Assembly (NCBI RefSeq): GCF_019312585.1
Contig: NZ_JAHWDP010000002.1
Location: 434,001 to 498,000, forward strand
Origin: Halomarinibacterium sedimenti
GTDB taxonomy: Bacteria; Bacteroidota; Bacteroidia; Flavobacteriales; Flavobacteriaceae
Length of the DNA stretch: 64,000 nt
Reading direction: 5' to 3'
In this document: positions 1 to 64,000 of the stretch, one piece after another
Layout of the letters: each line of letters starts with the position of its first letter
How positions within the stretch are numbered: the stretch's first letter is position 1
Made by a program: the position numbers and the translations under genes
Notes under the pieces: generated by a model
The model's input: the letters and a program-made list of their open reading frames with translations, nothing else
Told to the model about the DNA's origin: nothing
The model's database searches: none

Positions 1-8
1 GTTACACT

Positions 9-827
9 ATGTCTACAGCAAAAAAAGAATACAAGCGAATTACCACCAAAACTTTGGTGGATATGAAGAAAAATGGTGAAAAGATTGCCATGCTTACCGC
101 TTATGACTACACTATGGCTAAAATTGTGGATAGTGCTGGAATGGATGTGATTTTAGTGGGAGATTCTGCTTCAAATGTGATGGCGGGTCACGAAACTACA
201 TTACCAATAACGCTTGACCAAATGATTTATCATGCTTCCTCTGTAGTACGCGCTATTGAAAGAAGTTTGGTGGTTGTAGATTTACCATTTGGAAGTTACC
301 AAAGTGATCCAAAGGAAGCGTTGCGTTCTGCTATTCGAATTATGAAGGAAAGTGGTGCACACGCCGTTAAAATGGAGGGTGGAAAGGAAATTAAAGAATC
401 TATAAAACGAATCCTAAATGCCGGAATTCCTGTGATGGGGCATTTGGGATTAACACCACAATCCATTTATAAATTTGGGACCTATACGGTACGTGCCAAA
501 GAAGAACAGGAAGCCGAAACATTGAAAGAAGATGCATTAATGCTCGAAAAAGCAGGGTGTTTTGCCATTGTAATTGAAAAAATTCCTGCCAAATTAGCCG
601 AAGAAGTTGCCAAAAGTATAAGTATTCCAGTAATAGGGATTGGTGCTGGAGGAGGTGTCGATGGGCAAGTTTTAGTTACCCACGATATGATAGGGATGAC
701 CCACGAATTTAGTCCGCGATTTTTAAGAAGATATTTAGATTTATATTCAGATATGTCAAATGCTTTTAGTCAGTATATCACAGATGTAAAAAGCAGTGAT
801 TTTCCTAATGAAGAAGAGCAATATTAA
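9..827 (+). CDS. panB: 3-methyl-2-oxobutanoate hydroxymethyltransferase
   Basis: Transfers a hydroxymethyl group from 5,10-methylene-THF to alpha-ketoisovalerate, the first committed step of pantothenate (coenzyme A) synthesis in the cytosol. The 272-residue product is full length for the family and a TIM-barrel throughout. It shows the VGDSA metal-binding segment near residue 50, the MEGG motif near 122 and GHLGLTPQ near 143. The C-terminal tail of about 20 acidic residues is variable in the family. The ATG lies 8 bases into the window, so its promoter is outside. It is followed after 12 bp by a pseudouridine synthase on the same strand, probably co-transcribed. Confidence 0.97.
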
Positions 828-839
828 TAATTATCTACC

Positions 840-1523
840 TTGCATAGTACTCCCGAAAATTTAGAAGTTCTCTACGAAGACAACCATTTAATAATTGTCA
901 ATAAGCGTCCTGGGGATATTGTTCAAGGGGATAAAACAGGAGATACCCCACTTTCTGAAGTTGTAAAAGGATTCATTGCTAAAAAATATGACAAACCTGG
1001 AGACGTTTTTTTAGGCGTCGTGCATCGTTTGGATAGACCTACCAGTGGTATAGTTGTTTTTGCAAGAACATCTAAAGCCCTAGCAAGAATGAATAAACTT
1101 TTTTCAGAAAGAGAAACAGAAAAAACCTATTGGGCTGTTGTAAAAAACCCTCTTCCTTCAGAGGGTGAAAAATTGGTGCATTACTTAAAGAGAAACCCAA
1201 AGCAAAATAAATCGTATGCCTATCCAAAGGAAATTTCAGGTAGCAAAAAAGCTGTTTTAAGATATAAGCTCATAAAAACACTAAAAAATTATTTTGTTTT
1301 AGAAATTGAACTTGAAACAGGTAGGCATCATCAAATTAGGGCACAATTAGCTGCTATAAATTGTCCCATAAAAGGAGATTTAAAATACGGATTTGATAGA
1401 AGTAATGAAGATGGAAGTATTCATTTACATGCAAGGAAACTATGTTTTATTCATCCAGTAAAAAAGGAACGTTTGGAAATAGTTGCCCTACCACCGGAGG
1501 ACGTACTTTGGGATGCTATTTAA
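840..1523 (+). CDS. RluA-family pseudouridine synthase, TTG start
   Basis: Predicted cytosolic RNA pseudouridine synthase of the RluA family (227 aa, catalytic domain only, no S4 domain). The catalytic-Asp motif HRLDRPTSG is at about residues 62-70, and the family's TGRHHQIRAQL is at about 160-170. No ATG is available before the conserved LEVLYEDNHLIIVNK block, so the TTG at 840 is the most likely start; TTG starts also occur elsewhere here (lptF, the cassette A membrane gene). The stop overlaps the stop of the convergent response regulator by 4 bp. The RNA target (23S, 16S or tRNA) cannot be told from sequence. Confidence 0.9.
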   Translation: MHSTPENLEVLYEDNHLIIVNKRPGDIVQGDKTGDTPLSEVVKGFIAKKYDKPGDVFLGVVHRLDRPTSGIVVFARTSKALARMNKLFSERETEKTYWAVVKNPLPSEGEKLVHYLKRNPKQNKSYAYPKEISGSKKAVLRYKLIKTLKNYFVLEIELETGRHHQIRAQLAAINCPIKGDLKYGFDRSNEDGSIHLHARKLCFIHPVKKERLEIVALPPEDVLWDAI

Positions 1524-2173
1524 ATATTTATCATTTTATTTTTTAATGCATACATCACGAGTCCCACTCTATTTCTTAATCCTAATTTTTTAAAAATATC
1601 CTGTCTATAGCCATCAACGGTTTTGGGGCTAAGTTTCATTTTATCGGCGATTTCTTTGTAGGTTAATTCAGAACAAGCCAATTTTATAAACTGAAGTTCA
1701 TTTTTATTAAACTCTGGATCCAAATCTGGTAAGTCACTATGCAAAGAGTTGACCATTGCATTAGTAACCAATTCAGAATAATAAAACCCACGTTCCATGA
1801 CCTCAAGTAATGCTTTTTCAAGAGTTTTAGGATGAATATCTTTTAAAAAATATCCTTTAGCACCTTCTTTTAGCATTTTTAAAATATACATTTCATTATC
1901 ATCCATGGATAGTGACAAAACGCGAATCGTTGGGTGGTTTTCCGTGAGCCATTTAAGGGTCTCAAAACCATTCATAACTGGCATATTGATATCCAATAGA
2001 ATGATATCTGGCAGGTCGTTAAGGTTTTGTAATTTATCGATTAAATCTAATCCATGTTGTGCTTTGAATAACACACGAAACCCTTGAAAACTATTAATTA
2101 ATTTTTCTAAAGAACTTGCGAATAATAGATGGTCGTCTACAATCGCAATAGTATTATCATTCAAAGTGTTCAT
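1520..2173 (-). CDS. NarL/FixJ-type response regulator (cassette A)
   Basis: Two-component response regulator, 217 aa. The receiver domain (about 1-125) has the acidic pair D13-D14 and the phosphoacceptor D61 in LLDINMP. A C-terminal LuxR-type HTH (about 150-215) contains the SELTYKEIADKMKLSPKTVDGY recognition region. It is the last gene of a minus-strand unit, and its start overlaps the end of the kinase gene by 17 bp, so it is translationally coupled to its likely partner. A paralogous regulator closes cassette B at 16.2 kb. Target promoters are unknown; the GGGGTA-TACCCC palindromes in this window are candidates only by inference. Confidence 0.93.
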   Translation of the reverse strand: MNTLNDNTIAIVDDHLLFASSLEKLINSFQGFRVLFKAQHGLDLIDKLQNLNDLPDIILLDINMPVMNGFETLKWLTENHPTIRVLSLSMDDNEMYILKMLKEGAKGYFLKDIHPKTLEKALLEVMERGFYYSELVTNAMVNSLHSDLPDLDPEFNKNELQFIKLACSELTYKEIADKMKLSPKTVDGYRQDIFKKLGLRNRVGLVMYALKNKMINI

Positions 2174-2948
2174 GTATTGGATATGGGTAAATTAAGTTTA
2201 TTTGGGTGCCTTTTTCCTTTTCTGACATAATGCTAAATGTTGCGCCAATTACTTTTGCTCTGCTTTCCATATTCTGCAACCCTGAATTGGTGTTGACCAT
2301 AAATTGGTCAAAGCCAACTCCATCATCCTTGGCCATGATTTCCAAATGGGTCTCTTTATAGTTTAAATTTACGAATATTTTTTTTGCAAAGGCATGTTTA
2401 AGGGTGTTTGAAAAAAACTCTTGTAATATTCTAAAAATTATGATTTCAACTTCATTTTTTTGGGGAATTTCTTTTCCATTTATTTTAAGCTCAGTTGATA
2501 AAAACCGAAGACGTTCGTAACGATCAAGCTCAGCTTTTAAAGAAGCGACAAGACCATTGTTGAGTACTACTTCATTATTTAAAGTTTTGGATAACGCCCT
2601 CACTTCCTGCAATGTAGAACCCAGTGTAGTTTTAGTTTCCTCAATTTGGTTCTTCATTTCTTTGGGGCTTTCATTTAATAACATTCCTAGTTGAATATTT
2701 GCCACTGAAAGTAATTGCCCAATATTATCGTGTAGCTCCCAAGCAATATTCTTAAAAGTTTGTTCTTGAATTTCAATTTGCGATTTTGCCAATTCTTTTT
2801 CGAATCTTTTTTCGGCTTCAAAGCGTTCAACCAACATTTTATTCTTCCGCCTCTGAAAAGCAACAACAAAAACCACTACAAAAAATACAAGTATAAAAAC
2901 TGTAATGATGGAATATAAAATTAAAAGGACTTCATCTTCTTTGAGCAT
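2157..2948 (-). CDS. Membrane-bound sensor histidine kinase, HisKA_3 type (cassette A)
   Basis: NarL-family kinase, 263 aa. A single membrane helix (about residues 6-30) is followed by a short charged coiled coil and the dimerisation/phosphoacceptor region with H73 in WELHDNIGQ. A HATPase_c domain follows, with N-box (LQEFFSNTLKHA) and G-box (DDGVGF, SGLQNM). There is almost no extracytoplasmic sensor, so the signal probably arrives through another protein; the seven-helix product encoded just upstream is the obvious candidate. An in-frame TTG at 2972 would add eight residues; the ATG at 2948 is preferred because the cassette B paralog begins equally close to its helix. It overlaps the upstream gene by 28 bp. 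Confidence 0.92.
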   Translation of the reverse strand: MLKEDEVLLILYSIITVFILVFFVVVFVVAFQRRKNKMLVERFEAEKRFEKELAKSQIEIQEQTFKNIAWELHDNIGQLLSVANIQLGMLLNESPKEMKNQIEETKTTLGSTLQEVRALSKTLNNEVVLNNGLVASLKAELDRYERLRFLSTELKINGKEIPQKNEVEIIIFRILQEFFSNTLKHAFAKKIFVNLNYKETHLEIMAKDDGVGFDQFMVNTNSGLQNMESRAKVIGATFSIMSEKEKGTQINLIYPYPIHEHFE

Positions 2949-3637
2949 ACCAAAAAACCAATTATAAAGCAAGAATACATAAATAAATTAGAAATCAAAA
3001 CTATATAGACCTGCAGCTTTACAAAAAGTAAATTTCCAGTAGATACATTAAAATAATCTGAAAAAATGGCCAAAGGTGCATTGACTAAGTTAAAAACAAA
3101 AACACCAACAGCAATATACATTGGGAGATGCGTTTTAAGTTGTAAAATTAAATCCGACTTGAGTAGCTCATAAAAAAACTGAAAAATAACTCCCAAAATT
3201 ATAAAAGTACCAGCTATAACCACAAAAGAGGAGTTTTCAAAGAAAGAAGTCTTAACAAATTGAAAATAAACCGAAGTTAAAAGATATAGTACCAATGTTA
3301 TTTTCGCAATGCTTTTAAAAAATTTGTTATTAATATAATACAAAAAATATAGACATATTAAAATAGGATTAATAATATCGTAAAAATTATAAACCCAAGT
3401 ATTACGCCTAAAAGGTGAGTTTTCGATAAAGGAAAAGTATTGATATTTCGAATAGTATCCAATAACCGAATAACTAGCTATAATTTCAAGTAAAACGACT
3501 ACCCCCAAATAGGCAACTAATAATTTAAGAGGTCTACTTGGTTCATTCCTTTTTAAAAAAAATATGCTTGCTATAAATGAAAATATAACAAATAAAAACG
3601 CCGAAAAAGAAAATATAAAATAATCGCTAAGTCCCAA
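2921..3637 (-). CDS. Seven-helix membrane protein of unknown function (cassette A)
   Basis: 238-aa integral membrane protein with seven predicted hydrophobic segments (near residues 8-28, 38-58, 88-104, 112-127, 138-158, 172-195, 205-233) and short loops. I recognise no enzyme or transporter motif. Length, helix count, loop pattern and gene position match the product at 17715-18377 in cassette B, suggesting distant homology. The frame begins at TTG (3637), 2 bp after the stop of the small upstream gene, with no nearby ATG, so it probably depends on coupled translation. A receptor-like module feeding the kinase is inferred from the conserved gene order only. Confidence 0.75.
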   Translation of the reverse strand: MGLSDYFIFSFSAFLFVIFSFIASIFFLKRNEPSRPLKLLVAYLGVVVLLEIIASYSVIGYYSKYQYFSFIENSPFRRNTWVYNFYDIINPILICLYFLYYINNKFFKSIAKITLVLYLLTSVYFQFVKTSFFENSSFVVIAGTFIILGVIFQFFYELLKSDLILQLKTHLPMYIAVGVFVFNLVNAPLAIFSDYFNVSTGNLLFVKLQVYIVLISNLFMYSCFIIGFLVCSKKMKSF

Positions 3638-3639
3638 TA

Positions 3640-3996
3640 CTAATAACTATTAGGAGGCCATCCCCCCTGGGTTCTATTTAATGGATCTATTTCGTAATTA
3701 TTGTCAGAATCTTTACTGACACCAATTGTTGGGGCAAGAAAGACCGTTGCCTTTTTATTTTCTAAAGTATCATAGGCAGCAAAATAAATTCTAATTCCAG
3801 GGTCTGAAACTCCTTGCCTAGTTGATAATTCTTTTACATATGCAACATATTCTTCTATTTCCTTAAGGCTAAAAGTAAAATCTTTTACATCCTTAAACCC
3901 TGTTGCTATCTCAATTTCAGAAACCCTTGTTCTATTCCAGTTTCCCTGAAGTTCCTTTGCTTCAGACACACTAATACAATTCTTTGGTTTTACCAT
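3640..3996 (-). CDS. Small conserved protein of unknown function (cassette A)
   Basis: 118-aa soluble protein with no signal peptide, starting at the ATG at 3996 (a GTG one codon upstream is possible). I know no named domain. It aligns by eye with the 116-aa product at 18391-18741: shared EA-x(4)-GNW-[NR] near the N-terminus, then FxxxLxxIxxxV, a strand IRIYFAAYD versus VRAYLAIDG, then VFLAPT versus VIVGTQ, a DxNxxYxxDxL segment and a Pro-rich tail (GGWPPNSY versus DPCPPKCDP). It is the first gene of the cassette. A ligand, effector or input protein for the membrane partner would fit, but there is no direct evidence. Confidence 0.75.
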   Translation of the reverse strand: MVKPKNCISVSEAKELQGNWNRTRVSEIEIATGFKDVKDFTFSLKEIEEYVAYVKELSTRQGVSDPGIRIYFAAYDTLENKKATVFLAPTIGVSKDSDNNYEIDPLNRTQGGWPPNSY

Positions 3997-4067
3997 CACA
4001 CTTTATTTTTAAGTTTTATTAGACCAAGTAAGTCATTTATAAAATCTCTGACAAGTTGAAACTAAAA

Positions 4068-4111
4068 AAACAGGAAAAACCCTGTATAATCTCACAGGGT
4101 TTTTCCTGTTT
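4068..4111. terminator. Long bidirectional terminator-like hairpin
   Basis: An 18-bp perfect stem (4068-4085 with 4094-4111), an 8-nt loop, a CCCTGT/ACAGGG core, and T-runs leaving on both strands (five T on plus, seven on minus). It has the shape of an intrinsic terminator, yet lies upstream of both flanking genes rather than behind one. It could be a leader attenuator of cassette A, an orphan of a lost gene, or the end of an unannotated RNA. Confidence 0.6.
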
Positions 4112-4253
4112 TTAATAAGTTATTAAACTCCTTTTTCCTATTAAATTAACCCCAAATTATTAGTTAAATAGCTGTTGATTTAATTAAATACTAAATTTTG
4201 ATATTAAAAAATTACGATTTAATTGTGAGAAAAGTAATATATTCAAGTAAATA

Positions 4254-4267
4254 GGGGTAAATACCCC
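4254..4267. promoter_or_regulatory. GGGGTAAATACCCC palindrome upstream of the patatin gene
   Basis: A perfect inverted repeat (GGGGTA-AA-TACCCC) whose near edge is 69 bp from the patatin start. An identical 14-mer occurs at 47317-47330 and a degenerate one at 44127-44140, each 70-90 bp before a gene start. It is likely a transcription-factor operator; the factor is unknown. Confidence 0.55.
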
Positions 4268-4335
4268 TTGTATCAGCTAGTCGATATCCGTACATTAGAT
4301 TATTATTTTTCAGAAGTTTACAATAGAAAAAAGTA

Positions 4336-6942
4336 ATGACCAGTTTTTTTAAGGATATATTAAGGTTTTTTTTGCGGAGTATTACTTGTCTTTTTAAATA
4401 CAACTGTCTCATTGTACAACTTGAGCATTTAAAAAAGTCTTTTAAAAACTTCTTTAAAGCCTCCGTCTTAAGCTTAGTAGTTATTGTAATAATTTTATTA
4501 TTGCTCACAAAAATGGATCAAGCCTTTACCATGATGGTTGATTTGGTCGAAAATCAAAATTCTAAATTCTCTTTACTTCTTTCTTTTCTCTTTATAAATG
4601 CACTTGCCATAGTATTGTCCCACTACCCTATTTATACCTACTATGCAGCAAATCTAAATAACTCGGGAGATTATACTGTTTGGCATAAGATACTTCCCTT
4701 TAATTTTTGGCCTCTCAAAAAATTTCCTGCGTTTATCTATACGACAAATAAGCAAAGCACCTATCAGCCAGATAACTGGGCAAATTATCTTCGTTATTCT
4801 ATTGGGATATTAATACATGGTGTTTGGATCCATTTTATAATAAACAGTTTTCAACCCAATCTTATTTTTGAAAACTTCCCGTTGCCTGTTGTAAAAACAA
4901 TCATTTATCTTTTATTACTCGTTCCACTCATAGCATACATTTACGTAAAGGAGAAGTTCACTTTTTATCAACGAACCACAGAGAAAGATGGTACGCCTCT
5001 AACCAAAGAAACCTTAGAAAAAAACGCCAAAAAACTAAAAGTCTATTACAAAAGATTAGGAATAGGGTATTTCTTTGTTGGATTTATTTGTTTGCTCCTT
5101 TTAATTATCACCATTTTCATTGCAAATTTTAGTCCTGGAGGATTTGTTATCATGCTACTTACGAGTTACGCTTTTATGTTTAACTATGTATTTTTTAGAA
5201 TTTTACGAACCTCCTCTTCAAAAGTAAAAGCCACATTAGAAAGTCCATTACTCTTACCTATTTCCCTTTTTATTGGAATCATTCGGTACTTCGAAAAATC
5301 TGAAAACTACTTATCCTTATTTAATTTTAATTTTATTGTTTCAATTGTAATCCTTGTTTATTCAACAATTGCTAGTATTAAAGGTTGGGGACTTACGAAC
5401 GGAATACCTATTTTATTAGCATTCTTTTATTTCTACTATTTTATAATTGCAAGCCTAGGAAAGTATTTCTTTGTGGCTAAAAAACTAAATCTATCGGCTA
5501 CAAGAAGGTACAAAATTATATTTGGAGTTTTTGCATTATTAATTGTACTAGTTATTCTAAGCAGAGTAACTAACATTGAAACTCGAACTCACGAGCTTGA
5601 TTTGGTCGAAAACACTAAGTTTCCTGTAAACGAACTTCAGTTTTGGGACAGTATTCAAAAAAAACAAAACCCTACCCTATTTTTTATTGCTTCTCATGGA
5701 GGCGGATTAAAAGCGAATGTTTGGACACTTAATGTGGTAAATACACTTCAAAAAGAAACGCAAGGAAAACTTTTGGACAATACATTAGCCCTTTCTGGAG
5801 CCTCTGGAGGCTCCCTTGGATTAGCTTTATATACCGGATTGTATCGTGAAGATGGATTAAATTTTGACAAAATTCAGCAAAAGATAGATACCCTTTCTAG
5901 GCAAAACTATACCTCTATAGATTTAACCTTCACATTTGGAGTTGATTCGTACCGAAAAATTTGGCCATTCAATCAAAAGTTTCGTTTACGAGATCGGCCC
6001 TATTATGCCATGCGTAAGTATCAAAACCATATCGAAGACCAAACATCCAATATTTTGTATGACACCTCCTTTCGGGATTATTGGAAGCAGGCCTTTCAGA
6101 AAACGGGTTATTTTCCAAGTTTAATTATGAATACTGCAAGTACAAAAGGGAGTCGCGGTATTTTGTGGTCCGTAAAACCCAACGATTTTAATGCGATTTT
6201 TCCCTTTGCCGAAAATCTAGCAGAATTAAATGGAGAGAAAACCCTTCCATTTTACCAGGCCGTTTCTACTACCAATAGGTTTCCTGTCTTTAGCCCCGCC
6301 GCCAAAATCCCCGGTTACGGCCATTATATAGATGCCGGAGCCATTGACAATAGCGGACTTCTAGGCTGTTTGGATCTTCACAATTATTTACTACGGAATG
6401 CGACATTTTTAAATGAAAAAAAGATTGCTTACATCGAAATAATTAATAGCAAAAGCCTGTATATAAATTATTTGGTTGAAAAATTTAAAAAAGAAAATGG
6501 AATAGAACATATAACCAAAAATGAAGTAGAAACCGATAACATTGTGGCAGACCTCCAAACAGGATTAAACCTTGATAAAATCCCAGGATATTTAAGTGAT
6601 TATCTTGCTAATTGGGAGACTTCTCAGCCTGATAAAATTCAATATTTCCAGCTATTTATGCCGCATAAGGTTTCGGTCAGTGATGTGGAGGGATATCTAA
6701 ATGGTGAAATAGCAGATGAATCTGTTAAAGAAAAACTATCCCATTTTCTAGCCGCCGAAAACAATGAAATTTTAACGCTAACCGAAAAACCAGACAAAAC
6801 CTTTTTTGAACCTTGGGAATTTTATGAGCCTACACTTTCCCGTCATTTAAGTAAAAGTAGCTTAGCCTATGTAAAAGCTATTTTGGAGCACCCCATGTTA
6901 AGGAAGCAATTTGCTGAAATTACTGCATTGATAAATCCATAA
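4336..6942 (+). CDS. Membrane-anchored patatin-like phospholipase/lipid acyl hydrolase
   Basis: 868-aa protein with about nine membrane helices in its first 415 residues, then a patatin-type alpha/beta hydrolase. The patatin signature is present: an oxyanion-hole HGGG at 454-457 (HGGG instead of the usual GGG with preceding Asp), the nucleophile elbow GASGG with S490, and the catalytic DAG with D666. The remaining 150 residues are a C-terminal extension. It probably releases fatty acids from membrane lipids at the cytoplasmic face; the substrate is not predictable. It stands alone, divergent from cassette A and convergent with the M16 peptidase. The ATG at 4336 is the first in frame, and the GGGGTA palindrome lies about 70 bp before it. 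Confidence 0.85.
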   Translation: MTSFFKDILRFFLRSITCLFKYNCLIVQLEHLKKSFKNFFKASVLSLVVIVIILLLLTKMDQAFTMMVDLVENQNSKFSLLLSFLFINALAIVLSHYPIYTYYAANLNNSGDYTVWHKILPFNFWPLKKFPAFIYTTNKQSTYQPDNWANYLRYSIGILIHGVWIHFIINSFQPNLIFENFPLPVVKTIIYLLLLVPLIAYIYVKEKFTFYQRTTEKDGTPLTKETLEKNAKKLKVYYKRLGIGYFFVGFICLLLLIITIFIANFSPGGFVIMLLTSYAFMFNYVFFRILRTSSSKVKATLESPLLLPISLFIGIIRYFEKSENYLSLFNFNFIVSIVILVYSTIASIKGWGLTNGIPILLAFFYFYYFIIASLGKYFFVAKKLNLSATRRYKIIFGVFALLIVLVILSRVTNIETRTHELDLVENTKFPVNELQFWDSIQKKQNPTLFFIASHGGGLKANVWTLNVVNTLQKETQGKLLDNTLALSGASGGSLGLALYTGLYREDGLNFDKIQQKIDTLSRQNYTSIDLTFTFGVDSYRKIWPFNQKFRLRDRPYYAMRKYQNHIEDQTSNILYDTSFRDYWKQAFQKTGYFPSLIMNTASTKGSRGILWSVKPNDFNAIFPFAENLAELNGEKTLPFYQAVSTTNRFPVFSPAAKIPGYGHYIDAGAIDNSGLLGCLDLHNYLLRNATFLNEKKIAYIEIINSKSLYINYLVEKFKKENGIEHITKNEVETDNIVADLQTGLNLDKIPGYLSDYLANWETSQPDKIQYFQLFMPHKVSVSDVEGYLNGEIADESVKEKLSHFLAAENNEILTLTEKPDKTFFEPWEFYEPTLSRHLSKSSLAYVKAILEHPMLRKQFAEITALINP

Positions 6943-6948
6943 ATGTAT

Positions 6949-6978
6949 AAAAAAGGGACACTTTTCAGCATCCCTTTT
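6949..6978 (-). terminator. Terminator behind the M16 peptidase gene
   Basis: Inverted repeat AAAAGGGA / TCCCTTTT with a 12-nt loop between two convergent genes. On the minus strand it is followed by six T residues, fitting an intrinsic terminator for the peptidase; the plus-strand tail is weaker. Confidence 0.5.
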
Positions 6979-6995
6979 CAATATTTAAAAATTAA

Positions 6996-9857
6996 CTACT
7001 GTTTTACATTTTTCATTTTTACTTCTTCGCCATCTTTATCTACAAGCATGACTTCGTCAAAGCCCATTTTTTTAAACTGTGGATATTGGGTAGTGGCATC
7101 ACCTACTACCAAATACGCCATTTTAGACTCGTCGAGGTATTTATTGGCAAGTTCCTTATGTTGCTCTAAGGTCATATTTTTAATTACCGCTTCCTCGTCT
7201 TCAATGTAGTTGGGGGAAAGTCCGTAATTACTCATTTCCTGTAACATTCCCAATAAAGAGAATTGAGTTTCAAATCGGCGAGCGTTGGATTTAATCAATG
7301 CATTTTTAGTGAAGTTTAAATCTTCTTCCGAGATTCCTTCTTTATACTTCGCTATTTCGTCTTTAAAAATCTTTACCGATTCTCCAGTAGTATTGGTACG
7401 CACACTAGAAGATGCAGTAAAAGTTCCGGGTACTTTACCACCACTAAAACCTGTTCGAGCACCGTAGGTATATCCTTTTTCTTCACGAAGTATCAAGTTT
7501 ACATTTCCGCTAAAAGAGCCTCCTAACTTGTAATTCATAACCTCTGCAGGATAAAAATCTTTATCATTTCGAGATAATCCCACATAACCAATATTAATCA
7601 CCGATTGCTTGGCATTAGGAATATCCACAAAATACAAAGAAGACTTATCTCTGTTATTTGTGATTGGATATTCTGGAATGGTTACTTCCTTAGCAGCCCA
7701 ACCTTCTTCAATTCCTTTTAAATTGGCAAGTGCTTTTTCTTTATTGATTTTACCCACTACATGGAATTTTGAAATAGAAGGTGAAAAATTCTTGTTGTAG
7801 AATGCTTTTAAGTCATCTATAGTGATAGCCGTTACAGATTCCTCAGTACCAATAGAAGGATAGCTAAAAATATGATCCTCACCATAAAGTAGCTTATTGT
7901 ATACATTATTTGCAACGGTATTTGGATCTGCTGCAGAACGCTTAATTTGGTTAATAGTAGCCGTTTTAATTCGTGCAAATTCTTCTTCGTCCCAACGAGG
8001 CTCTAATAGAATTTCCTTCACCAAATCCATGGTTTTATCAAAATTACGCGTTAACGTATTTCCTTGAATAACAATAGACTCATTTGAAGTATACATACTA
8101 ATACTAGCACCCAACATTTCAATTTCTTCTTCTAACTGCTCTGGCGTTTTGGTAGCAGTACCTTCCATCATGATATCAGTCATTAAATTGGCAACACCAT
8201 TTTTATTTTTGTCATCGAGTAAATGTCCACCGTCTATTACTAGACTGAAGTTTACTGTTGGAATTTCATTTTGCTCAATACCATAGACTTTAAGTCCATT
8301 AGCTAATTCAGCATTCCAACTTGAAGGAATATTTAATTCTGGTGCTGGACCTTGTACTGGCTCTACAGAACGATCAAAATTAGAAGGTGTTTTTGCAATT
8401 TCTTCTTCTTTGTCTTCAATTACTTTCTCTACATTCTCCTTAATTTCTTCTTCTACCACTGGGGCTTTTTCAGAATTTTCCGCAATAAGAGTCATTTGCC
8501 CTTTTGGTACAAAACTAGTCATTACAAAAGGCTTGTCTTTAATGTATGTGTTGTACACACGCAATACATCTTCCTTGGTTACTTTTTTAATGTTTTCGAT
8601 ATCCTGCTCGATAAATCCAGGGTCACCTGCAAACACATTATACTGACACAACTGAAAAGACTTCCCTAACACACTACTAATTCCATTGTAAAACTGTGTT
8701 TCAAGCCCAGCTTTAATACGCTCTACATCGCGATCTGTGACTCCTTCTTTTTCAAACAATGCAAAGGATTCAAAAATGGCACTTTCCACATTGTCTAAAT
8801 CCACTCCATCATTGGCCGTAATACGAATATGAAACTCCCCTGCAATTTGTTGTGTATTACTATATGCGGATGTTCTTGATGTAAGTTCTTTCTCTTTCAC
8901 TAACACTTTATACATAGGAGCTTTCTTTCCGCTGGAAAGAATTTCGGCAAGAAAGTCTAATGCATACGCATCGTCTGTATATTGTTCAACCGTCGCCCAA
9001 ACCATATTCAATTGTGGCGCTTGTGCAAAATTATCTTCGTGATAAAAACGCTTTGTTTCAGCAATCGTAACAGGTTGTGGCTTTAATGGCTCTACTTCTT
9101 GACGTCTTTTAATTTCGCCAAAATACTTTTCTATCATGGCTTTGGCTTCTTCCGTTTCAAAGTCACCTGCTAACACCAAGGTAGCATTGTTAGGCCCGTA
9201 GAAACGATCATAAAACTCTTTAACATCTTCTACGGTGGCGTTTTGCAAATCGACTAACTCCCCTATCACCTGCCAGTTGTATGGATGCCCTTCTGGATAG
9301 ATGTTTTTGTCCAACACCCAATTGGTGTGCCCGTAAGGATTGTTGTCTACACGTTGTCTTTTTTCGTTTTGAACCACTTCTTGTTGATTGTAAAAAGCAG
9401 ATTCGGTTACGGTATTGATTAAATACCCCATGCGATCACTTTCTAACCACATTACCATTTCCATGGCATTCTTTGGAACTACTTCGTAATAAATGGTTCC
9501 GTCTTTCCAGGTTCCACCATTTAAAGTTCCTCCGGCATCTTGAATTTTTTTAAAGAATTGGTCTTGGCCCACATTTTCAGATTCCTGAAAAAGCATATGC
9601 TCAAATAAGTGCGCAAATCCGGTACGGCCCGCTTTTTCACGATTGGATCCAACTCCATACTGAATGGCTAATGAAATAATGGGGTCACTCTTATCTTGGT
9701 GTAATACAACATCCAGCCCATTGGCTAATTCGTATTTTTCGAAATCGATAGAAAGTTTTGCTGTTTCTTCTGGAGCTTCGTTCCCTTTTTTGCAGGCAAC
9801 AAATAAGAGCCCTACAAAAAGAAACAATAGTGTTTTTTGAAAGTTTTTGAAATTCAT
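6996..9857 (-). CDS. M16 family zinc metallopeptidase, lipoprotein
   Basis: 953-aa pitrilysin/insulinase-type peptidase made of two M16 repeats. Residues 1-22 are a lipoprotein signal ending in LLFVAC (lipid-modified C22). The N-terminal half has the inverted zinc motif HLFEH at 83-87 and the downstream Glu in NEKRQRVDNNPYG. The second half (from about 510) has lost the motif (NLMTDIM in its place), the usual active/inactive arrangement of this family. A Glu/Lys-rich linker at about 470-490 joins the halves. It probably degrades peptides in the periplasm or at the outer membrane. Monocistronic, with a terminator behind it. Confidence 0.93.
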   Translation of the reverse strand: MNFKNFQKTLLFLFVGLLFVACKKGNEAPEETAKLSIDFEKYELANGLDVVLHQDKSDPIISLAIQYGVGSNREKAGRTGFAHLFEHMLFQESENVGQDQFFKKIQDAGGTLNGGTWKDGTIYYEVVPKNAMEMVMWLESDRMGYLINTVTESAFYNQQEVVQNEKRQRVDNNPYGHTNWVLDKNIYPEGHPYNWQVIGELVDLQNATVEDVKEFYDRFYGPNNATLVLAGDFETEEAKAMIEKYFGEIKRRQEVEPLKPQPVTIAETKRFYHEDNFAQAPQLNMVWATVEQYTDDAYALDFLAEILSSGKKAPMYKVLVKEKELTSRTSAYSNTQQIAGEFHIRITANDGVDLDNVESAIFESFALFEKEGVTDRDVERIKAGLETQFYNGISSVLGKSFQLCQYNVFAGDPGFIEQDIENIKKVTKEDVLRVYNTYIKDKPFVMTSFVPKGQMTLIAENSEKAPVVEEEIKENVEKVIEDKEEEIAKTPSNFDRSVEPVQGPAPELNIPSSWNAELANGLKVYGIEQNEIPTVNFSLVIDGGHLLDDKNKNGVANLMTDIMMEGTATKTPEQLEEEIEMLGASISMYTSNESIVIQGNTLTRNFDKTMDLVKEILLEPRWDEEEFARIKTATINQIKRSAADPNTVANNVYNKLLYGEDHIFSYPSIGTEESVTAITIDDLKAFYNKNFSPSISKFHVVGKINKEKALANLKGIEEGWAAKEVTIPEYPITNNRDKSSLYFVDIPNAKQSVINIGYVGLSRNDKDFYPAEVMNYKLGGSFSGNVNLILREEKGYTYGARTGFSGGKVPGTFTASSSVRTNTTGESVKIFKDEIAKYKEGISEEDLNFTKNALIKSNARRFETQFSLLGMLQEMSNYGLSPNYIEDEEAVIKNMTLEQHKELANKYLDESKMAYLVVGDATTQYPQFKKMGFDEVMLVDKDGEEVKMKNVKQ

Positions 9858-10011
9858 TTTTTTGATTGTTTAATTGGCATTAAATATACTATCCATACAA
9901 CGACGATTCCCTTAAAATAGTGTTAAATAGATTTGTAGAATTAACAACTGACCTTTATCATATTTTTTGAGTATTGATTTTCTCAATTTAGAGCAAGCAA
10001 AATTTGAAGGT

Positions 10012-11877
10012 ATGGGAGAACAAAAAGTAAGCCTACAAAGGAATAGTAAAACGCAAACCCAGTTTGTTGAACATTTATTACAGGATATTGAGGCACTCGA
10101 ATATATGCTGGAACATAATATATTTGAATCTGGCATTACACGTATTGGAGCAGAGCAAGAATTCTGTTTGGTAACAAAAGATTGGCGCCCTGCAAATAAT
10201 GCAGATCCTATTCTTGAGGAAATAAACGACCCCCATTTTACTACAGAATTAGCTAAATATAATTTGGAAATTAATCTTGATCCAGTAGAATTAAAAAAAG
10301 ATTGTTTTCAGGTAATGAGAAATCAGCTTGAAAGCCTATTAATTAAAGCAAATGTTGCGGCAAAGAAGAACAATTCTAAAGTAGTACTTACAGGAATTTT
10401 ACCTACCATTACACAAACACACTTAAAGTTAGATTATATAACAGAAAGGCCACGTTATCTCGCCCTTAATGAACGATTAATGGCGCAGCGTGGTTCTCAT
10501 TTTCATTTACATTTAATGGGTGTAGATGAATTAAGCATACAACACGATTCGGTTTTATTTGAAGCCTGTAACACCAGTTTCCAGTTACATCTTCAAATAG
10601 ATCCAGATGACTTTATTTCAAGTTTTAATTGGGCGCAAGCTATTGCTGGCCCAGTACTAACGGTTTGCACAAATTCGCCTCTACTGTTAGGAAGAGAATT
10701 ATGGAGCGAAACCCGAATTGCACTCTTTAAACAAAGTATTGATACCCGTCATACCACTTTAGCACTTAAAGATCAAATGCCACGTGTATCCTTTGGTAGT
10801 CATTGGGCAACAGGAAGTATTGTTGACATTTACAAAGAGAATATTGCACAATACAAATCGGTTTTAGCACAGGAAATAGATGAAAATTCTATGGAAGAGA
10901 TTAAAAAAGGAAACATCCCAAAACTTAAGGCACTTAGTCTTCATAATGGCACGTTGTATCCTTGGAATAGAGCCTGCTATGGCGTGGGTGGAGGAAAGCC
11001 TCATTTACGAATTGAAAACAGATATATTCCTGCAGGACCTTCGGTATTGGATGAAATGGCAAATTTTGTTTTTTGGGTAGGACTTATGAAAGGACGTCCA
11101 AAAAAATTTGATGATATGTCTAAAGTCATGGATTTTAGAGATGCAAAATCAAATTTCATTAAAGCCGCCCGTTACGGAAGTGAGGCCTTGCTACGTTGGG
11201 AGGGAAAAGAGTATACTACCAACGAGTTACTTAAAACTGTACTTCTTCCTATAACTAAAAAGGGATTACTTAATAGTAATATCAATAGTGATGACATTGA
11301 TTTCTATTTAAAAATTATACAGGACAGAATTTCTTTAAAAGGAGGTTCAAAATGGATGATTTCCAACCTTAGAACCTTAAAAGAAAAACAAAAAACCGAT
11401 CAAGCTCTTAGGTTAATTACCCGATATACCTATAAAAATCAGAAAAAAGGATTTCCAGTTTCTCAATGGAAAAATATTCCTACAAAAGTTCGTTTAAAAG
11501 ATTTTACCCCATGGGTCGGTCATGTTATGACTACGCGTTTATTTACAGTAAAAGAATACGATTTAGCTTCTTTGGCAACTAGTATTATGGAATGGAAAAA
11601 CATTCATCATATGCCTGTAGAAAATGAAAACGGTAAGCTTTGTGGTTTGCTTACTTGGACCCATGTTAAAAAAATGAAATCGAAAAAGATGGATAAAAAC
11701 GTCACGGTTAAAGATATTATGGTTGACAAAGTTATTACTACAACTCCTACCACTTCTATTGAAGAAGCCATAACGGTAATGAAAGAGAACCTCATTGGAT
11801 GTTTGCCTGTAATACAACATGAAGAACTCATTGGAATTGTAACAATTAAAGATGTCCTTGTTTTTGACCATGAATAA
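10012..11877 (+). CDS. GCS2-type glutamate-cysteine ligase-like domain fused to two CBS domains
   Basis: 621-aa protein. Residues 1 to about 480 resemble family-2 glutamate-cysteine ligases (carboxylate-amine ligases), with GAEQEF near the N-terminus, an RGSHFHLHLMG block and LHLQID. Residues about 505-560 and 566-621 are two CBS motifs, which normally bind adenine nucleotides and regulate the attached enzyme. The reaction is likely ATP-dependent amide-bond formation on an amino acid; the product is unknown. An in-frame TTG at 9967 would add 15 residues but sits in a TATTTTTTG promoter-like stretch, so the ATG at 10012 (MGEQKV) is preferred. It overlaps the following metallohydrolase gene by 8 bp, suggesting a paired pathway. 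Confidence 0.85.
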   Translation: MGEQKVSLQRNSKTQTQFVEHLLQDIEALEYMLEHNIFESGITRIGAEQEFCLVTKDWRPANNADPILEEINDPHFTTELAKYNLEINLDPVELKKDCFQVMRNQLESLLIKANVAAKKNNSKVVLTGILPTITQTHLKLDYITERPRYLALNERLMAQRGSHFHLHLMGVDELSIQHDSVLFEACNTSFQLHLQIDPDDFISSFNWAQAIAGPVLTVCTNSPLLLGRELWSETRIALFKQSIDTRHTTLALKDQMPRVSFGSHWATGSIVDIYKENIAQYKSVLAQEIDENSMEEIKKGNIPKLKALSLHNGTLYPWNRACYGVGGGKPHLRIENRYIPAGPSVLDEMANFVFWVGLMKGRPKKFDDMSKVMDFRDAKSNFIKAARYGSEALLRWEGKEYTTNELLKTVLLPITKKGLLNSNINSDDIDFYLKIIQDRISLKGGSKWMISNLRTLKEKQKTDQALRLITRYTYKNQKKGFPVSQWKNIPTKVRLKDFTPWVGHVMTTRLFTVKEYDLASLATSIMEWKNIHHMPVENENGKLCGLLTWTHVKKMKSKKMDKNVTVKDIMVDKVITTTPTTSIEEAITVMKENLIGCLPVIQHEELIGIVTIKDVLVFDHE

Positions 11878-13072
11878 CACCCAAACAGAACAAGTTCATA
11901 CCAAAAATAGATTTAAAAGAATTATTGGAACTTTTAAAGGAAATAACTCAGGTCCTACCCTAGTCTTCATTGGAGGTATTCATGGGAACGAATCTAGTGG
12001 CGTTTTAGCTCTTGAGAGGGTGCTAGAGTCTTTACAAGGAAAAGAAGCAGAATTCTCTGGAAAAATAATTGCATTGGCTGGAAATCTAAAAGCCTTACAG
12101 CATAAAGTACGTTTTATTTCAACAGATTTAAATCGACTATTTACAATTGAAAAAGTAAATGAAATTAGAACAGGAAAACAACAAACCCTTGAGGATGAAA
12201 AAGAGCAAATTTCACTTCTAAAAGAATTGGATCGGATTATCCTTACCGAAAAAGAGCCGCTTTATTTCTTCGATTTACACACCACATCTAGTAAAACAGA
12301 ACCTTTCTTAACCATAAATGACACCCTATTAAACAGAAGTTTTACAAAAAACTACCCCTTACCTATAGTTTTGGGAATTGAAGAATACTTAGAGGGACCA
12401 CTACTTAGTTTTATAAATGAGTTGGGCTATGTTGCCTTTGGTTTTGAAGCAGGCCAGCATACTTCAAAAAAAGCATTAGAAAACCATATTTCCTTTATTT
12501 ATGTATCCTTCATGATTGCAGGATCCTTGTCTGAAAGTGATAAGAACTGCAAGTTACACTTCTATAAACTACTGAAGGCTACTATTCAAAAAGATAAGTT
12601 CTACGAGATTATTTATCGGTTTAAAATTGAGGAAAAAGCTAGTTTTAAGATGCATGCTGGTTTTGAAAATTTCCAAAAAATTGATAAAAACAGGGTTTTG
12701 GCTGAAAATAATTATCAGGAAATTTATAGCCCGTATTCTGGTTCGATTTTTATGCCATTATATCAAGGAAAAGGGAATGACGGATTTTTTGTCATTAGAA
12801 AAATTCCCAAGGTATTTTTAACCCTTTCAAAATGGCTTCGAAATGTAAAGTTAGATCACTTATTGGTATTACTTCCTGGAGTAAATTGGCAAAATAAAAA
12901 TAAAGAGGCGATGGTAATCAATCTTACCGTAGCTCGTTTTTTTACAAAGCAATTTTTTCATCTATTAGGCTATCGAAGTAAACGAAAGGATAGTAAACAA
13001 CTAATAATGAAAAATCGCGAACGAGCTTCAAAAAAGGAGATGTACAAATCATCACGATGGTTCAATAAGTGA
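11870..13072 (+). CDS. Succinylglutamate desuccinylase/aspartoacylase-family metallohydrolase
   Basis: 400-aa zinc-dependent amidohydrolase. The zinc ligands are visible: H38 and E41 in GGIHGNES and H137 in FFDLHTTS; E193 in GFEAGQH is the expected catalytic glutamate. About 150 C-terminal residues follow the catalytic core. The family hydrolyses N-acyl amino acids such as N-acetylaspartate or succinylglutamate. Its start overlaps the GCS2-CBS gene by 8 bp, so the two are translated together; a pair that makes and breaks an amide on an amino acid is a reasonable inference. The ATG at 11870 is used rather than one at 11852 deeper in the upstream gene. Confidence 0.85.
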   Translation: MNNTQTEQVHTKNRFKRIIGTFKGNNSGPTLVFIGGIHGNESSGVLALERVLESLQGKEAEFSGKIIALAGNLKALQHKVRFISTDLNRLFTIEKVNEIRTGKQQTLEDEKEQISLLKELDRIILTEKEPLYFFDLHTTSSKTEPFLTINDTLLNRSFTKNYPLPIVLGIEEYLEGPLLSFINELGYVAFGFEAGQHTSKKALENHISFIYVSFMIAGSLSESDKNCKLHFYKLLKATIQKDKFYEIIYRFKIEEKASFKMHAGFENFQKIDKNRVLAENNYQEIYSPYSGSIFMPLYQGKGNDGFFVIRKIPKVFLTLSKWLRNVKLDHLLVLLPGVNWQNKNKEAMVINLTVARFFTKQFFHLLGYRSKRKDSKQLIMKNRERASKKEMYKSSRWFNK

Positions 13073-13096
13073 TTGAAATTTAAGTATTTATACGTA

Positions 13097-13127
13097 TTTG
13101 TTTTCGACTTGGTCAAATTTAACTTGG
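13097..13127 (+). promoter_or_regulatory. Flavobacterial-type promoter of the CxxCH lipoprotein gene
   Basis: TTTG at 13097-13100, a 19-nt spacer, then TAACTTGG at 13120-13127, one mismatch from TAnnTTTG. It would give a short leader before the ATG at 13148, and it lies inside the longer TTG-started frame, arguing against that start. Confidence 0.5.
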
Positions 13128-13147
13128 TTCCGTTAAAACAACCAAAT

Positions 13148-14581
13148 ATGAAAACTTCAATCAAAAACCTGTTCACGTCTATTTTACTAACCTTAGGCTT
13201 ACTTTTTTCTATTTCGGCCTGTAAAGAAAAAGAAAATAAAAAAGAACCGGTTGCCTATGAAGAGGCAACCGTTAATAGTACTTGTAATTGTGAAACGAGT
13301 TGGTTCCCTCACGATCAAACCCCTGCTCCTGAAGAAGGAAAGGGCAGTCCGTTTGATACTACCAGTACGACCAACTGTATTTTTCACCAATGGTCTTGGC
13401 AAAAATTTTTGTATTTAACGAAACCTAGTGGCAACGGTAAACCCGTCTTTCTTAATGATTTAATACAGGTAGATAGTAAAATGGAGACCGTCATGCAGCA
13501 AGCCAGTGCCAGTCTGGTGCTAACCGATACAGCACAAGCTGGGTCACAAGGTGTTTTAAGAAGCAATCCTACCTTAAGTGCAAGCAAAAAAGAACAAACT
13601 GTTTTCTATGGAATTTTTATCGATTCTACCATGCAAGCTGCCGCAAAAAAATATAATATTGAACTCTTAAATGGTTCGCTTAAACCAAATAATTCAGCTT
13701 CATTTCCAGTAAGTTCCTTGGAGGTTAAATCTTCTTGGATAACCACCGCAAGTATTCCTGAAGCACAGTTAAGCGGGTATTACGTAACTGAAGCTGCCAT
13801 ACTTCAAAAAGATGGTTCTTATAAAAATACTTCGGTAGCATTTTTAGGGATGCATGTAGTAGGGGTTGTTGAAAACCATCCAGAGTTTATTTGGGCTACG
13901 TTTGAGCATAACGATATGGCTCCTATTATGGATTGGAATACTCTTACAGCATCTTCAGAAAGTGATTTATTGTTTTTTGGAAAAGGAACAGCGACCAATC
14001 TGGATGGGATTATCTGGACAGGAAAAACTCCAAAGACACCCAATCAAAATTACACACTATATCAATATGGAGTGCCAAAAGTAAAAGGAAATAGTTTTAT
14101 GAGTACCAGTCAACAGGAGCCTGAAAATTTCGACAACATCACTAGTATTAACGCTTGTGTGGAAAGCAGCTTAAACGATGTTTGGAACAATTATTTTTAC
14201 AATGGTTCCCTCTGGATTAATATGGATGGCAAAACGCCACAAGAACAAGTTGCGCTTTTAATTTCGCTTAGCGGAAACCTTGCCAACTCTGCTCCTGGAG
14301 ACGACACTAGAGGCTCTGTTAATGCCGCCAATAGTACTATGGAAACCTATGTGCAAACAGGTGGGAAATCGTTAGACAGTATCTCTGTCACCAATTTAGT
14401 AAGCTGTTTTAGTTGCCACAATGCTGAAAACTTTAGTAGTGGAAAACCTGTTTCTCCACTTTACATAAGCCATATATTTAATGGGTTTATCCAAGCCAGT
14501 CAAGGAAAAACACTTTCTGAAATCAATGCGATGAAAGTAAATGAGTTTAAAAACTTAATGATTGAGAAAAGTAAGGATTAA
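13148..14581 (+). CDS. Lipoprotein with a single CxxCH haem-binding-like motif
   Basis: 477-aa predicted lipoprotein: a hydrophobic signal ending in FSISAC (lipidated C25), then a Lys/Glu-rich linker. I recognise no overall family. Close to the C-terminus is SCFSCHN, a CxxCH motif (C420, C423, H424) typical of covalent c-type haem attachment; a met-ligand candidate lies in the following 40 residues. An N-terminal CNCETSWFP segment adds another cysteine pair. A longer frame begins with TTG at 13073, directly after the upstream stop, but the signal peptide and promoter place the start at 13148. A periplasmic or outer-membrane redox role is possible but unproven. Confidence 0.75.
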   Translation: MKTSIKNLFTSILLTLGLLFSISACKEKENKKEPVAYEEATVNSTCNCETSWFPHDQTPAPEEGKGSPFDTTSTTNCIFHQWSWQKFLYLTKPSGNGKPVFLNDLIQVDSKMETVMQQASASLVLTDTAQAGSQGVLRSNPTLSASKKEQTVFYGIFIDSTMQAAAKKYNIELLNGSLKPNNSASFPVSSLEVKSSWITTASIPEAQLSGYYVTEAAILQKDGSYKNTSVAFLGMHVVGVVENHPEFIWATFEHNDMAPIMDWNTLTASSESDLLFFGKGTATNLDGIIWTGKTPKTPNQNYTLYQYGVPKVKGNSFMSTSQQEPENFDNITSINACVESSLNDVWNNYFYNGSLWINMDGKTPQEQVALLISLSGNLANSAPGDDTRGSVNAANSTMETYVQTGGKSLDSISVTNLVSCFSCHNAENFSSGKPVSPLYISHIFNGFIQASQGKTLSEINAMKVNEFKNLMIEKSKD

Positions 14582-14613
14582 TCAATCTAGGAAGTTGGGG
14601 TAGGTTTTAGAAT

Positions 14614-16155
14614 TTACCCCAACCACCCATCTCTATCGAGACTACGGTATTGAATAGCTTCAGAAATATGGTTACCAGTAATACTTTCGGCATTTTCTAA
14701 ATCGGCTATGGTGCGTGCTACTTTTAAAATTCGATCATAGGCTCGTGCCGAAAGATTTAATCGCTCCATAGCATTTTTCAGTAGCGCTAAAGATCCTTCA
14801 TCTAACACACAAAATTTTCTAATTTGTTTTACACCCATTTGCGCATTGTAGTGAATATTTTCAAATTCCTCAAAACGCTTTGCTTGTATCTCCCTTGCCT
14901 TGGTAACACGTTCTCGAATGACAATGCTCTGCTCCCCTTTTCGGGTATCACTCAGTTTTTCGAAAGGAACAGGGGTCACTTCAATATGAATATCAATTCT
15001 ATCTAATAACGGTCCCGAAATTTTACTTAAATAGCGTTGCATTTCGGCTGGTGAAGAGGTGACGGGCGCATTGGGATCATTAAAATACCCACCCGGACTA
15101 GGATTCATACTTGCCACCAACATAAAGCTTGCTGGGTAGGTTACCGTAAAACGCGCTCGCGAAATGGTAACATCTCGATCTTCCAAAGGTTGCCGCATCA
15201 CTTCCAGCACACTGCGTTTAAATTCGGGAAGTTCGTCTAGAAATAACACCCCATTATGTGCTAAGGAAATTTCACCAGGTTGTGGATATTGCCCACCGCC
15301 CACGAGTGCAACATCACTAATGGTGTGATGCGGACTTCTAAATGGACGACTGGTCATGATGCCTCCCTTTTCCATGGTTCTACCCGCCACACTGTGAATT
15401 TTCGTGGTTTCTAAGGCTTCGGTTAAGGTTAAGGGTGGCAAAATACTTGGAAGACGCTTTGCGAGCATGGTTTTCCCACTTCCGGGAGGGCCAATAAGAA
15501 TGATATTGTGCCCACCAGCCGCAGCGATTTCCATACAACGCTTAATGGATTCTTGTCCTTTTACATCGCTAAAATCGAATTCGGGGTTTTGGAGGTGTTC
15601 GTAGAATTCGGCCTTCATATCAACCGAAACCTGTTCCAATTCTTTTCCTTCGTTAAAAAAATCGATAACTTCTTTAATAGAGCTCACACCAAAGACTTCC
15701 AGTCCGTCAACAATAGCCGCTTCTTTTGCATTTTGTTCTGGTAAGATAAAGCCTTTAAACCCTTCTTTTTTGGCATTGATTGCAATGGGTAAGGCACCAC
15801 GAATGGGTTGCAACGAACCGTCCAATGACAATTCTCCCATGATAATATAATCACTTAAGGAAAATTGTTCTAGAATTTGACCCGAAGACACCAAAATTCC
15901 CATGGCCAAGGTAAGATCATAAGCCGAACCCTCCTTGCGCATATCGGCAGGTGCCATATTAAGGGTAATCTTTTTTCCCGGAATTTTGTAGCTATTATTT
16001 TGAAGTGCCGCTGCAATTCTGTAGTTGCTTTCTTTTATAGCATTATCGGGCAGGCCCACTAAGTGATATCCAACGCCAATATCTGTATTTACTTCTACGG
16101 TAATGGTGGTTGCTTCCACACCAAAAACAGCACTCCCATATACTTTTGTGAGCAT
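14614..16155 (-). CDS. YifB/ComM-family magnesium-chelatase-like AAA+ ATPase
   Basis: 513-aa cytosolic protein, full length. The N-terminal ChlI-like (Lon-protease-fold) domain spans about 1-170. The AAA+ Mg-chelatase domain has Walker A GPPGSGKT at 222-229 and a Walker B segment [10 protein letters not shown], and the C-terminal Mg_chelatase_C domain ends in LDRDGWLG. ComM homologues act as a branch-migration helicase during integration of transforming DNA, so a role in recombination is expected. It is convergent with the CxxCH lipoprotein gene; a GTTGGGGTA/TACCCCAAC stem (14594-14623) spans the gap and its own stop codon. Confidence 0.92.
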
Positions 16156-16211
16156 AGATTATGTGTTAATTTAAAAATGTGGGGAGTTATGTACTGTGAA
16201 AATAAAAAAAA

Positions 16212-16880
16212 TTATTCAATAATGCTTAAGGACACTAGATTGTTCTTAATGGCAAAAACGACCAAACCTGCTAAATTCTTTACACCTGTTTTTTCCAGTA
16301 AATTTTTTCGGTGTACCTCAACGGTACGTTTACTAATAAAAAGTTTTTCGGCTATTTCTTGAGAGGTTTTTTGATGACAGATAAGCTCAAGCACTTCCCG
16401 TTCTCTTTGGGTTATAAAGTCGACATCAAAAAAGGTACGTGAGTCGCTTTTTTCGGAATTTTTTAAAGATTTTACCGCTTCCATCACAAACGAATCGTAA
16501 TAAAATCCATTATAAAACACTTGCTTAATAGTGTGTAATACTTTTTGGGTGGGCGAATTTTTTACCAAATATGCTGAAGCTCCCACATCAATCATATTTC
16601 GTATAAATGGTTTTGTATTGTAAGTCGTTAAGGCAATGATACTAATCTCTGGAAATTCTTGATGAATACTTTTTGTAGCCTCCACACCGTTGAGTTCTGG
16701 CATTTTAATATCCATGATTATAATATCTGGAAGTTCTTTTGCCGTGGTTAAAAATTCTATTAATTCCTTTCCGTTACTGGCTTGAAAGATAATTTCTATT
16801 TCATCATCTTTTGAGAGGATATGAGACATTCCTACTCTAAACAATTCTTCGTCGTCGGCAAGGACTACTTTAATTTTCAT
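16212..16880 (-). CDS. NarL/FixJ-type response regulator (cassette B)
   Basis: 222-aa response regulator: receiver domain with D9-D10 and phosphoacceptor D57 (IIMDIKMPELNG), then a LuxR-type HTH (about 155-215, with ITQREREVLELI and SQEIAEKLFISKRTVEVH). It overlaps the upstream kinase gene by 11 bp. It is paralogous to the regulator at 1520-2173 and closes the same order of genes. Its HTH recognition helix differs from that of cassette A (SKRTVEVHRK versus SPKTVDGYRQ), so the two may not share all sites. Confidence 0.94.
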   Translation of the reverse strand: MKIKVVLADDEELFRVGMSHILSKDDEIEIIFQASNGKELIEFLTTAKELPDIIIMDIKMPELNGVEATKSIHQEFPEISIIALTTYNTKPFIRNMIDVGASAYLVKNSPTQKVLHTIKQVFYNGFYYDSFVMEAVKSLKNSEKSDSRTFFDVDFITQREREVLELICHQKTSQEIAEKLFISKRTVEVHRKNLLEKTGVKNLAGLVVFAIKNNLVSLSIIE

Positions 16881-17682
16881 TATTGGGTTGGCTAGTTATA
16901 CTTACTTTAATTCCATTTCCTTGGCTAGATTCAATATCGCACGTGGCATTCATTAAAATCGCTCGGTTTTCAATGCCACTCATCCCAAGACCTTTAGCAC
17001 TTCTTGCTTCAGCTAAATTAAATCCTTTACCGTTATCGGTATATTGTAAAGATAGGAGGTTTTCTTCAGTATTTAAAGCGACTTGAATGTTTGTTGCACC
17101 AGAATGTTTTATGGTATTACTAAACAACTCTTGAAGGATTCTAAATAGGTGTAGTTCGTTTGCTGAAGAAATAAAATTTTCTTGATACTGAATATGGTAT
17201 TCTAGGGTGAAATTTTTAGTTTCTTGTATCTCCTCACACAATTCCTCTACGGCAGCTTGCAATCCAAATTTATCGAGGGTTGGTGGTAATAAGTCGTGAG
17301 CAATGCGACGGGAATTTTCTAATACGGTAGACGTTACTTTATGGATACTTTCTCCAATCTTATTTGCTTCAGTAGGAGTGATGTCTTTATCGGTTAAAAA
17401 ATTAGCGTTTAGAGAAACCACATTGAGTTTGGAGCTTATGGCATCGTGTAAATCTTGTGCAATGCGTTGTCGTTCCTCCTCTTGAGTAACAATGGTGTTT
17501 TGTAACAATTCTTTTTGGTATTCTATTTCTAGCTCTGCTTTTTCCAGTTGGGTTTTAATAATTTTCTTTCGTGAAAAGTAGAAAAAGAGGACAATCGCAA
17601 AGGACATCAATAACAATAATCCTATGGCAATAAGGATGATGTTTACGATTTGGATTTCATCATTAATAAACGACTCATTCAT
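16870..17682 (-). CDS. Membrane-bound sensor histidine kinase, HisKA_3 type (cassette B)
   Basis: 270-aa kinase. Only about 12 residues precede the single membrane helix (13-36); a coiled coil follows, then the phosphoacceptor H79 in AQDLHDAISSKL, and a HATPase_c domain with N-box (LQELFSNTIKHSG) and G-boxes (DNGKGF, GLGMSGIENR). Like its cassette A counterpart it has no periplasmic sensor domain, so input should come from a partner; the seven-helix protein 32 bp upstream is the candidate. Confidence 0.94.
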   Translation of the reverse strand: MNESFINDEIQIVNIILIAIGLLLLMSFAIVLFFYFSRKKIIKTQLEKAELEIEYQKELLQNTIVTQEEERQRIAQDLHDAISSKLNVVSLNANFLTDKDITPTEANKIGESIHKVTSTVLENSRRIAHDLLPPTLDKFGLQAAVEELCEEIQETKNFTLEYHIQYQENFISSANELHLFRILQELFSNTIKHSGATNIQVALNTEENLLSLQYTDNGKGFNLAEARSAKGLGMSGIENRAILMNATCDIESSQGNGIKVSITSQPNNEN

Positions 17683-17714
17683 TACACGAAGATAGGAAAT
17701 TCAGTCGCTTTATA

Positions 17715-18377
17715 TTATTCTATTGAGGATTTGAAAAATGAATAATTTTTCCACCATTCTATAATGATAATAATTTGAAATCCTAGATACAAAAATCTAT
17801 TAATATTTACCAACGTGTCCGATACAGAAATAGGAATATTTAAATTGTATATCAAGTTCCCAGAAGCGAATATTAATGAACTAGATAACAAGTAGATGAG
17901 AATTGCTGAATTTATTAAAACAAATTCGGTTTTTTTATTACTTAAAGAATGATACAAATATAAAATCGAATAAAACACAAGTATTATATGTGAAAAGACT
18001 GCCGCCAAAGTATTATATCTAAAATACAAAATTGGATCTAATATATACTGTATAGCAAATAATATAATAGCCACTATAGTAATACCATTAATAAATTTCT
18101 TTTTTAATAATCCCTTATAAAACAGTGATAATGAAAGAAATTGAAAAAGTATAAAGTAAAAGAAAAAAAATATTGTCTCCTCTCCTTCATAAAATACTTT
18201 ATGAAGTTTAGAACCTAACTGAACTAAACCGATTAATACTAAGTAGGCAGTAAAATATTTAAAGGCCTTACTAAATTTAGTAAAGCCTCTTAAATATAAT
18301 ATGGGTAAAAATAAAGACAGGAAAACAGTTAAATTTCCTACAAATTCTATTAAATTTTCTTTTACAATTTCCGACAT
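17715..18377 (-). CDS. Seven-helix membrane protein of unknown function (cassette B)
   Basis: 220-aa integral membrane protein with about seven hydrophobic helices and short basic loops. No motif is recognised. It occupies the same place as the 238-aa protein of cassette A and shares a similar profile, for example KYFTAYLVLIGLVQL aligned with KLLVAYLGVVVLLEI in the second helix. It begins with ATG 13 bp after the small gene. A receptor or signal-relay role for the adjacent kinase is inferred from gene order. Base composition is notably AT-rich, as expected for a hydrophobic protein here. Confidence 0.75.
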   Translation of the reverse strand: MSEIVKENLIEFVGNLTVFLSLFLPILYLRGFTKFSKAFKYFTAYLVLIGLVQLGSKLHKVFYEGEETIFFFFYFILFQFLSLSLFYKGLLKKKFINGITIVAIILFAIQYILDPILYFRYNTLAAVFSHIILVFYSILYLYHSLSNKKTEFVLINSAILIYLLSSSLIFASGNLIYNLNIPISVSDTLVNINRFLYLGFQIIIIIEWWKNYSFFKSSIE

Positions 18378-18390
18378 TAATTTTAATAAA

Positions 18391-18741
18391 TTAATTTAAC
18401 GGACTTGACGGATCACACTTAGGTGGACAAGGGTCTGTAAAATCCCAAATACTATTGGTTCCAGCTCCTGCGGCTTCTCCTGCGGCAGGTAATAAATCTC
18501 TATACACGCCATTTTTATCTTTCTGGGTCCCCACAATTACTAATTTCTCGACACCACCATCAATGGCTAAGTAGGCTCTTACCATAGGAGAATCTGTTTG
18601 TGCTTGAATCTCTGCTACGGCACCCTGAAGATCCGCTAAAGGAATTAAAAATGCTCTCGCACTTGTTGATGGAGCTCCCCTCCAATTACCTGTCCAGCTT
18701 ATTGCTTCCGCTAATGTAATTTTACCATCTGTTGCACTCAT
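18391..18741 (-). CDS. Small conserved protein of unknown function (cassette B)
   Basis: 116-aa soluble protein without signal peptide, first gene of cassette B. It shares EA-x(4)-GNW-R, a VRAYLAIDG strand, an NGVYRDLLP segment and a Pro-rich tail with the 118-aa product of cassette A. The tail here carries a CPPKC cysteine pair, absent from the other copy, that could bind metal or form a disulfide. The central part is Ala/Gly-rich and low in Lys, unlike cassette A. I know no named family. The ATG at 18741 lies about 50 bp after the pgi terminator, so its promoter must be very close. Confidence 0.75.
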   Translation of the reverse strand: MSATDGKITLAEAISWTGNWRGAPSTSARAFLIPLADLQGAVAEIQAQTDSPMVRAYLAIDGGVEKLVIVGTQKDKNGVYRDLLPAAGEAAGAGTNSIWDFTDPCPPKCDPSSPLN

Positions 18742-18792
18742 AATTTAAAAAATTTAGTTAGTTAATAATTTTTGATTTCCTATAAAAATAGA

Positions 18793-18820
18793 AAAACCCT
18801 CGATTAAAATCGAGGGTTTT
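18793..18820 (-). terminator. Intrinsic terminator of pgi
   Basis: AAAACCCTCGATT / AATCGAGGGTTTT, a 13-bp perfect stem with a 2-nt minimal loop (about 4 nt in practice). On the minus strand it is followed by a T-rich run, directly behind the pgi stop and ahead of cassette B. Confidence 0.85.
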
Positions 18821-18845
18821 AAATTTAATTGTTCAAAAGAAATTG

Positions 18846-20405
18846 CTACAATTTCTTTAAAAGTTGTTTGGTACTACCGTTATAAATTTGAGTAACATTC
18901 TTATTTTCAATAGCATAAAGTGTCCCTTTTGCCAATTTTTTACCTAATTCCACGCCCCATTGATCATAGCTAAAAATATTCCAAACAATCCCCTGTACAA
19001 ACAATTTATGCTCATACATCGCTATAAGGCTTCCCAATGATTTGGGTGTTAACTTTTTAATAAGAAGGGTATTGGTGGGCTTGTTTCCTTCAAAATTTTT
19101 GAAATTATTTTCCACTTCGCTTCCGTAAGTGCCTTGCAATAAGGCTTCGGTTTGCGCAATGCAGTTAGCCAATAGTTTATTTTGGTGGTCTTTGTTAGCA
19201 TAAAGCGAGTCTGCAAAGGCGATAAAATCGGTAGGGATTAACTTTGTCCCTTGATGAATTAATTGAAAAAAAGCGTGTTGTGCATTCGTCCCTGTGCTTC
19301 CCCAAACTATGGTTCCGGTTTGATAGTCGATTGCGTTTCCATTTCTATCGACACTCTTTCCGTTGCTCTCCATGATTCCTTGCTGAAGATACGCCACCAA
19401 CTTATTGAGGTATTGTGAATAAGGTACAATACATTCACTTTCAGCATTAAAAAAATTATTATACCAAACAGATAACAAGGCTAAGGTCACTGGGATGTTT
19501 TCCTGAAATGGAGTTTCCTTAAAATGAATATCCATTTCGTGAGCACCCTTTAGTAAATCTTCAAAATTTTGATAGCCAACAGCACAGGCAATGGAAAGTC
19601 CTACGGTACTCCACAGAGAGAATCGTCCGCCCACCCAATCCCACATAGGGAACATGTTTTGCGAAGCAATTCCGAAATTGGAAACTGCCTCCAAATTAGT
19701 AGAGACCGCAACAAAATGTTTAGCTACATCCTTTTCTGAAGCTTTTTCCAAAAACCAATTTCGAATAGTTTGTGCATTGGTGAGCGTTTCTTGGGTGGTG
19801 AAAGTCTTAGAAACAATAATAAACAAAGTTGTCTCAGGGTCTAAATCTTTAATAGATTCCATTACGTGGTCACCGTCTACATTGCTTACAAAGTGTACCT
19901 CCAATTGATTTTTATAATAACGCAAAGCCTCGCAGACCATATCGGGGCCAAGGTCGCTTCCGCCAATTCCAATATTAACAATATGGGTAATGGGTTTTCC
20001 TGTGTAACCTTTCCAGTTTCCAGAAATGATTTCTTCGGAAAAGGATTTCATTTTTTGAAGTGCTTCTGCAACTTCTTTGGGTAGCTTTCTAAAATTACGA
20101 AGTTGGGTATGCCCTACCGCTCTATCTTCTGTTTCGTTAATATGAAGTCCTGAAAATTGAGCTTCGATGGCTTCTTTCAATTGTACTTCTTCTGCTAATT
20201 GAAGTAAAAGTTTTTGAGTTTTTTCAGTAATTCTATTCTTTGAGTAGTCTACAAAAAAATCATTCCAAGTGATTGAAAATTGTTGGGCACGAGATGGATT
20301 TTCAGAAAAAAGATCTTGCATTTTCATATCTTTCATTTCTGAAAAATGCGTTGAAAGTAGCTTCCAAGCTTCAGTTTGCGTAGGATTTACTTTCGGAAAT
20401 GCCAT
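18846..20405 (-). CDS. pgi: Glucose-6-phosphate isomerase
   Basis: 519-aa cytosolic glycolytic enzyme interconverting glucose-6-phosphate and fructose-6-phosphate. The SIS-domain signatures are present: [10 protein letters not shown] near 150, the first PGI signature around [11 protein letters not shown] (about 260), [19 protein letters not shown] (about 370-390) with the catalytic His, and the C-terminal [13 protein letters not shown] signature near 485. It lies 2 bp before the end of the sugar-kinase gene on the same strand, in a run with gap and pfkA. An intrinsic terminator follows. Confidence 0.97.
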
Positions 20406-20407
20406 AA

Positions 20408-21271
20408 TTAACTATGAATTTTTAAACGATGTTCGCGGTAATATTCAATTAAACCATCGATTGGGCGACGAATAATTTTGCCCAATTGTAAATGATAGGG
20501 TTTCATGGCATTACGAATCTGCTCTTCAGAAAAATGCGCAATAGACCCAATAAAATGAACTGGGACGTTCTGGGCTTCTTTATAACAAAGAACCCTATAT
20601 TCAATAAACCTCGTCATTCCTTCGCTTATAAGCTGCCAGAAATAACCATTCACCTCTTCTGAAGTAAAAATAAACTCTGCAAAAGACGCTAAATAGGTAT
20701 TGGGGTTAGGCCTTTGATAGACATTTAGTTTAATGACATCTGGGTCTAAATCGAAACGTTTTTCAAACTCCCTAGCTAGTTTAGTTGGCATTTTTTTATA
20801 ATAGTAATCCCTAATAAGTCTTTTTCCGAAGTAATTTCCACTCGCTTCATCCATTAAAACAAAGCCAAGTGATGGTACATGAGCGTGAATTTTTTCACCG
20901 TCAAAATAACAACTATTAGAGCCCGTTCCTAATATACAAACAATCCCGGGTTCTGCGGTAGCCGCATAAACAGCCGCTAATAAATCTTCGTTCACATCTA
21001 CCGTTGCATTAGGAAATATATCCGAAAGCACTTTGGTTAAGGTGTTTTTTGGAGTGATGGTTCCACAACCGGCGCCATAAAAATCTACAGTTTCTGTTTT
21101 CTGAAAAATTCCTTGAAGATCTTCATTTTCCCGAATCCTTGAGTAAAGTTCACTTAATGGAACCACGGCTGGGTTTAATCCTTTGGTGCGTGTTTTTACC
21201 AACACCTCACCTTCTGGGCTCAAAAGAATCCAATCACACTTTGTAGAGCCTCCATCTGCAATTAGTGTCAT
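20408..21271 (-). CDS. BadF/BadG-type N-acetylglucosamine kinase-like protein
   Basis: 287-aa ASKHA-fold sugar kinase of the BadF/BadG/BcrA/BcrD ATPase family. The N-terminal phosphate-1 motif is [11 protein letters not shown], a Gly-rich [13 protein letters not shown] segment follows near 110, and [16 protein letters not shown] near 140. Relatives phosphorylate N-acetylglucosamine or related aminosugars, feeding glycolysis or cell-wall recycling. The longer frame starts at 21307 within the gap gene; the ATG at 21271, directly before the phosphate-binding motif and 4 bp after the gap stop, is the real start. Neighbouring glycolytic genes support a sugar-phosphate role; substrate specificity is unproven. 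Confidence 0.85.
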
Positions 21272-21275
21272 ACTA

Positions 21276-23271
<1,996 letters not shown>

Positions 23272-23317
23272 TAAGGTAAAATTATATTATAAATTTCACA
23301 TAGCAAACAGTAAATCA

Positions 23318-23335
23318 ATCGATAACGTTTTCGAT
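23318..23335. promoter_or_regulatory. LacI-family-type operator upstream of pfkA
   Basis: ATCGATAACGTTTTCGAT: an 18-bp inverted repeat around AACGTT, symmetrical except at positions 6 and 13. The central CG with AAACG/CGTTT arms is the hallmark of LacI/GalR-family sites. It sits between the terminator of the maltose operon and pfkA, close to where the pfkA promoter must be. No regulator gene is in the window. Confidence 0.6.
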
Positions 23336-23351
23336 TTTAGAAATTGAAAAA

Positions 23352-23373
23352 AAAGCCCTTAAAAAAGGGCTTT
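23352..23373 (-). terminator. Intrinsic terminator of the maltose-use operon
   Basis: AAAGCCCTT / AAGGGCTTT with a 4-nt loop, followed on the minus strand by eight T residues. It lies 3 bp beyond the stop of the GH13 gene and separates pgmB-GH65-GH13 from pfkA. Confidence 0.88.
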
Positions 23374-23376
23374 AGA

Positions 23377-24822
23377 TTATTGTTTTCGTAAAATGAGATA
23401 CTGCCAAGGGGAAAATTGATGTTCTTCGTTTTCAACGATATCAATGGTTTGGTCCTTCATAACATCGATAAAAGGGCCAGCAACAGGAAGTGTAAACTTA
23501 ACTGGTTTTGAAGATAAGTTTGCTATGTAAATAAATTCACTACCGTCTTTACTTCTTTTAAAAGCCAGAACAGATGTATCTTTTGATGTTTTAATCCGCT
23601 CATATGTAGCACTATTTTTTCCTCCGTCTAAAGCCCTTTCGTTGTTTTTTAAATTGCCTAACTTTTCTAAAAGAGGCCACATTTTCCCTTTTGTTTTGGG
23701 TATGGTATCTTTTCCAAAGAACTCTAAGCGATAATTCATATCATATTCCTGTCCGCTATAAATTAAAGGCATTCCTGGTATGGTATACGTTAGCGCTGTC
23801 ATGACTTCTGAGGCATTTCCCATACGTTCTCTTAAAGGTCCTGCCCAAGCATTTTCATCGTGATTGGTAACAAAATTCATCAAGATATCATCTTTTTCAA
23901 GCTTTTCATCTAAGGCATTCATATAAGAGTCAAAATCATTTACATTTTTCTTTCCTTTTGTTATATCGTTTAACACATGATGTCCTTCCCAAGCATAGGA
24001 CATATCAAATAGGTTTTCACCTTTCATTAAGTAGGGTAATTCTGCCTCAGCAAGCATAAAAAGTGCTTTCTTTTCTCGTAACGCGGGGATGCACTGTTCC
24101 CAAAAATCGAGTGGCACTCCGTGCGCTACATCACAACGAAAGCCGTCCACTTTCTGCTCGGTAATCCAAAACATCATATCATTAATCATGGCTTGGCGCA
24201 TCTCTTGGTTGTCATAGTTTAAATCGGCCACATCTGTCCAACCCCATGGCTCTCCATTATCTTGAATTGGGTCTGTAATTTCACCCTTATCATTTTTGGT
24301 GTAATACTCTGGATGTTCAGTAATCCAAGGATGATCCCATCCTGTATGATTAGGCACCCAATCTATAATAACATATATGCCATTTTCGTGTGCCACATCG
24401 ACCATTTTAGAAAAGTCCTCCATCGTTCCCATATCTGGATTTACTGCCGTATAATCTGCCACTGCGTAAGGACTTCCTAGGTATTTTTTCCGTTCTTCGG
24501 GATTTTCAATATCGGCAACCAATAAATCTCCTTTTGCTTTTCGTTTTGCTTCGGAAATTGGATGAATAGGCATCAACCATATGATTTTAACACCCAATTC
24601 TTTTAATTTCGGAATGTCTTGCGCAAAGGCATTAAACGTACCTTCTGGCGAATATTGACGAATATTAGCTTCATAAATTACAGCGCTTTCAAGCACGTCA
24701 TTATCGATGGGTGCAATGGTAATTTCTTGTGGAGTTTTTTCTACCGGCTCTTCCTTTTTCACTTCTTCTTTACAAGAAATTAAAAAGACGGTTAATAATA
24801 GAATCGCAATTTTTGATTTCAT
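23377..24822 (-). CDS. GH13 alpha-amylase-family lipoprotein
   Basis: 481-aa glycoside hydrolase. A lipoprotein signal (MKSKIAILLLTVFLISC, lipidated C17) and a Lys/Glu linker precede a TIM-barrel GH13 domain. Conserved regions: region I VIIDWVPNHTG, region II GFRCDVAH (nucleophile Asp), region III LAEAE (acid/base Glu) and region IV FVTNHDEN (transition-state Asp). A beta-sandwich domain closes the protein. It probably hydrolyses alpha-1,4-glucans or maltodextrins in the periplasm or at the outer membrane, providing maltose for the phosphorylase encoded 15 bp upstream. A terminator directly follows. Confidence 0.93.
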   Translation of the reverse strand: MKSKIAILLLTVFLISCKEEVKKEEPVEKTPQEITIAPIDNDVLESAVIYEANIRQYSPEGTFNAFAQDIPKLKELGVKIIWLMPIHPISEAKRKAKGDLLVADIENPEERKKYLGSPYAVADYTAVNPDMGTMEDFSKMVDVAHENGIYVIIDWVPNHTGWDHPWITEHPEYYTKNDKGEITDPIQDNGEPWGWTDVADLNYDNQEMRQAMINDMMFWITEQKVDGFRCDVAHGVPLDFWEQCIPALREKKALFMLAEAELPYLMKGENLFDMSYAWEGHHVLNDITKGKKNVNDFDSYMNALDEKLEKDDILMNFVTNHDENAWAGPLRERMGNASEVMTALTYTIPGMPLIYSGQEYDMNYRLEFFGKDTIPKTKGKMWPLLEKLGNLKNNERALDGGKNSATYERIKTSKDTSVLAFKRSKDGSEFIYIANLSSKPVKFTLPVAGPFIDVMKDQTIDIVENEEHQFSPWQYLILRKQ

Positions 24823-24837
24823 AAATGCTGGTTTAGT

Positions 24838-27144
24838 TTAAACTGTTGTTTCGGTGTTTGGCGCAAGCGTTATTTCTTTTTGGTTCACCACAATGTTTAA
24901 TGGTGAGTCTCCGTCTACTTTAAATACTTGTTTATTTTTTGAAATAGAGACTTTTAAAATTTGTCCTCTAAAATTTACTTTAAAACTATATTGGTCCCAT
25001 TGCTCAGGTATTTTAGGCTCAAAATGAAGTTTACCCTCTCGCACTCGCATGCCACCAAACCCTTCCACAATGCTCATCCACGTACCTGCCATACTGGTAA
25101 TATGGCATCCTTCTTCTACTTCTTTGTTATAATCGTCCAAATCGAGACGGGACGTACGCAAATAAAACGTATAGGCTTGCTCCATTCTATCCAATTTTGC
25201 AGCCTGAATGCTATGTACACAAGGAGAAAGTGACGATTCATGAACAGTAAATGGTTCGTAAAAGTCAAAATGCTTTTCAAGCTGTTCTTTACTAAAATGT
25301 TCTTCAAAAAAGTAAAAGCCTTGCAGCGTATCTGCTTGTTTTATGTAGGGCGAACGTAAAATTCTGTCCCACGACCACTTTTGGTTAATAGGACGGTTTG
25401 ATCGATCTAAATTTGCAACGGTAATCAATTCTTTATCCAAAAATCCGTCTTGCTGAAGGTAAATTCCAAATTCTTCAGAATAGGGGAAGTACATATTGGA
25501 TGCTGTTTTGTTCCAATCGAGTACTTCTTGCCCCGAAATTTTTGTTTTGGCTTCAATTCTTTTGAAATCTTCTGGGTTCGATTTTTTCACTTTTTCAACT
25601 TCCGAAGCAGCATATTCCAAACACCATTTAGCAACATAATTGGTATACCAATTGTTATTTACGTTGTTTTCGTATTCGTTAGGCCCTGTTACGCCCAATA
25701 TCACGTATTTATTCTTTGCCTTACTAAAGGTAGCGCGTTGTTCCCAAAAACGGGCAATGCCAATTAACACTTCCAGTCCCTTTTCCGGAATGTAGGAGGT
25801 GTCTCCCGTAAATCGTTCGTAATTATAAATAGCAAAGGCAATGGCTCCGTTACGATGAATTTCTTCAAAAGTAATTTCCCATTCGTTATGACATTCTTCT
25901 CCATTCATCGTCACCATGGGGTATAAAGCAGCCCCATTTTTAAACCCTAATTTTTGTGCATTTTCAATTGCCTTTTGAAGATGATTATAGCGATACGTCA
26001 ACAAATTTCGCGCAACGGCTTGATCTTTGGTTGCCATATAAAACGGAATACAATAAGCTTCGGTATCCCAATACGTACTACCACCGTATTTTTCACCCGT
26101 AAATCCTTTAGGGCCAATATTGAGCCGGGCATCTTTTCCTAGGTAAGTTTGATTTAACTGAAAAATATTGAATCTAATTCCCTGCTGCGCCTTTACATCG
26201 CCTTTTATGGCAATATCTGCCATCTCCCAGATAGAAGCCCAAGCTTCTGTCTGTTGCTGTTTAAGTGCAGAATATCCTTCTTTAGTCGCTTTTTGAAGCA
26301 CTTTTATTGAAGCATCTATTAAATCCTCGGGCTTATGGTTTAAAGAAATAGTATAACCAGCAAACTTTTGAAGCGTTGCCTTCTCTCCTTTTTTAACTGA
26401 AACTTTATAGGTTAATGCAACTGATAATTCCTTTATAGCTCCAGTATAGTCTAATGATTTCTCAGCTCCGTTCACAAAAACTTTCGATTGCATATAGGTA
26501 CACACATCAAAATGTGTTTTCATGGTTCGGGAACGAATAAAGGCTTGATGATTTCCTTCCTGTACACTTAAGGTGTCCCAAAATTTATCATCCCAATTGG
26601 AATCCTCGTTTGTAATTCCACCGTCCAAATAGGGCATAAAGACTATTTCAGCATCCCTATTTAAAGGGGTAATCTCGAAATTAATTATACCCAGTTCATC
26701 TTCTTCAATATGCAAAATACGGGTGCTTTCTAATGCAATTTCGGTTCCGTTTTGTAGGGTTGCTTCAAAAGAACGTTGGTACCACCCTTCTTTCATATTC
26801 AATTCTCTTCGGAAATTACGAACCTCTTTACACGTATTTAAATCTAATGCCTCGCCATTAATTTCAACGTTAATTCCAATCCAATTGGGTGCATTAATGA
26901 CTTTAGCAAAATACTCGGGATACCCATTTTTCCACCAACCCACACGGGTTTTATCTGGATAATACACACCACCAATATAACTTCCTTGGAAGGTTTTCCC
27001 TGTATAGGTTTCTTCAAAATTGGCACGTTGTCCCATAGCGCCATTTCCAATACTAAAAAGGCTTTCTGAAGATTTTACTCTTTGTTTATCAAATCCTTCT
27101 TCAATAATGCTCCACTCGTTGGGTTGTATATAATCTTGATTCAT
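24838..27144 (-). CDS. GH65 family disaccharide phosphorylase, probably maltose phosphorylase
   Basis: 768-aa full-length GH65 enzyme. It has an N-terminal beta-sandwich (to about 270), an (alpha/alpha)6 barrel and a small C-terminal domain. The catalytic acid is the Glu in TGPNEYENNVNNNWYTN (about residue 490). It would cleave maltose with inorganic phosphate into glucose and beta-glucose-1-phosphate, inside the cell since there is no signal peptide. It overlaps pgmB by one base (TAATG), and beta-phosphoglucomutase uses exactly this beta anomer, which supports a maltose or trehalose/kojibiose phosphorylase over a hydrolase; maltose is the best guess given the GH13 partner. Confidence 0.9.
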   Translation of the reverse strand: MNQDYIQPNEWSIIEEGFDKQRVKSSESLFSIGNGAMGQRANFEETYTGKTFQGSYIGGVYYPDKTRVGWWKNGYPEYFAKVINAPNWIGINVEINGEALDLNTCKEVRNFRRELNMKEGWYQRSFEATLQNGTEIALESTRILHIEEDELGIINFEITPLNRDAEIVFMPYLDGGITNEDSNWDDKFWDTLSVQEGNHQAFIRSRTMKTHFDVCTYMQSKVFVNGAEKSLDYTGAIKELSVALTYKVSVKKGEKATLQKFAGYTISLNHKPEDLIDASIKVLQKATKEGYSALKQQQTEAWASIWEMADIAIKGDVKAQQGIRFNIFQLNQTYLGKDARLNIGPKGFTGEKYGGSTYWDTEAYCIPFYMATKDQAVARNLLTYRYNHLQKAIENAQKLGFKNGAALYPMVTMNGEECHNEWEITFEEIHRNGAIAFAIYNYERFTGDTSYIPEKGLEVLIGIARFWEQRATFSKAKNKYVILGVTGPNEYENNVNNNWYTNYVAKWCLEYAASEVEKVKKSNPEDFKRIEAKTKISGQEVLDWNKTASNMYFPYSEEFGIYLQQDGFLDKELITVANLDRSNRPINQKWSWDRILRSPYIKQADTLQGFYFFEEHFSKEQLEKHFDFYEPFTVHESSLSPCVHSIQAAKLDRMEQAYTFYLRTSRLDLDDYNKEVEEGCHITSMAGTWMSIVEGFGGMRVREGKLHFEPKIPEQWDQYSFKVNFRGQILKVSISKNKQVFKVDGDSPLNIVVNQKEITLAPNTETTV

Positions 27145-27800
27145 TAGGCTATTATTAATTGGTGTAAAAACTCGTTTGAAATTTCGGTAAAATCTTTAAA
27201 AACATATTGGGCATCACTTAAAACAGATTTATCTCCAATGCCAATACTAATCATCCCAGCCGTGTTAGCCGCTTCTATTCCTGCTAAAGCATCTTCAAAA
27301 ACAATGCAACTTGTTGGTTTCATTTTTAATTCATCGGCAGCTTTGAGAAACACTTCTGGATTGGGTTTTGCTTTCGATACATTTGTTCCATCAATAATGG
27401 CATCAAATTGATTTATTAGATCTACTTTAGTAAGAATAGAACGTGCATTTTTACTTGCTGAGCCCAGCGCCATAGGCTGTTGTTGTTCTTTTAAAAATGA
27501 AAGTACTCGAGGCACATCGGGTAAAATTTCATCCCGCGTCATTTTATTTACAAAGCTCAAATAATCGTCATTTTTAGCATTAATAAGTTCCTGAAATTTG
27601 GCATTGGATAATGCCACGTTTCCCCAATCGAGAATTTTCTCTAGTGATCTAATTCTGCTTACTCCTTTAAGATGTTCATTGTCTTTTTCAGTAAAAGAAA
27701 TTCCAATACTTTCTGCTAATTTCTTCCATGCAAAATAGTGATATTTTGCGGTATCTACAATAACCCCGTCGAGGTCGAAAATAAATCCTTTTTTATACAT
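27144..27800 (-). CDS. pgmB: Beta-phosphoglucomutase
   Basis: 218-aa HAD-superfamily enzyme converting beta-glucose-1-phosphate to glucose-6-phosphate. Motif I is FDLDGVIVD with nucleophile D9 and acid/base D11, the GSASKNA motif is near 113-119, the Lys of motif III in KAKPNPE and the acidic motif IV FEDALAGIEAA is near 167. The helical cap contains the KLLKGVSR-like KGVSRIRSL segment. First gene of pgmB-GH65-GH13. It lies 312 bp from the next gene upstream, a gap holding an 18-bp inverted repeat and a predicted RNA. Confidence 0.95.
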   Translation of the reverse strand: MYKKGFIFDLDGVIVDTAKYHYFAWKKLAESIGISFTEKDNEHLKGVSRIRSLEKILDWGNVALSNAKFQELINAKNDDYLSFVNKMTRDEILPDVPRVLSFLKEQQQPMALGSASKNARSILTKVDLINQFDAIIDGTNVSKAKPNPEVFLKAADELKMKPTSCIVFEDALAGIEAANTAGMISIGIGDKSVLSDAQYVFKDFTEISNEFLHQLIIA

Positions 27801-27914
27801 GTATTTCTTATGAAAAATTTGGGGTTAAAGGTGTAAAACTACTAATAAAGTTCAGAAAAATTACTATCAATTTTATCCAGGATATTTTTCCTTAATTAAA
27901 AAAGAACGACCAAA

Positions 27915-27932
27915 ATACGTGTTTGCACGTAT
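27915..27932. promoter_or_regulatory. Perfect inverted repeat ATACGTG-TTTG-CACGTAT
   Basis: 7-bp arms around 4 nt, about 115 bp before pgmB on one side and 23 bp before a TATCTTTG box on the other. Probably a dimeric-regulator site controlling pgmB, the predicted RNA, or both. Confidence 0.45.
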
Positions 27933-27954
27933 AGACTCTAGTGTGTATAAGAAG

Positions 27955-27962
27955 TATCTTTG
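27955..27962 (+). promoter_or_regulatory. TATCTTTG -7 box of the predicted small RNA
   Basis: Exact match to the Bacteroidetes -7 consensus TAnnTTTG on the plus strand. No TTG is found at the usual 18-20 nt upstream, so the -33 part is weak or replaced by an activator at the neighbouring inverted repeat. Confidence 0.45.
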
Positions 27963-27965
27963 AGA

Positions 27966-28100
27966 ATCAATTAGTGAATACGGTATCCGAAAACAATTTT
28001 TTGTGGGGATAAAAAATTGTGCTAGGAACTGATACTCAACGTTTACTAAGTTAGGTTTGTTATAAGCGCCGTTTTTATTTAAAAAACGGCGCTTTTATTT
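27966..28100 (+). ncRNA. Candidate structured small RNA
   Basis: Lies between a TAnnTTTG box and an intrinsic terminator on the strand opposite both neighbours. It contains a perfect 10-bp stem (27993-28002 ACAATTTTTT with 28011-28020 AAAAAATTGT) with an 8-nt loop GTGGGGAT, and outer arms that can pair (ATCAATTAG with CTAGGAACTGAT). The loop GGAT can also pair with ATCC at 27985-27988, a possible pseudoknot. A 6S-type RNA is one possibility because long terminator-ended hairpin RNAs of this size are typical; identity is not established. Confidence 0.45.
28064..28096 (+). terminator. Intrinsic terminator, plus-strand oriented
   Basis: AAGCGCCGTTTTT / AAAAAACGGCGCTTTT with a 4-nt ATTT loop. 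The T-run (TTTTATTTTTT) is on the plus strand, whereas the minus-strand exit is ATAACAAAC, so it fits a plus-strand transcript better than the adjacent minus-strand DsbD-like gene. Confidence 0.75.
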
Positions 28101-28112
28101 TTTGAAGACTAA

Positions 28113-30092
28113 CTATTTCTTAAAATTTGCAATTCCCGTTTGAAGCCATTCTAAATATTCATCTGCATCTGGAGTATATCCAACAGGTTTATTAAGTAAG
28201 TTTAAATCACTATCCAATAATATATAATAGGGTTGCGAATTATTCTTGAAGTTCACTGTTTGAAAAGTCGCCCATCTATCTCCCACCGTTTTAATTTTCT
28301 TAATCCCTCCAGTTGGCTTTAAGAAATTGAACTTTTGATCGTCTTGAAGTTCTTTTCTATCATCCACATAAAGTGAAACTAAAATGTAGTCTTTACTAAT
28401 CACTTCAAAAATTTCAGGTTCACTCCAAACTTGTTCTTCCATTTTACGACAATTAACACACGCCCAACCGGTAAAATCTATCATCATTGGTTTTCCTGAA
28501 GCTTTTGCAGCCTCAAGTCCTTCATAAAAATCTTTATAGGCTTCAAGACCTAAGGGCGCACTAGTTCCTTTATCGTATAAACTATAAAATAATGGAGGTG
28601 GGAAACCACTTAATAGCTTCAAATTGGCATGCTTGGTATTGGTTAACCCAGGGGTTAAGTATAAAAAGAAAGCAATGCTTAAAACCCCAACGATTAAGTT
28701 ACCTTTAGGTAACTTTTTAGCCTTGGGTCCGTCGTGAGGAAATCGTAAAAATCCAAATAAATATAATGCCAATCCTAGTGCACAAACAATCCAAATTCCA
28801 ATAAATATTTCACGTTTTAATAAACCCCAATGTTCTACTAAATCGGCATTGGAAAGGAATTTGAATGCTAAAGCCAATTCAATAAAACCTAATACCACTT
28901 TCACTGTATTTAACCACCCACCACTCTTGGGTAATGAGTTTAACCAATTTGGAAATAAGGCAAATAAAGCAAAAGGTAATGCTAATGCCAATCCAAATCC
29001 GCCCATTCCAAAACTCAACTGCATGGCTCCTGCATCTTGGGAGAGAGAGCTTCCCAATAAGCCGCCTAAAATGGGCCCAGTACATGAAAAAGATACAATT
29101 GCCAGCGTTAACGCCATAAAGAAAACTCCAACAAAGCCACCAATACTAGTTGCCTTGTTATCCATTTTGGCACTCCAAGATTGTGGTAAAGTTATTTCGT
29201 AGTAGCCAAAAAATGAAAAGGCAAAAAAGACAAATATGATAAAGAATACCACATTTAAATAAACGTTTGTAGAAATTGTATTTAGTATGCTTTCGTCTAC
29301 CCCTTCAATTAAGTGAAAAGGAACACTTAATAGCACATAAATTAAAAAGATGAAAAAACCATAAAGTACCGCGTTTGCAAGTCCGTTTTGTTTGTTCTTT
29401 GCACTTTTTGTAAAAAATGAAACTGTTAATGGAATCATAGGAAACACACAAGGTGTTAACAATGCAATAAGCCCCCCTAAAAATCCTAAAAGGAAAATGG
29501 TAAACATACCTTTATCTTCTTCTTCAACGGGTGCAAAATTCTCTTCCCCTTTTACATTAATAGTAAGCTTAGCAGACTTCTCTAAATCTTCCTCAGTAAT
29601 TTCTCCTTCAGCAGCTTCTGTTTTCCCAGAAGCTAAGTCAACTTCAAAAGTCTTTGTATCTGGAGGAAGACATTTCTCCTCATCGCAAACCGAATAATAC
29701 ACCTCTGCAATGATTTTTAATCCATCGGGCTTTATTACTTCAATAGGCTGAATAAATGTCACCTTATCGCTAAAATAGACTACATCCAACTCAAATACCG
29801 GGTCGTAAATGGGTTGAATCTCTGGTTCCTGTGTAGCTCCTAATAGTTTAAAAGTGGATTCTGATGCATTATATGTAAATTCTGTTGGAATAGGTCCTTC
29901 AAACTCCTCACCAAATTGTTTTTGACTATAGGTATGCCATCCTTCATCAATGGTGGCAGTCATTAAAATATTGTATTTGTTACCACTCTCCTTTTCAACG
30001 GTAACTTCCCATGAAACAGGATCGTGAAACTCTTGCGAAAATGAAATTTGAACCAAAAATAATGCGGAAAGAAAAAAAACGAACTTCTTCAT
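28113..30092 (-). CDS. DsbD-like thiol:disulfide interchange protein
   Basis: 659-aa inner-membrane protein that carries reducing power from cytoplasmic thioredoxin to the periplasm. Order: signal peptide (1-19), N-terminal DsbD-alpha-type beta domain with the cysteine pair in VCDEEKCLPP, a transmembrane CcdA-like domain of eight helices (from about 195, with LLTPCVFPMIPL and the partner Cys in SFSCTGPILGG), and a C-terminal thioredoxin domain with C545-V-N-C548. The frame extends to a TTG at 30104, but the ATG at 30092 leads directly into the signal peptide and lies 2 bp after the tilS stop, so it is the start. Confidence 0.93.
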   Translation of the reverse strand: MKKFVFFLSALFLVQISFSQEFHDPVSWEVTVEKESGNKYNILMTATIDEGWHTYSQKQFGEEFEGPIPTEFTYNASESTFKLLGATQEPEIQPIYDPVFELDVVYFSDKVTFIQPIEVIKPDGLKIIAEVYYSVCDEEKCLPPDTKTFEVDLASGKTEAAEGEITEEDLEKSAKLTINVKGEENFAPVEEEDKGMFTIFLLGFLGGLIALLTPCVFPMIPLTVSFFTKSAKNKQNGLANAVLYGFFIFLIYVLLSVPFHLIEGVDESILNTISTNVYLNVVFFIIFVFFAFSFFGYYEITLPQSWSAKMDNKATSIGGFVGVFFMALTLAIVSFSCTGPILGGLLGSSLSQDAGAMQLSFGMGGFGLALALPFALFALFPNWLNSLPKSGGWLNTVKVVLGFIELALAFKFLSNADLVEHWGLLKREIFIGIWIVCALGLALYLFGFLRFPHDGPKAKKLPKGNLIVGVLSIAFFLYLTPGLTNTKHANLKLLSGFPPPLFYSLYDKGTSAPLGLEAYKDFYEGLEAAKASGKPMMIDFTGWACVNCRKMEEQVWSEPEIFEVISKDYILVSLYVDDRKELQDDQKFNFLKPTGGIKKIKTVGDRWATFQTVNFKNNSQPYYILLDSDLNLLNKPVGYTPDADEYLEWLQTGIANFKK

Positions 30093-30093
30093 A

Positions 30094-31404
30094 TTAATGT
30101 GCAACTGCTATTTTTAAAATTTTATCGGTTGTAGGGGTTATTTTAAAACGGTCATCCATTCTATATCCAACCACCCAAACAATTTGATTATTACTTAATA
30201 ATATCCAAATTTGTTCTTTGGAAGCCAAAGATAACTTTTCATCTTTAAAAAACTTACTCAATTTCTTTTTTCCTTTCATCCCAAAAGGTTGAAAAACATC
30301 ACCTTCCTCCCATCTTCGGAGCACCAATGGATATGAAATTTTTGAAGCATCCACGTAAACCGTATTTGTATCAATATATCCCATTTTATCGGTAGGGAAA
30401 AAAGACATTTTAAGTGGTGAATCAATTTGCGTTTCATTTTCTGAAATAAATTTTGAAACTTTTTTTTCCTCTGATGTGATTTTGGTAATTATAAGTACTT
30501 CTCTGTCCTTAATGAGTCTAAAATTTGAAGCAAAAACCTGCTTTCCACTTTGTGCATATAGTAATCCTGAAATATCATCCCAAGCCGTAAACTGAAACGG
30601 CGAAAGCAACTCGTAAAGCAACGCATCGGGATTAGGCAACTCTTGTAATTTCGAAATAGAAATTTCAAATCCTTGCGATGTTTCTTGCATCACCAAATTA
30701 CGCACCAAAACCATATAATCACTTACTAATGCCTCCGTTTGTTGAAGGTTTCTTTGTGTTTTCTGAAGACTTTTAAGCAATCCTTTAGAGGCCTTTTTGA
30801 ACGGTGGAATTACCTCGTGACGCAATTCATTTCGAAGGTAATCACTACTAGCATTACTACTGTCTTCACGCCAAAAAAGCTTCTCTTTCTTTGCAAAATG
30901 GAAAATTTCTTCCCTTGAAAAAGGCAATAAAGGTCTAATAATCTTATCGTTCTGTTCCGTAATTCCTGTTAATCCTCGCAATCCAGACCCTCTAGACAAA
31001 TTGATTAAAAAAGTCTCAAGATTATCGTCTGCGTGATGTGCTGTAAGTATATAATCGTATTTAAAGTCTTTTAGTAGTTCTTCAAACCAATTATAACGCA
31101 ACTCACGTGCCGCCATTTGGGTTGAAAGTTTATGCGTTGCAGCATATTCTTTAGTATTGAATGTTTCAGTAAAAACAGGAACATTCCACTTTTCAGATAG
31201 ATTAATTACAAAGGCTTCATCTTCGTCACTTTCCTTTCCGCGAAGGGAAAAATTACAATGGGCCAAACCTATGTTATATTCTAATTCTCTTAATATGTGA
31301 GCTAAAACCACACTATCCAATCCACCACTGCAGGCCACAAGTAGTTTGCCCTCTTTAAAAAAGGGAAACAAATCTTCTATATGTTGCTTACATGCTTTGA
31401 GCAT
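30094..31404 (-). CDS. tilS: tRNA(Ile)-lysidine synthase
   Basis: 436-aa cytosolic enzyme that modifies the wobble C of tRNA-Ile(CAU) to lysidine, an essential step for reading AUA. The PP-loop SGGLDS is at 26-31, HADDNLETFLINLSRGSGLRGL follows (about 120-141), and the C-terminal TilS domain ends the protein (VLRRWEEGDVFQPFGMKGKKKLSKFF). Length is standard. It lies in a minus-strand run pabB-like, tilS, dsbD-like with short gaps. Confidence 0.96.
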   Translation of the reverse strand: MLKACKQHIEDLFPFFKEGKLLVACSGGLDSVVLAHILRELEYNIGLAHCNFSLRGKESDEDEAFVINLSEKWNVPVFTETFNTKEYAATHKLSTQMAARELRYNWFEELLKDFKYDYILTAHHADDNLETFLINLSRGSGLRGLTGITEQNDKIIRPLLPFSREEIFHFAKKEKLFWREDSSNASSDYLRNELRHEVIPPFKKASKGLLKSLQKTQRNLQQTEALVSDYMVLVRNLVMQETSQGFEISISKLQELPNPDALLYELLSPFQFTAWDDISGLLYAQSGKQVFASNFRLIKDREVLIITKITSEEKKVSKFISENETQIDSPLKMSFFPTDKMGYIDTNTVYVDASKISYPLVLRRWEEGDVFQPFGMKGKKKLSKFFKDEKLSLASKEQIWILLSNNQIVWVVGYRMDDRFKITPTTDKILKIAVAH

Positions 31405-31438
31405 TGTATAAAAAGTATGTGCAAATTTAAGTTAAAAA

Positions 31439-32743
31439 CTAATGGGTTTGCTCCAAAGCTTCCCGCATTGCCTTAGCTTTTAGGAGGCACTCTTCGTATT
31501 CGTCTTCCGGAATGGAATTGGCAGTAATAGCTCCGCCCACAGAATAGCTTACATATTGATTTTCTTTGTTATACAAAATACTGCGAATAATTACGTTAAA
31601 ATCGAAATCACCATGGGGTGTAAAATACCCAATAGCACCACTATACAACCCTCTTTTAGTATCTTCTAATTCTTCTATAATCTTCATAGCCGAAACTTTA
31701 GGGGCACCCGTCATACTTCCCATTGGGAAGGTGTTTTTCAAAATATCAACCGAAGAAAAATTTTCATCTACCTCACAGCGAATCGTTGAAATTAGCTGAT
31801 GTACTTGTTCAAAAGTGTAGACTTTACAAAGTTCTTCTACCTCCACAGACCCTTTTAAAGCAAATCGAGAAAGGTCATTTCTCACTAAGTCTGTAATCAT
31901 AATATTTTCACTTCGCTCCTTTGGGTTTTTACGTAACGCATCTACCATCTTTTTATCTTCTTGGCTATTTGCTAAACGCTTTGCAGTTCCCTTGATGGGT
32001 TGCGATATCACCTTAGTTCCAGTTCTTTTTATATAGCGTTCTGGCGAAGCAGAAAAGGCATAATACTGCTGCATCTTTAAAAAAGTAGCAAAAGGTGGTT
32101 TTGAGATATCATTTAAATGAAAAAAGGTTTTAATGGGATTGAGATGCACATTTTCTGAAAAATATTCCTGACAAAAATTGGCTTCGTAAATATCTCCCCT
32201 TTCGATATGGTGAAGCATTTTATGCACTTTTTCAAAATAAGAGTCTTTACTGGTCCTTAATCTAATTTTAATAGTGCTAAGCTGAGCATTAGTACGATCT
32301 TGGTGTTCCTTAAAATTTAAAATTTCCTGCCAATCGCTTTCCATTTCATCATCCACCATATGTAAATACTGTATTTCTACTTCTGTATCAGAAAATAAAA
32401 ACACTTTTTTTGGTTGAAAAAAGTATAAGTCTGGAAATTGGAGACCATCAAAGTTTTGCGATTTTAATTGTTCCGTATCATTCTTTAAATCATATGTGAG
32501 ATACCCAAACAACCAATCCTTAGTAGTACTTTGGTATTCTTCCAACTTTTTAAAAGCCCCATAAGAGTCAGTTTTTATAGCAGTAAAGGCATCCACAGCC
32601 AGAATAGCTTGAAAACTACTGTGGTTCTGTTGATATTGATTGGAGTCCAACCAGATGACCTCGCCAAATTGCTGTGCCCAGCCCAATAATTTCTTTTTAA
32701 GAGCTTCGGTAAAAGAAATAGATAGCGTTTTGTGATTTCGCAT
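31439..32743 (-). CDS. pabB: Chorismate-binding enzyme, aminodeoxychorismate synthase component I-like
   Basis: 434-aa member of the anthranilate/aminodeoxychorismate synthase component I family. The chorismate-binding domain is complete, with GDIYEANFCQEYF (about 200), the SQPIKGT block (about 250), ENIMITDLVRNDL and GSMTGAPKVSAMKIIEELE (about 340-360). The PIKGT Lys favours aminodeoxychorismate over anthranilate synthesis, hence a folate role. Isolation from trp genes agrees with this. It is 6 bp after the FMN-reductase gene and 34 bp before tilS. Confidence 0.88.
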   Translation of the reverse strand: MRNHKTLSISFTEALKKKLLGWAQQFGEVIWLDSNQYQQNHSSFQAILAVDAFTAIKTDSYGAFKKLEEYQSTTKDWLFGYLTYDLKNDTEQLKSQNFDGLQFPDLYFFQPKKVFLFSDTEVEIQYLHMVDDEMESDWQEILNFKEHQDRTNAQLSTIKIRLRTSKDSYFEKVHKMLHHIERGDIYEANFCQEYFSENVHLNPIKTFFHLNDISKPPFATFLKMQQYYAFSASPERYIKRTGTKVISQPIKGTAKRLANSQEDKKMVDALRKNPKERSENIMITDLVRNDLSRFALKGSVEVEELCKVYTFEQVHQLISTIRCEVDENFSSVDILKNTFPMGSMTGAPKVSAMKIIEELEDTKRGLYSGAIGYFTPHGDFDFNVIIRSILYNKENQYVSYSVGGAITANSIPEDEYEECLLKAKAMREALEQTH

Positions 32744-32749
32744 TAGTAT

Positions 32750-33277
32750 TTATAAGCTAGCTTCAAATTGTGAGAGTTTTAATTCTAATTCTGAGTTTAA
32801 CTCTGTATTGGTAATTTTACCTTCTTTAAAATTTTCTGAAAAGGATGGTAGTGTAAATCGAGTAATCTCTCCAGCACCAAATCTGGGTAAAACTCCTGCT
32901 GTGTATTCTTGAGAGGATAGCGCTCCACGTCTTCCGTTGGAGGTACTCATTAAAAAAACATTTTTTTTTTCGAGAAATTTATATTCAATTCGTGAAAGCC
33001 AATCCAAAACGTTTTTGAAAAACGCAGACACAGTTCCGTTGTGTTCATTCACAGAGATTAAAAGTGCATCGGCTTTATTTATGATAGAAAGTAAGTTTTT
33101 TAGAGTTTCAGAATACCCATCTTTTCTTTCAATATCCTCTCCAAACATAGGTAATGGGTAAGTTGTTAATTTAATAACTTCGACTTTATTATTAATTTTT
33201 TCTGAAACAGAGAGGATTAATTTATGGTTAATAGATGTACTACTATTACTTCCTGCAAAAGCAATTATTTTTTTCAT
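32750..33277 (-). CDS. NADPH-dependent FMN reductase family protein
   Basis: 175-aa flavodoxin-fold oxidoreductase. FMN phosphate-binding segment AGSNSSTSINHKL follows the first strand, then PMFGED, and the NEHNGTVSAFFKNVLDWLSR motif at about 75-95 is typical of azoreductase/chromate-reductase-like enzymes. The substrate is unknown. The start was moved from 33310 to the ATG at 33277, which begins directly at the first beta-strand. It heads a minus-strand run with the pabB-like gene and is divergent from the surface-protein unit, across a region holding a long inverted repeat. Confidence 0.88.
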   Translation of the reverse strand: MKKIIAFAGSNSSTSINHKLILSVSEKINNKVEVIKLTTYPLPMFGEDIERKDGYSETLKNLLSIINKADALLISVNEHNGTVSAFFKNVLDWLSRIEYKFLEKKNVFLMSTSNGRRGALSSQEYTAGVLPRFGAGEITRFTLPSFSENFKEGKITNTELNSELELKLSQFEASL

Positions 33278-33314
33278 TTTGTAAAGATATTGAATTATTT
33301 CAAAGGTCAATTTT

Positions 33315-33360
33315 TTGTACTTCCTACAATTCCTACGTTATGATTTGTAGGAAAATACAA
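33315..33360. promoter_or_regulatory. Long imperfect inverted repeat between divergent genes
   Basis: TTGTACTTCCTACA (33315-33328) pairs with TGTAGGAAAATACAA (33346-33360) apart from a 1-nt/2-nt difference; a further CCTAC lies between the arms. It is 38 bp before the FMN-reductase start. It may be an operator for that gene or an RNA hairpin in its leader. Confidence 0.45.
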
Positions 33361-33421
33361 TTAAAAAAGTGCATTTCATCGAGTTTTAATATCATAACAA
33401 CGAATATATAAGTTTTCTAAC

Positions 33422-33450
33422 TTGTTGATTGTAAGTCTTTAGTACATTTG
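33422..33450 (+). promoter_or_regulatory. Flavobacterial promoter of surface-protein unit 1
   Basis: TTG (33422-33424), an 18-nt spacer and TACATTTG (33443-33450): an exact TTG/TAnnTTTG promoter 30 bp before the start codon. The sequence from here to the ATG is repeated before the gene at 36168. Confidence 0.75.
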
Positions 33451-33479
33451 ACCCAGATAACCCCAAATTATCGTTTGAA

Positions 33480-34682
33480 ATGATGAAAACTACTTATGCA
33501 ATCTTTGCACTTTTAATATGTGCAATTGCCCCCGCGAATGCACAAGTTGGAATAGGAACTTCGGCCCCCAAAAGTATGCTCGATATTCCTGCCTCTAATG
33601 CAACAACGCCCTCGTACACAGATGGAATTTTAATCCCAAGGATTAATACATTCCCTGCAGTGAACCCTGGAGCAGACCAAGACGGTATGCTTGTATTTCT
33701 AACCACAGCTACTGGAACTTATAAAAAAGGATTTCATTATTGGGATAACACCCCAAAAAAATGGATTGCTTATAATGGAGAATGGACCGATGGTTTTGTC
33801 GCTCAATCCAGAGGTGATTATGACGACAATTTAATTTATGCCCAACAAGCAGCCGATGGTGGTGTAGATGTGGTTATTTTAGATTCGGGTCAAATTGGAA
33901 TGGGTGTAAATAATCTGGAAGAAAGCCTTCATATTAAATTACCTGGAGATAATGATATACAACTTTCCAGCGCATCCCCCCCAGATGCTCCACAATTGGT
34001 ATATTATACAACTAATGGAACTTTTGAAACCCCCGACTTTTTAGTTGATGGAGACGATATTGGTTATTTTACTGGAAAAGTATGGACTGGTTCTGGAAAG
34101 TCTGGCGATGCGGCTAATATTGAGTTTGAAACTGATGGAAATCACTCTGCTGGAAGCTATCCTACCAAAATTGAATTTAATGTAACCCCTTCGGGAAATA
34201 CTTCGGTAGGTGACTCAGAAATGGTTATAAGAAGTACAGGTAATGTAGGGATTGGTGTTGTAAATCCTACCGCGGTGCTTGAGATAAAAGCTGGAACATC
34301 AACCGCAAATTCTGCTCCATTAAAACTAACATCTGGAAGTAATTTATCTTCTACCGAAGCAGGGGCGGTGGAGTATGATGGAACACATTTATACTTTACA
34401 CCCAGTACATCGAGAAAAATATTATTAAAAGGGTTAACTAACACAGGAAATTTAGATTTCCCAAACATTGTATCGAGAGGAACAGCTGAGTTAACCATGA
34501 CGGTTTCTGGAGCAACGGTTGGGAGCACTTGTAATTGTGCACCAAACGGTTCTATAGAAGCAAATCTTCAATGGAGTTGTTATGTAAGTAGCTCGAATAC
34601 GGTGAGAATTAGATTAACCAATGTTTCAACTGCATCGATAAACCCAGCCAATAAAAGCTGGAAAGTTACAGTAATTGAATAA
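33480..34682 (+). CDS. Secreted QVGIG-type surface protein, short form 1
   Basis: 400-aa secreted protein of unknown function. The Sec signal peptide ends ANAQ, and the mature protein begins VGIGTSAPKSMLDI, the N-terminal module shared by all six large secreted proteins here. It also has DGILIPRI and HYWDNTPKKWI segments, a second NVGIGVVNPTAVLEI module (about 250) and a C-terminal domain with conserved cysteines (STCNCAP, WSCYV). No repeat array and no S74 domain. About 30 bp before its paralog at 34714, with which it forms a two-gene unit. Probably cell-surface or extracellular; adhesion is a guess. Confidence 0.8.
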   Translation: MMKTTYAIFALLICAIAPANAQVGIGTSAPKSMLDIPASNATTPSYTDGILIPRINTFPAVNPGADQDGMLVFLTTATGTYKKGFHYWDNTPKKWIAYNGEWTDGFVAQSRGDYDDNLIYAQQAADGGVDVVILDSGQIGMGVNNLEESLHIKLPGDNDIQLSSASPPDAPQLVYYTTNGTFETPDFLVDGDDIGYFTGKVWTGSGKSGDAANIEFETDGNHSAGSYPTKIEFNVTPSGNTSVGDSEMVIRSTGNVGIGVVNPTAVLEIKAGTSTANSAPLKLTSGSNLSSTEAGAVEYDGTHLYFTPSTSRKILLKGLTNTGNLDFPNIVSRGTAELTMTVSGATVGSTCNCAPNGSIEANLQWSCYVSSSNTVRIRLTNVSTASINPANKSWKVTVIE

Positions 34683-34713
34683 GCAAAACGTGAAGTTTAA
34701 AACCAATAAAGTC

Positions 34714-35907
34714 ATGAAAAAAGTTACTTTTTTAGTCCTACTTCTCGTATTGTTTGTAACAGTAAATACAACTGCACAAGTAGGAATTAATAGCCCAAAC
34801 CCAAAAAGCATTTTTGATATTAGTGCTTCGAATCCTTCGAGTCCGTCGTATACAGATGGTGTATTAATCCCAAAAATCTCAAAACTACCTTCAACGAATC
34901 CCACGGCGGACCAGGATGGAATGTTAGCATTTTTAAACACCCCAGATGGAAATTTTAAAAAAGGGCTTCATTATTGGGATAATTCGGTTTCAAAATGGAT
35001 TCCCTATGGCGATGAATGGGCGGATAGTTATAATGGCGGCTTAGATAATTTATCCTATGCAACACAAGCGAATTCTCATGGAGTTCCAGTGGTGATATAC
35101 GACAATGGTAGAATTGGTATGGGGACGGACACCCCGGAAGAAAGCTTAGAAATTAAATTTGAAGGGGATAATGATATTCAAGTTTCTAGTTCTAACCCTC
35201 CTAATGCACCCAATATAATTTTTTATACTACCAATGGAACTTTTAATTCCCCAGCATTCCTAAATAATAACAATCCTGTTAATGGTCTTGCTGGAAAAGT
35301 TTGGACTGGATCAGGAAAATCTGGTGTAGTTGTAACTCTAAATGCTGTGGCAGATGGTAATCATAGTAGCGGAAGCCTGCCAACAAAATATGTCTTTTCG
35401 GTTACTAAATCTGGAGATGATTCGGAAGATGATAGTGGTAATGAAATGGTACTTCGTGAAAATGGCAGCTTAGGAATTGGAACAGATAACCCTAATGCAT
35501 TTCTTCAAATAAAAGCAGGTACTACCGCAGCAGGATCTGCACCCATGAAGTTTAATGCAGGAACAAATTTAAGTACACCAGAAACTGGTGCACTAGAATT
35601 TGATGGTACGCATTTGTATTTTACTCCAAATAGTACGAGACAAATTTTATTAAAAGGATTAACAAATACGGCAACACTTGATTTCCCTTTAATTGTAAAT
35701 GGAGTGACCGATGAGTTAACCGTTTCTGTTCCTGGAGCTACTTTAGGAAGCTCTTGTAACTGCGCCCCCTTAGGCTCTATTGAAACTAGTTTAAAATGGA
35801 GTTGTTATGTAAGCGCAGCCAATACAGTAAGGGTTCGATTATCAAATATCTCGACAAGTCTCATAGATCCCGTGAGTAAAAGCTGGAAGGTGACTGTGAT
35901 AGAATAA
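34714..35907 (+). CDS. Secreted QVGIG-type surface protein, short form 2
   Basis: 397-aa paralog of the preceding product, similar over its whole length. Its signal peptide ends TTAQ, followed by VGINSPNPKSIFDI, a DGVLIPKI segment, a central DNDIQVSSSNPP block, the GTHLYFTPNSTRQILLKGL block and the same Cys-containing end (SSCNCAP, WSCYV, SWKVTVIE). The frame can be extended to a TTG at 34675 inside the upstream gene, but the ATG at 34714 begins the signal peptide. Second gene of a unit that ends in a double-hairpin 3' region. Confidence 0.8.
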   Translation: MKKVTFLVLLLVLFVTVNTTAQVGINSPNPKSIFDISASNPSSPSYTDGVLIPKISKLPSTNPTADQDGMLAFLNTPDGNFKKGLHYWDNSVSKWIPYGDEWADSYNGGLDNLSYATQANSHGVPVVIYDNGRIGMGTDTPEESLEIKFEGDNDIQVSSSNPPNAPNIIFYTTNGTFNSPAFLNNNNPVNGLAGKVWTGSGKSGVVVTLNAVADGNHSSGSLPTKYVFSVTKSGDDSEDDSGNEMVLRENGSLGIGTDNPNAFLQIKAGTTAAGSAPMKFNAGTNLSTPETGALEFDGTHLYFTPNSTRQILLKGLTNTATLDFPLIVNGVTDELTVSVPGATLGSSCNCAPLGSIETSLKWSCYVSAANTVRVRLSNISTSLIDPVSKSWKVTVIE

Positions 35908-35950
35908 GAAGTTTTATCAATTCCCCCGACATTAAATTGATAAGACAAAA

Positions 35951-35975
35951 AAGCCATCCTTAAAGGGATGGCTTT
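35951..35975 (+). terminator. Intrinsic terminator of surface-protein unit 1
   Basis: AAGCCATCC / GGATGGCTT around a short AT loop, followed by TTTTTGTTTT. A second stem, TATCAATT (35915-35922) with AATTGATA (35935-35942), comes just before it; the same two-stem arrangement follows the gene ending at 37346. Confidence 0.85.
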
Positions 35976-36107
35976 TTGTTTTAATGATAAAATAAACCTT
36001 CTATTGATAAAATCGAGTCATTCCTACACCTCCTGTAGTATAAATAATTAAAGATTTCATTTCATCGTAGTTAATCCCCTCTTTAACGAAAAGAAAACTA
36101 TGACAAC

Positions 36108-36137
36108 TTGCCTCCTGTAAGACTTGTTTTACATTTG
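36108..36137 (+). promoter_or_regulatory. Flavobacterial promoter of surface-protein unit 2
   Basis: TTG (36108-36110), 19 nt, TACATTTG (36130-36137), then GACTCAGATAACCCC. It is nearly the same as the unit 1 promoter (TACATTTGACCCAGATAACCCC). The TTG opening the longer reading frame is this -33 element, so the frame cannot start there. Confidence 0.75.
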
Positions 36138-36167
36138 ACTCAGATAACCCCCTTTATCCCTATTGAA

Positions 36168-37346
36168 ATGATGAAAACGACTTTTGCTATCTTAACCTTA
36201 ATGTTTTTTGTATCAGCTCCCACAATGTCACAAGTTGGAATTGGAAACACCAATCCAAAAAGCATGTTAGATATTTCAGCTTCTAACCCATCCCTACCAT
36301 CTAATAGTGATGGAATTTTAATCCCTAGAGTTAATTCCTTCCCAATTATAAACCCTAATGCAGATCAAAATGGAATGATGGTTTTTTTAACCTCAGCATT
36401 TGGCACTAATGACATTGGGTTCTATTACTGGAGTGACCCTCAAAACAAATGGATAAGTATTGGGGCAGAAGAGTGGAAAGATGGTGTTAATGTAAGCGGA
36501 GATCCTTATATTTATGCTACTCAAGCAAGATTGTTAGGAACGGACATGGTGATTACAGATGATGGCAGAATTGGCTTTGGAACTGATGACCCCGTTGAAC
36601 GATTTGAATTTAGAGGCCCCGGAGATAATGACTTTCAAATTACAAGTGCAAATACTAATCCACCAAACTTTATATTATATAATACTGGAGGGACATTAGA
36701 GGCGCCTACTGTATTAGCTGCAAATGGTGAAATTGGTTCATTTATTGTAAAAACCCACGATGGTACAAATATTAGAGAAAATGGAGGTTTTCGTTTTTTT
36801 ATGGATGGTATAGCTACCCCAGGGAGTGTTCCATCAAAGTTTGTAATTAATACAACTCCTCAAGGCTCGACTAGTCAAATTGAGAGAATTGTTGTGAGAA
36901 GCACTGGTAATGTTGGTATTGGAACAACTACCCCATCTCAATTATTAGATGTTAATGGAAATGCGAGAGTTAGAGGTCTGCAAGCTGGTGCTGTTTACAG
37001 TGATACTAATGGAAACCTAAGCAACACACCTACAGGACCTGTTACCTTTGCTGCGGGAAAAATCAATGCAAATGGAACATCTCCCAAAATTACTGGTGCA
37101 ACCGTAAGTAATATAAGTACTGGTGTTTATCAAATTACATTTGATTCTGCAAGATCAACTTCGCACTATTTAATTCAAGTTTCTGCATCAGATTGTAGCA
37201 GTTGTGGAACTGACGATAGTATAGGAATATATTATTCAAACCAAACTAATAATGGTTTTAGGGTAATTATTGGTTCAAATGATAATGGATCCACAGCAAA
37301 AGTTCCTGTGAACCTTGAATTTATGTTTACCGCAGTTGACTTTTAA
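36168..37346 (+). CDS. Secreted QVGIG-type surface protein, short form 3
   Basis: 392-aa secreted protein. The signal peptide ends TMSQ, followed by VGIGNTNPKSMLDI. The first 300 residues follow the other two short forms (DGILIPRV, DNDFQITSA, NVGIGTTTPSQLLDVNG), but the C-terminal domain is unrelated: after about residue 290 it changes to a Thr/Asn-rich region with CSSC and ends FMFTAVDF. The gene therefore looks like a duplicated N-terminal part joined to a different end. Start chosen at the ATG pair at 36168, preceded by a good promoter. Confidence 0.8.
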   Translation: MMKTTFAILTLMFFVSAPTMSQVGIGNTNPKSMLDISASNPSLPSNSDGILIPRVNSFPIINPNADQNGMMVFLTSAFGTNDIGFYYWSDPQNKWISIGAEEWKDGVNVSGDPYIYATQARLLGTDMVITDDGRIGFGTDDPVERFEFRGPGDNDFQITSANTNPPNFILYNTGGTLEAPTVLAANGEIGSFIVKTHDGTNIRENGGFRFFMDGIATPGSVPSKFVINTTPQGSTSQIERIVVRSTGNVGIGTTTPSQLLDVNGNARVRGLQAGAVYSDTNGNLSNTPTGPVTFAAGKINANGTSPKITGATVSNISTGVYQITFDSARSTSHYLIQVSASDCSSCGTDDSIGIYYSNQTNNGFRVIIGSNDNGSTAKVPVNLEFMFTAVDF

Positions 37347-37430
37347 AATACCTCCCAAAATTTACCTTGATAAACCTTGATTGCAAAAGAATGTTTATCA
37401 ATTCCCACCTCAAAAAATTGATAGAACAAA

Positions 37431-37454
37431 AAAACCATCCAAAATTGGATGGTT
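37431..37454. terminator. Bidirectional terminator between surface-protein unit 2 and lpd
   Basis: AAAACCATCCAA / TTGGATGGTTTTT: an 11-12-bp stem with T-runs on both sides, between convergent genes. The extra stem TATCAATT (37396-37403) with AATTGATA (37416-37423) precedes it, copying the 3' region of unit 1. Confidence 0.87.
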
Positions 37455-37478
37455 TTTACTATGTGGCGTTTTTATAAA

Positions 37479-38882
37479 TTAAAAATGCAATGCTCTTTTA
37501 TCGGTGGCATCCAGCGCGGCTTCTTTTACAGCTTCCGCATAGGTTGGGTGCGCATGACTCATTCGAGCGATATCTTCAGCACTGGCTCTAAATTCCATAG
37601 CGGTCACGGCTTCAGCAATTAAGTCGGCTACACGAGCACCTACCATATGTACCCCTAAAACCTCATCGGTTTTAGCATCGGCGAGTATTTTTACAAATCC
37701 GTCGGTATCACCACTAGCTCGACTACGTCCTAACGCACGCATTGGGAATTGCCCTACTTTATAATCAACACCTTCCTCCTTAAGTTGTTCCTCTGTTTTT
37801 CCTACAGAAGCCACTTCAGGCCAAGTATATACTACTCCTGGAATTAAATTATAGTTAATATGTGGTTTTTGTCCTGCTAAAATTTCGGCAACCAAGGTTC
37901 CTTCTTCTTCGGCTTTATGCGCTAGCATCGCACCACGTATCACATCACCAATGGCGTAAATATTTGAGACATTGGTTTGTAGATGGTCGTTTACGTCTAC
38001 TTGTCCGCGTTCATTGGCTTTAACACCTGCACTTTCCAATTTTAATCCGTCGGTATAGGGACGACGCCCTACAGAAACCAAGCAGTAATCCCCAGTAAAA
38101 GTGACTTCCTCTCCCTTTTTATCCGTAGCAGTCACAGTTACCTCCTTTCCTTTTCGATCAACGGCTGAAACTTTATGCGAAACATAGAATTTTACGCCCT
38201 GTTTCTTCATCACTTTCATTAATTCTTTACTTTGAGCACTATCCATGGTTGGGATAATTCTATCCATATATTCCACCACAGAAACTTCAGCACCCAGACG
38301 ACGATATACTTGTCCAAGTTCTAAACCAATGACACCTCCACCAATGACAATCATGTGTTTAGGAATTTCTGATAGGCTTAACGCTTCGGTAGAAGTAATG
38401 ACTCGTTCTTTATCAATCTTTATAAACGGAAGCGTCGAAGGCTTACTTCCTGTTGCAATGATAATTTTCTTGGCTTCAATGGTTTGTGTTTTTCCTTCCG
38501 AAGCAATGTCGATATGCGTAGCATCTTTAAAAGATCCTAGTCCTGTAAAGACATCGATTTTATTCTTATTCATTAAGAAATCAATCCCTTTTACGGTTTG
38601 GTCCACGACTGAAGCTTTGCGCTCAATCATTTTCTTGAAATTGATTTTAATATCACTAGGAATTTCAATCCCGTGGTCTTCAAAATGTTTTACAGCATCC
38701 TCGTAATGATGAGATGAATCTAATAATGCTTTACTAGGAATACAACCCACATTTAAACAGGTACCTCCTAAAGAATTATATTTTTCTATAATAGCGGTTT
38801 TCATCCCTAATTGGGCGCAGCGAATAGCCGCAACATAGCCTCCAGGGCCTGAACCAATAATGGCAACATCGTAAGTGCTCAT
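37479..38882 (-). CDS. lpdA: Dihydrolipoyl dehydrogenase
   Basis: 467-aa FAD enzyme (E3) reoxidising lipoamide of the 2-oxoacid dehydrogenase complexes and glycine cleavage system. It shows the FAD-binding GSGPGGY near 11, the redox disulfide C42-C47 (GGTCLNVGCIPSK), the NAD-binding GGGVIGLE near 180, and the C-terminal HAHPTYAEA with the catalytic His-Glu pair. Full length, cytosolic, single gene with a shared terminator behind it. Confidence 0.97.
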   Translation of the reverse strand: MSTYDVAIIGSGPGGYVAAIRCAQLGMKTAIIEKYNSLGGTCLNVGCIPSKALLDSSHHYEDAVKHFEDHGIEIPSDIKINFKKMIERKASVVDQTVKGIDFLMNKNKIDVFTGLGSFKDATHIDIASEGKTQTIEAKKIIIATGSKPSTLPFIKIDKERVITSTEALSLSEIPKHMIVIGGGVIGLELGQVYRRLGAEVSVVEYMDRIIPTMDSAQSKELMKVMKKQGVKFYVSHKVSAVDRKGKEVTVTATDKKGEEVTFTGDYCLVSVGRRPYTDGLKLESAGVKANERGQVDVNDHLQTNVSNIYAIGDVIRGAMLAHKAEEEGTLVAEILAGQKPHINYNLIPGVVYTWPEVASVGKTEEQLKEEGVDYKVGQFPMRALGRSRASGDTDGFVKILADAKTDEVLGVHMVGARVADLIAEAVTAMEFRASAEDIARMSHAHPTYAEAVKEAALDATDKRALHF

Positions 38883-38949
38883 AAAACTGATTTTAAATTT
38901 TGAAGTGCAAAGTTACGATACTCTATTTCAAAAGACAATTAAGGAAGGG

Positions 38950-39585
38950 TTAATTTTCTATCCCTGGAAATCCTAACATTTGACCCATCCCAACCGTAAA
39001 TAACCAATTACCATAAATAGCATGTTCTATAGTCACTAAGGTTGTAGATTTAAATTTTAAATAGGTTAATCCGAATACTATTCCGCCTATAAATGTGAGC
39101 ACCAGCACAAGAGTATTTCTAAAGAATAGATGCGCCAAACAAAACACGGTGGCATTTACAAAAATAAGTAGGTACGTACTTTGAAAGAAATCACCATATC
39201 GCTTAAAGAAAAAGGTACGATACAATATTTCCTGCGGCCACACCGAAAAAACACTATACACAAACAAAATGAATAAAAACAATAACTGATTTTCTAACGG
39301 TACAAAAAACAGGTGTTGGGGAGCAAACAACCAAACATACAATGTCGTTAGACCCACAACCACGGGAAAAATTACTAAAATCCGTTTCCAAAAGGGCCTC
39401 CATGGTAATTTAAGTGAATTGAATAATTCAATTTTCTCAACACGCACCAACACCCAAACAACATACAAAAAACCAATAACCCCAAGAATTAGTTTTACCC
39501 AAATGGCATAATCCAACGGAAGCGTGGCAGGAAACACAACAAAAAGTAGAAAAAATTCTGTAAGGCGGTATCGTTTATCCTTCAT
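38950..39585 (-). CDS. CPBP-family intramembrane protease-like protein
   Basis: 211-aa membrane protein with about seven helices. The three CPBP (CAAX protease and bacteriocin-processing) motifs can be seen: QEILYR (EExxxR-like, with Gln in the first Glu position) near 118, FCLAHL (FxxxH) near 148, and EHAIYGN (HxxxN/B) near 190. The first-Glu replacement is common in the family. Substrate unknown. It follows the Lrp gene after 1 bp and is probably co-transcribed. Confidence 0.82.
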   Translation of the reverse strand: MKDKRYRLTEFFLLFVVFPATLPLDYAIWVKLILGVIGFLYVVWVLVRVEKIELFNSLKLPWRPFWKRILVIFPVVVGLTTLYVWLFAPQHLFFVPLENQLLFLFILFVYSVFSVWPQEILYRTFFFKRYGDFFQSTYLLIFVNATVFCLAHLFFRNTLVLVLTFIGGIVFGLTYLKFKSTTLVTIEHAIYGNWLFTVGMGQMLGFPGIEN

Positions 39586-39586
39586 T

Positions 39587-40045
39587 CTAAATAGTAATAA
39601 GCGGACTGTTTTTTACTTCATTAATTACAAAGGAGCTTTGCGTACTTCCAATATGTTGTAGCGTCGTTAATTTGGTCACCATAAAATTTCGAAAATGCTC
39701 CATATCTCTCACCAGCACTTTTAAAAGATAGTCGTACTCCCCACTAACGTGGAAGCATTCTAACACTTCTTCCAATTGAGTGACTTCCTCTTCAAATTTG
39801 GTTAAGTATTCTTTAGCATGTTGCACCAGTTTTATTTGACAAAAGACCAATAAATCTAAATCCACTTTTTGGGGATTTAAAAGTGTAACATACTTTTTTA
39901 TAATGCCTTCACGCTCCAGTTTTTTTATACGTTCGTATACGGCGGTAACCGAAAGATTTAATTTAACCGAAAGCTCTTTATTGGTTTGTTTACTATCCTC
40001 CTGAAGAAACTTCAATAAGTTTTTATCTATAGCGTCTAATTTCAT
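39587..40045 (-). CDS. Lrp/AsnC-family transcriptional regulator
   Basis: 152-aa regulator with an N-terminal AsnC-type HTH (residues 5-60: LLKFLQEDSKQTNKEL, then LNLSVTAVYERIKKLEREGII) and a C-terminal RAM ligand-binding domain (HVSGEYDYLLKVLVRD). Members sense amino acids and form octamers. It is divergent from a methionine-gamma-lyase-like gene, the commonest arrangement for a regulator and its target. An AT-rich inverted repeat (40060-40078) 15 bp before its start is a candidate autoregulatory site. Confidence 0.93.
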   Translation of the reverse strand: MKLDAIDKNLLKFLQEDSKQTNKELSVKLNLSVTAVYERIKKLEREGIIKKYVTLLNPQKVDLDLLVFCQIKLVQHAKEYLTKFEEEVTQLEEVLECFHVSGEYDYLLKVLVRDMEHFRNFMVTKLTTLQHIGSTQSSFVINEVKNSPLITI

Positions 40046-40059
40046 TCTGAAAAATTATC

Positions 40060-40078
40060 TAATTATATAACATAATTA
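40060..40078. promoter_or_regulatory. Candidate Lrp operator
   Basis: TAATTAT-N5-ATAATTA, 7-bp arms, in the Lrp/lyase divergent region. AT-rich inverted repeats of this kind are typical of Lrp sites, but the local AT richness lowers its weight. Confidence 0.35.
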
Positions 40079-40149
40079 CAGTAAATATAAACTTTTAATC
40101 TATTAATTAACATTTATTAAGATTATTATTCTAAATATGATTGATATCA

Positions 40150-40180
40150 TTGACTAATTATCTGAATCCTGTTACATTTG
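40150..40180 (+). promoter_or_regulatory. Promoter of the methionine-gamma-lyase-like gene
   Basis: TTG (40150-40152), 20 nt, TACATTTG (40173-40180), about 20 bp before the ATG at 40201. It shows that the TTG at 40141, in frame with the gene, is upstream of transcription. Confidence 0.7.
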
Positions 40181-40200
40181 GAGATAATAAAATTAAAATC

Positions 40201-41427
40201 ATGGCATTTAAACCCGCAGACCGCATTCAGGATTTACAATATTTTGGAGAATTTGGAGGTGTTAACCCTTCTATTTCAGACTCATCTACCTACACTTTCC
40301 TTTCGGCAAAAACGATGTTTGACACCTTCGAGGGCAACGCTGAGGGATGTTATTTGTACTCCAGACATTCTACCCCTTCAAATTTATATTTAGGGCAAGC
40401 ATTAGCCGCTATGGAAGGAACAGAAACTGCCAATGTAGCTGCCAGTGGTATGGGTGCCATTACTCCTGCGATTATGCAATTGTGTAAGGGGGGTGACCAT
40501 ATTGTGGCAAGCCGAACTATTTACGGAGGAACCTATGCTTTTCTGAAAAATTTTGCCCCGCAATTCAATATTGAAACATCCTTTGTGGATATTACAAAGT
40601 TGGACGAAGTGGAAGCTTCCATTACTCCGAAAACCAAAATTATCTATTGCGAAAGTGTGAGTAATCCGTTGTTGGAAATAGCCGATATTGAAGAGATTTC
40701 AAAAATTGCTAAAAAACACGGACTAAAATTGTTGGTCGACAACACCTTTTCTCCCTTAAGCATTTCCCCTGCTAAACTGGGAGCCGATGTGGTACTACAT
40801 AGTCTAACCAAATTTATAAACGGAAGTAGCGATACCATGGGCGGTGTAGCTTGCGGCACACAAGAATTTATAGATGAATTACGAAATGTAAACGACGGCG
40901 CTAATATGCTGTTAGGGCCTGCCATGGATAGTTTACGAGCAGCCTCAATTCTGAAAAATTTGCGTACGCTTCATATACGTATGAAACAACACAGCCATAA
41001 TGCGCTTAACCTTGCCCAAAAGTTTGAAGCAGATGGCTTAAAAACCGTATATCCAGGGCTTAAATCACATCCAGGGCACGAACTTTTCAAAAAAATGATG
41101 AATCCAGAATACGGTTTTGGAGGGATGATGACTATAGATGTTGGAAGTCTTGACAAAGCTAATGAATTGATGGAATTAATGCAGGAACGTAACTTAGGAT
41201 ACTTAGCTGTGAGTTTGGGTTTCTATAAAACCTTATTTAGCGCGCCTGGCACCTCTACCTCTTCAGAAATTCCTGAAGAAGAACAAAAAGAAATGGGACT
41301 AAGCGATGGCCTTATACGTTTTTCCATTGGACTGGATAACGACATTGAACGCACCTATGAAATGATGAAAGCCTGTATGATAAAAGTGGGAGTTTTAAAT
41401 GCTACTACTGTTTCAGAAGTGCTTTAA
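40201..41427 (+). CDS. PLP-dependent Cys/Met metabolism enzyme, methionine gamma-lyase-like
   Basis: 408-aa fold-type I PLP enzyme. The YSRHSTPSN phosphate-binding segment is at 53-61, ASGMGAI at 81-87, the cofactor-contacting Asp in LLVDNTFSP is at about 180, and the Schiff-base lysine K204 lies in HSLTKFINGSSD. Relatives include methionine gamma-lyase, cystathionine gamma-lyase and O-acetylhomoserine sulfhydrylase; the divergent Lrp regulator favours an amino-acid catabolic lyase. Its end overlaps the end of the convergent repeat-protein gene by 23 bp. Confidence 0.88.
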   Translation: MAFKPADRIQDLQYFGEFGGVNPSISDSSTYTFLSAKTMFDTFEGNAEGCYLYSRHSTPSNLYLGQALAAMEGTETANVAASGMGAITPAIMQLCKGGDHIVASRTIYGGTYAFLKNFAPQFNIETSFVDITKLDEVEASITPKTKIIYCESVSNPLLEIADIEEISKIAKKHGLKLLVDNTFSPLSISPAKLGADVVLHSLTKFINGSSDTMGGVACGTQEFIDELRNVNDGANMLLGPAMDSLRAASILKNLRTLHIRMKQHSHNALNLAQKFEADGLKTVYPGLKSHPGHELFKKMMNPEYGFGGMMTIDVGSLDKANELMELMQERNLGYLAVSLGFYKTLFSAPGTSTSSEIPEEEQKEMGLSDGLIRFSIGLDNDIERTYEMMKACMIKVGVLNATTVSEVL

Positions 41428-44047
41428 TCTCTTCCATCTCTTTTTTTAGCGCAACAATTTCCTGTTGTTGATTTTCAATAATTTGTTGTTGCTCTTGGAT
41501 GGCTTTTGTCAAAACAGGAACCATTCCTAAATAATTGATACTTTTTATAGTTTTGGAATTTGAAGTACTTAAGCCATCCGCATTTATTTCTGGCAGGGTT
41601 TCAGTCTGAACAAAATTAGGGAATATGGATTCAAAATCTTGTGCTATAAATCCAATCTGGAGTTCTTTTGGAAATCCATATATCTCAGCCTCTGTCTTTT
41701 TGAAATAATAATTTTTTATCGAAATTTTATTAAGTTGTTCTAATACAGGGGATGCTTCTTTTATTTGTTCTTTCAATGTTTTGTCTGATGGGTTAGTAAA
41801 TACTCCAGACACATAAACATTTCCGCTAAAATATCCAGCATAACTCCCCGCCTTTAAAACTTGGGAGAAAACCCCATAATGTGTTCCTCCAGCTGAAGAT
41901 TGTATTTGATTAAATGTTCCATATTTTACTCCCACTCCAGTACCGCTTAGAACATTGATATTTCCATAATGCCTATCATCTCCTGTATTGACTATGTTTG
42001 AATAAAACCCCCTTTGAACTCCCGTTGCATTACCTCCAATGGAAGCAACAAATCCTCGAGTTTCTCCACTCCCATCACCTACCATAGAAGCATAGAACCC
42101 TGTATGTGTGCCTGAACCATTTCCGTTCAGTAGATTATAAGTACCATTATGTTGTCCCGTTCCCGTGCCAGAGAGCTCGTTATAGGCACCATAATGTATA
42201 CCATTTCCTGGACTGGCATTTGAAGAATACGTACCGTATTGTACTCCTGTACCAGCTACTGTATTATTAATAATTGTAAATCCTCCGGCTAATGTACCAT
42301 TCCCCCCTGCGGTGAATACATTATAGGCTCCAATTTGATTTCCATTTCCAACATTTCCTGAGAATTCGGTCCAAGCGCCTGTTAAGTTTCCTGTTCCTTC
42401 TGTAAAACTACTATACATACCAGTATGTAATCCCGAGCCAGTTCCTGAAAATGTATTATGCGCACCCCAATGGGAGCCAGAACCAGTATTGCTAATAATG
42501 TTTTCAACGCCATACTGAATACCAACTCCTGTTCCAGTTAGTCTAATTGAAACCCCATAATGACTACCACCTCCAGGACTATCATTTGAAAAATACATCC
42601 CATACTGGGTGCCTGTCCCAATAGCTGAGCTTTGAATACCTGTATAAACTCCAGCTAAAATCCCATTACCCCCAGCAATAAAATTATTAAAAGCACCTAT
42701 TTGATTTCCATTTCCAACTGACCCCGAAAACTCCGTCCACGCTCCCGTTAAGTTTCCAGTTCCGTTTGAAAACCTACTTATCATCCCAGTATGATAACCA
42801 GAACCTGCTCCTGAGAAAGTATTATCGGTTCCCCAATGATTTCCATTTCCAGAATTGCTAATAATATTTTCAGCTCCAAACTGAGTTCCATCTCCAGTAC
42901 CTCCTAATGAACTATAAACGCCCCAATGTTCTCCTATTCCGGTATTTGAAATTATATGTCTACTTCCAACCTGTGGAGCATCTCCTGCCCCAGTAAGGTC
43001 ACTTCTTACTCCATAATGGACAGTTGTGCCTGTACCAGACAAAAGATTATAAACACCTGCATGGGTTCCATTTCCTGTATTTGTTATCCAATTATACACC
43101 CCGTATTGCCCACCATTTCCAACACTCCCCAATATATTTAGTCCGCCAAAATGATCGCCATCTCCTGTATTTCCAATATTTACATAGGTCCCTCTTTGTA
43201 TTCCTGTAGCATTCCCACCTATAGAAGCTACAAACCCTCTCGTCTCTCCACTGCCATTGCCTGTCATAGAGGCATAATAACCTGTATGAGTACCACTGCC
43301 ATCTCCAGTTAATGAACTATAACTGCCATAATGAGTACCATTTCCAGAATTTGAAATATAATTTCCAGCCCCATATTGTGCACCACTCCCGGCACCTTGA
43401 ATTTGACTAAAAACTCCATAGTGAATTCCCGTCCCACCTCCATTCAATAATGTATGTACTCCCCTATGCTCACCATTTCCACCACCTAGAACCCTTCCAA
43501 AAAGACCTACCATACTGGCATCTGCGCTGTTAGTCACTTCAGAAAGTAAGCCATAGGTTGTTACATTGTTGGCCCCATTCATTAATACCGAAATCCCTCT
43601 ACCTCCTTGATCTTCTTCTATATCTAGTGACCAATCTGCGGTATTTTTTCCAATGGCTACATTTCCTAAGGTATATATATCGTCATTAATATCGTTGGGA
43701 CTTGTTGTTGTACTCTCTTCATACCAATCACTATCTCCTATTGGAGTAGAAGAAGTCGTGATACGCTCCCAAGTAGTTCCATTAAAGTAGTAATAGCCTA
43801 CTCCACTACCGCCAGTTGTTGCAGCATTTGTATTATAGATTAATAAACCCGTTGCAGCAGTATTAATACCATCTATCATAGTATTAGCTACATCATTTAG
43901 AGATACTTGAGGAATAAGAATTCCTTTATCTGTTCCAGATACTTCCAGTAATGAGGAAGGGTCTGGTGTTGTTGTGCCAATTCCAACTTGGGCAATCAAA
44001 AGATTTAAAGGAAATAGAATCGAGATAAATATTATATAACTTTTCAT
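41405..44047 (-). CDS. Secreted repeat protein with S74 chaperone domain (15-residue repeats)
   Basis: 880-aa secreted protein. Signal peptide ending LIAQ, then VGIGTTTPDPSSLLEV, DKGILIPQVSL and YYFNGTTWERI, the N-terminal module shared with the 1002-aa protein. Residues about 155-735 are tandem 15-residue units of the form GxGxHxGxYNxxSGT. The C-terminus is a Peptidase_S74/intramolecular chaperone domain beginning at S754-D755 (PSDKTLKEQ), with IGFIAQDFESIFP and a final coiled coil EIKALLKQ. In phage tail spikes this domain trimerises the protein and then cuts itself off at Ser-Asp. ATG at 44047; a GTG two codons upstream is possible. Confidence 0.85.
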   Translation of the reverse strand: MKSYIIFISILFPLNLLIAQVGIGTTTPDPSSLLEVSGTDKGILIPQVSLNDVANTMIDGINTAATGLLIYNTNAATTGGSGVGYYYFNGTTWERITTSSTPIGDSDWYEESTTTSPNDINDDIYTLGNVAIGKNTADWSLDIEEDQGGRGISVLMNGANNVTTYGLLSEVTNSADASMVGLFGRVLGGGNGEHRGVHTLLNGGGTGIHYGVFSQIQGAGSGAQYGAGNYISNSGNGTHYGSYSSLTGDGSGTHTGYYASMTGNGSGETRGFVASIGGNATGIQRGTYVNIGNTGDGDHFGGLNILGSVGNGGQYGVYNWITNTGNGTHAGVYNLLSGTGTTVHYGVRSDLTGAGDAPQVGSRHIISNTGIGEHWGVYSSLGGTGDGTQFGAENIISNSGNGNHWGTDNTFSGAGSGYHTGMISRFSNGTGNLTGAWTEFSGSVGNGNQIGAFNNFIAGGNGILAGVYTGIQSSAIGTGTQYGMYFSNDSPGGGSHYGVSIRLTGTGVGIQYGVENIISNTGSGSHWGAHNTFSGTGSGLHTGMYSSFTEGTGNLTGAWTEFSGNVGNGNQIGAYNVFTAGGNGTLAGGFTIINNTVAGTGVQYGTYSSNASPGNGIHYGAYNELSGTGTGQHNGTYNLLNGNGSGTHTGFYASMVGDGSGETRGFVASIGGNATGVQRGFYSNIVNTGDDRHYGNINVLSGTGVGVKYGTFNQIQSSAGGTHYGVFSQVLKAGSYAGYFSGNVYVSGVFTNPSDKTLKEQIKEASPVLEQLNKISIKNYYFKKTEAEIYGFPKELQIGFIAQDFESIFPNFVQTETLPEINADGLSTSNSKTIKSINYLGMVPVLTKAIQEQQQIIENQQQEIVALKKEMEEIKALLKQ
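41850..43560 (-). repeat. Tandem 15-codon repeat array
   Basis: About 38 units of 45 nt, consensus GxGxHxGxYNxxSGT. The array contains nested larger duplications: the block around 42535-42860 is repeated around 42165-42500 (both with NLTGAWTEFSG and NGNQIGA), and the block around 43080-43310 around 41900-42130 (both with SGETRGFVASIGGNATG). Confidence 0.75.
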
Positions 44048-44126
44048 AATCACTATTTTAAATGAAAAGCAGGGGCAATGATAAAACTTGGGATGTAAAT
44101 ATAACTTATTAGTAATTAGTAAAATA

Positions 44127-44140
44127 GGGGTAAAAACCTG
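44127..44140. promoter_or_regulatory. Degenerate GGGGTA-type element upstream of the 880-aa repeat protein
   Basis: GGGGTAAAAACCTG, 11 of 14 matches to the palindrome at 4254 and 47317, with the same flank (AAATA before it). It is about 80 bp before the gene start, as with the other copies. Confidence 0.4.
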
Positions 44141-44229
44141 TTTTTTTTAAATTAATAGTATTTTTTTTAAAAAATGGTATAATCGTTTACAAAAAATAAA
44201 CAGAGATAAAACTATCACGGCATTAAATA

Positions 44230-47200
44230 TCATTGTTTCAACAGCGCTTTTATCTCGGCAATATCATTTTCAAGCGCTTCAATTTTAGCTTTTTGCGCCT
44301 CGATGATTTCTTGTTGCTCTTGTATTGCTTTAATGGCTATGGTACCAAACCCTGAATAATCTAACATATAGGGAGATTCTTCAACACTTAAATGAGAGGG
44401 CTTTTTTACTAACTGTGGGAATACTTTTTCTACATCCTGTGCAATAAAACCAAGGTATTTTTTAGGACTTGTTTGATTAATAAAATTATAATCCACAACT
44501 TCTAGTAATTTGACTTTCTCTAAAACCGTTTCAATTCCAGAAATATTTGTTTTCATATTTCTATCGGACAGGGCCGTGTAGTTACCTGAAACGTCATCAA
44601 AACTTCCTCGAGCCGCATTATTAAAATATAAGTAGAGGTCATTTGTAGAAAAAGTGTAAAAATGCCATCTATCTGTATCCGTTGCGTTAGAAATAGAGAG
44701 TCCATTGGTTGTACCTGTGGGATGATTGACATGAAATGAGGTACTTGGAGTTAATGTACCTACCCCAATATTATTAACACTTGCATCCAAAACAAAAGTT
44801 GTAGTATCCATTATTATATCCCCATCATTGTCATAATTTAAATGCAAAGTGGAACCTGTATTAGTAATTATTTCGTTTCCATCGATTCGTAATGCATTTG
44901 CAATTTCTAACACACCAGTACCTACTGTTCCATTTGCATCATCTGTTTCATAAAGTCTCAAAGCCCCATTTGCATCAATTCGCATTACCTCACTACTATT
45001 AATACTATATGATGTCTCATCTGTAGCTGGGCTATAAAAACCGGTCGTATTATCACCATCAAAATAAAGGGATGGATCGGCAGCAGAACCATCATCTAAC
45101 TCTAATTCATTTATTCGATTAGCTCCCTCTGGGTCTAAAAAGTAGTTAGAGTTATCCCAATCGACCATCTGGTTACTTATATATAAATCTTGATTGGCAC
45201 CAGCGCTTCCACCAATATAGGTAGTTCCAGCAAAACGAAGGATATCATTATCAAATTCCCCATATATTAAGGGAAGAATTGACGATGAATTTTCTATAAA
45301 AAGTTTATTACTTCCCGTTTCAGAATACCCAGCTTGATATCCTAAAAAAACATTATTATTTCCAGTAGCATCTCGACCTGCCCGATGTCCTAAATATACA
45401 TTATTGCTAAAAGAAGCATTCATTGTAGGATCTAGTGCTCCTCTTCCAGCTTCGTAGCCTATATAAACATTATTATTTCCGTCATAATTATATAGACCAG
45501 TTGCTCTACCAATAATCACATTTAAACTGCCTGCGTCGTTCTGTGAAGCTGCGCTAATGCCTAAAAAAGTATTATTGCTTCCAGAGGTATTACTTCCTCC
45601 AGCACCACTCCCTATAAAAGTGTTTAAAATCCCGGTATCTGTATTATATCCTGCAAAAGAACCTACAAAAGTATTATTACTATCTGAAGTTAATAACCTT
45701 CCAGCTTCATAACCCATAATCACATTATAATTTCCCGTAGTTGTTGCGGCTCCAGCATTCGTCCCTAATGTCACATTTCCTAAACCCGTATTAGTTAGTC
45801 CCGAGTTTTCACCTAAAAAAACGGAACTATTTGTATTGAGTACTTCTATTTGACCCCCTGTAGTGATACGTACCCTGTCTACATTATTGGTGCGAAAAGC
45901 AAGAGGTACAGCATCTGTAGTTCCTATAAAATCGTTGGTTCCTCCATCGGTGCCAGCATTTCCGGCCAAATTCCATAAATCCCCAGTTATGGAAGAAGGG
46001 TCTATCCAACTTATATTACCAGATCCATCTGTTTGCATAACTTGACCGTTGGACCCTCGTGATGACGGAAGAATATAATGGTTTGCTGTTCCTGTACCAA
46101 AAGGACTCACGGTTCCAACGGCAACATTTCCTGCAAAAAATCCAGCGAAAGTGTTTCCAGTAGCCCGTAAAGCCTCAGAATACACCCCATAATGATCCCC
46201 TCCCGCATTGGTGAAAATTTGATTAAAAAAGCCTATTTTATCTCCCGAACCACTTCCTGATAGGTAATTATAAAGACCATAATGAGTCCCATCACCTGAA
46301 CCTAAAAGCATGTTTTGCAATCCCAAATGGGTATTATCCCCCGAATTGAGAAAGTAATTTAATACCCCATATTGAACACCAGTACCACTGCCTTCTAAAA
46401 TATTATAAACACCATAATGAGTACCAAAACCTGTTCCTGACAATGTATGGTATGCCCCATAATGAGCGCTATTACCGGTATTAGTAATCGATGTATAACT
46501 TCCTCTTTGTATTCCAGTACCTGAACCTGATAAAGTAGAATAAACTCCATAATGAACACCAGACCCATTACCACTTAAAGTATTCCTCACCCCGTAATGT
46601 GTTCCATTTCCATTTCCTCCCAAATTGTTATAGCTCCCATAATGAATACCACTACCCTCATTAATTAAATTATTATATATTCCAGTAGTAATACCATCTC
46701 CTACCCCATTAACCGTATTCTGTATTCCTCTAAAGTTTCCGTTACCATTAAAATTGGTCGAATTATTTATCGTATAACTTGTAGATGGTGAGGAAATCGT
46801 ATTGGTCGAAGCAATGTCCAATGTATAATCAGCGGTGGTTTTCCCAATAGCCACATTACCTTGGGTGTAAACGTCATCATTAATATCGCTAGGTGGTGTA
46901 GTTGTACCCTCTTCGTACCAATCATCATCGCCTATTGCGGAGGAAGTAGTTAAGCGCTCCCACATTGTCCCATTAAAATAATAATATCCTATCCCACTAC
47001 CTCCTGTAGTACCTGCATTAGTATTGAATATTAACAATCCGGTTGCGGCGGTATTTACGCCATCCAGAACAGAGTCTGTAACATCGCTTAGCGATACCTG
47101 TGGAATTAAAATTCCTTTTTCGGTTGAAGAAACTTCAAGCAATGAAGATGGATCTGGATTTGTGGTACCTATTCCTACTTGTGAATAAGCAATCTGTGCG

Positions 47201-47238
47201 GTAATAAAAAAACCTGCTAAAATGAGTAACTTTTTCAT
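44230..47238 (-). CDS. Secreted repeat protein with S74 chaperone domain (mixed repeats)
   Basis: 1002-aa secreted protein. Signal peptide ending AYSQ, then VGIGTTNPDPSSLLEV and the same N-terminal module as the 880-aa protein. Residues about 165-360 are 15-residue GTHYGVYNxLSGxG units; residues about 470-655 are YadA-head-like units (NTFVGSFAGYN, NVYIGYEAGRG, NVFLGYQAGYS) as in the 1155-aa protein, so it combines both repeat types. The S74 domain starts at S891-D892 (LSDRNMKTN) with YLGFIAQDVEKVFP and a coiled coil ending EIKALLKQ, identical to its neighbour. Probably a trimeric surface fibre. Confidence 0.85.
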   Translation of the reverse strand: MKKLLILAGFFITAQIAYSQVGIGTTNPDPSSLLEVSSTEKGILIPQVSLSDVTDSVLDGVNTAATGLLIFNTNAGTTGGSGIGYYYFNGTMWERLTTSSAIGDDDWYEEGTTTPPSDINDDVYTQGNVAIGKTTADYTLDIASTNTISSPSTSYTINNSTNFNGNGNFRGIQNTVNGVGDGITTGIYNNLINEGSGIHYGSYNNLGGNGNGTHYGVRNTLSGNGSGVHYGVYSTLSGSGTGIQRGSYTSITNTGNSAHYGAYHTLSGTGFGTHYGVYNILEGSGTGVQYGVLNYFLNSGDNTHLGLQNMLLGSGDGTHYGLYNYLSGSGSGDKIGFFNQIFTNAGGDHYGVYSEALRATGNTFAGFFAGNVAVGTVSPFGTGTANHYILPSSRGSNGQVMQTDGSGNISWIDPSSITGDLWNLAGNAGTDGGTNDFIGTTDAVPLAFRTNNVDRVRITTGGQIEVLNTNSSVFLGENSGLTNTGLGNVTLGTNAGAATTTGNYNVIMGYEAGRLLTSDSNNTFVGSFAGYNTDTGILNTFIGSGAGGSNTSGSNNTFLGISAASQNDAGSLNVIIGRATGLYNYDGNNNVYIGYEAGRGALDPTMNASFSNNVYLGHRAGRDATGNNNVFLGYQAGYSETGSNKLFIENSSSILPLIYGEFDNDILRFAGTTYIGGSAGANQDLYISNQMVDWDNSNYFLDPEGANRINELELDDGSAADPSLYFDGDNTTGFYSPATDETSYSINSSEVMRIDANGALRLYETDDANGTVGTGVLEIANALRIDGNEIITNTGSTLHLNYDNDGDIIMDTTTFVLDASVNNIGVGTLTPSTSFHVNHPTGTTNGLSISNATDTDRWHFYTFSTNDLYLYFNNAARGSFDDVSGNYTALSDRNMKTNISGIETVLEKVKLLEVVDYNFINQTSPKKYLGFIAQDVEKVFPQLVKKPSHLSVEESPYMLDYSGFGTIAIKAIQEQQEIIEAQKAKIEALENDIAEIKALLKQ
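45270..46740 (-). repeat. Two adjacent repeat arrays of different type
   Basis: About 46150-46740 encodes 15-residue GTHYG units and about 45270-45830 encodes roughly 20-residue NxxxG-xxAG units of the YadA-head kind. They are separated by about 100 residues with a DGSGNISWID block. Confidence 0.65.
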
Positions 47239-47316
47239 AGTTATTTATTTTAAAAGCAGGGTAAGTAATTGAACTTTTGGGATTTAAATATAAATGAAAA
47301 ATGTTATTTATCAAAA

Positions 47317-47330
47317 GGGGTAAATACCCC
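47317..47330. promoter_or_regulatory. GGGGTAAATACCCC palindrome between the 1002-aa protein gene and nhaC
   Basis: The same 14-bp perfect palindrome as at 4254-4267. It lies 78 bp before the surface-protein start (minus) and 72 bp before nhaC (plus), so either or both could be controlled. Confidence 0.55.
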
Positions 47331-47402
47331 ATTTTTTATAAAAACTGAAATTTGCATACCATTTCACAAAATCGTAACATTACATGATTATAAAATATCA
47401 AC

Positions 47403-48872
47403 ATGAAAGAAGACAAAAACCTTTCCGAAATTGAAATAGAAAACCAAAAAATAATTGAAAATAAAGAGCTAAACATTTGGGAAGCTTTAATCCCGGTGTT
47501 GATTTTAATGGGACTACTAGCCTATAATATTTTCTTTGCAGATGGTGATTGGTTGGGCGAGTACAGTAATCAAATCATTTTATTAATGGGAGGTGCTGTT
47601 GCCGCTATTGTTGGATTTTATAACAAGGTATCTATACGTCTTATGTTGGCTGAAGTTTGGGAAAATTGGAAAAGCATTTTTATTCCCGTACTAATATTAT
47701 TATTAGTTGGAGCATTGGCGGGTACATGGTTAATAAGTGGCGTAATCCCCGCAATGGTATATTACGGGCTTCAGGTCCTTAGTCCTGAGATTTTTCTTCC
47801 TGCATCTGTGATAATTGCTGCCATTATCTCGGTTGCTACAGGAAGTTCCTGGACCACTTCAGCAACAGTAGGAATTGCATTGGTGGGTATTGGTTCTGCC
47901 TTAGGAATTAACCCTGGGATGATTGCTGGGGCAGTAATATCGGGCGCCTATTTTGGAGATAAAATGTCACCCTTAAGTGATACCACTAACTTAGCACCAG
48001 CCATGGCAGGAACCGATTTGTTTACCCATATTCGGTATATGGCATTGACAACAGTCCCTACTATTTTAATCACAATTATTGTTTTTGCTATTATTAGTGC
48101 TACTGTTGATGTTACTGGTGATGCAGATATTTCTGGTCTCCTTGGAACAATTGACCATACATTTAACACTACCCCTTGGTTATTTATAGTTCCTGCTATT
48201 GTTATTGCCTTAATCGTAATGAAAACGAAGCCACTAATTGCTCTATCCGTTGGTGTAATCTCGGCCGCAATCGTTGCAGTCGTTTTTCAGGGAGATGTCT
48301 TGATGGAAATTTCTGATTCAAAAATAGGAACCATTGTACAATCCATCTTTACAGATACGGCTATTGAAACGGATAATGAAAAGTTGAACGATTTATTCTC
48401 GGCTGGTGGAATGTTAGGAATGCTTTGGACCATATTATTAATTATTTGTGCTATGGTTTTTGGGGGTATTATGGATGGTATTGGTGCTCTTGCAAGAATT
48501 ACAAGAGAATTACTTAAAATGGCGTCTTCTATTTTTGGTCTTTTTGCGAGTACGGTTATAAGTTGTTTAGGACTTAATGCCATTGCAAGTGATCAATATT
48601 TAGCCATTGTTATTCCAGGTAAAATGTTTAAGAAAGCCTTTGAAGATCGTGAATTAGCTCCTGAAAATTTATCGCGAACATTAGAAGATAGTGGTACCGT
48701 TACTTCTGTATTGATTCCATGGAATACTTGTGGCGCATATCAAAGTAGTGTCTTGGGCGTAGGTGTGGCAGAGTACTTTTTCTATGCTATTTTTAACTGG
48801 TTAAGTCCATTTATGACGCTACTTTTTGCCGCTTTCCGAATAAAAATTAGACAATTAACTACCACAAAATAA
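47403..48872 (+). CDS. nhaC: NhaC-family Na+/H+ antiporter
   Basis: 489-aa inner-membrane antiporter with about twelve helices. The family core is clear: SVATGSSWTTSATVGIALVGIG (about 140-160), the ion-binding GAYFGDKMSPLSDTTNLAPAMAG (about 181-203) and the C-terminal LEDSGTVTSVLIPWNTCGAYQ repeat. It exports Na+ in exchange for protons, as expected in a marine bacterium. First gene of a plus-strand run; tpx follows after 6 bp. Confidence 0.95.
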   Translation: MKEDKNLSEIEIENQKIIENKELNIWEALIPVLILMGLLAYNIFFADGDWLGEYSNQIILLMGGAVAAIVGFYNKVSIRLMLAEVWENWKSIFIPVLILLLVGALAGTWLISGVIPAMVYYGLQVLSPEIFLPASVIIAAIISVATGSSWTTSATVGIALVGIGSALGINPGMIAGAVISGAYFGDKMSPLSDTTNLAPAMAGTDLFTHIRYMALTTVPTILITIIVFAIISATVDVTGDADISGLLGTIDHTFNTTPWLFIVPAIVIALIVMKTKPLIALSVGVISAAIVAVVFQGDVLMEISDSKIGTIVQSIFTDTAIETDNEKLNDLFSAGGMLGMLWTILLIICAMVFGGIMDGIGALARITRELLKMASSIFGLFASTVISCLGLNAIASDQYLAIVIPGKMFKKAFEDRELAPENLSRTLEDSGTVTSVLIPWNTCGAYQSSVLGVGVAEYFFYAIFNWLSPFMTLLFAAFRIKIRQLTTTK

Positions 48873-48878
48873 TTCGCA

Positions 48879-49379
48879 ATGGCAGTAATAACCTTTGGTG
48901 GCAAGCCCACAAAGACCAGCGGAGAATTGCCCAAAGTGGGCTCAAAAGCTCCAGATTTTAGACTATCGTCCCTAGATTTATCTTCAAAAAAGTTAAAAGA
49001 CTATAGTGGTAAAAAAGTAATTATGAATATCTTTCCAAGCGTTGGCACAGGGGTTTGTGCCACTTCTGTAAGAAAATTTAATGAGAAGGCCAGTTCGCTT
49101 GACAACACCGTTGTACTTTGTATCTCTAGAGACCTTCCCTTTGCCCAAAAAGAGTTTTGTGCTGTCCAAGGATTAGAAAATGTAGAAATGCTCTCAGACT
49201 ATAGAGATCAAAGTTTCGGAAATAATTATGGAGTGAATATGCTTGAAAATGCCTTTGAAGGATTACTTGCACGATCTATTATTGTATTAGATGAAAATGG
49301 AAAAGTTATTTACAATGAATTAGTCCCTGAAATTGGTCAAGAACCTAATTATGATGCGGCACTTAAAGCTTTACAATAA
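48879..49379 (+). CDS. tpx: Thiol peroxidase (Tpx)
   Basis: 166-aa atypical 2-Cys peroxiredoxin reducing hydrogen and alkyl peroxides with thioredoxin. Peroxidatic C60 is in PSVGTGVCATSVR and resolving C94 in KEFCAVQGLEN, the usual Tpx spacing. Full length. Its TAA overlaps the ATG of dgkA by one base. Confidence 0.97.
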   Translation: MAVITFGGKPTKTSGELPKVGSKAPDFRLSSLDLSSKKLKDYSGKKVIMNIFPSVGTGVCATSVRKFNEKASSLDNTVVLCISRDLPFAQKEFCAVQGLENVEMLSDYRDQSFGNNYGVNMLENAFEGLLARSIIVLDENGKVIYNELVPEIGQEPNYDAALKALQ

Positions 49380-49738
49380 TGGGAAACACTTTTTTGGGTA
49401 AACGAATTTTAGGCTTTAAATATGCCCTTAAAGGCGCTTGGATGTTACTTAAAAATGAAGCAAGTATCCAAGTGCAAACGTTTGTTGCCGTGATAATGAC
49501 CTTTGCGGGTTTTTATTATGAAATTTCCCCAAACGAATGGATTTATCAAACTCTTGCAATAGGACTAGTATTAAGCATTGAAGGATTAAATACTGCCGCT
49601 GAAGAAATTGCCAACTTTGTACATCCCGATTTCCACAATAAAATAGGATATATAAAGGATGTAGCTGCCGGTGCTGTTTTTTTTGCTGCCGTGGCGGCCA
49701 TTATAGTAGGATGTATTATTTATATTCCAAAAGTATAA
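49379..49738 (+). CDS. dgkA: Diacylglycerol kinase-family membrane protein
   Basis: 119-aa small membrane kinase with three helices. The active-site pattern of DgkA/undecaprenol kinases is present: KNEASIQVQ (about 26-34), EGLNTAAEEIANFV (about 63-76) and KDVAAGAVFFAA (about 88-99). It phosphorylates a lipid alcohol, either diacylglycerol or undecaprenol; sequence does not separate them. Coupled to tpx by a TAATG overlap. Confidence 0.93.
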   Translation: MGNTFLGKRILGFKYALKGAWMLLKNEASIQVQTFVAVIMTFAGFYYEISPNEWIYQTLAIGLVLSIEGLNTAAEEIANFVHPDFHNKIGYIKDVAAGAVFFAAVAAIIVGCIIYIPKV

Positions 49739-49775
49739 CAGCCCTAACCAAAATTTTATTATCGATGTCACGTTC

Positions 49776-49791
49776 TATATTTGTATTTTTG
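49776..49791 (+). promoter_or_regulatory. Two abutting TAnnTTTG boxes before ftsK
   Basis: TATATTTG (49776-49783) and TATTTTTG (49784-49791), both exact -7 matches, end 22 bp before the ftsK ATG. They could give two start sites eight bases apart. Confidence 0.5.
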
Positions 49792-49813
49792 CCTAAAGTC
49801 AACCCAACCGTAA

Positions 49814-52186
49814 ATGGCTAAAAAGAAAAACAAAACCATTTCCAAAAATAAAACCCCGCGTAAAAAAATCTCTTTTACGCTTTCCAAACAACAGCAAATA
49901 CTACTAGGAAGTTTCTTGTTTTTGCTAGGGTTGGCATTACTTATTTCCTTTATATCTTATTTCTTTACATGGCAATCAGACCAAAGTATTGTTGGGGAAT
50001 TGGACCGCGAACTTGAAGCAAAAAATTGGCTAAGTAAATTTGGTAGCAACATAGGGCATTTCTTCGTTTATAATGGCGTAGGAGTGGCTGCATTTATTTT
50101 TGCATTTCTAGTAACATTAACTGGAGCCTATTATTTCTTCAATTATGCGAAGAAGCAGTTACTTAAATTCTGGTTTTGGGGTATTTTGTTAATGCTTTGG
50201 TTTTCAGTTTTCTTTGGATTTTTTACCAAAGGCGAGTCACTTTGGAGCGGAGTTGTTGGATATGAACTAAATGACCTCTTCCAAGACTATATGGGTTTAA
50301 CAGGAACTATTTTGTTAATGACCTTCCTCGCAATTATTTATTTGGTTGTCCGTCTTAAAATGACGCCCGAAAAAGTGGCAGCCTCCTTAAAATCGACTAA
50401 AAAACAAATCGCAGAAGATTTTATTTCAGAAGGAGATAATACGCTTGAAACTACACAAGAAACTCCCATAAATGATAGTTCAAATAATACTTCTGATGAA
50501 AATGAAGACATCCTTCCAGAACCTGAAATAATTCAAAAAGAAGAAACAGCTTCACTCGATGTAATTAAAAGAGAACCCTCTGAAGATGATGTTGAAATGG
50601 AAATTGAACAGGTAGAAGAGGAAGAAACCGTTGAAGAAAACCTCAGCAAAAAACTTGTGGAAGACTTTGGGGAGTTTGATCCAACCTTGGAGCTTAGTAA
50701 TTTTAAATTTCCGTCTATTGAATTATTGAAAGATTACACCGGCGGACAAGGAATTACGATTAATCAAGAAGAGCTTGAAGAATATAAAAACCGAATTGTA
50801 GACACTCTTAAAAACTACAATATTGGCATTGCCAACATCAAAGCTACGGTAGGACCTACAGTGACTTTATATGAAATTGTCCCCGATGCGGGTATTCGTA
50901 TTTCAAAGATTAAAAACCTCGAAGACGATATTGCTTTATCGCTTTCGGCATTGGGAATTCGCATCATCGCTCCTATTCCTGGACGAGGAACGATAGGTAT
51001 TGAAGTACCTAACAAAACCCCTAAAGTGGTTTCTATGCGGTCTGTGATTGCATCCCCAAAATTTCAAAATGCCGAAATGGAGCTTCCACTTGCTTTGGGT
51101 AAAACTATTAGCAATGAAACCTTTGTGGTAGACCTAGCCAAAATGCCTCACTTACTTATGGCTGGTGCGACAGGGCAAGGGAAATCGGTAGGACTTAACG
51201 CCATTCTTACGTCCTTGCTTTACAAAAAACATCCAGCAGAAGTAAAATTTATATTGGTTGATCCCAAAAAAGTAGAGTTAACCCTCTTCAATAAGATTGA
51301 AAGACATTATTTAGCAAAACTTCCCGATACAGATGAAGCTATCATTACCGATACAACCAAAGTAATTTATACTTTAAATTCACTATGTATTGAGATGGAT
51401 GCACGTTACGACTTGCTTAAGGATGCCATGGTGCGCAATATAAAAGAGTACAATGTAAAATTTAAAGCCAGAAAATTAAATCCAAACGAAGGACACCGTT
51501 TCCTCCCCTACATTGTTTTGGTTATTGATGAGTTTGCAGACCTCATTATGACCGCTGGTAAAGAAGTTGAAACGCCTATAGCGCGTTTGGCACAGTTAGC
51601 GCGTGCCATTGGAATTCATTTAATTATTGCCACACAACGTCCATCGGTTAATGTGATAACGGGAATTATTAAAGCTAACTTCCCTGCTCGTATTGCTTTT
51701 AGAGTAACGAGTAAAATAGATTCTAGAACTATTTTAGATAGTTCTGGTGCAGATCAGCTTATTGGTCGTGGTGATATGTTATATACCCAAGGGAATGATT
51801 TAACACGTCTTCAGTGTGCCTTTGTGGACACCCCAGAAGTAGCTGATATTACAGAATACATTGGCTCTCAAAAAGCATATCCAGATGCTCATTTATTACC
51901 CGAATATGTAGGTGAAGAAGGTGGCACAACTCTTGATATAGACATTGATGAACGAGATAGTTTGTTTCGTGAAGCAGCAGAAGTCTTGGTGGTGGCACAG
52001 CAAGGTTCCGCTTCGCTATTGCAAAGAAAACTGAAATTAGGCTACAATCGTGCGGGCAGAATTATAGACCAATTAGAAGCCGCTGGTATTGTAGGTCCTT
52101 TTGAAGGTAGTAAAGCAAGACAAGTACTCGTTCCAACCATTGAAGCATTAAACCAACTTTTAGACAACGAAAACAACAATTTGTAA
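49814..52186 (+). CDS. ftsK: FtsK/SpoIIIE DNA translocase
   Basis: 790-aa division-septum DNA pump that clears and sorts chromosome termini. Four N-terminal helices (about 30-190), an acidic linker rich in Glu (about 215-285), then the motor: alpha domain, beta RecA-like domain with Walker A GATGQGKS at 451-458 and Walker B LVIDEFADL (about 572), and a winged-helix gamma domain (from about 715, SASLLQRKLKLGYNRAGRIIDQLE) that reads KOPS-like sites. Followed after 1 bp by the LolA-like gene, a neighbourhood common in Flavobacteria. Confidence 0.96.
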   Translation: MAKKKNKTISKNKTPRKKISFTLSKQQQILLGSFLFLLGLALLISFISYFFTWQSDQSIVGELDRELEAKNWLSKFGSNIGHFFVYNGVGVAAFIFAFLVTLTGAYYFFNYAKKQLLKFWFWGILLMLWFSVFFGFFTKGESLWSGVVGYELNDLFQDYMGLTGTILLMTFLAIIYLVVRLKMTPEKVAASLKSTKKQIAEDFISEGDNTLETTQETPINDSSNNTSDENEDILPEPEIIQKEETASLDVIKREPSEDDVEMEIEQVEEEETVEENLSKKLVEDFGEFDPTLELSNFKFPSIELLKDYTGGQGITINQEELEEYKNRIVDTLKNYNIGIANIKATVGPTVTLYEIVPDAGIRISKIKNLEDDIALSLSALGIRIIAPIPGRGTIGIEVPNKTPKVVSMRSVIASPKFQNAEMELPLALGKTISNETFVVDLAKMPHLLMAGATGQGKSVGLNAILTSLLYKKHPAEVKFILVDPKKVELTLFNKIERHYLAKLPDTDEAIITDTTKVIYTLNSLCIEMDARYDLLKDAMVRNIKEYNVKFKARKLNPNEGHRFLPYIVLVIDEFADLIMTAGKEVETPIARLAQLARAIGIHLIIATQRPSVNVITGIIKANFPARIAFRVTSKIDSRTILDSSGADQLIGRGDMLYTQGNDLTRLQCAFVDTPEVADITEYIGSQKAYPDAHLLPEYVGEEGGTTLDIDIDERDSLFREAAEVLVVAQQGSASLLQRKLKLGYNRAGRIIDQLEAAGIVGPFEGSKARQVLVPTIEALNQLLDNENNNL

Positions 52187-52187
52187 C

Positions 52188-52829
52188 ATGAAGAAAGCAG
52201 CTATACTATTTGTAATCCTTTTTAGCTTCAACTTGGCATACGCTCAAGACGCTAAAAAATTGCTTAATGAAGTTTCAACAAAAGTGAAAAGCTACGATAA
52301 CATTGTTATCGACTTTAAATGGAATCTTACTAACGAAAAAGAAAAAGTAAATCAAGAAACTCGCGGAGATGTGACCATTTCTGGGGACAAATACCTTTTA
52401 AATATGTTGGGAGCAACGCGCATGTTCGACGGAAAAAAAATCTACTCTATCGTTCCCGAAGATGAAGAAGTAACCATTTCAAATTACAACCCACAAGACG
52501 ATAAAGAGATAACCCCTTCAAAAATGCTTACTTTTTATGAGAAAGGATATACCTATAAAATGGATATCGTTCAAACCGTAAAAGGAAGAAAAATACAGTA
52601 CGTAAAATTGATACCAATCGATTCTAAAGCCGAAATCAAAAACATTCTATTGGGCATTGATGTGCAAACAAAACATATTTACAAATTAATCCAAACAGAC
52701 GATAACGGAACAAAATACACCCTTACCGTTAATTCATTTAAAACCAATGAGCCTTTGTCAAAAACACTTTTTACCTTTGACAAAGCCAAATTCGAAAAAG
52801 AAGGCTACTACATCAATAACCTGAATTAA
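52188..52829 (+). CDS. lolA: LolA-like outer-membrane lipoprotein carrier
   Basis: 213-aa periplasmic protein with signal peptide ending AYAQ. The rest fits the LolA fold, a half-barrel that shuttles lipoproteins across the periplasm: VKSYDNIVIDFKW, GDKYLLNMLG, YSIVPEDEEVTI and a C-terminal VNSFKTN strand. Sequence similarity to E. coli LolA is low, as usual in Bacteroidetes. Between ftsK (1 bp) and lptF (6 bp), so part of a cell-envelope operon. Confidence 0.88.
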   Translation: MKKAAILFVILFSFNLAYAQDAKKLLNEVSTKVKSYDNIVIDFKWNLTNEKEKVNQETRGDVTISGDKYLLNMLGATRMFDGKKIYSIVPEDEEVTISNYNPQDDKEITPSKMLTFYEKGYTYKMDIVQTVKGRKIQYVKLIPIDSKAEIKNILLGIDVQTKHIYKLIQTDDNGTKYTLTVNSFKTNEPLSKTLFTFDKAKFEKEGYYINNLN

Positions 52830-52835
52830 CCTTTC

Positions 52836-54461
52836 TTGAAAATATTAGATCGGTACATATTGACCACATATTTGAAGACGTTTACGAGCGTCTTCATTAT
52901 TTTAATGTTTATTTTTGTACTACAAACCATCTGGCTATATATTTCAGAATTAGCTGGAAAAGACTTAGAAGTTTGGATTATTCTTAAGTTTCTTTGGTTT
53001 GTTTCTCCAAGATTAGTACCACTGGTATTACCCTTAACCATTCTCGTTACTTCCCTTATGGTATTTGGAAGCTTTGCCGAAAAGTACGAATTCGCGGCTA
53101 TGAAATCCACGGGGATATCATTACAAAGAGCGATGCGAAGTGTCATGGTTTTTATTGGTCTTTTAGCCATTATTGCCTTTTTCTTTGCCAATAATGTAAT
53201 TCCCTATTCCGAATATAAATGGCAAAACCTACGGAGAAACATCGCCCAAGTAAGCCCGTCTATGGCAATTGTGGAGGGACAATTCAGTAGTATTGGTGAT
53301 AATATCAATATTAAAGTTGCCGAAAAAAGTGGAGATAGAGGTCAGTTTTTACGCGATGTGGTCATTCATAAAAAAACCAGTAGTCGTCCTAATGAAAACA
53401 CTACGGTTATTATTGCAACTGAAGGGGAACTAGCCAGTGCCGAAGGAAGCAATACGCTTTCATTAATTCTGAAAGACGGTAATTACTATGAAGATATAGC
53501 CCTTACAAACCGAAGTAAGGAAAGAACCAACAAACCTTTTGCAAAGAGTTATTTTAAAGAATATACGCTTAACATTGACCTTACAGAATTTAACAGTGCA
53601 GATATAGATAAGGAAAACAATTTCAATAACCACAATATGTACAAGGTGAATGAATTGATTCCTGAAATTGATAAAATCTCTGAAGAATACTCAGACAACA
53701 TCAAACTTTTTACGGAAACTATGAACTTTAGGGCTGGAGTTTCTAAGCCCAAAGATTCCCTATCCAGAAAAAAAGAAAAAGATACTACTTACACAGCAGT
53801 TTTGGACGCTTTTGACAAAGCGCAGGGCAGTAAAATACTGGAAACCGCTTTGGATAACACAAGAGGCACTATTCAAACTTTGGAAGGAAAAAAGAAAGAG
53901 TATCAAAATCGCACCAAAGTTCTCAATAAACATGAGATTGCCCTTCATAAAAAATTTGTATTAGGGATTGCTTGTATTATTCTCTTTTTTGTAGGTGCTC
54001 CTTTAGGCGCTATCATCAGAAAAGGAGGCATGGGCTTACCTATGGTAGTGGCTATTATTCTATTTTTAACCTATCACTTCATTGGTATTTTTACCGAAAA
54101 CAGTGCCGAAGATGGTACCATGCATCCTTTCTGGGCGAGTTGGTTAAGCACTTTTATTATGCTTCCCCTTGGGGTCTGGCTTACTTATCGAGCTACCACA
54201 GACCAAGGAGTCTTTGATATGGATGCCTTTTTTCAGCGGTTTAAATTTCTGAAAAGAAAGCAAAAAGAAAGAATAGACCAAGATGAGATCCCAATCATTT
54301 TAACACAACAAGAAAAGGCGCTTGTCCTTTCAAGAAATAATGAGCAATTGAAAGACATTATTAAGAACTATAAGCAGTATAATTATTCTGAAGATGTAAG
54401 AAGGGCGGCTATTAGAGAATTGAAAAACAAAGGTTTTTCAGACGAGGATATCCTTAAATAG
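52836..54461 (+). CDS. LptF/LptG-family LPS-export permease, TTG start
   Basis: 541-aa inner-membrane permease subunit of the lipopolysaccharide ABC exporter. Typical N-terminus KILDRYILTTYLKTF, three helices to about residue 125, a large periplasmic jellyroll (about 135-350, here with a Lys-rich insert at 300-350), three further helices (370-465) and a cytoplasmic tail. The TTG at 52836 is the only start that keeps the conserved first motif. It is likely translated with lolA, 6 bp upstream. Confidence 0.9.
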   Translation: MKILDRYILTTYLKTFTSVFIILMFIFVLQTIWLYISELAGKDLEVWIILKFLWFVSPRLVPLVLPLTILVTSLMVFGSFAEKYEFAAMKSTGISLQRAMRSVMVFIGLLAIIAFFFANNVIPYSEYKWQNLRRNIAQVSPSMAIVEGQFSSIGDNINIKVAEKSGDRGQFLRDVVIHKKTSSRPNENTTVIIATEGELASAEGSNTLSLILKDGNYYEDIALTNRSKERTNKPFAKSYFKEYTLNIDLTEFNSADIDKENNFNNHNMYKVNELIPEIDKISEEYSDNIKLFTETMNFRAGVSKPKDSLSRKKEKDTTYTAVLDAFDKAQGSKILETALDNTRGTIQTLEGKKKEYQNRTKVLNKHEIALHKKFVLGIACIILFFVGAPLGAIIRKGGMGLPMVVAIILFLTYHFIGIFTENSAEDGTMHPFWASWLSTFIMLPLGVWLTYRATTDQGVFDMDAFFQRFKFLKRKQKERIDQDEIPIILTQQEKALVLSRNNEQLKDIIKNYKQYNYSEDVRRAAIRELKNKGFSDEDILK

Positions 54462-54505
54462 AAACTACATCTTCTCAATAGTCAAAATAACTTCCATACT
54501 TTCCG

Positions 54506-54513
54506 TATCTTTG
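54506..54513 (+). promoter_or_regulatory. TATCTTTG box before ribB
   Basis: Exact TAnnTTTG, ending 20 bp before the ribB start at 54534, in the 72-bp gap after lptF. No clear TTG at the -33 position. Confidence 0.5.
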
Positions 54514-54533
54514 CGGTCTAAAACGTTCAAAAA

Positions 54534-55682
54534 ATGATTGCTACACAAAACGGCACCATGATTCAGCTCAATACTATAGAAGAGGCTATCGAAGATATTA
54601 AAAATGGCAAGGTCATTATTGTTGTGGATGACCAAGACCGTGAAAATGAAGGTGACTTTGTGGCTGCAGCCGAGATGGTTTCTCCAGAAATGATTAATTT
54701 TATGGCCAAACACGGTCGTGGACTTATCTGCACGCCGCTTACCGAATCACGCTGTAAAGAATTGCATTTAGAAATGATGGTAGGGAATAATACAGACCCT
54801 ATGGAGACAGCTTTTACGATTTCTGTAGATGCCAAAGGAAATGGTGTTACTACCGGAATTTCGGCTTCAGATAGAGCAAAAACCATAAAAGCACTTATTG
54901 ATTCTAAAACCAAGCCTCACGATTTAAGTCGGCCTGGGCATATTTTTCCACTAAAAGCGAAAGAAGGTGGTGTGTTACGTAGAACGGGGCATACGGAAGC
55001 TGCTATTGATTTTGCTCGTTTAGCAGGGTTAAAACCCGCGGGTGTGATTGTTGAAATAATGAATGAAGACGGAACCATGGCGCGCCTTCCTCAATTGGTG
55101 GAAGTAGCAAAAAAATTCGATTTAAAATTGGTTTCTATTGAAGATTTGGTGGCGTATCGCATGGAGCATGATTCTTTGATTCAGAAAAAGGAAGATTTCA
55201 CTATTGAAACAAAATTTGGACGTTTTCGTTTACGAGCCTATCAGCAAACGACCAATAATCAAATTCATATTGCGTTAACCAAAGGTCAGTGGAAAGAAAA
55301 TGAGCCTGTTCCAGTGAGAGTTAATGCAACTTTAGTAAATCACGATATTTTAGGTACACTCACGAGCAATGCCGAACAACAATTAGATGAAATGTTTCAG
55401 GTAGTTAATACCGAAGGAAAAGGAGCCATAGTTTTTATCGATCAAGAAACGCAAGCCCTTAACTTGTTAAGTCGATTAGCTACCCTAAAAGAAAGTCAAA
55501 TTGAAGGAGAAGTAGTAAAAGCCCCTCGAATTCCAATGGACACAAAGGACTTTGGAATAGGTGCACAAATTCTTCACGATTTAGGCATTCATAAAATAAG
55601 GTTGATTTCCAATAGTCAACAAACCAAGCGAGTGGGAATGATTGGGTATGGCCTTGAAATTACAGAGTATATTAATTACTAA
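54534..55682 (+). CDS. ribB: 3,4-dihydroxy-2-butanone-4-phosphate synthase with a degenerate GTP-cyclohydrolase-II-like domain
   Basis: 382-aa bifunctional-looking riboflavin protein. Residues about 5-210 are an intact RibB domain: DDQDRENEGDF (metal and substrate acidic residues), HGRGLICTP, and RTGHTEAAIDFARLAG. Residues about 210-380 follow GTP cyclohydrolase II (RibA) in outline, ending GYGLEITEYI, but every zinc ligand is missing: the usual C-x(10)-C-x-C stretch reads NHDILGTLTSNAEQQL, and the RQEGRG loop reads DQETQALN. So only the ribulose-5-phosphate step should be active. Such RibB fusions with a dead RibA (called RibBX) are known in other bacteria. A separate RibA should exist elsewhere. 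Confidence 0.9.
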   Translation: MIATQNGTMIQLNTIEEAIEDIKNGKVIIVVDDQDRENEGDFVAAAEMVSPEMINFMAKHGRGLICTPLTESRCKELHLEMMVGNNTDPMETAFTISVDAKGNGVTTGISASDRAKTIKALIDSKTKPHDLSRPGHIFPLKAKEGGVLRRTGHTEAAIDFARLAGLKPAGVIVEIMNEDGTMARLPQLVEVAKKFDLKLVSIEDLVAYRMEHDSLIQKKEDFTIETKFGRFRLRAYQQTTNNQIHIALTKGQWKENEPVPVRVNATLVNHDILGTLTSNAEQQLDEMFQVVNTEGKGAIVFIDQETQALNLLSRLATLKESQIEGEVVKAPRIPMDTKDFGIGAQILHDLGIHKIRLISNSQQTKRVGMIGYGLEITEYINY

Positions 55683-55687
55683 TATCA

Positions 55688-58600
55688 CTATTCTTTTAAT
55701 AATAAAGCCTCTAGTTTTTCTAATCTAGCTTTAAGGGTTTCTATCTCTTTTTGCTGTTCTTTTATAGCGTTTATTAATACAAAATCCATAGCTCCGTAAT
55801 CTACTCCTAAATAGGTTTCTGACTTTGTTCCATCTTCAGACTTGTATTCCCAATCTTTTACCATATAAGGAGCTATTTTCTGCAATTCTTGCGCAATAGT
55901 TCCTACACCTGTATCGGTAGGCATACCCGCTTTACCGTTGTAAGTAAACCAAACGGGATTTATTTTTTCTACTACCGAAAGCCCTTCACTAAAAGGACGA
56001 ACATTTGATTTTAATCTATTATCTGAAGCTACAGTCCAAGTTGAAGAGGTTGGTTTTGCTGCCGAATTTGTTGTTAATTGTAACTGATAGGCTGGCGCAG
56101 CTAAACCAATGCCTATAGGATCTGCAAAATAATTGGCGGTTGCTCCAAATCCCCAACTAAAATAGGTGCCATTATACCATAGTGCTTCATCACCATTTAC
56201 TCTTAAAGCTATTCCAGACCCAATTCCTTCATTTAGGTTTGCAACACCATTAACCGAAAAGGTATAATCTGGCGATGCTGTATTTATCCCGACTCTATTT
56301 GCACTTGCATCCATTCGAAAGGTACCTCCATCCATTTCAACATCGCCATTATTATCAGCTTGTAAATACAATGCTGAATTTGTATTCGTAATTATTTCAT
56401 TTCCATCCAGGCGTAGTGCCCCTCCAATTTCCAAAACACCCGTTCCTACAGTTCCTGAAGCATCTGTAGTCGCGGTTACTTCGGCTCTACCATTTATTCG
56501 CAATAAACTGTTATCAAATTCACCATATATTAATGTATTATTGGCATCTGCATTAGAATTTGAAATGTAAAGTTTATTACTACCTGTTTCATTATAACCT
56601 GCTTCATTCCCTATAAATACATTAAAACTCCCAGTGCTATCATAACCAACATTATATCCTAATGCTGTATTATTATTTCCAGAATTGTTCCGTAAGGCTT
56701 GATTTCCAATGGCAACATTTCTATCATTTAAACTCTGGGATAATGCTTCAAATCCCATAGCAACATTACCAGTACTTAGTTGATTACTTCCCAAAGCTCC
56801 AAATCCAATAGCAACATTTGAATGCCCAGAAATGTTGGAAAATAAGGCTTCACTACCAATGGCAACATTGCCTATACCCCCTTCATTTGCACTCATTGCA
56901 TAACTACCAAAAGCTGTATTACTAAATCCTGAATTCGTGCTATTCATAGCCCAAGATCCTACTGCTGTGTTTTGGTAACCATCGGTGTTTGAAGTAAGCG
57001 CATTATATCCTATAGCCGTATTTCCTGAACTTGTTGTATTTGATATGAGGCTTCCCGTTCCAACAGCTACATTTTGAATCCCATTAGTGTTATTTCTAAG
57101 GGCATAAGATCCCACTGCCGTATTTTCAGAAGCTTGATTTGAATAAAGGGCTTCATATCCTACCGCAGTATTTTCAGTACCTGATAAATTCGAGTAAAGT
57201 GAATTAAACCCTAATGAAGCATTAAAGGACCCGGTTGTATTACCATACATAGCGTAACTACCTGAAGCTGTATTTCTTTGACCCGAAGTATTTGAATACA
57301 AACTATTTGCACCTAAACCAGAATTGTCATAGCCACTAATATTATTCCGTAAAGACCCATAGCCTAAACCAGAATTCCCTAACCCTATGGTATTAAAATA
57401 GAGTGAAAAGGCTCCAACGGAAACATTTGAATGACCAACAGTATTACTAAACAAACTGTTAGTTCCTATGGCTACATTATTACTCCCAGAAGTATTACTC
57501 CTAAGGCTAGCATATCCTAAAGCAGAGTTACGGTCACCTGCACTATTAAACTGCATAGAAAGCCTTCCATAACTACTATTGTATGACCCTGTAGTGTTAG
57601 CCCTAAGGGCATAAGATCCCATGGCAGTATTATCAGTACCCGTTGTATTTGAATACATAGAATTATATCCAACCGCAACATTTTCAGTACCCGTTGTATT
57701 TAGATACATTGCTCGACTACCTATAGCAGTATTATTGTTTGCTGTGTTATTAAATAATACATCAAAACCGACTCCTGTATTGTTGTTCGCAACAACACTA
57801 TTTCTTAGTGCACTATTACCAATACCAACATTACTTTGCCCTGTTGTATTTTCTAACATTGAGAAAGCCCCAATACTTACATTATCATATCCAGTAGTAT
57901 TATAAAATAATGAATAGATTCCAAACGAAGAATTATGAACACCTGTTGTGTTACTCCTAGAAGCGTTATGTCCAACTGCCGTATTGTTATTTGCCGTGTT
58001 GGACAACAATGCTCCATTTCCAACGGCAACATTGTTGTTGCCCACACTATTTAAAATTAAACTTGCAGACCCAACTGCCACATTATCATTCCCTGTGGTA
58101 TTATCTCTTAAACTAGCATATCCCAAGGCGGTATTACTCGCACCTGTTGTATTTTGCTGCATCGAAAACCTTCCAAAGCCGCTGTTATAATAACCCGTAG
58201 TGTTACTTCTTAAAGCGTAAGAACCAACTGCAGTATTTTCATTCCCAGTTGTGTTTAAATACATAGTGTCATATCCTACTGCGACATTATCATTACCCGT
58301 TGTATTTGAATACAGCGTATGAAACCCTATTCCTATATTGGCACTTCCAGTAGTATTATACATGGATTCAAAACCAATAGCAACATTTGAAAACCCTGTA
58401 GTAAGTGAAAGCAAGGAATTCCTTCCTATACCTACATTATACGCTCCGGTAGTATTTGAAAAAAGACTACTTCTGCCGATGGCTACATTAGATATCCCTG
58501 TGGTGTTATTATACAGGGTGGTTCTACCCAATGCAGTATTTGAATCCCCTGTTGTGTTTGCCGTCATACTTGAATAACCCAAAGCGGTATTACCAGAACC

Positions 58601-59155
58601 TGTAGTACTATTTACTAAGGAATTGCTTCCCAATGAGGTATTTTCTACTCCGGTAGTATTTGCCCTTTGACTAGAATATCCTATAGCGGTGTTGTTTCCA
58701 CCAGTGGTATTCGCTTCAAGGGACTGATAACCAATACCAACATTCGCATTATTTGTACCATCATCATTACTTCCCGCATCTATTCCTAAAAAAATAGAAG
58801 ATCCATCATTAGTTCCATCATTATCAGATTTTCCATCTTCCAGTTCATCTATTTTCTTAACTCCTGTGGCCGTTTGCCAAGCACCTAATGCATTATCCCA
58901 ATAATAAAATCCTTTTGAAGGTGTTCCGTTACCTGTAACAAAGACCATCATTCCGTCTTGTGCTACTGTAGGTAGGGTAACAGGGAAATCATCAATCCTT
59001 GGGATTAAGATTCCATCATCATTATTGGGAGTGGCTACATTACTCGCTGTAATTTCAAGAGTGGCATTAGGGTTGGTATTGTTAATACCCACTTGGGCGA
59101 ATAGGTTAAGGGACAAAAAAAGAAAAACTACGATAAGGAATATACTATTTTTCAT
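55688..59155 (-). CDS. Large secreted protein with 17-residue YadA-like repeats and S74 chaperone domain
   Basis: 1155-aa secreted protein. Signal peptide ending LFAQ, then VGINNTNPNATLEI, DDGILIPRI and FYYWDNALGAWQ, the N-terminal module of the family. Residues 149 to about 860 are some 42 units of 17 residues, consensus NTTGxxNxAxGxxSLxS, predicted to form a trimeric left-handed beta-roll like YadA heads. A YISNSNADAN/LIYGEFDN block follows, then an S74 domain starting at S1044-D1045 (ASDNRLKSN) with VGTIAQELQKIAP, and a coiled coil. Likely a long cell-surface fibre; function unknown, adhesion plausible. Confidence 0.87.
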   Translation of the reverse strand: MKNSIFLIVVFLFLSLNLFAQVGINNTNPNATLEITASNVATPNNDDGILIPRIDDFPVTLPTVAQDGMMVFVTGNGTPSKGFYYWDNALGAWQTATGVKKIDELEDGKSDNDGTNDGSSIFLGIDAGSNDDGTNNANVGIGYQSLEANTTGGNNTAIGYSSQRANTTGVENTSLGSNSLVNSTTGSGNTALGYSSMTANTTGDSNTALGRTTLYNNTTGISNVAIGRSSLFSNTTGAYNVGIGRNSLLSLTTGFSNVAIGFESMYNTTGSANIGIGFHTLYSNTTGNDNVAVGYDTMYLNTTGNENTAVGSYALRSNTTGYYNSGFGRFSMQQNTTGASNTALGYASLRDNTTGNDNVAVGSASLILNSVGNNNVAVGNGALLSNTANNNTAVGHNASRSNTTGVHNSSFGIYSLFYNTTGYDNVSIGAFSMLENTTGQSNVGIGNSALRNSVVANNNTGVGFDVLFNNTANNNTAIGSRAMYLNTTGTENVAVGYNSMYSNTTGTDNTAMGSYALRANTTGSYNSSYGRLSMQFNSAGDRNSALGYASLRSNTSGSNNVAIGTNSLFSNTVGHSNVSVGAFSLYFNTIGLGNSGLGYGSLRNNISGYDNSGLGANSLYSNTSGQRNTASGSYAMYGNTTGSFNASLGFNSLYSNLSGTENTAVGYEALYSNQASENTAVGSYALRNNTNGIQNVAVGTGSLISNTTSSGNTAIGYNALTSNTDGYQNTAVGSWAMNSTNSGFSNTAFGSYAMSANEGGIGNVAIGSEALFSNISGHSNVAIGFGALGSNQLSTGNVAMGFEALSQSLNDRNVAIGNQALRNNSGNNNTALGYNVGYDSTGSFNVFIGNEAGYNETGSNKLYISNSNADANNTLIYGEFDNSLLRINGRAEVTATTDASGTVGTGVLEIGGALRLDGNEIITNTNSALYLQADNNGDVEMDGGTFRMDASANRVGINTASPDYTFSVNGVANLNEGIGSGIALRVNGDEALWYNGTYFSWGFGATANYFADPIGIGLAAPAYQLQLTTNSAAKPTSSTWTVASDNRLKSNVRPFSEGLSVVEKINPVWFTYNGKAGMPTDTGVGTIAQELQKIAPYMVKDWEYKSEDGTKSETYLGVDYGAMDFVLINAIKEQQKEIETLKARLEKLEALLLKE
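56576..58711 (-). repeat. Tandem 17-codon (51-nt) repeat array, about 42 units
   Basis: Coding repeat, consensus NTTGxxNxAxGxxSLxS. There is a higher-order period of 12 units: units 9-12 (NVAVGYDTMYL, NTAVGSYALRS, NSGFGRFSMQQ, NTALGYASLRD) correspond to units 21-24 (NVAVGYNSMYS, NTAMGSYALRA, NSSYGRLSMQF, NSALGYASLRS), pointing to a block duplication of about 600 nt. Confidence 0.85.
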
Positions 59156-59252
59156 AACGTTTTTGTTGAATTATTTTTTATTAAAATAGGTGGATTTAAT
59201 CACCTTGTTTTTATGCACTATTTTTAAATTATAACTCCCCTTTTCTAAATGA

Positions 59253-59268
59253 TTTACATTAATGTAAA
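59253..59268. promoter_or_regulatory. Palindrome TTTACATTAATGTAAA
   Basis: Perfect 16-bp inverted repeat, extended by partly symmetrical ATGA/TCAT flanks, about 100 bp before the 1155-aa protein start. A candidate operator; AT-rich, so moderate weight. Confidence 0.4.
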
Positions 59269-59415
59269 TATCATTCGACTTAAATCTATCAAGGGATCCT
59301 TCATATTTTTTATTCATAAATCACTATGGATATTTCTATGAAATTTCAAAAAAAAAGAATCTTATTCTTTCTTTTGAATAAAGCTAATTTTAAATAAGAG
59401 AAAGGAGTAATAGGG

Positions 59416-59446
59416 ATGTAACAGATGTTGCCACAAATGTAACATG
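59416..59446. promoter_or_regulatory. Direct repeat ATGTAACA spaced 21 bp
   Basis: ATGTAACAGATG at 59416 and ATGTAACATG at 59437, two helical turns apart, as AraC-type regulators often use. It is 37 bp downstream of the gene for an AraC-domain hybrid sensor. Confidence 0.35.
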
Positions 59447-59482
59447 TGTGTATTTATAGGCAATTAGAAGAGAAATTGTAAA

Positions 59483-62449
59483 CTATTGCTGTGAATATTC
59501 TGAAGGCAAACAACCAAAAGCCTCTTTAAAACATTTGGTAAAATAAGAGGGTTCATTAAACCCAACACTGTATGCAACTTCCGAAACATTGGCATCACTC
59601 CGTTTCAATAAGTCGGCTGCTAATTTTAATCGTTGTGAACGAATAAATTCGGTAGCAGAAAGTCCCGTTAATGCTTTTAACTTACGGTGCAATTGCATAC
59701 GGCTCATCCCAACTGCAGTGCTAAATTCTTCAATAGAAAAGGAAGAGTCGGTAAGTTTATTATCGAGCACATTAGAAATTTTTTCAATAAACTTTTCGTC
59801 AAATTTTGTAATACTAATATCCTTAGGCTTTAGCACCACCTCTTGGCTATACCTATCTCGAAGTTTTTTTCTGGAATCGACCAAGTTTTTAACTCTGGTC
59901 TTCAATAGTTTTATTTTAAAGGGTTTTAAAACATAATCATCGGCTCCTATATCCAATCCCTCATATTGTGCTTGTTCTTCCACTTTTGCCGTTAGCAAAA
60001 TAATAGGAATATGGCTTGTACGTTCGTCTTGCTTTAAAGTCGAGGTCAATTCAAAGCCATTTAGTTTTGGCATCATGACATCCGAGATAATAATATCCGG
60101 AACTAAAGTTTGTGCCAATTCAACACCCATAGCACCATCTTCGGCTTCTATTACTCGATACTCATTTTCAAAAGCCGATTTCACAAAAGACCTAATATCT
60201 TTATGGTCTTCAACTATTAGAAGTATGGGCGAGTCTTCATTAATTTCTGAAATACCTTGCTCTTTCCATTGCATTGTTTCTGTTGTTGAAACTTTTGAAT
60301 CTGAAACCATTTTATAAGCTTCATTAATCAACTCGTCTTCAGCAAATTGATTCTTATTCACTGGAAGCTGCACGGTAAATAACACGGTATTGTTTTCCGT
60401 GTTTTGTGCGGTAATGGTTCCTCTATAAAGCATCACTAATTCTTTCACTAAGGCAAGTCCAATACCTACTCCTTCTGCACTAGTGTCTGATTGATAAAAG
60501 CGATTAAAAATATCTTCTACAGTAGCGGTTCCAGAAATTTTACCATCATTTTCTATTTGTATTTCTACTAGCTCATCTTTTTGGGTCGCTCTGAAGCATA
60601 CCGAACCTTGTGGACGAACATATTTAAATGCATTAAAAAGCAAATTTGTTACTATTTTTTCAATAGTATCAGCATCAAACCAAGCTTGTTCAATTTCTTC
60701 AATTTCAACTAGATAGTTTATTTCTTTTTGCTCAGCTTGATAATTAAAAGAAGCTGTTAATGCCTTAAAAAGCAAACTTATATTACCTTCCTTTACTTGT
60801 AATTTAAGGTTTCCTGACTCCAACTTTGAAAGATCTAGCAACTGATTTACTAAATCCAAAAGCCGATTTGAATTTCGTTGCACCATTTCAAAATCCTTTC
60901 GATCCTCTTGCTTAAGTTTTGGGTTTTCAAGCTGTTTTTCAATCGGGCCCGAAATAAGCGTCAACGGGGTTCTAAACTCGTGCGAAATATTCGCAAAAAA
61001 GTTAGATTTTAAGGCATCCAACTCCTTTAATTTTTGGTTTGTTTTCTGTCTATTTCTATATAAATAGAAAAAGAAAATTCCGGCAATTGTAGTAATTCCT
61101 AAACCTGCCAATAAAAGGTTACGTTGGTTTTCTTTTTGCCTGGTAGTTACTTCATTTTGGGCAGTTAAAAGCGCGATTTCCTGTTCTTTTTTTTCATTTT
61201 GAAATCGAGCTTCAATTTCTTTAACCTTATTTAAATTCTTTCTACTCTGTAAACTATCTTTTGCTACTTTATGCTCAAGGGCATACCTATAAGCGTTTTC
61301 AAAATCGTTTAATTTTTCTGAACTTTTATATAGAATACCCAATGATTCCTCTATATCATAAAGTGATTCCATTTCCTTTGCTAGATTATAACCTTCCATT
61401 GCAAAATCATAGCTTTTTTGATATTCTTTGAGCTCAAATAGAATTTTTGCTTTACTAATTGTTCCAATTAGGATACCAAAAGCATCTTTGTTTGATTTTC
61501 TTATATCTAAAGATATATTGGCTTGTTCGAGAGCCTCTGAAAGTTGATTAGCTTCCAAGTAAGTTTCACTTAATCCTTGCCGAAATCCAGCTTCTTTTAT
61601 CGGAAAATTATTCTCCTTATAAAAAGCAATGCAATCTTTTAGTATAGAAATGGATTTGGGATAATTTTTTTTAGTTTTCTCTAAGGATGCCAAGGCTCCC
61701 ATTATTCCAATTTCTTGGTATTTATTATTATGATTTTTAAATACCTCTAGAGCTCTTATTTGATACTCTTCGGCTTTGCCATAATTACCTAATTCTTTAT
61801 ATACATCACCAATTAATGAAAAGTTAAATCCTTGGTCTTCACCTTTATAATCATTAGCCCTATAAATACTATCTGCCTTTAATAAGTATATAAGTGCTTT
61901 ACTTGCTTCAGAAAAACTTTTAAGGTAATTTTCCGCCATGAGTGTATAGGAGTAGGCACTTTCAACCCAAATATCATGCTTATTTGCAACCTCTATGGAT
62001 TTTTGAAAATAATTAATTCCTTCATTAAAACTTCCTAATCTTGAGTGTTCTTCACCCAGTCTAGAATAAGTAATACTAATGAACTTTGGATTAGAAAGTT
62101 TCTCCGCAGCTTCAAGCGATTCAAATAAATTTTCAGAAATAAAGTCTAATGCGTTTTCATTTTCTTTAGTGTACAAATTAAAATAAGCTGCTTTTAATTT
62201 ATAATAGTAGTAATATCCTAAATTTGATAGTTTCTTATCTGAATAGTCCTTCAACTCACTCATATAATAAAGACAACTATCTTTATTACTACGTTTAAAG
62301 TGTTTTATTAATTCATAATACGTTTTAGAAACAACAGTGTCGTTGGCCTTTTTTGTAGAAATTATTTTTTTTAAGGAATCAATTGCAATTTGGTTTTGTC
62401 CAAAAGAAATGGAGCAGAATAACAAAATAATGAGCGAAAACTTATGCAT
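59483..62449 (-). CDS. Hybrid two-component sensor: TPR sensor, histidine kinase, receiver, AraC HTH
   Basis: 988-aa single-chain two-component system. Signal peptide 1-17; periplasmic TPR-type helical repeats about 40-400; coiled coil; membrane helix 445-464; HisKA with H490 in ANISHEFRTPL; HATPase_c with N-box TNLLFNAFKY (602-606) and GVGIGLALVKE; receiver domain (741-860) with phosphoacceptor D790 in IISDVMMPK; C-terminal AraC-type HTH (about 890-988). Unlike classical polysaccharide HTCS proteins, the sensor is TPR rather than a beta-propeller, and no susC/susD genes are nearby. The gene immediately downstream, encoding the 1155-aa fibre, is a possible target. Confidence 0.93.
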   Translation of the reverse strand: MHKFSLIILLFCSISFGQNQIAIDSLKKIISTKKANDTVVSKTYYELIKHFKRSNKDSCLYYMSELKDYSDKKLSNLGYYYYYKLKAAYFNLYTKENENALDFISENLFESLEAAEKLSNPKFISITYSRLGEEHSRLGSFNEGINYFQKSIEVANKHDIWVESAYSYTLMAENYLKSFSEASKALIYLLKADSIYRANDYKGEDQGFNFSLIGDVYKELGNYGKAEEYQIRALEVFKNHNNKYQEIGIMGALASLEKTKKNYPKSISILKDCIAFYKENNFPIKEAGFRQGLSETYLEANQLSEALEQANISLDIRKSNKDAFGILIGTISKAKILFELKEYQKSYDFAMEGYNLAKEMESLYDIEESLGILYKSSEKLNDFENAYRYALEHKVAKDSLQSRKNLNKVKEIEARFQNEKKEQEIALLTAQNEVTTRQKENQRNLLLAGLGITTIAGIFFFYLYRNRQKTNQKLKELDALKSNFFANISHEFRTPLTLISGPIEKQLENPKLKQEDRKDFEMVQRNSNRLLDLVNQLLDLSKLESGNLKLQVKEGNISLLFKALTASFNYQAEQKEINYLVEIEEIEQAWFDADTIEKIVTNLLFNAFKYVRPQGSVCFRATQKDELVEIQIENDGKISGTATVEDIFNRFYQSDTSAEGVGIGLALVKELVMLYRGTITAQNTENNTVLFTVQLPVNKNQFAEDELINEAYKMVSDSKVSTTETMQWKEQGISEINEDSPILLIVEDHKDIRSFVKSAFENEYRVIEAEDGAMGVELAQTLVPDIIISDVMMPKLNGFELTSTLKQDERTSHIPIILLTAKVEEQAQYEGLDIGADDYVLKPFKIKLLKTRVKNLVDSRKKLRDRYSQEVVLKPKDISITKFDEKFIEKISNVLDNKLTDSSFSIEEFSTAVGMSRMQLHRKLKALTGLSATEFIRSQRLKLAADLLKRSDANVSEVAYSVGFNEPSYFTKCFKEAFGCLPSEYSQQ

Positions 62450-62538
62450 TTTGTAGATTAGGTAAACCTAAAATACATAATTTAAAGCATATTTGCTATG
62501 CATGTAAGTCAATATGAAAAAGTAAATTGATTTATTGG

Positions 62539-64000
62539 TTACTTAAAAGCGATAAACTGCTTCCTAGTTTCTAGAACATCCTTTACATATTTTCTAAACT
62601 CTGGATATTGATCGGGTTCAATATTTTCATAACTCATCACAGCTTTTACAGTTACTTTTAATTGGGTTTCCTTTGTTTTTTCATACGTAATGGTATACGA
62701 ATGTCCTTTAAAGGAGAATTCCTTACTTTCAGGTATTTCTACAAAAGTATGCCCCTCCTCTATGTTAATAAGCATGGAATCTTCATACACATCTGTATTT
62801 TCGTATTCCAAATAATTGATAGGATATTTTCGCTCATTTAAACTTACCACAGATTGATTATAGGGTATTGAAAAATATGGCAATTGGAAGGTTTTCATGC
62901 TCCCTATTTTATTCAATTTTTCATTCAAGGTAATGGTAGTCTCAAAAGCAACTTTATCGTCACCTACTTTTTTATCTACTTTATCAACAGAGACAAGTTC
63001 AACATCCACCTTGGTTCTGTTCAATAAATCATCAGATATTTTTTCCTTTTTTACATTTTCGTTATCGTCGCTTAACAGTTCGATATAATAAGAACTTAAG
63101 TGGCCTGTTACAGATGTTGTTAAATGAATATTCGAACTTTCATCAGCAATATCAACGATATAATCATTTAAAAAAGTAGATTTCTTTCGGTTAACATTAT
63201 ATATTTTAAAAAGTTCATTGCCTTGTATTGCACCTTTGTTATAAGGAATCTCCAAACCTGTAGCATTTCGCAAGGAAACCGGAAGCGCTTTATAAGGCAA
63301 ATACTTATCTGTTAATTCTAAAAACTGAGGTTTTCCATCAATTGTTACCTTCACAATACAATGATTAAAGTCTGTTGAAGGAAGGATGAGTGCGTTTTTT
63401 CCATAGTCTGAAGTCAATACAAGAACCAAATTAACATCCAACCCAGCTTCTTTTCCTAACACTGCAAACAATGTTGAAAAATCCTTACAATCGCCCAACT
63501 TGGTTTTTATGGTTTTTTCTGGTTTTTGAGGTACAAATCCACTTTGCTTAAAACTCACATAGCTGTATGAAAAATTTTCTGTAACATATTCGTAAATTTT
63601 CTTCGCTTTTTCATCATCTGAAAGGTTAGCCACTCCATTTGGAAAAATCTTTTTAAAAGCATCTTCAACGGTTTGGTCAAATTCCATTTGCTCTCTCACC
63701 AAATCTGAATACCAATTCGAAATCTCGTCCCAAGATTCGATAGAGCTTAAATGAAGCTCTCTTGCTATATCCGAATAGGTAGGCATAAAATCTTCACTCA
63801 TGGGAAGTTCTTTATCATTTTTTACACTCCATTCGTGTACATAAAAATCACCTTCTTTCGATTTCTTATACGGAATTTCACCATTGGTCACCTTAAATTT
63901 CAAGTTGTCTTCTTGCATAAACAATCGGAATGTTTTTTCAGTTACAGGGTAATAGCTATTAAACCCACGTGTGTCTACATAATCTTTATAAAATCTTCCA
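62539..64000 (-). CDS. Transglutaminase-like domain protein, 5' end beyond the window
   Basis: The frame stays open to the window edge (codons reading RFYKDYVDTRGFNSYYPVTE before the first internal start at 63924), so this is the C-terminal 487 residues of a longer protein. A transglutaminase-core domain carries the catalytic Cys in KLGDCKDFSTL, His in DFNHCIV and Asp in LTDKYLP. The upstream part resembles the end of a DUF3857-type domain, with which such domains are often fused in Bacteroidetes. C-terminal residues form a beta-rich domain. Probably secreted and acting on peptides or proteins, but the signal peptide is out of view. Confidence 0.88.
   Translation of the reverse strand, partial: GRFYKDYVDTRGFNSYYPVTEKTFRLFMQEDNLKFKVTNGEIPYKKSKEGDFYVHEWSVKNDKELPMSEDFMPTYSDIARELHLSSIESWDEISNWYSDLVREQMEFDQTVEDAFKKIFPNGVANLSDDEKAKKIYEYVTENFSYSYVSFKQSGFVPQKPEKTIKTKLGDCKDFSTLFAVLGKEAGLDVNLVLVLTSDYGKNALILPSTDFNHCIVKVTIDGKPQFLELTDKYLPYKALPVSLRNATGLEIPYNKGAIQGNELFKIYNVNRKKSTFLNDYIVDIADESSNIHLTTSVTGHLSSYYIELLSDDNENVKKEKISDDLLNRTKVDVELVSVDKVDKKVGDDKVAFETTITLNEKLNKIGSMKTFQLPYFSIPYNQSVVSLNERKYPINYLEYENTDVYEDSMLINIEEGHTFVEIPESKEFSFKGHSYTITYEKTKETQLKVTVKAVMSYENIEPDQYPEFRKYVKDVLETRKQFIAFK

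Follow-up and report, generated by a model that had tools for sequence, protein, structure and literature searches.

Cassette B, a cluster of four genes in the window (the whole 64,000-nucleotide stretch of Halomarinibacterium sedimenti DNA analysed here), encodes a small protein (S), a membrane protein (M), a histidine kinase (H) and a response regulator (R), an arrangement that looks like an undescribed form of sensing through a receptor separate from the kinase. In our preferred reading, to which we assign a probability of roughly 0.55, M would act as a receptor or brake for H and S as a modulator. The reading draws on homology, gene order, conservation, predicted fold and topology, the lack of a recognised sensor domain in H and the occurrence of M together with different kinase families. 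Cassette B would represent one of three old lineages, present in its own genome, of a receptor-coupled two-component system. M would sense a ligand or the state of the membrane (or act as a brake) and relay this to H, which has a single membrane helix, lacks any recognised sensor domain and would thus need a partner for its input. S would serve as an accessory protein dedicated to tuning M or H. R, a LuxR-type regulator, would be phosphorylated by H; in other lineages its targets may extend to tail-collar or contractile-injection genes that are encoded divergently.

Organization of cassette B

Cassette B occupies positions 16212-18741 of the minus strand in the order S, M, H, R, and its genes are tightly packed: S and M are separated by 13 bp, M and H by 32 bp, and H and R overlap by 11 bp. 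S (18391..18741) is a leaderless protein of 116 aa with a C-terminal CPPKC tail; M (17715..18377) is a seven-helix membrane protein of 220 aa, predicted to lie N-out/C-in; H (16870..17682) is a HisKA_3 histidine kinase of 270 aa with one TM segment; and R (16212..16880) is a NarL/LuxR-type response regulator of 222 aa. Pfam assigns HisKA_3 (70-136) and HATPase_c (175-263) domains to H, and Response_reg (E 1.9e-23) and GerE (E 3.5e-18) domains to R. The pair thus belongs to the HisKA_3/NarL class of two-component systems, with DHp and ATPase parts in H and a receiver plus GerE in R. PADLOC CARF3 models also match the C-terminal part of R, which is the region holding GerE (best E 1e-8). The coordinates, strand, sizes and gene order originally predicted for cassette B were correct, as was the observation that a second cluster in the window, cassette A, has the same order and similar sizes. 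The neighbours of cassette B in the window are genes that we take to be pgi and a YifB/ComM-like gene.

The 104-bp space between pgi and S (18742..18845, minus strand) contains a 12-pair terminator-like stem (18793-18820) followed by TATTTTTA, which starts 49 bp before S; this space reads as the pgi terminator plus a promoter-like element. A similar element is found in part of the B orthologues. When 32 non-redundant regions upstream of B were examined, 17 contained TATTTTTA, compared to a maximum of 14 in 50 shuffles. We also considered TATTTTTA as an R-binding motif upstream of S, and dropped this candidate since it lies directly behind the pgi terminator stem in the window.

Cassettes A, B and C are old lineages

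Cassette A lies on the minus strand of the window and consists of S (3640-3999) and M (2921-3637), which are homologues of the corresponding B proteins, together with H (2157-2972) and R (1520-2173), which were identified from ORF coordinates and Pfam. A third cassette, C, is located on another contig of the same genome (G000:C1:153973-161260, locus L091), and its S carries a lipoprotein-like leader. Profile comparison using hhalign aligned S of B with S of A over 79 columns (prob 95, E 1.8e-8), and M of B with M of A over 210 columns (prob 97, E 8.6e-11). Reversed alignments and column shuffles (10 each) of the same two pairs reached best E values of 0.027 and 0.13, respectively; by pair, the best control value was 0.027 for M and 0.13 for S. 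For two unrelated membrane families, with three members apiece, the best E was 0.045. The strongest control of all six pairs came from comparing M of B with M of C in reversed form (E 0.0043), compared to 6e-8 for the true pair. Since the profile comparison was positive and the reversed and shuffled controls failed, these results bear out the proposed homology of the A and B small and membrane proteins. The S alignment stops at B residue 76, however, leaving outside the homologous stretch the DxNxxYxxDxL segment that had been proposed as common to both S proteins. Seven helices had likewise been claimed for both membrane proteins; they are predicted for M of B, and for M of A they follow only by way of its homology.

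A and C are close relatives (S, E 1.8e-49; M, E 2.1e-51), and B is the outlier in both S and M. In a careful kinase tree built from 38 chosen of 67 rows (L108, L099, L109 and L103 were among the long or odd rows omitted), A grouped with C (support 100/99) and B stood separately (100/100). The AU test rejected both an A+B clade (p-AU 3.7e-9) and a B+C clade (7.1e-34); a single clade of A, B and C kinases relative to the other HisKA_3 kinases of the genome was neither shown nor rejected (p-AU 0.37). A quick tree of all 67 rows agreed on A, B and C, and placed two other kinases of the genome beside A+C (support 84). The regulator tree, in which outgroup branches are long, agreed in outline, with A again grouping with C. 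Because the trees group A with C and leave B apart, A and B are old lineages that did not arise by local duplication. The idea that B is a second copy or sister of A was therefore contradicted, as C is nearer to A in both kinase and regulator trees and the A+B clade is rejected; a recent duplication from A to B is ruled out by the kinase trees and AU test. A and B are linked: among 12 genomes with both (this genome counted, with A-type S taken at an identity of at least 45%), 11 carry them on one contig, in matching orientation in 11 of 11 and within 30 kb in 8 of 11.

Gene order is kept across Bacteroidota

S of B was found in 22 and S of A in 80 of 149 genomes of the family (own genome included in each), and the B and C profiles matched 25 and 28, respectively, of 296 Bacteroidota genomes. 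The succession S-M-H, allowing for extra S or M genes, was present in 20 of 20 B regions, 18 of 18 A regions and 19 of 20 C regions. These B regions represent 20 of 21 matches outside the own genome, with one at a contig end omitted (G079, the same place as L017), while the A and C regions are a chosen subset of the A-search matches. The sole exception among the C regions, L105, has S-M only. In L086 and L143 S is overlapped by an antisense ORF and was identified from the profile/protein search; L103 has an extra S between M and H, and some gaps within cassettes reach several hundred bases. R was present in all B and A regions and in 12 of the 20 C regions; seven C regions (L093, L094, L096, L102, L103, L107 and L110) display S-M-H without an adjacent regulator. 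The 20 named B loci, among them those of Marinirhabdus gelatinilytica and Altibacter lentus, comprise 18 with S-M-H-R, in one of which R reaches the contig end, and 2 that are cut earlier, so that every named B locus not truncated before H (18/20) keeps S-M-H. In several loci S or M is present in two or three copies ahead of one H, and no run of cassette genes in the fetched regions contained two H genes.

A search with M only, covering 247 genomes of the class, matched 26 genomes at 30 loci. We examined 23 of these, the other 7 being the own genome and family members close to B; L215 and L219 among the 23 are places already in the earlier sets. S was located upstream of M in 18 of the 23, two of them scoring weakly (E 7e-4 and 2e-3), and one of the other five loci was cut off. 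M was followed by H in 22 of these loci. At L208, S and M occur and H is absent. None of the 1329 ORFs of the collected loci fuses S, M, H or R to another of the four, and viral contigs searched with S of B gave no match. A literature search, with subscription journals and preprints mostly outside its scope, found no account of an S-M-H-R cassette.

Dedicated accessory genes are thus kept beside kinase and regulator, as is characteristic of three-component signalling. The view that all four parts work as one device holds insofar as the two non-kinase parts, S and M, have homologues in A and B and are found repeatedly with a kinase throughout the phylum, so that they probably act as a unit. It falls short in that R or the kinase family varies.

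M is predicted to be a separate seven-helix protein

AlphaFold2 predicts seven helices for M of B (pLDDT 92). In each of 21 rows, Lys and Arg are enriched in loops 1, 3 and 5 and at the C-terminal end (mean 11.3 vs 2.8); because the positive-inside rule is obeyed in every row, M is predicted to be N-out, C-in. M of B therefore has, as a prediction, the seven helices and N-out/C-in topology of the GPCR type. Structure searches with M returned mainly GPCRs over near-full length, with a best Foldseek E of 0.046 and a best VIA Z of 13.8 (rmsd 4.3, 217 aligned) that lies close to the background stated for helical bundles, and the M sequence had no match in the PDB at E <= 1. Since GPCRs are abundant in the PDB and the Z is near background, our claim is limited to a GPCR-like helix arrangement in the predicted model and does not extend to kinship.

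Conserved positions of M are mostly aromatic, Leu, Asn and Gln, together with a Glu-Trp pair. Neither M nor S of the window matched anything above the curated cut-offs of Pfam and NCBIfam, or in PHROGs and PADLOC at E 0.01, and M of B had no transporter match in Pfam. When 67 M members were scanned against Pfam, stray single-member matches were obtained for DUF2371 (E 0.0045, under cut-off) and 7TMR-DISM_7TM (PF07695, E 0.0062), the latter in 1 of 21 A-type and 0 of 46 B- and C-type M proteins.

S differs between lineages in its tail and leader

The open frame of S of B spans only 117 aa, and therefore leaves no room for a leader. Its model consists of two helices plus a sheet and a loose tail, at moderate confidence (pLDDT 75); the fold had no match worth naming in the PDB, where the C-type profile was also searched, and none among viral models, and it may be an unlisted one. 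Pfam matches among 44 S members were to LuxC, DUF3568 and syntaxin, in one member each (E 0.005-0.008). Using a simple hydrophobicity rule, and with some starts uncertain, S was leaderless in all 17 A-type members and in 65 of the 67 B-type ones, while 44 of 60 C-type members had a lipoprotein-like or membrane leader. As the leader is absent in A and B and present in most of C, the compartment of S is not constant. Eight of the 11 loci with two S genes combine one leadered and one leaderless S, two of these with uncertain starts. At L017:874-1917 an S domain is fused behind a leaderless thaumatin-like domain (a weak match, E 0.0037, under cut-off).

The original prediction held that the tail of S differs between copies. 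A CPxxC-like tail was found in 54 of 67 B-type, 0 of 17 A-type and 1 of 60 C-type S proteins (some loci overlap between the three sets in these tail counts), in agreement with this claim. However, the second Cys has been lost in many members from Flavobacterium (the genus is our guess). Pro-Pro within the last 25 residues is moreover common to the three types (17/17 A-type, 48/60 C-type and 50/67 B-type), and elsewhere in S it occurs in 1 A-type, 20 C-type and 2 B-type members. That the difference in tails reflects different inputs for A and B is a guess.

The succession of small protein, membrane protein, kinase and regulator, together with the conserved C-terminal tail of S, recalls a peptide loop of the agr kind, in which S would be the precursor, M would process or export it, and H would sense the product. 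M bears no sign of an AgrB-type protease: no Cys or His was conserved at >=80% in 21 B-type M rows, and an AgrB-type Pfam match was absent from 67 M members (E <= 0.01). S is conserved along its folded domain, and H lacks a recognised ligand-binding domain. We consider such a loop highly improbable.

Kinase input and kinase swaps

The kinases of A and B are ~270 aa long; hydropathy gives them one TM segment, and neither has a sensor domain that could be recognised. The genome contains 11 HisKA_3 matches, of which just three, belonging to A, B and C, lie in short frames (273-276 aa), the others ranging from 599 to 1003 aa. A short, one-helix H without a recognised sensor domain therefore argues for input from a partner, for which M would be the candidate in our preferred reading.

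Kinase scores were unusually weak at three loci, L108, L170 and L224. The kinase behind S-M in L108 and L170 is of the LytS-type His_kinase family (PF06580), and that behind M in L224, where no S was found, is of the HisKA_2 family; L108 and L224 have LytTR regulators in place of GerE. S-M (L108, L170) or M (L224) thus precedes other kinase families, such that the same input proteins stand before three kinase families in all. This exchange, as judged from gene content, marks S-M as a putative portable input module whose input would be kept while the output changes.

We measured correlated divergence for each pair of proteins given the other two, in 14 A and 26 B loci (12 tests, p uncorrected). 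M-H values were 0.27 in A (p 0.01) and 0.07 in B (p 0.22), and M-H was not singled out; the M-R value in B was 0.44 (p 0.0005). S-M values of -0.01 in A and 0.15 in B (p 0.067) failed to reach significance, while S-H values were 0.33 in A (p 0.002) and 0.23 in B (p 0.03). Since the divergence of S tracks that of H more closely than that of M, H may be the target of S instead of M.

The unclear coupling of M-H divergence, S-M without H in L105 and L208, and the seven C regions without R would also suit a reading in which S and M form an independent sensory or transport pair and have no more than an operon in common with kinase and regulator. However, a kinase comes after M in nearly every complete locus, at short or overlapping spacing, even when the kinase family differs, and we find a merely co-transcribed pair quite improbable.

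Comparison with known systems

The cassette would work like the accessory-protein systems QseEGF, UhpABC and LiaFSR, and lacks their family-defining partners where this could be tested. In UhpC-UhpB-UhpA, a separate polytopic receptor feeds a HisKA_3 kinase and LuxR-type regulator; UhpC is a transporter-like protein of 12 helices, and the membrane domain of UhpB is large. One of the best NCBIfam scores of H, below cut-off, is against the model of UhpB. In contrast to UhpABC, M has 220 aa, seven helices and no transporter match, H has one TM segment, and S is without counterpart. The 7TMR-DISM and LytS-type proteins likewise provide a bacterial seven-helix input to signalling domains, but there helices and kinase or effector form one fused protein, whereas M is a separate protein.

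LiaS is a kinase without a sensor domain, and its partner LiaF has four helices. M might be a brake of the LiaF type that binds no ligand, holds H inactive and releases it upon envelope stress, with S linking M or H to the stress. H resembles LiaS in its lack of a sensor domain, and gives scores against the NCBIfam models of LiaS, UhpB and NarX, which belong to the same kinase class, although all are far under the cut-offs. M, however, has seven helices compared to the four of LiaF. The accessible part of PMC3543457 describes LiaF as a negative accessory of LiaSR, and the likeness to LiaFSR lies in the combination of sensor-less kinase and membrane accessory protein. No LiaF-type Pfam match was found in 67 M members at E <= 0.01, and S has no counterpart in LiaFSR. 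We judge a LiaF-type brake unlikely, albeit a serious alternative.

QseG-QseE-QseF resembles the cassette in that an accessory protein dedicated to the system is encoded next to kinase and regulator; some C-type S proteins, moreover, look like lipoproteins. QseG binds QseE and activates it, and the accessible part of the source describes no seven-helix partner (PMC12691602). S differs from QseG in that it is leaderless in A and B, and no common Pfam family was found.

Neighbouring genes

Among 45 genomes with a B-type S, 26 contain tail-collar matches, 60 in total. A collar match lies <=3 kb from S in 11 of the 45, compared to ~0.06 expected assuming genomes of 3.5 Mb; these 11 genomes belong to two families, are in part related to one another and do not represent 11 independent events. 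Tail collar genes are adjacent to, and divergent from, the B-type cassettes of L017, L058, L067, L068, L069, L134, L135, L137, L138, L145 and L147, and L184 has one beside a C-type S. Cassette B of the window adjoins neither a tail-collar nor a contractile-injection gene. Three tail-collar matches occur in its genome (G000:C15:26077-29104), on a contig other than those of the three cassettes.

A Pvc16_N gene, indicative of a contractile injection system, is divergent from S in 5 of 18 A regions, and is followed by a gene without assignment and then by a sheath-like gene; this second gene past Pvc16_N, itself without a Pfam match, reads as a tail sheath. Pvc16-like and sheath-like genes are divergent from the A-type cassettes of L076, L077, L080, L081 and L084, and L075 has only the gene without assignment from this set beside its cassette. 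Seven of 19 A-type genomes (own included) have Pvc16_N, located away from the cassette in 2, and the own genome has no Pvc16_N match. In the accessible part of an eCIS survey, 25.8% of eCIS loci have GerE as a neighbour, and for 9% of these a histidine kinase lies upstream; S and M are not mentioned (PMC8213781).

Other A- or C-type cassettes adjoin muramidase, CHAP or patatin-like genes. An 868-aa protein with a patatin-like domain (window:4336-6942, E 1.7e-7) is encoded divergently from cassette A, and its phmmer relatives lie near the A-type cassettes of L073, L074, L075, L078 and L082. At L062:3-2351, an ORF that we take to be recombinase-like abuts a 298-aa ORF whose start matches the 513-aa YifB/ComM-like gene found beside B elsewhere, as if an element had inserted in the YifB/ComM-like gene.

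A broader reading would join these observations. M would be a phylum-wide, separate GPCR-like heptahelical receptor serving at least three kinase families, and R would switch on phage-tail-derived particles or tail-collar proteins. Leaderless S would be cytosolic and reach the outside only upon lysis or release, such that the system would report damage to kin or delivery of tail-like particles. As a whole we hold this broader reading to be very improbable.

Significance

Across Bacteroidota, two protein families that have no place in Pfam are found time and again in a fixed order next to a kinase, in some cases close to tail-collar or contractile-injection genes. If M is a receptor, it would provide the input that is missing for many of the one-helix kinases in the phylum, would show that a receptor module has been swapped between kinase families, and would offer a handle on the possible control of injection particles in Bacteroidota.
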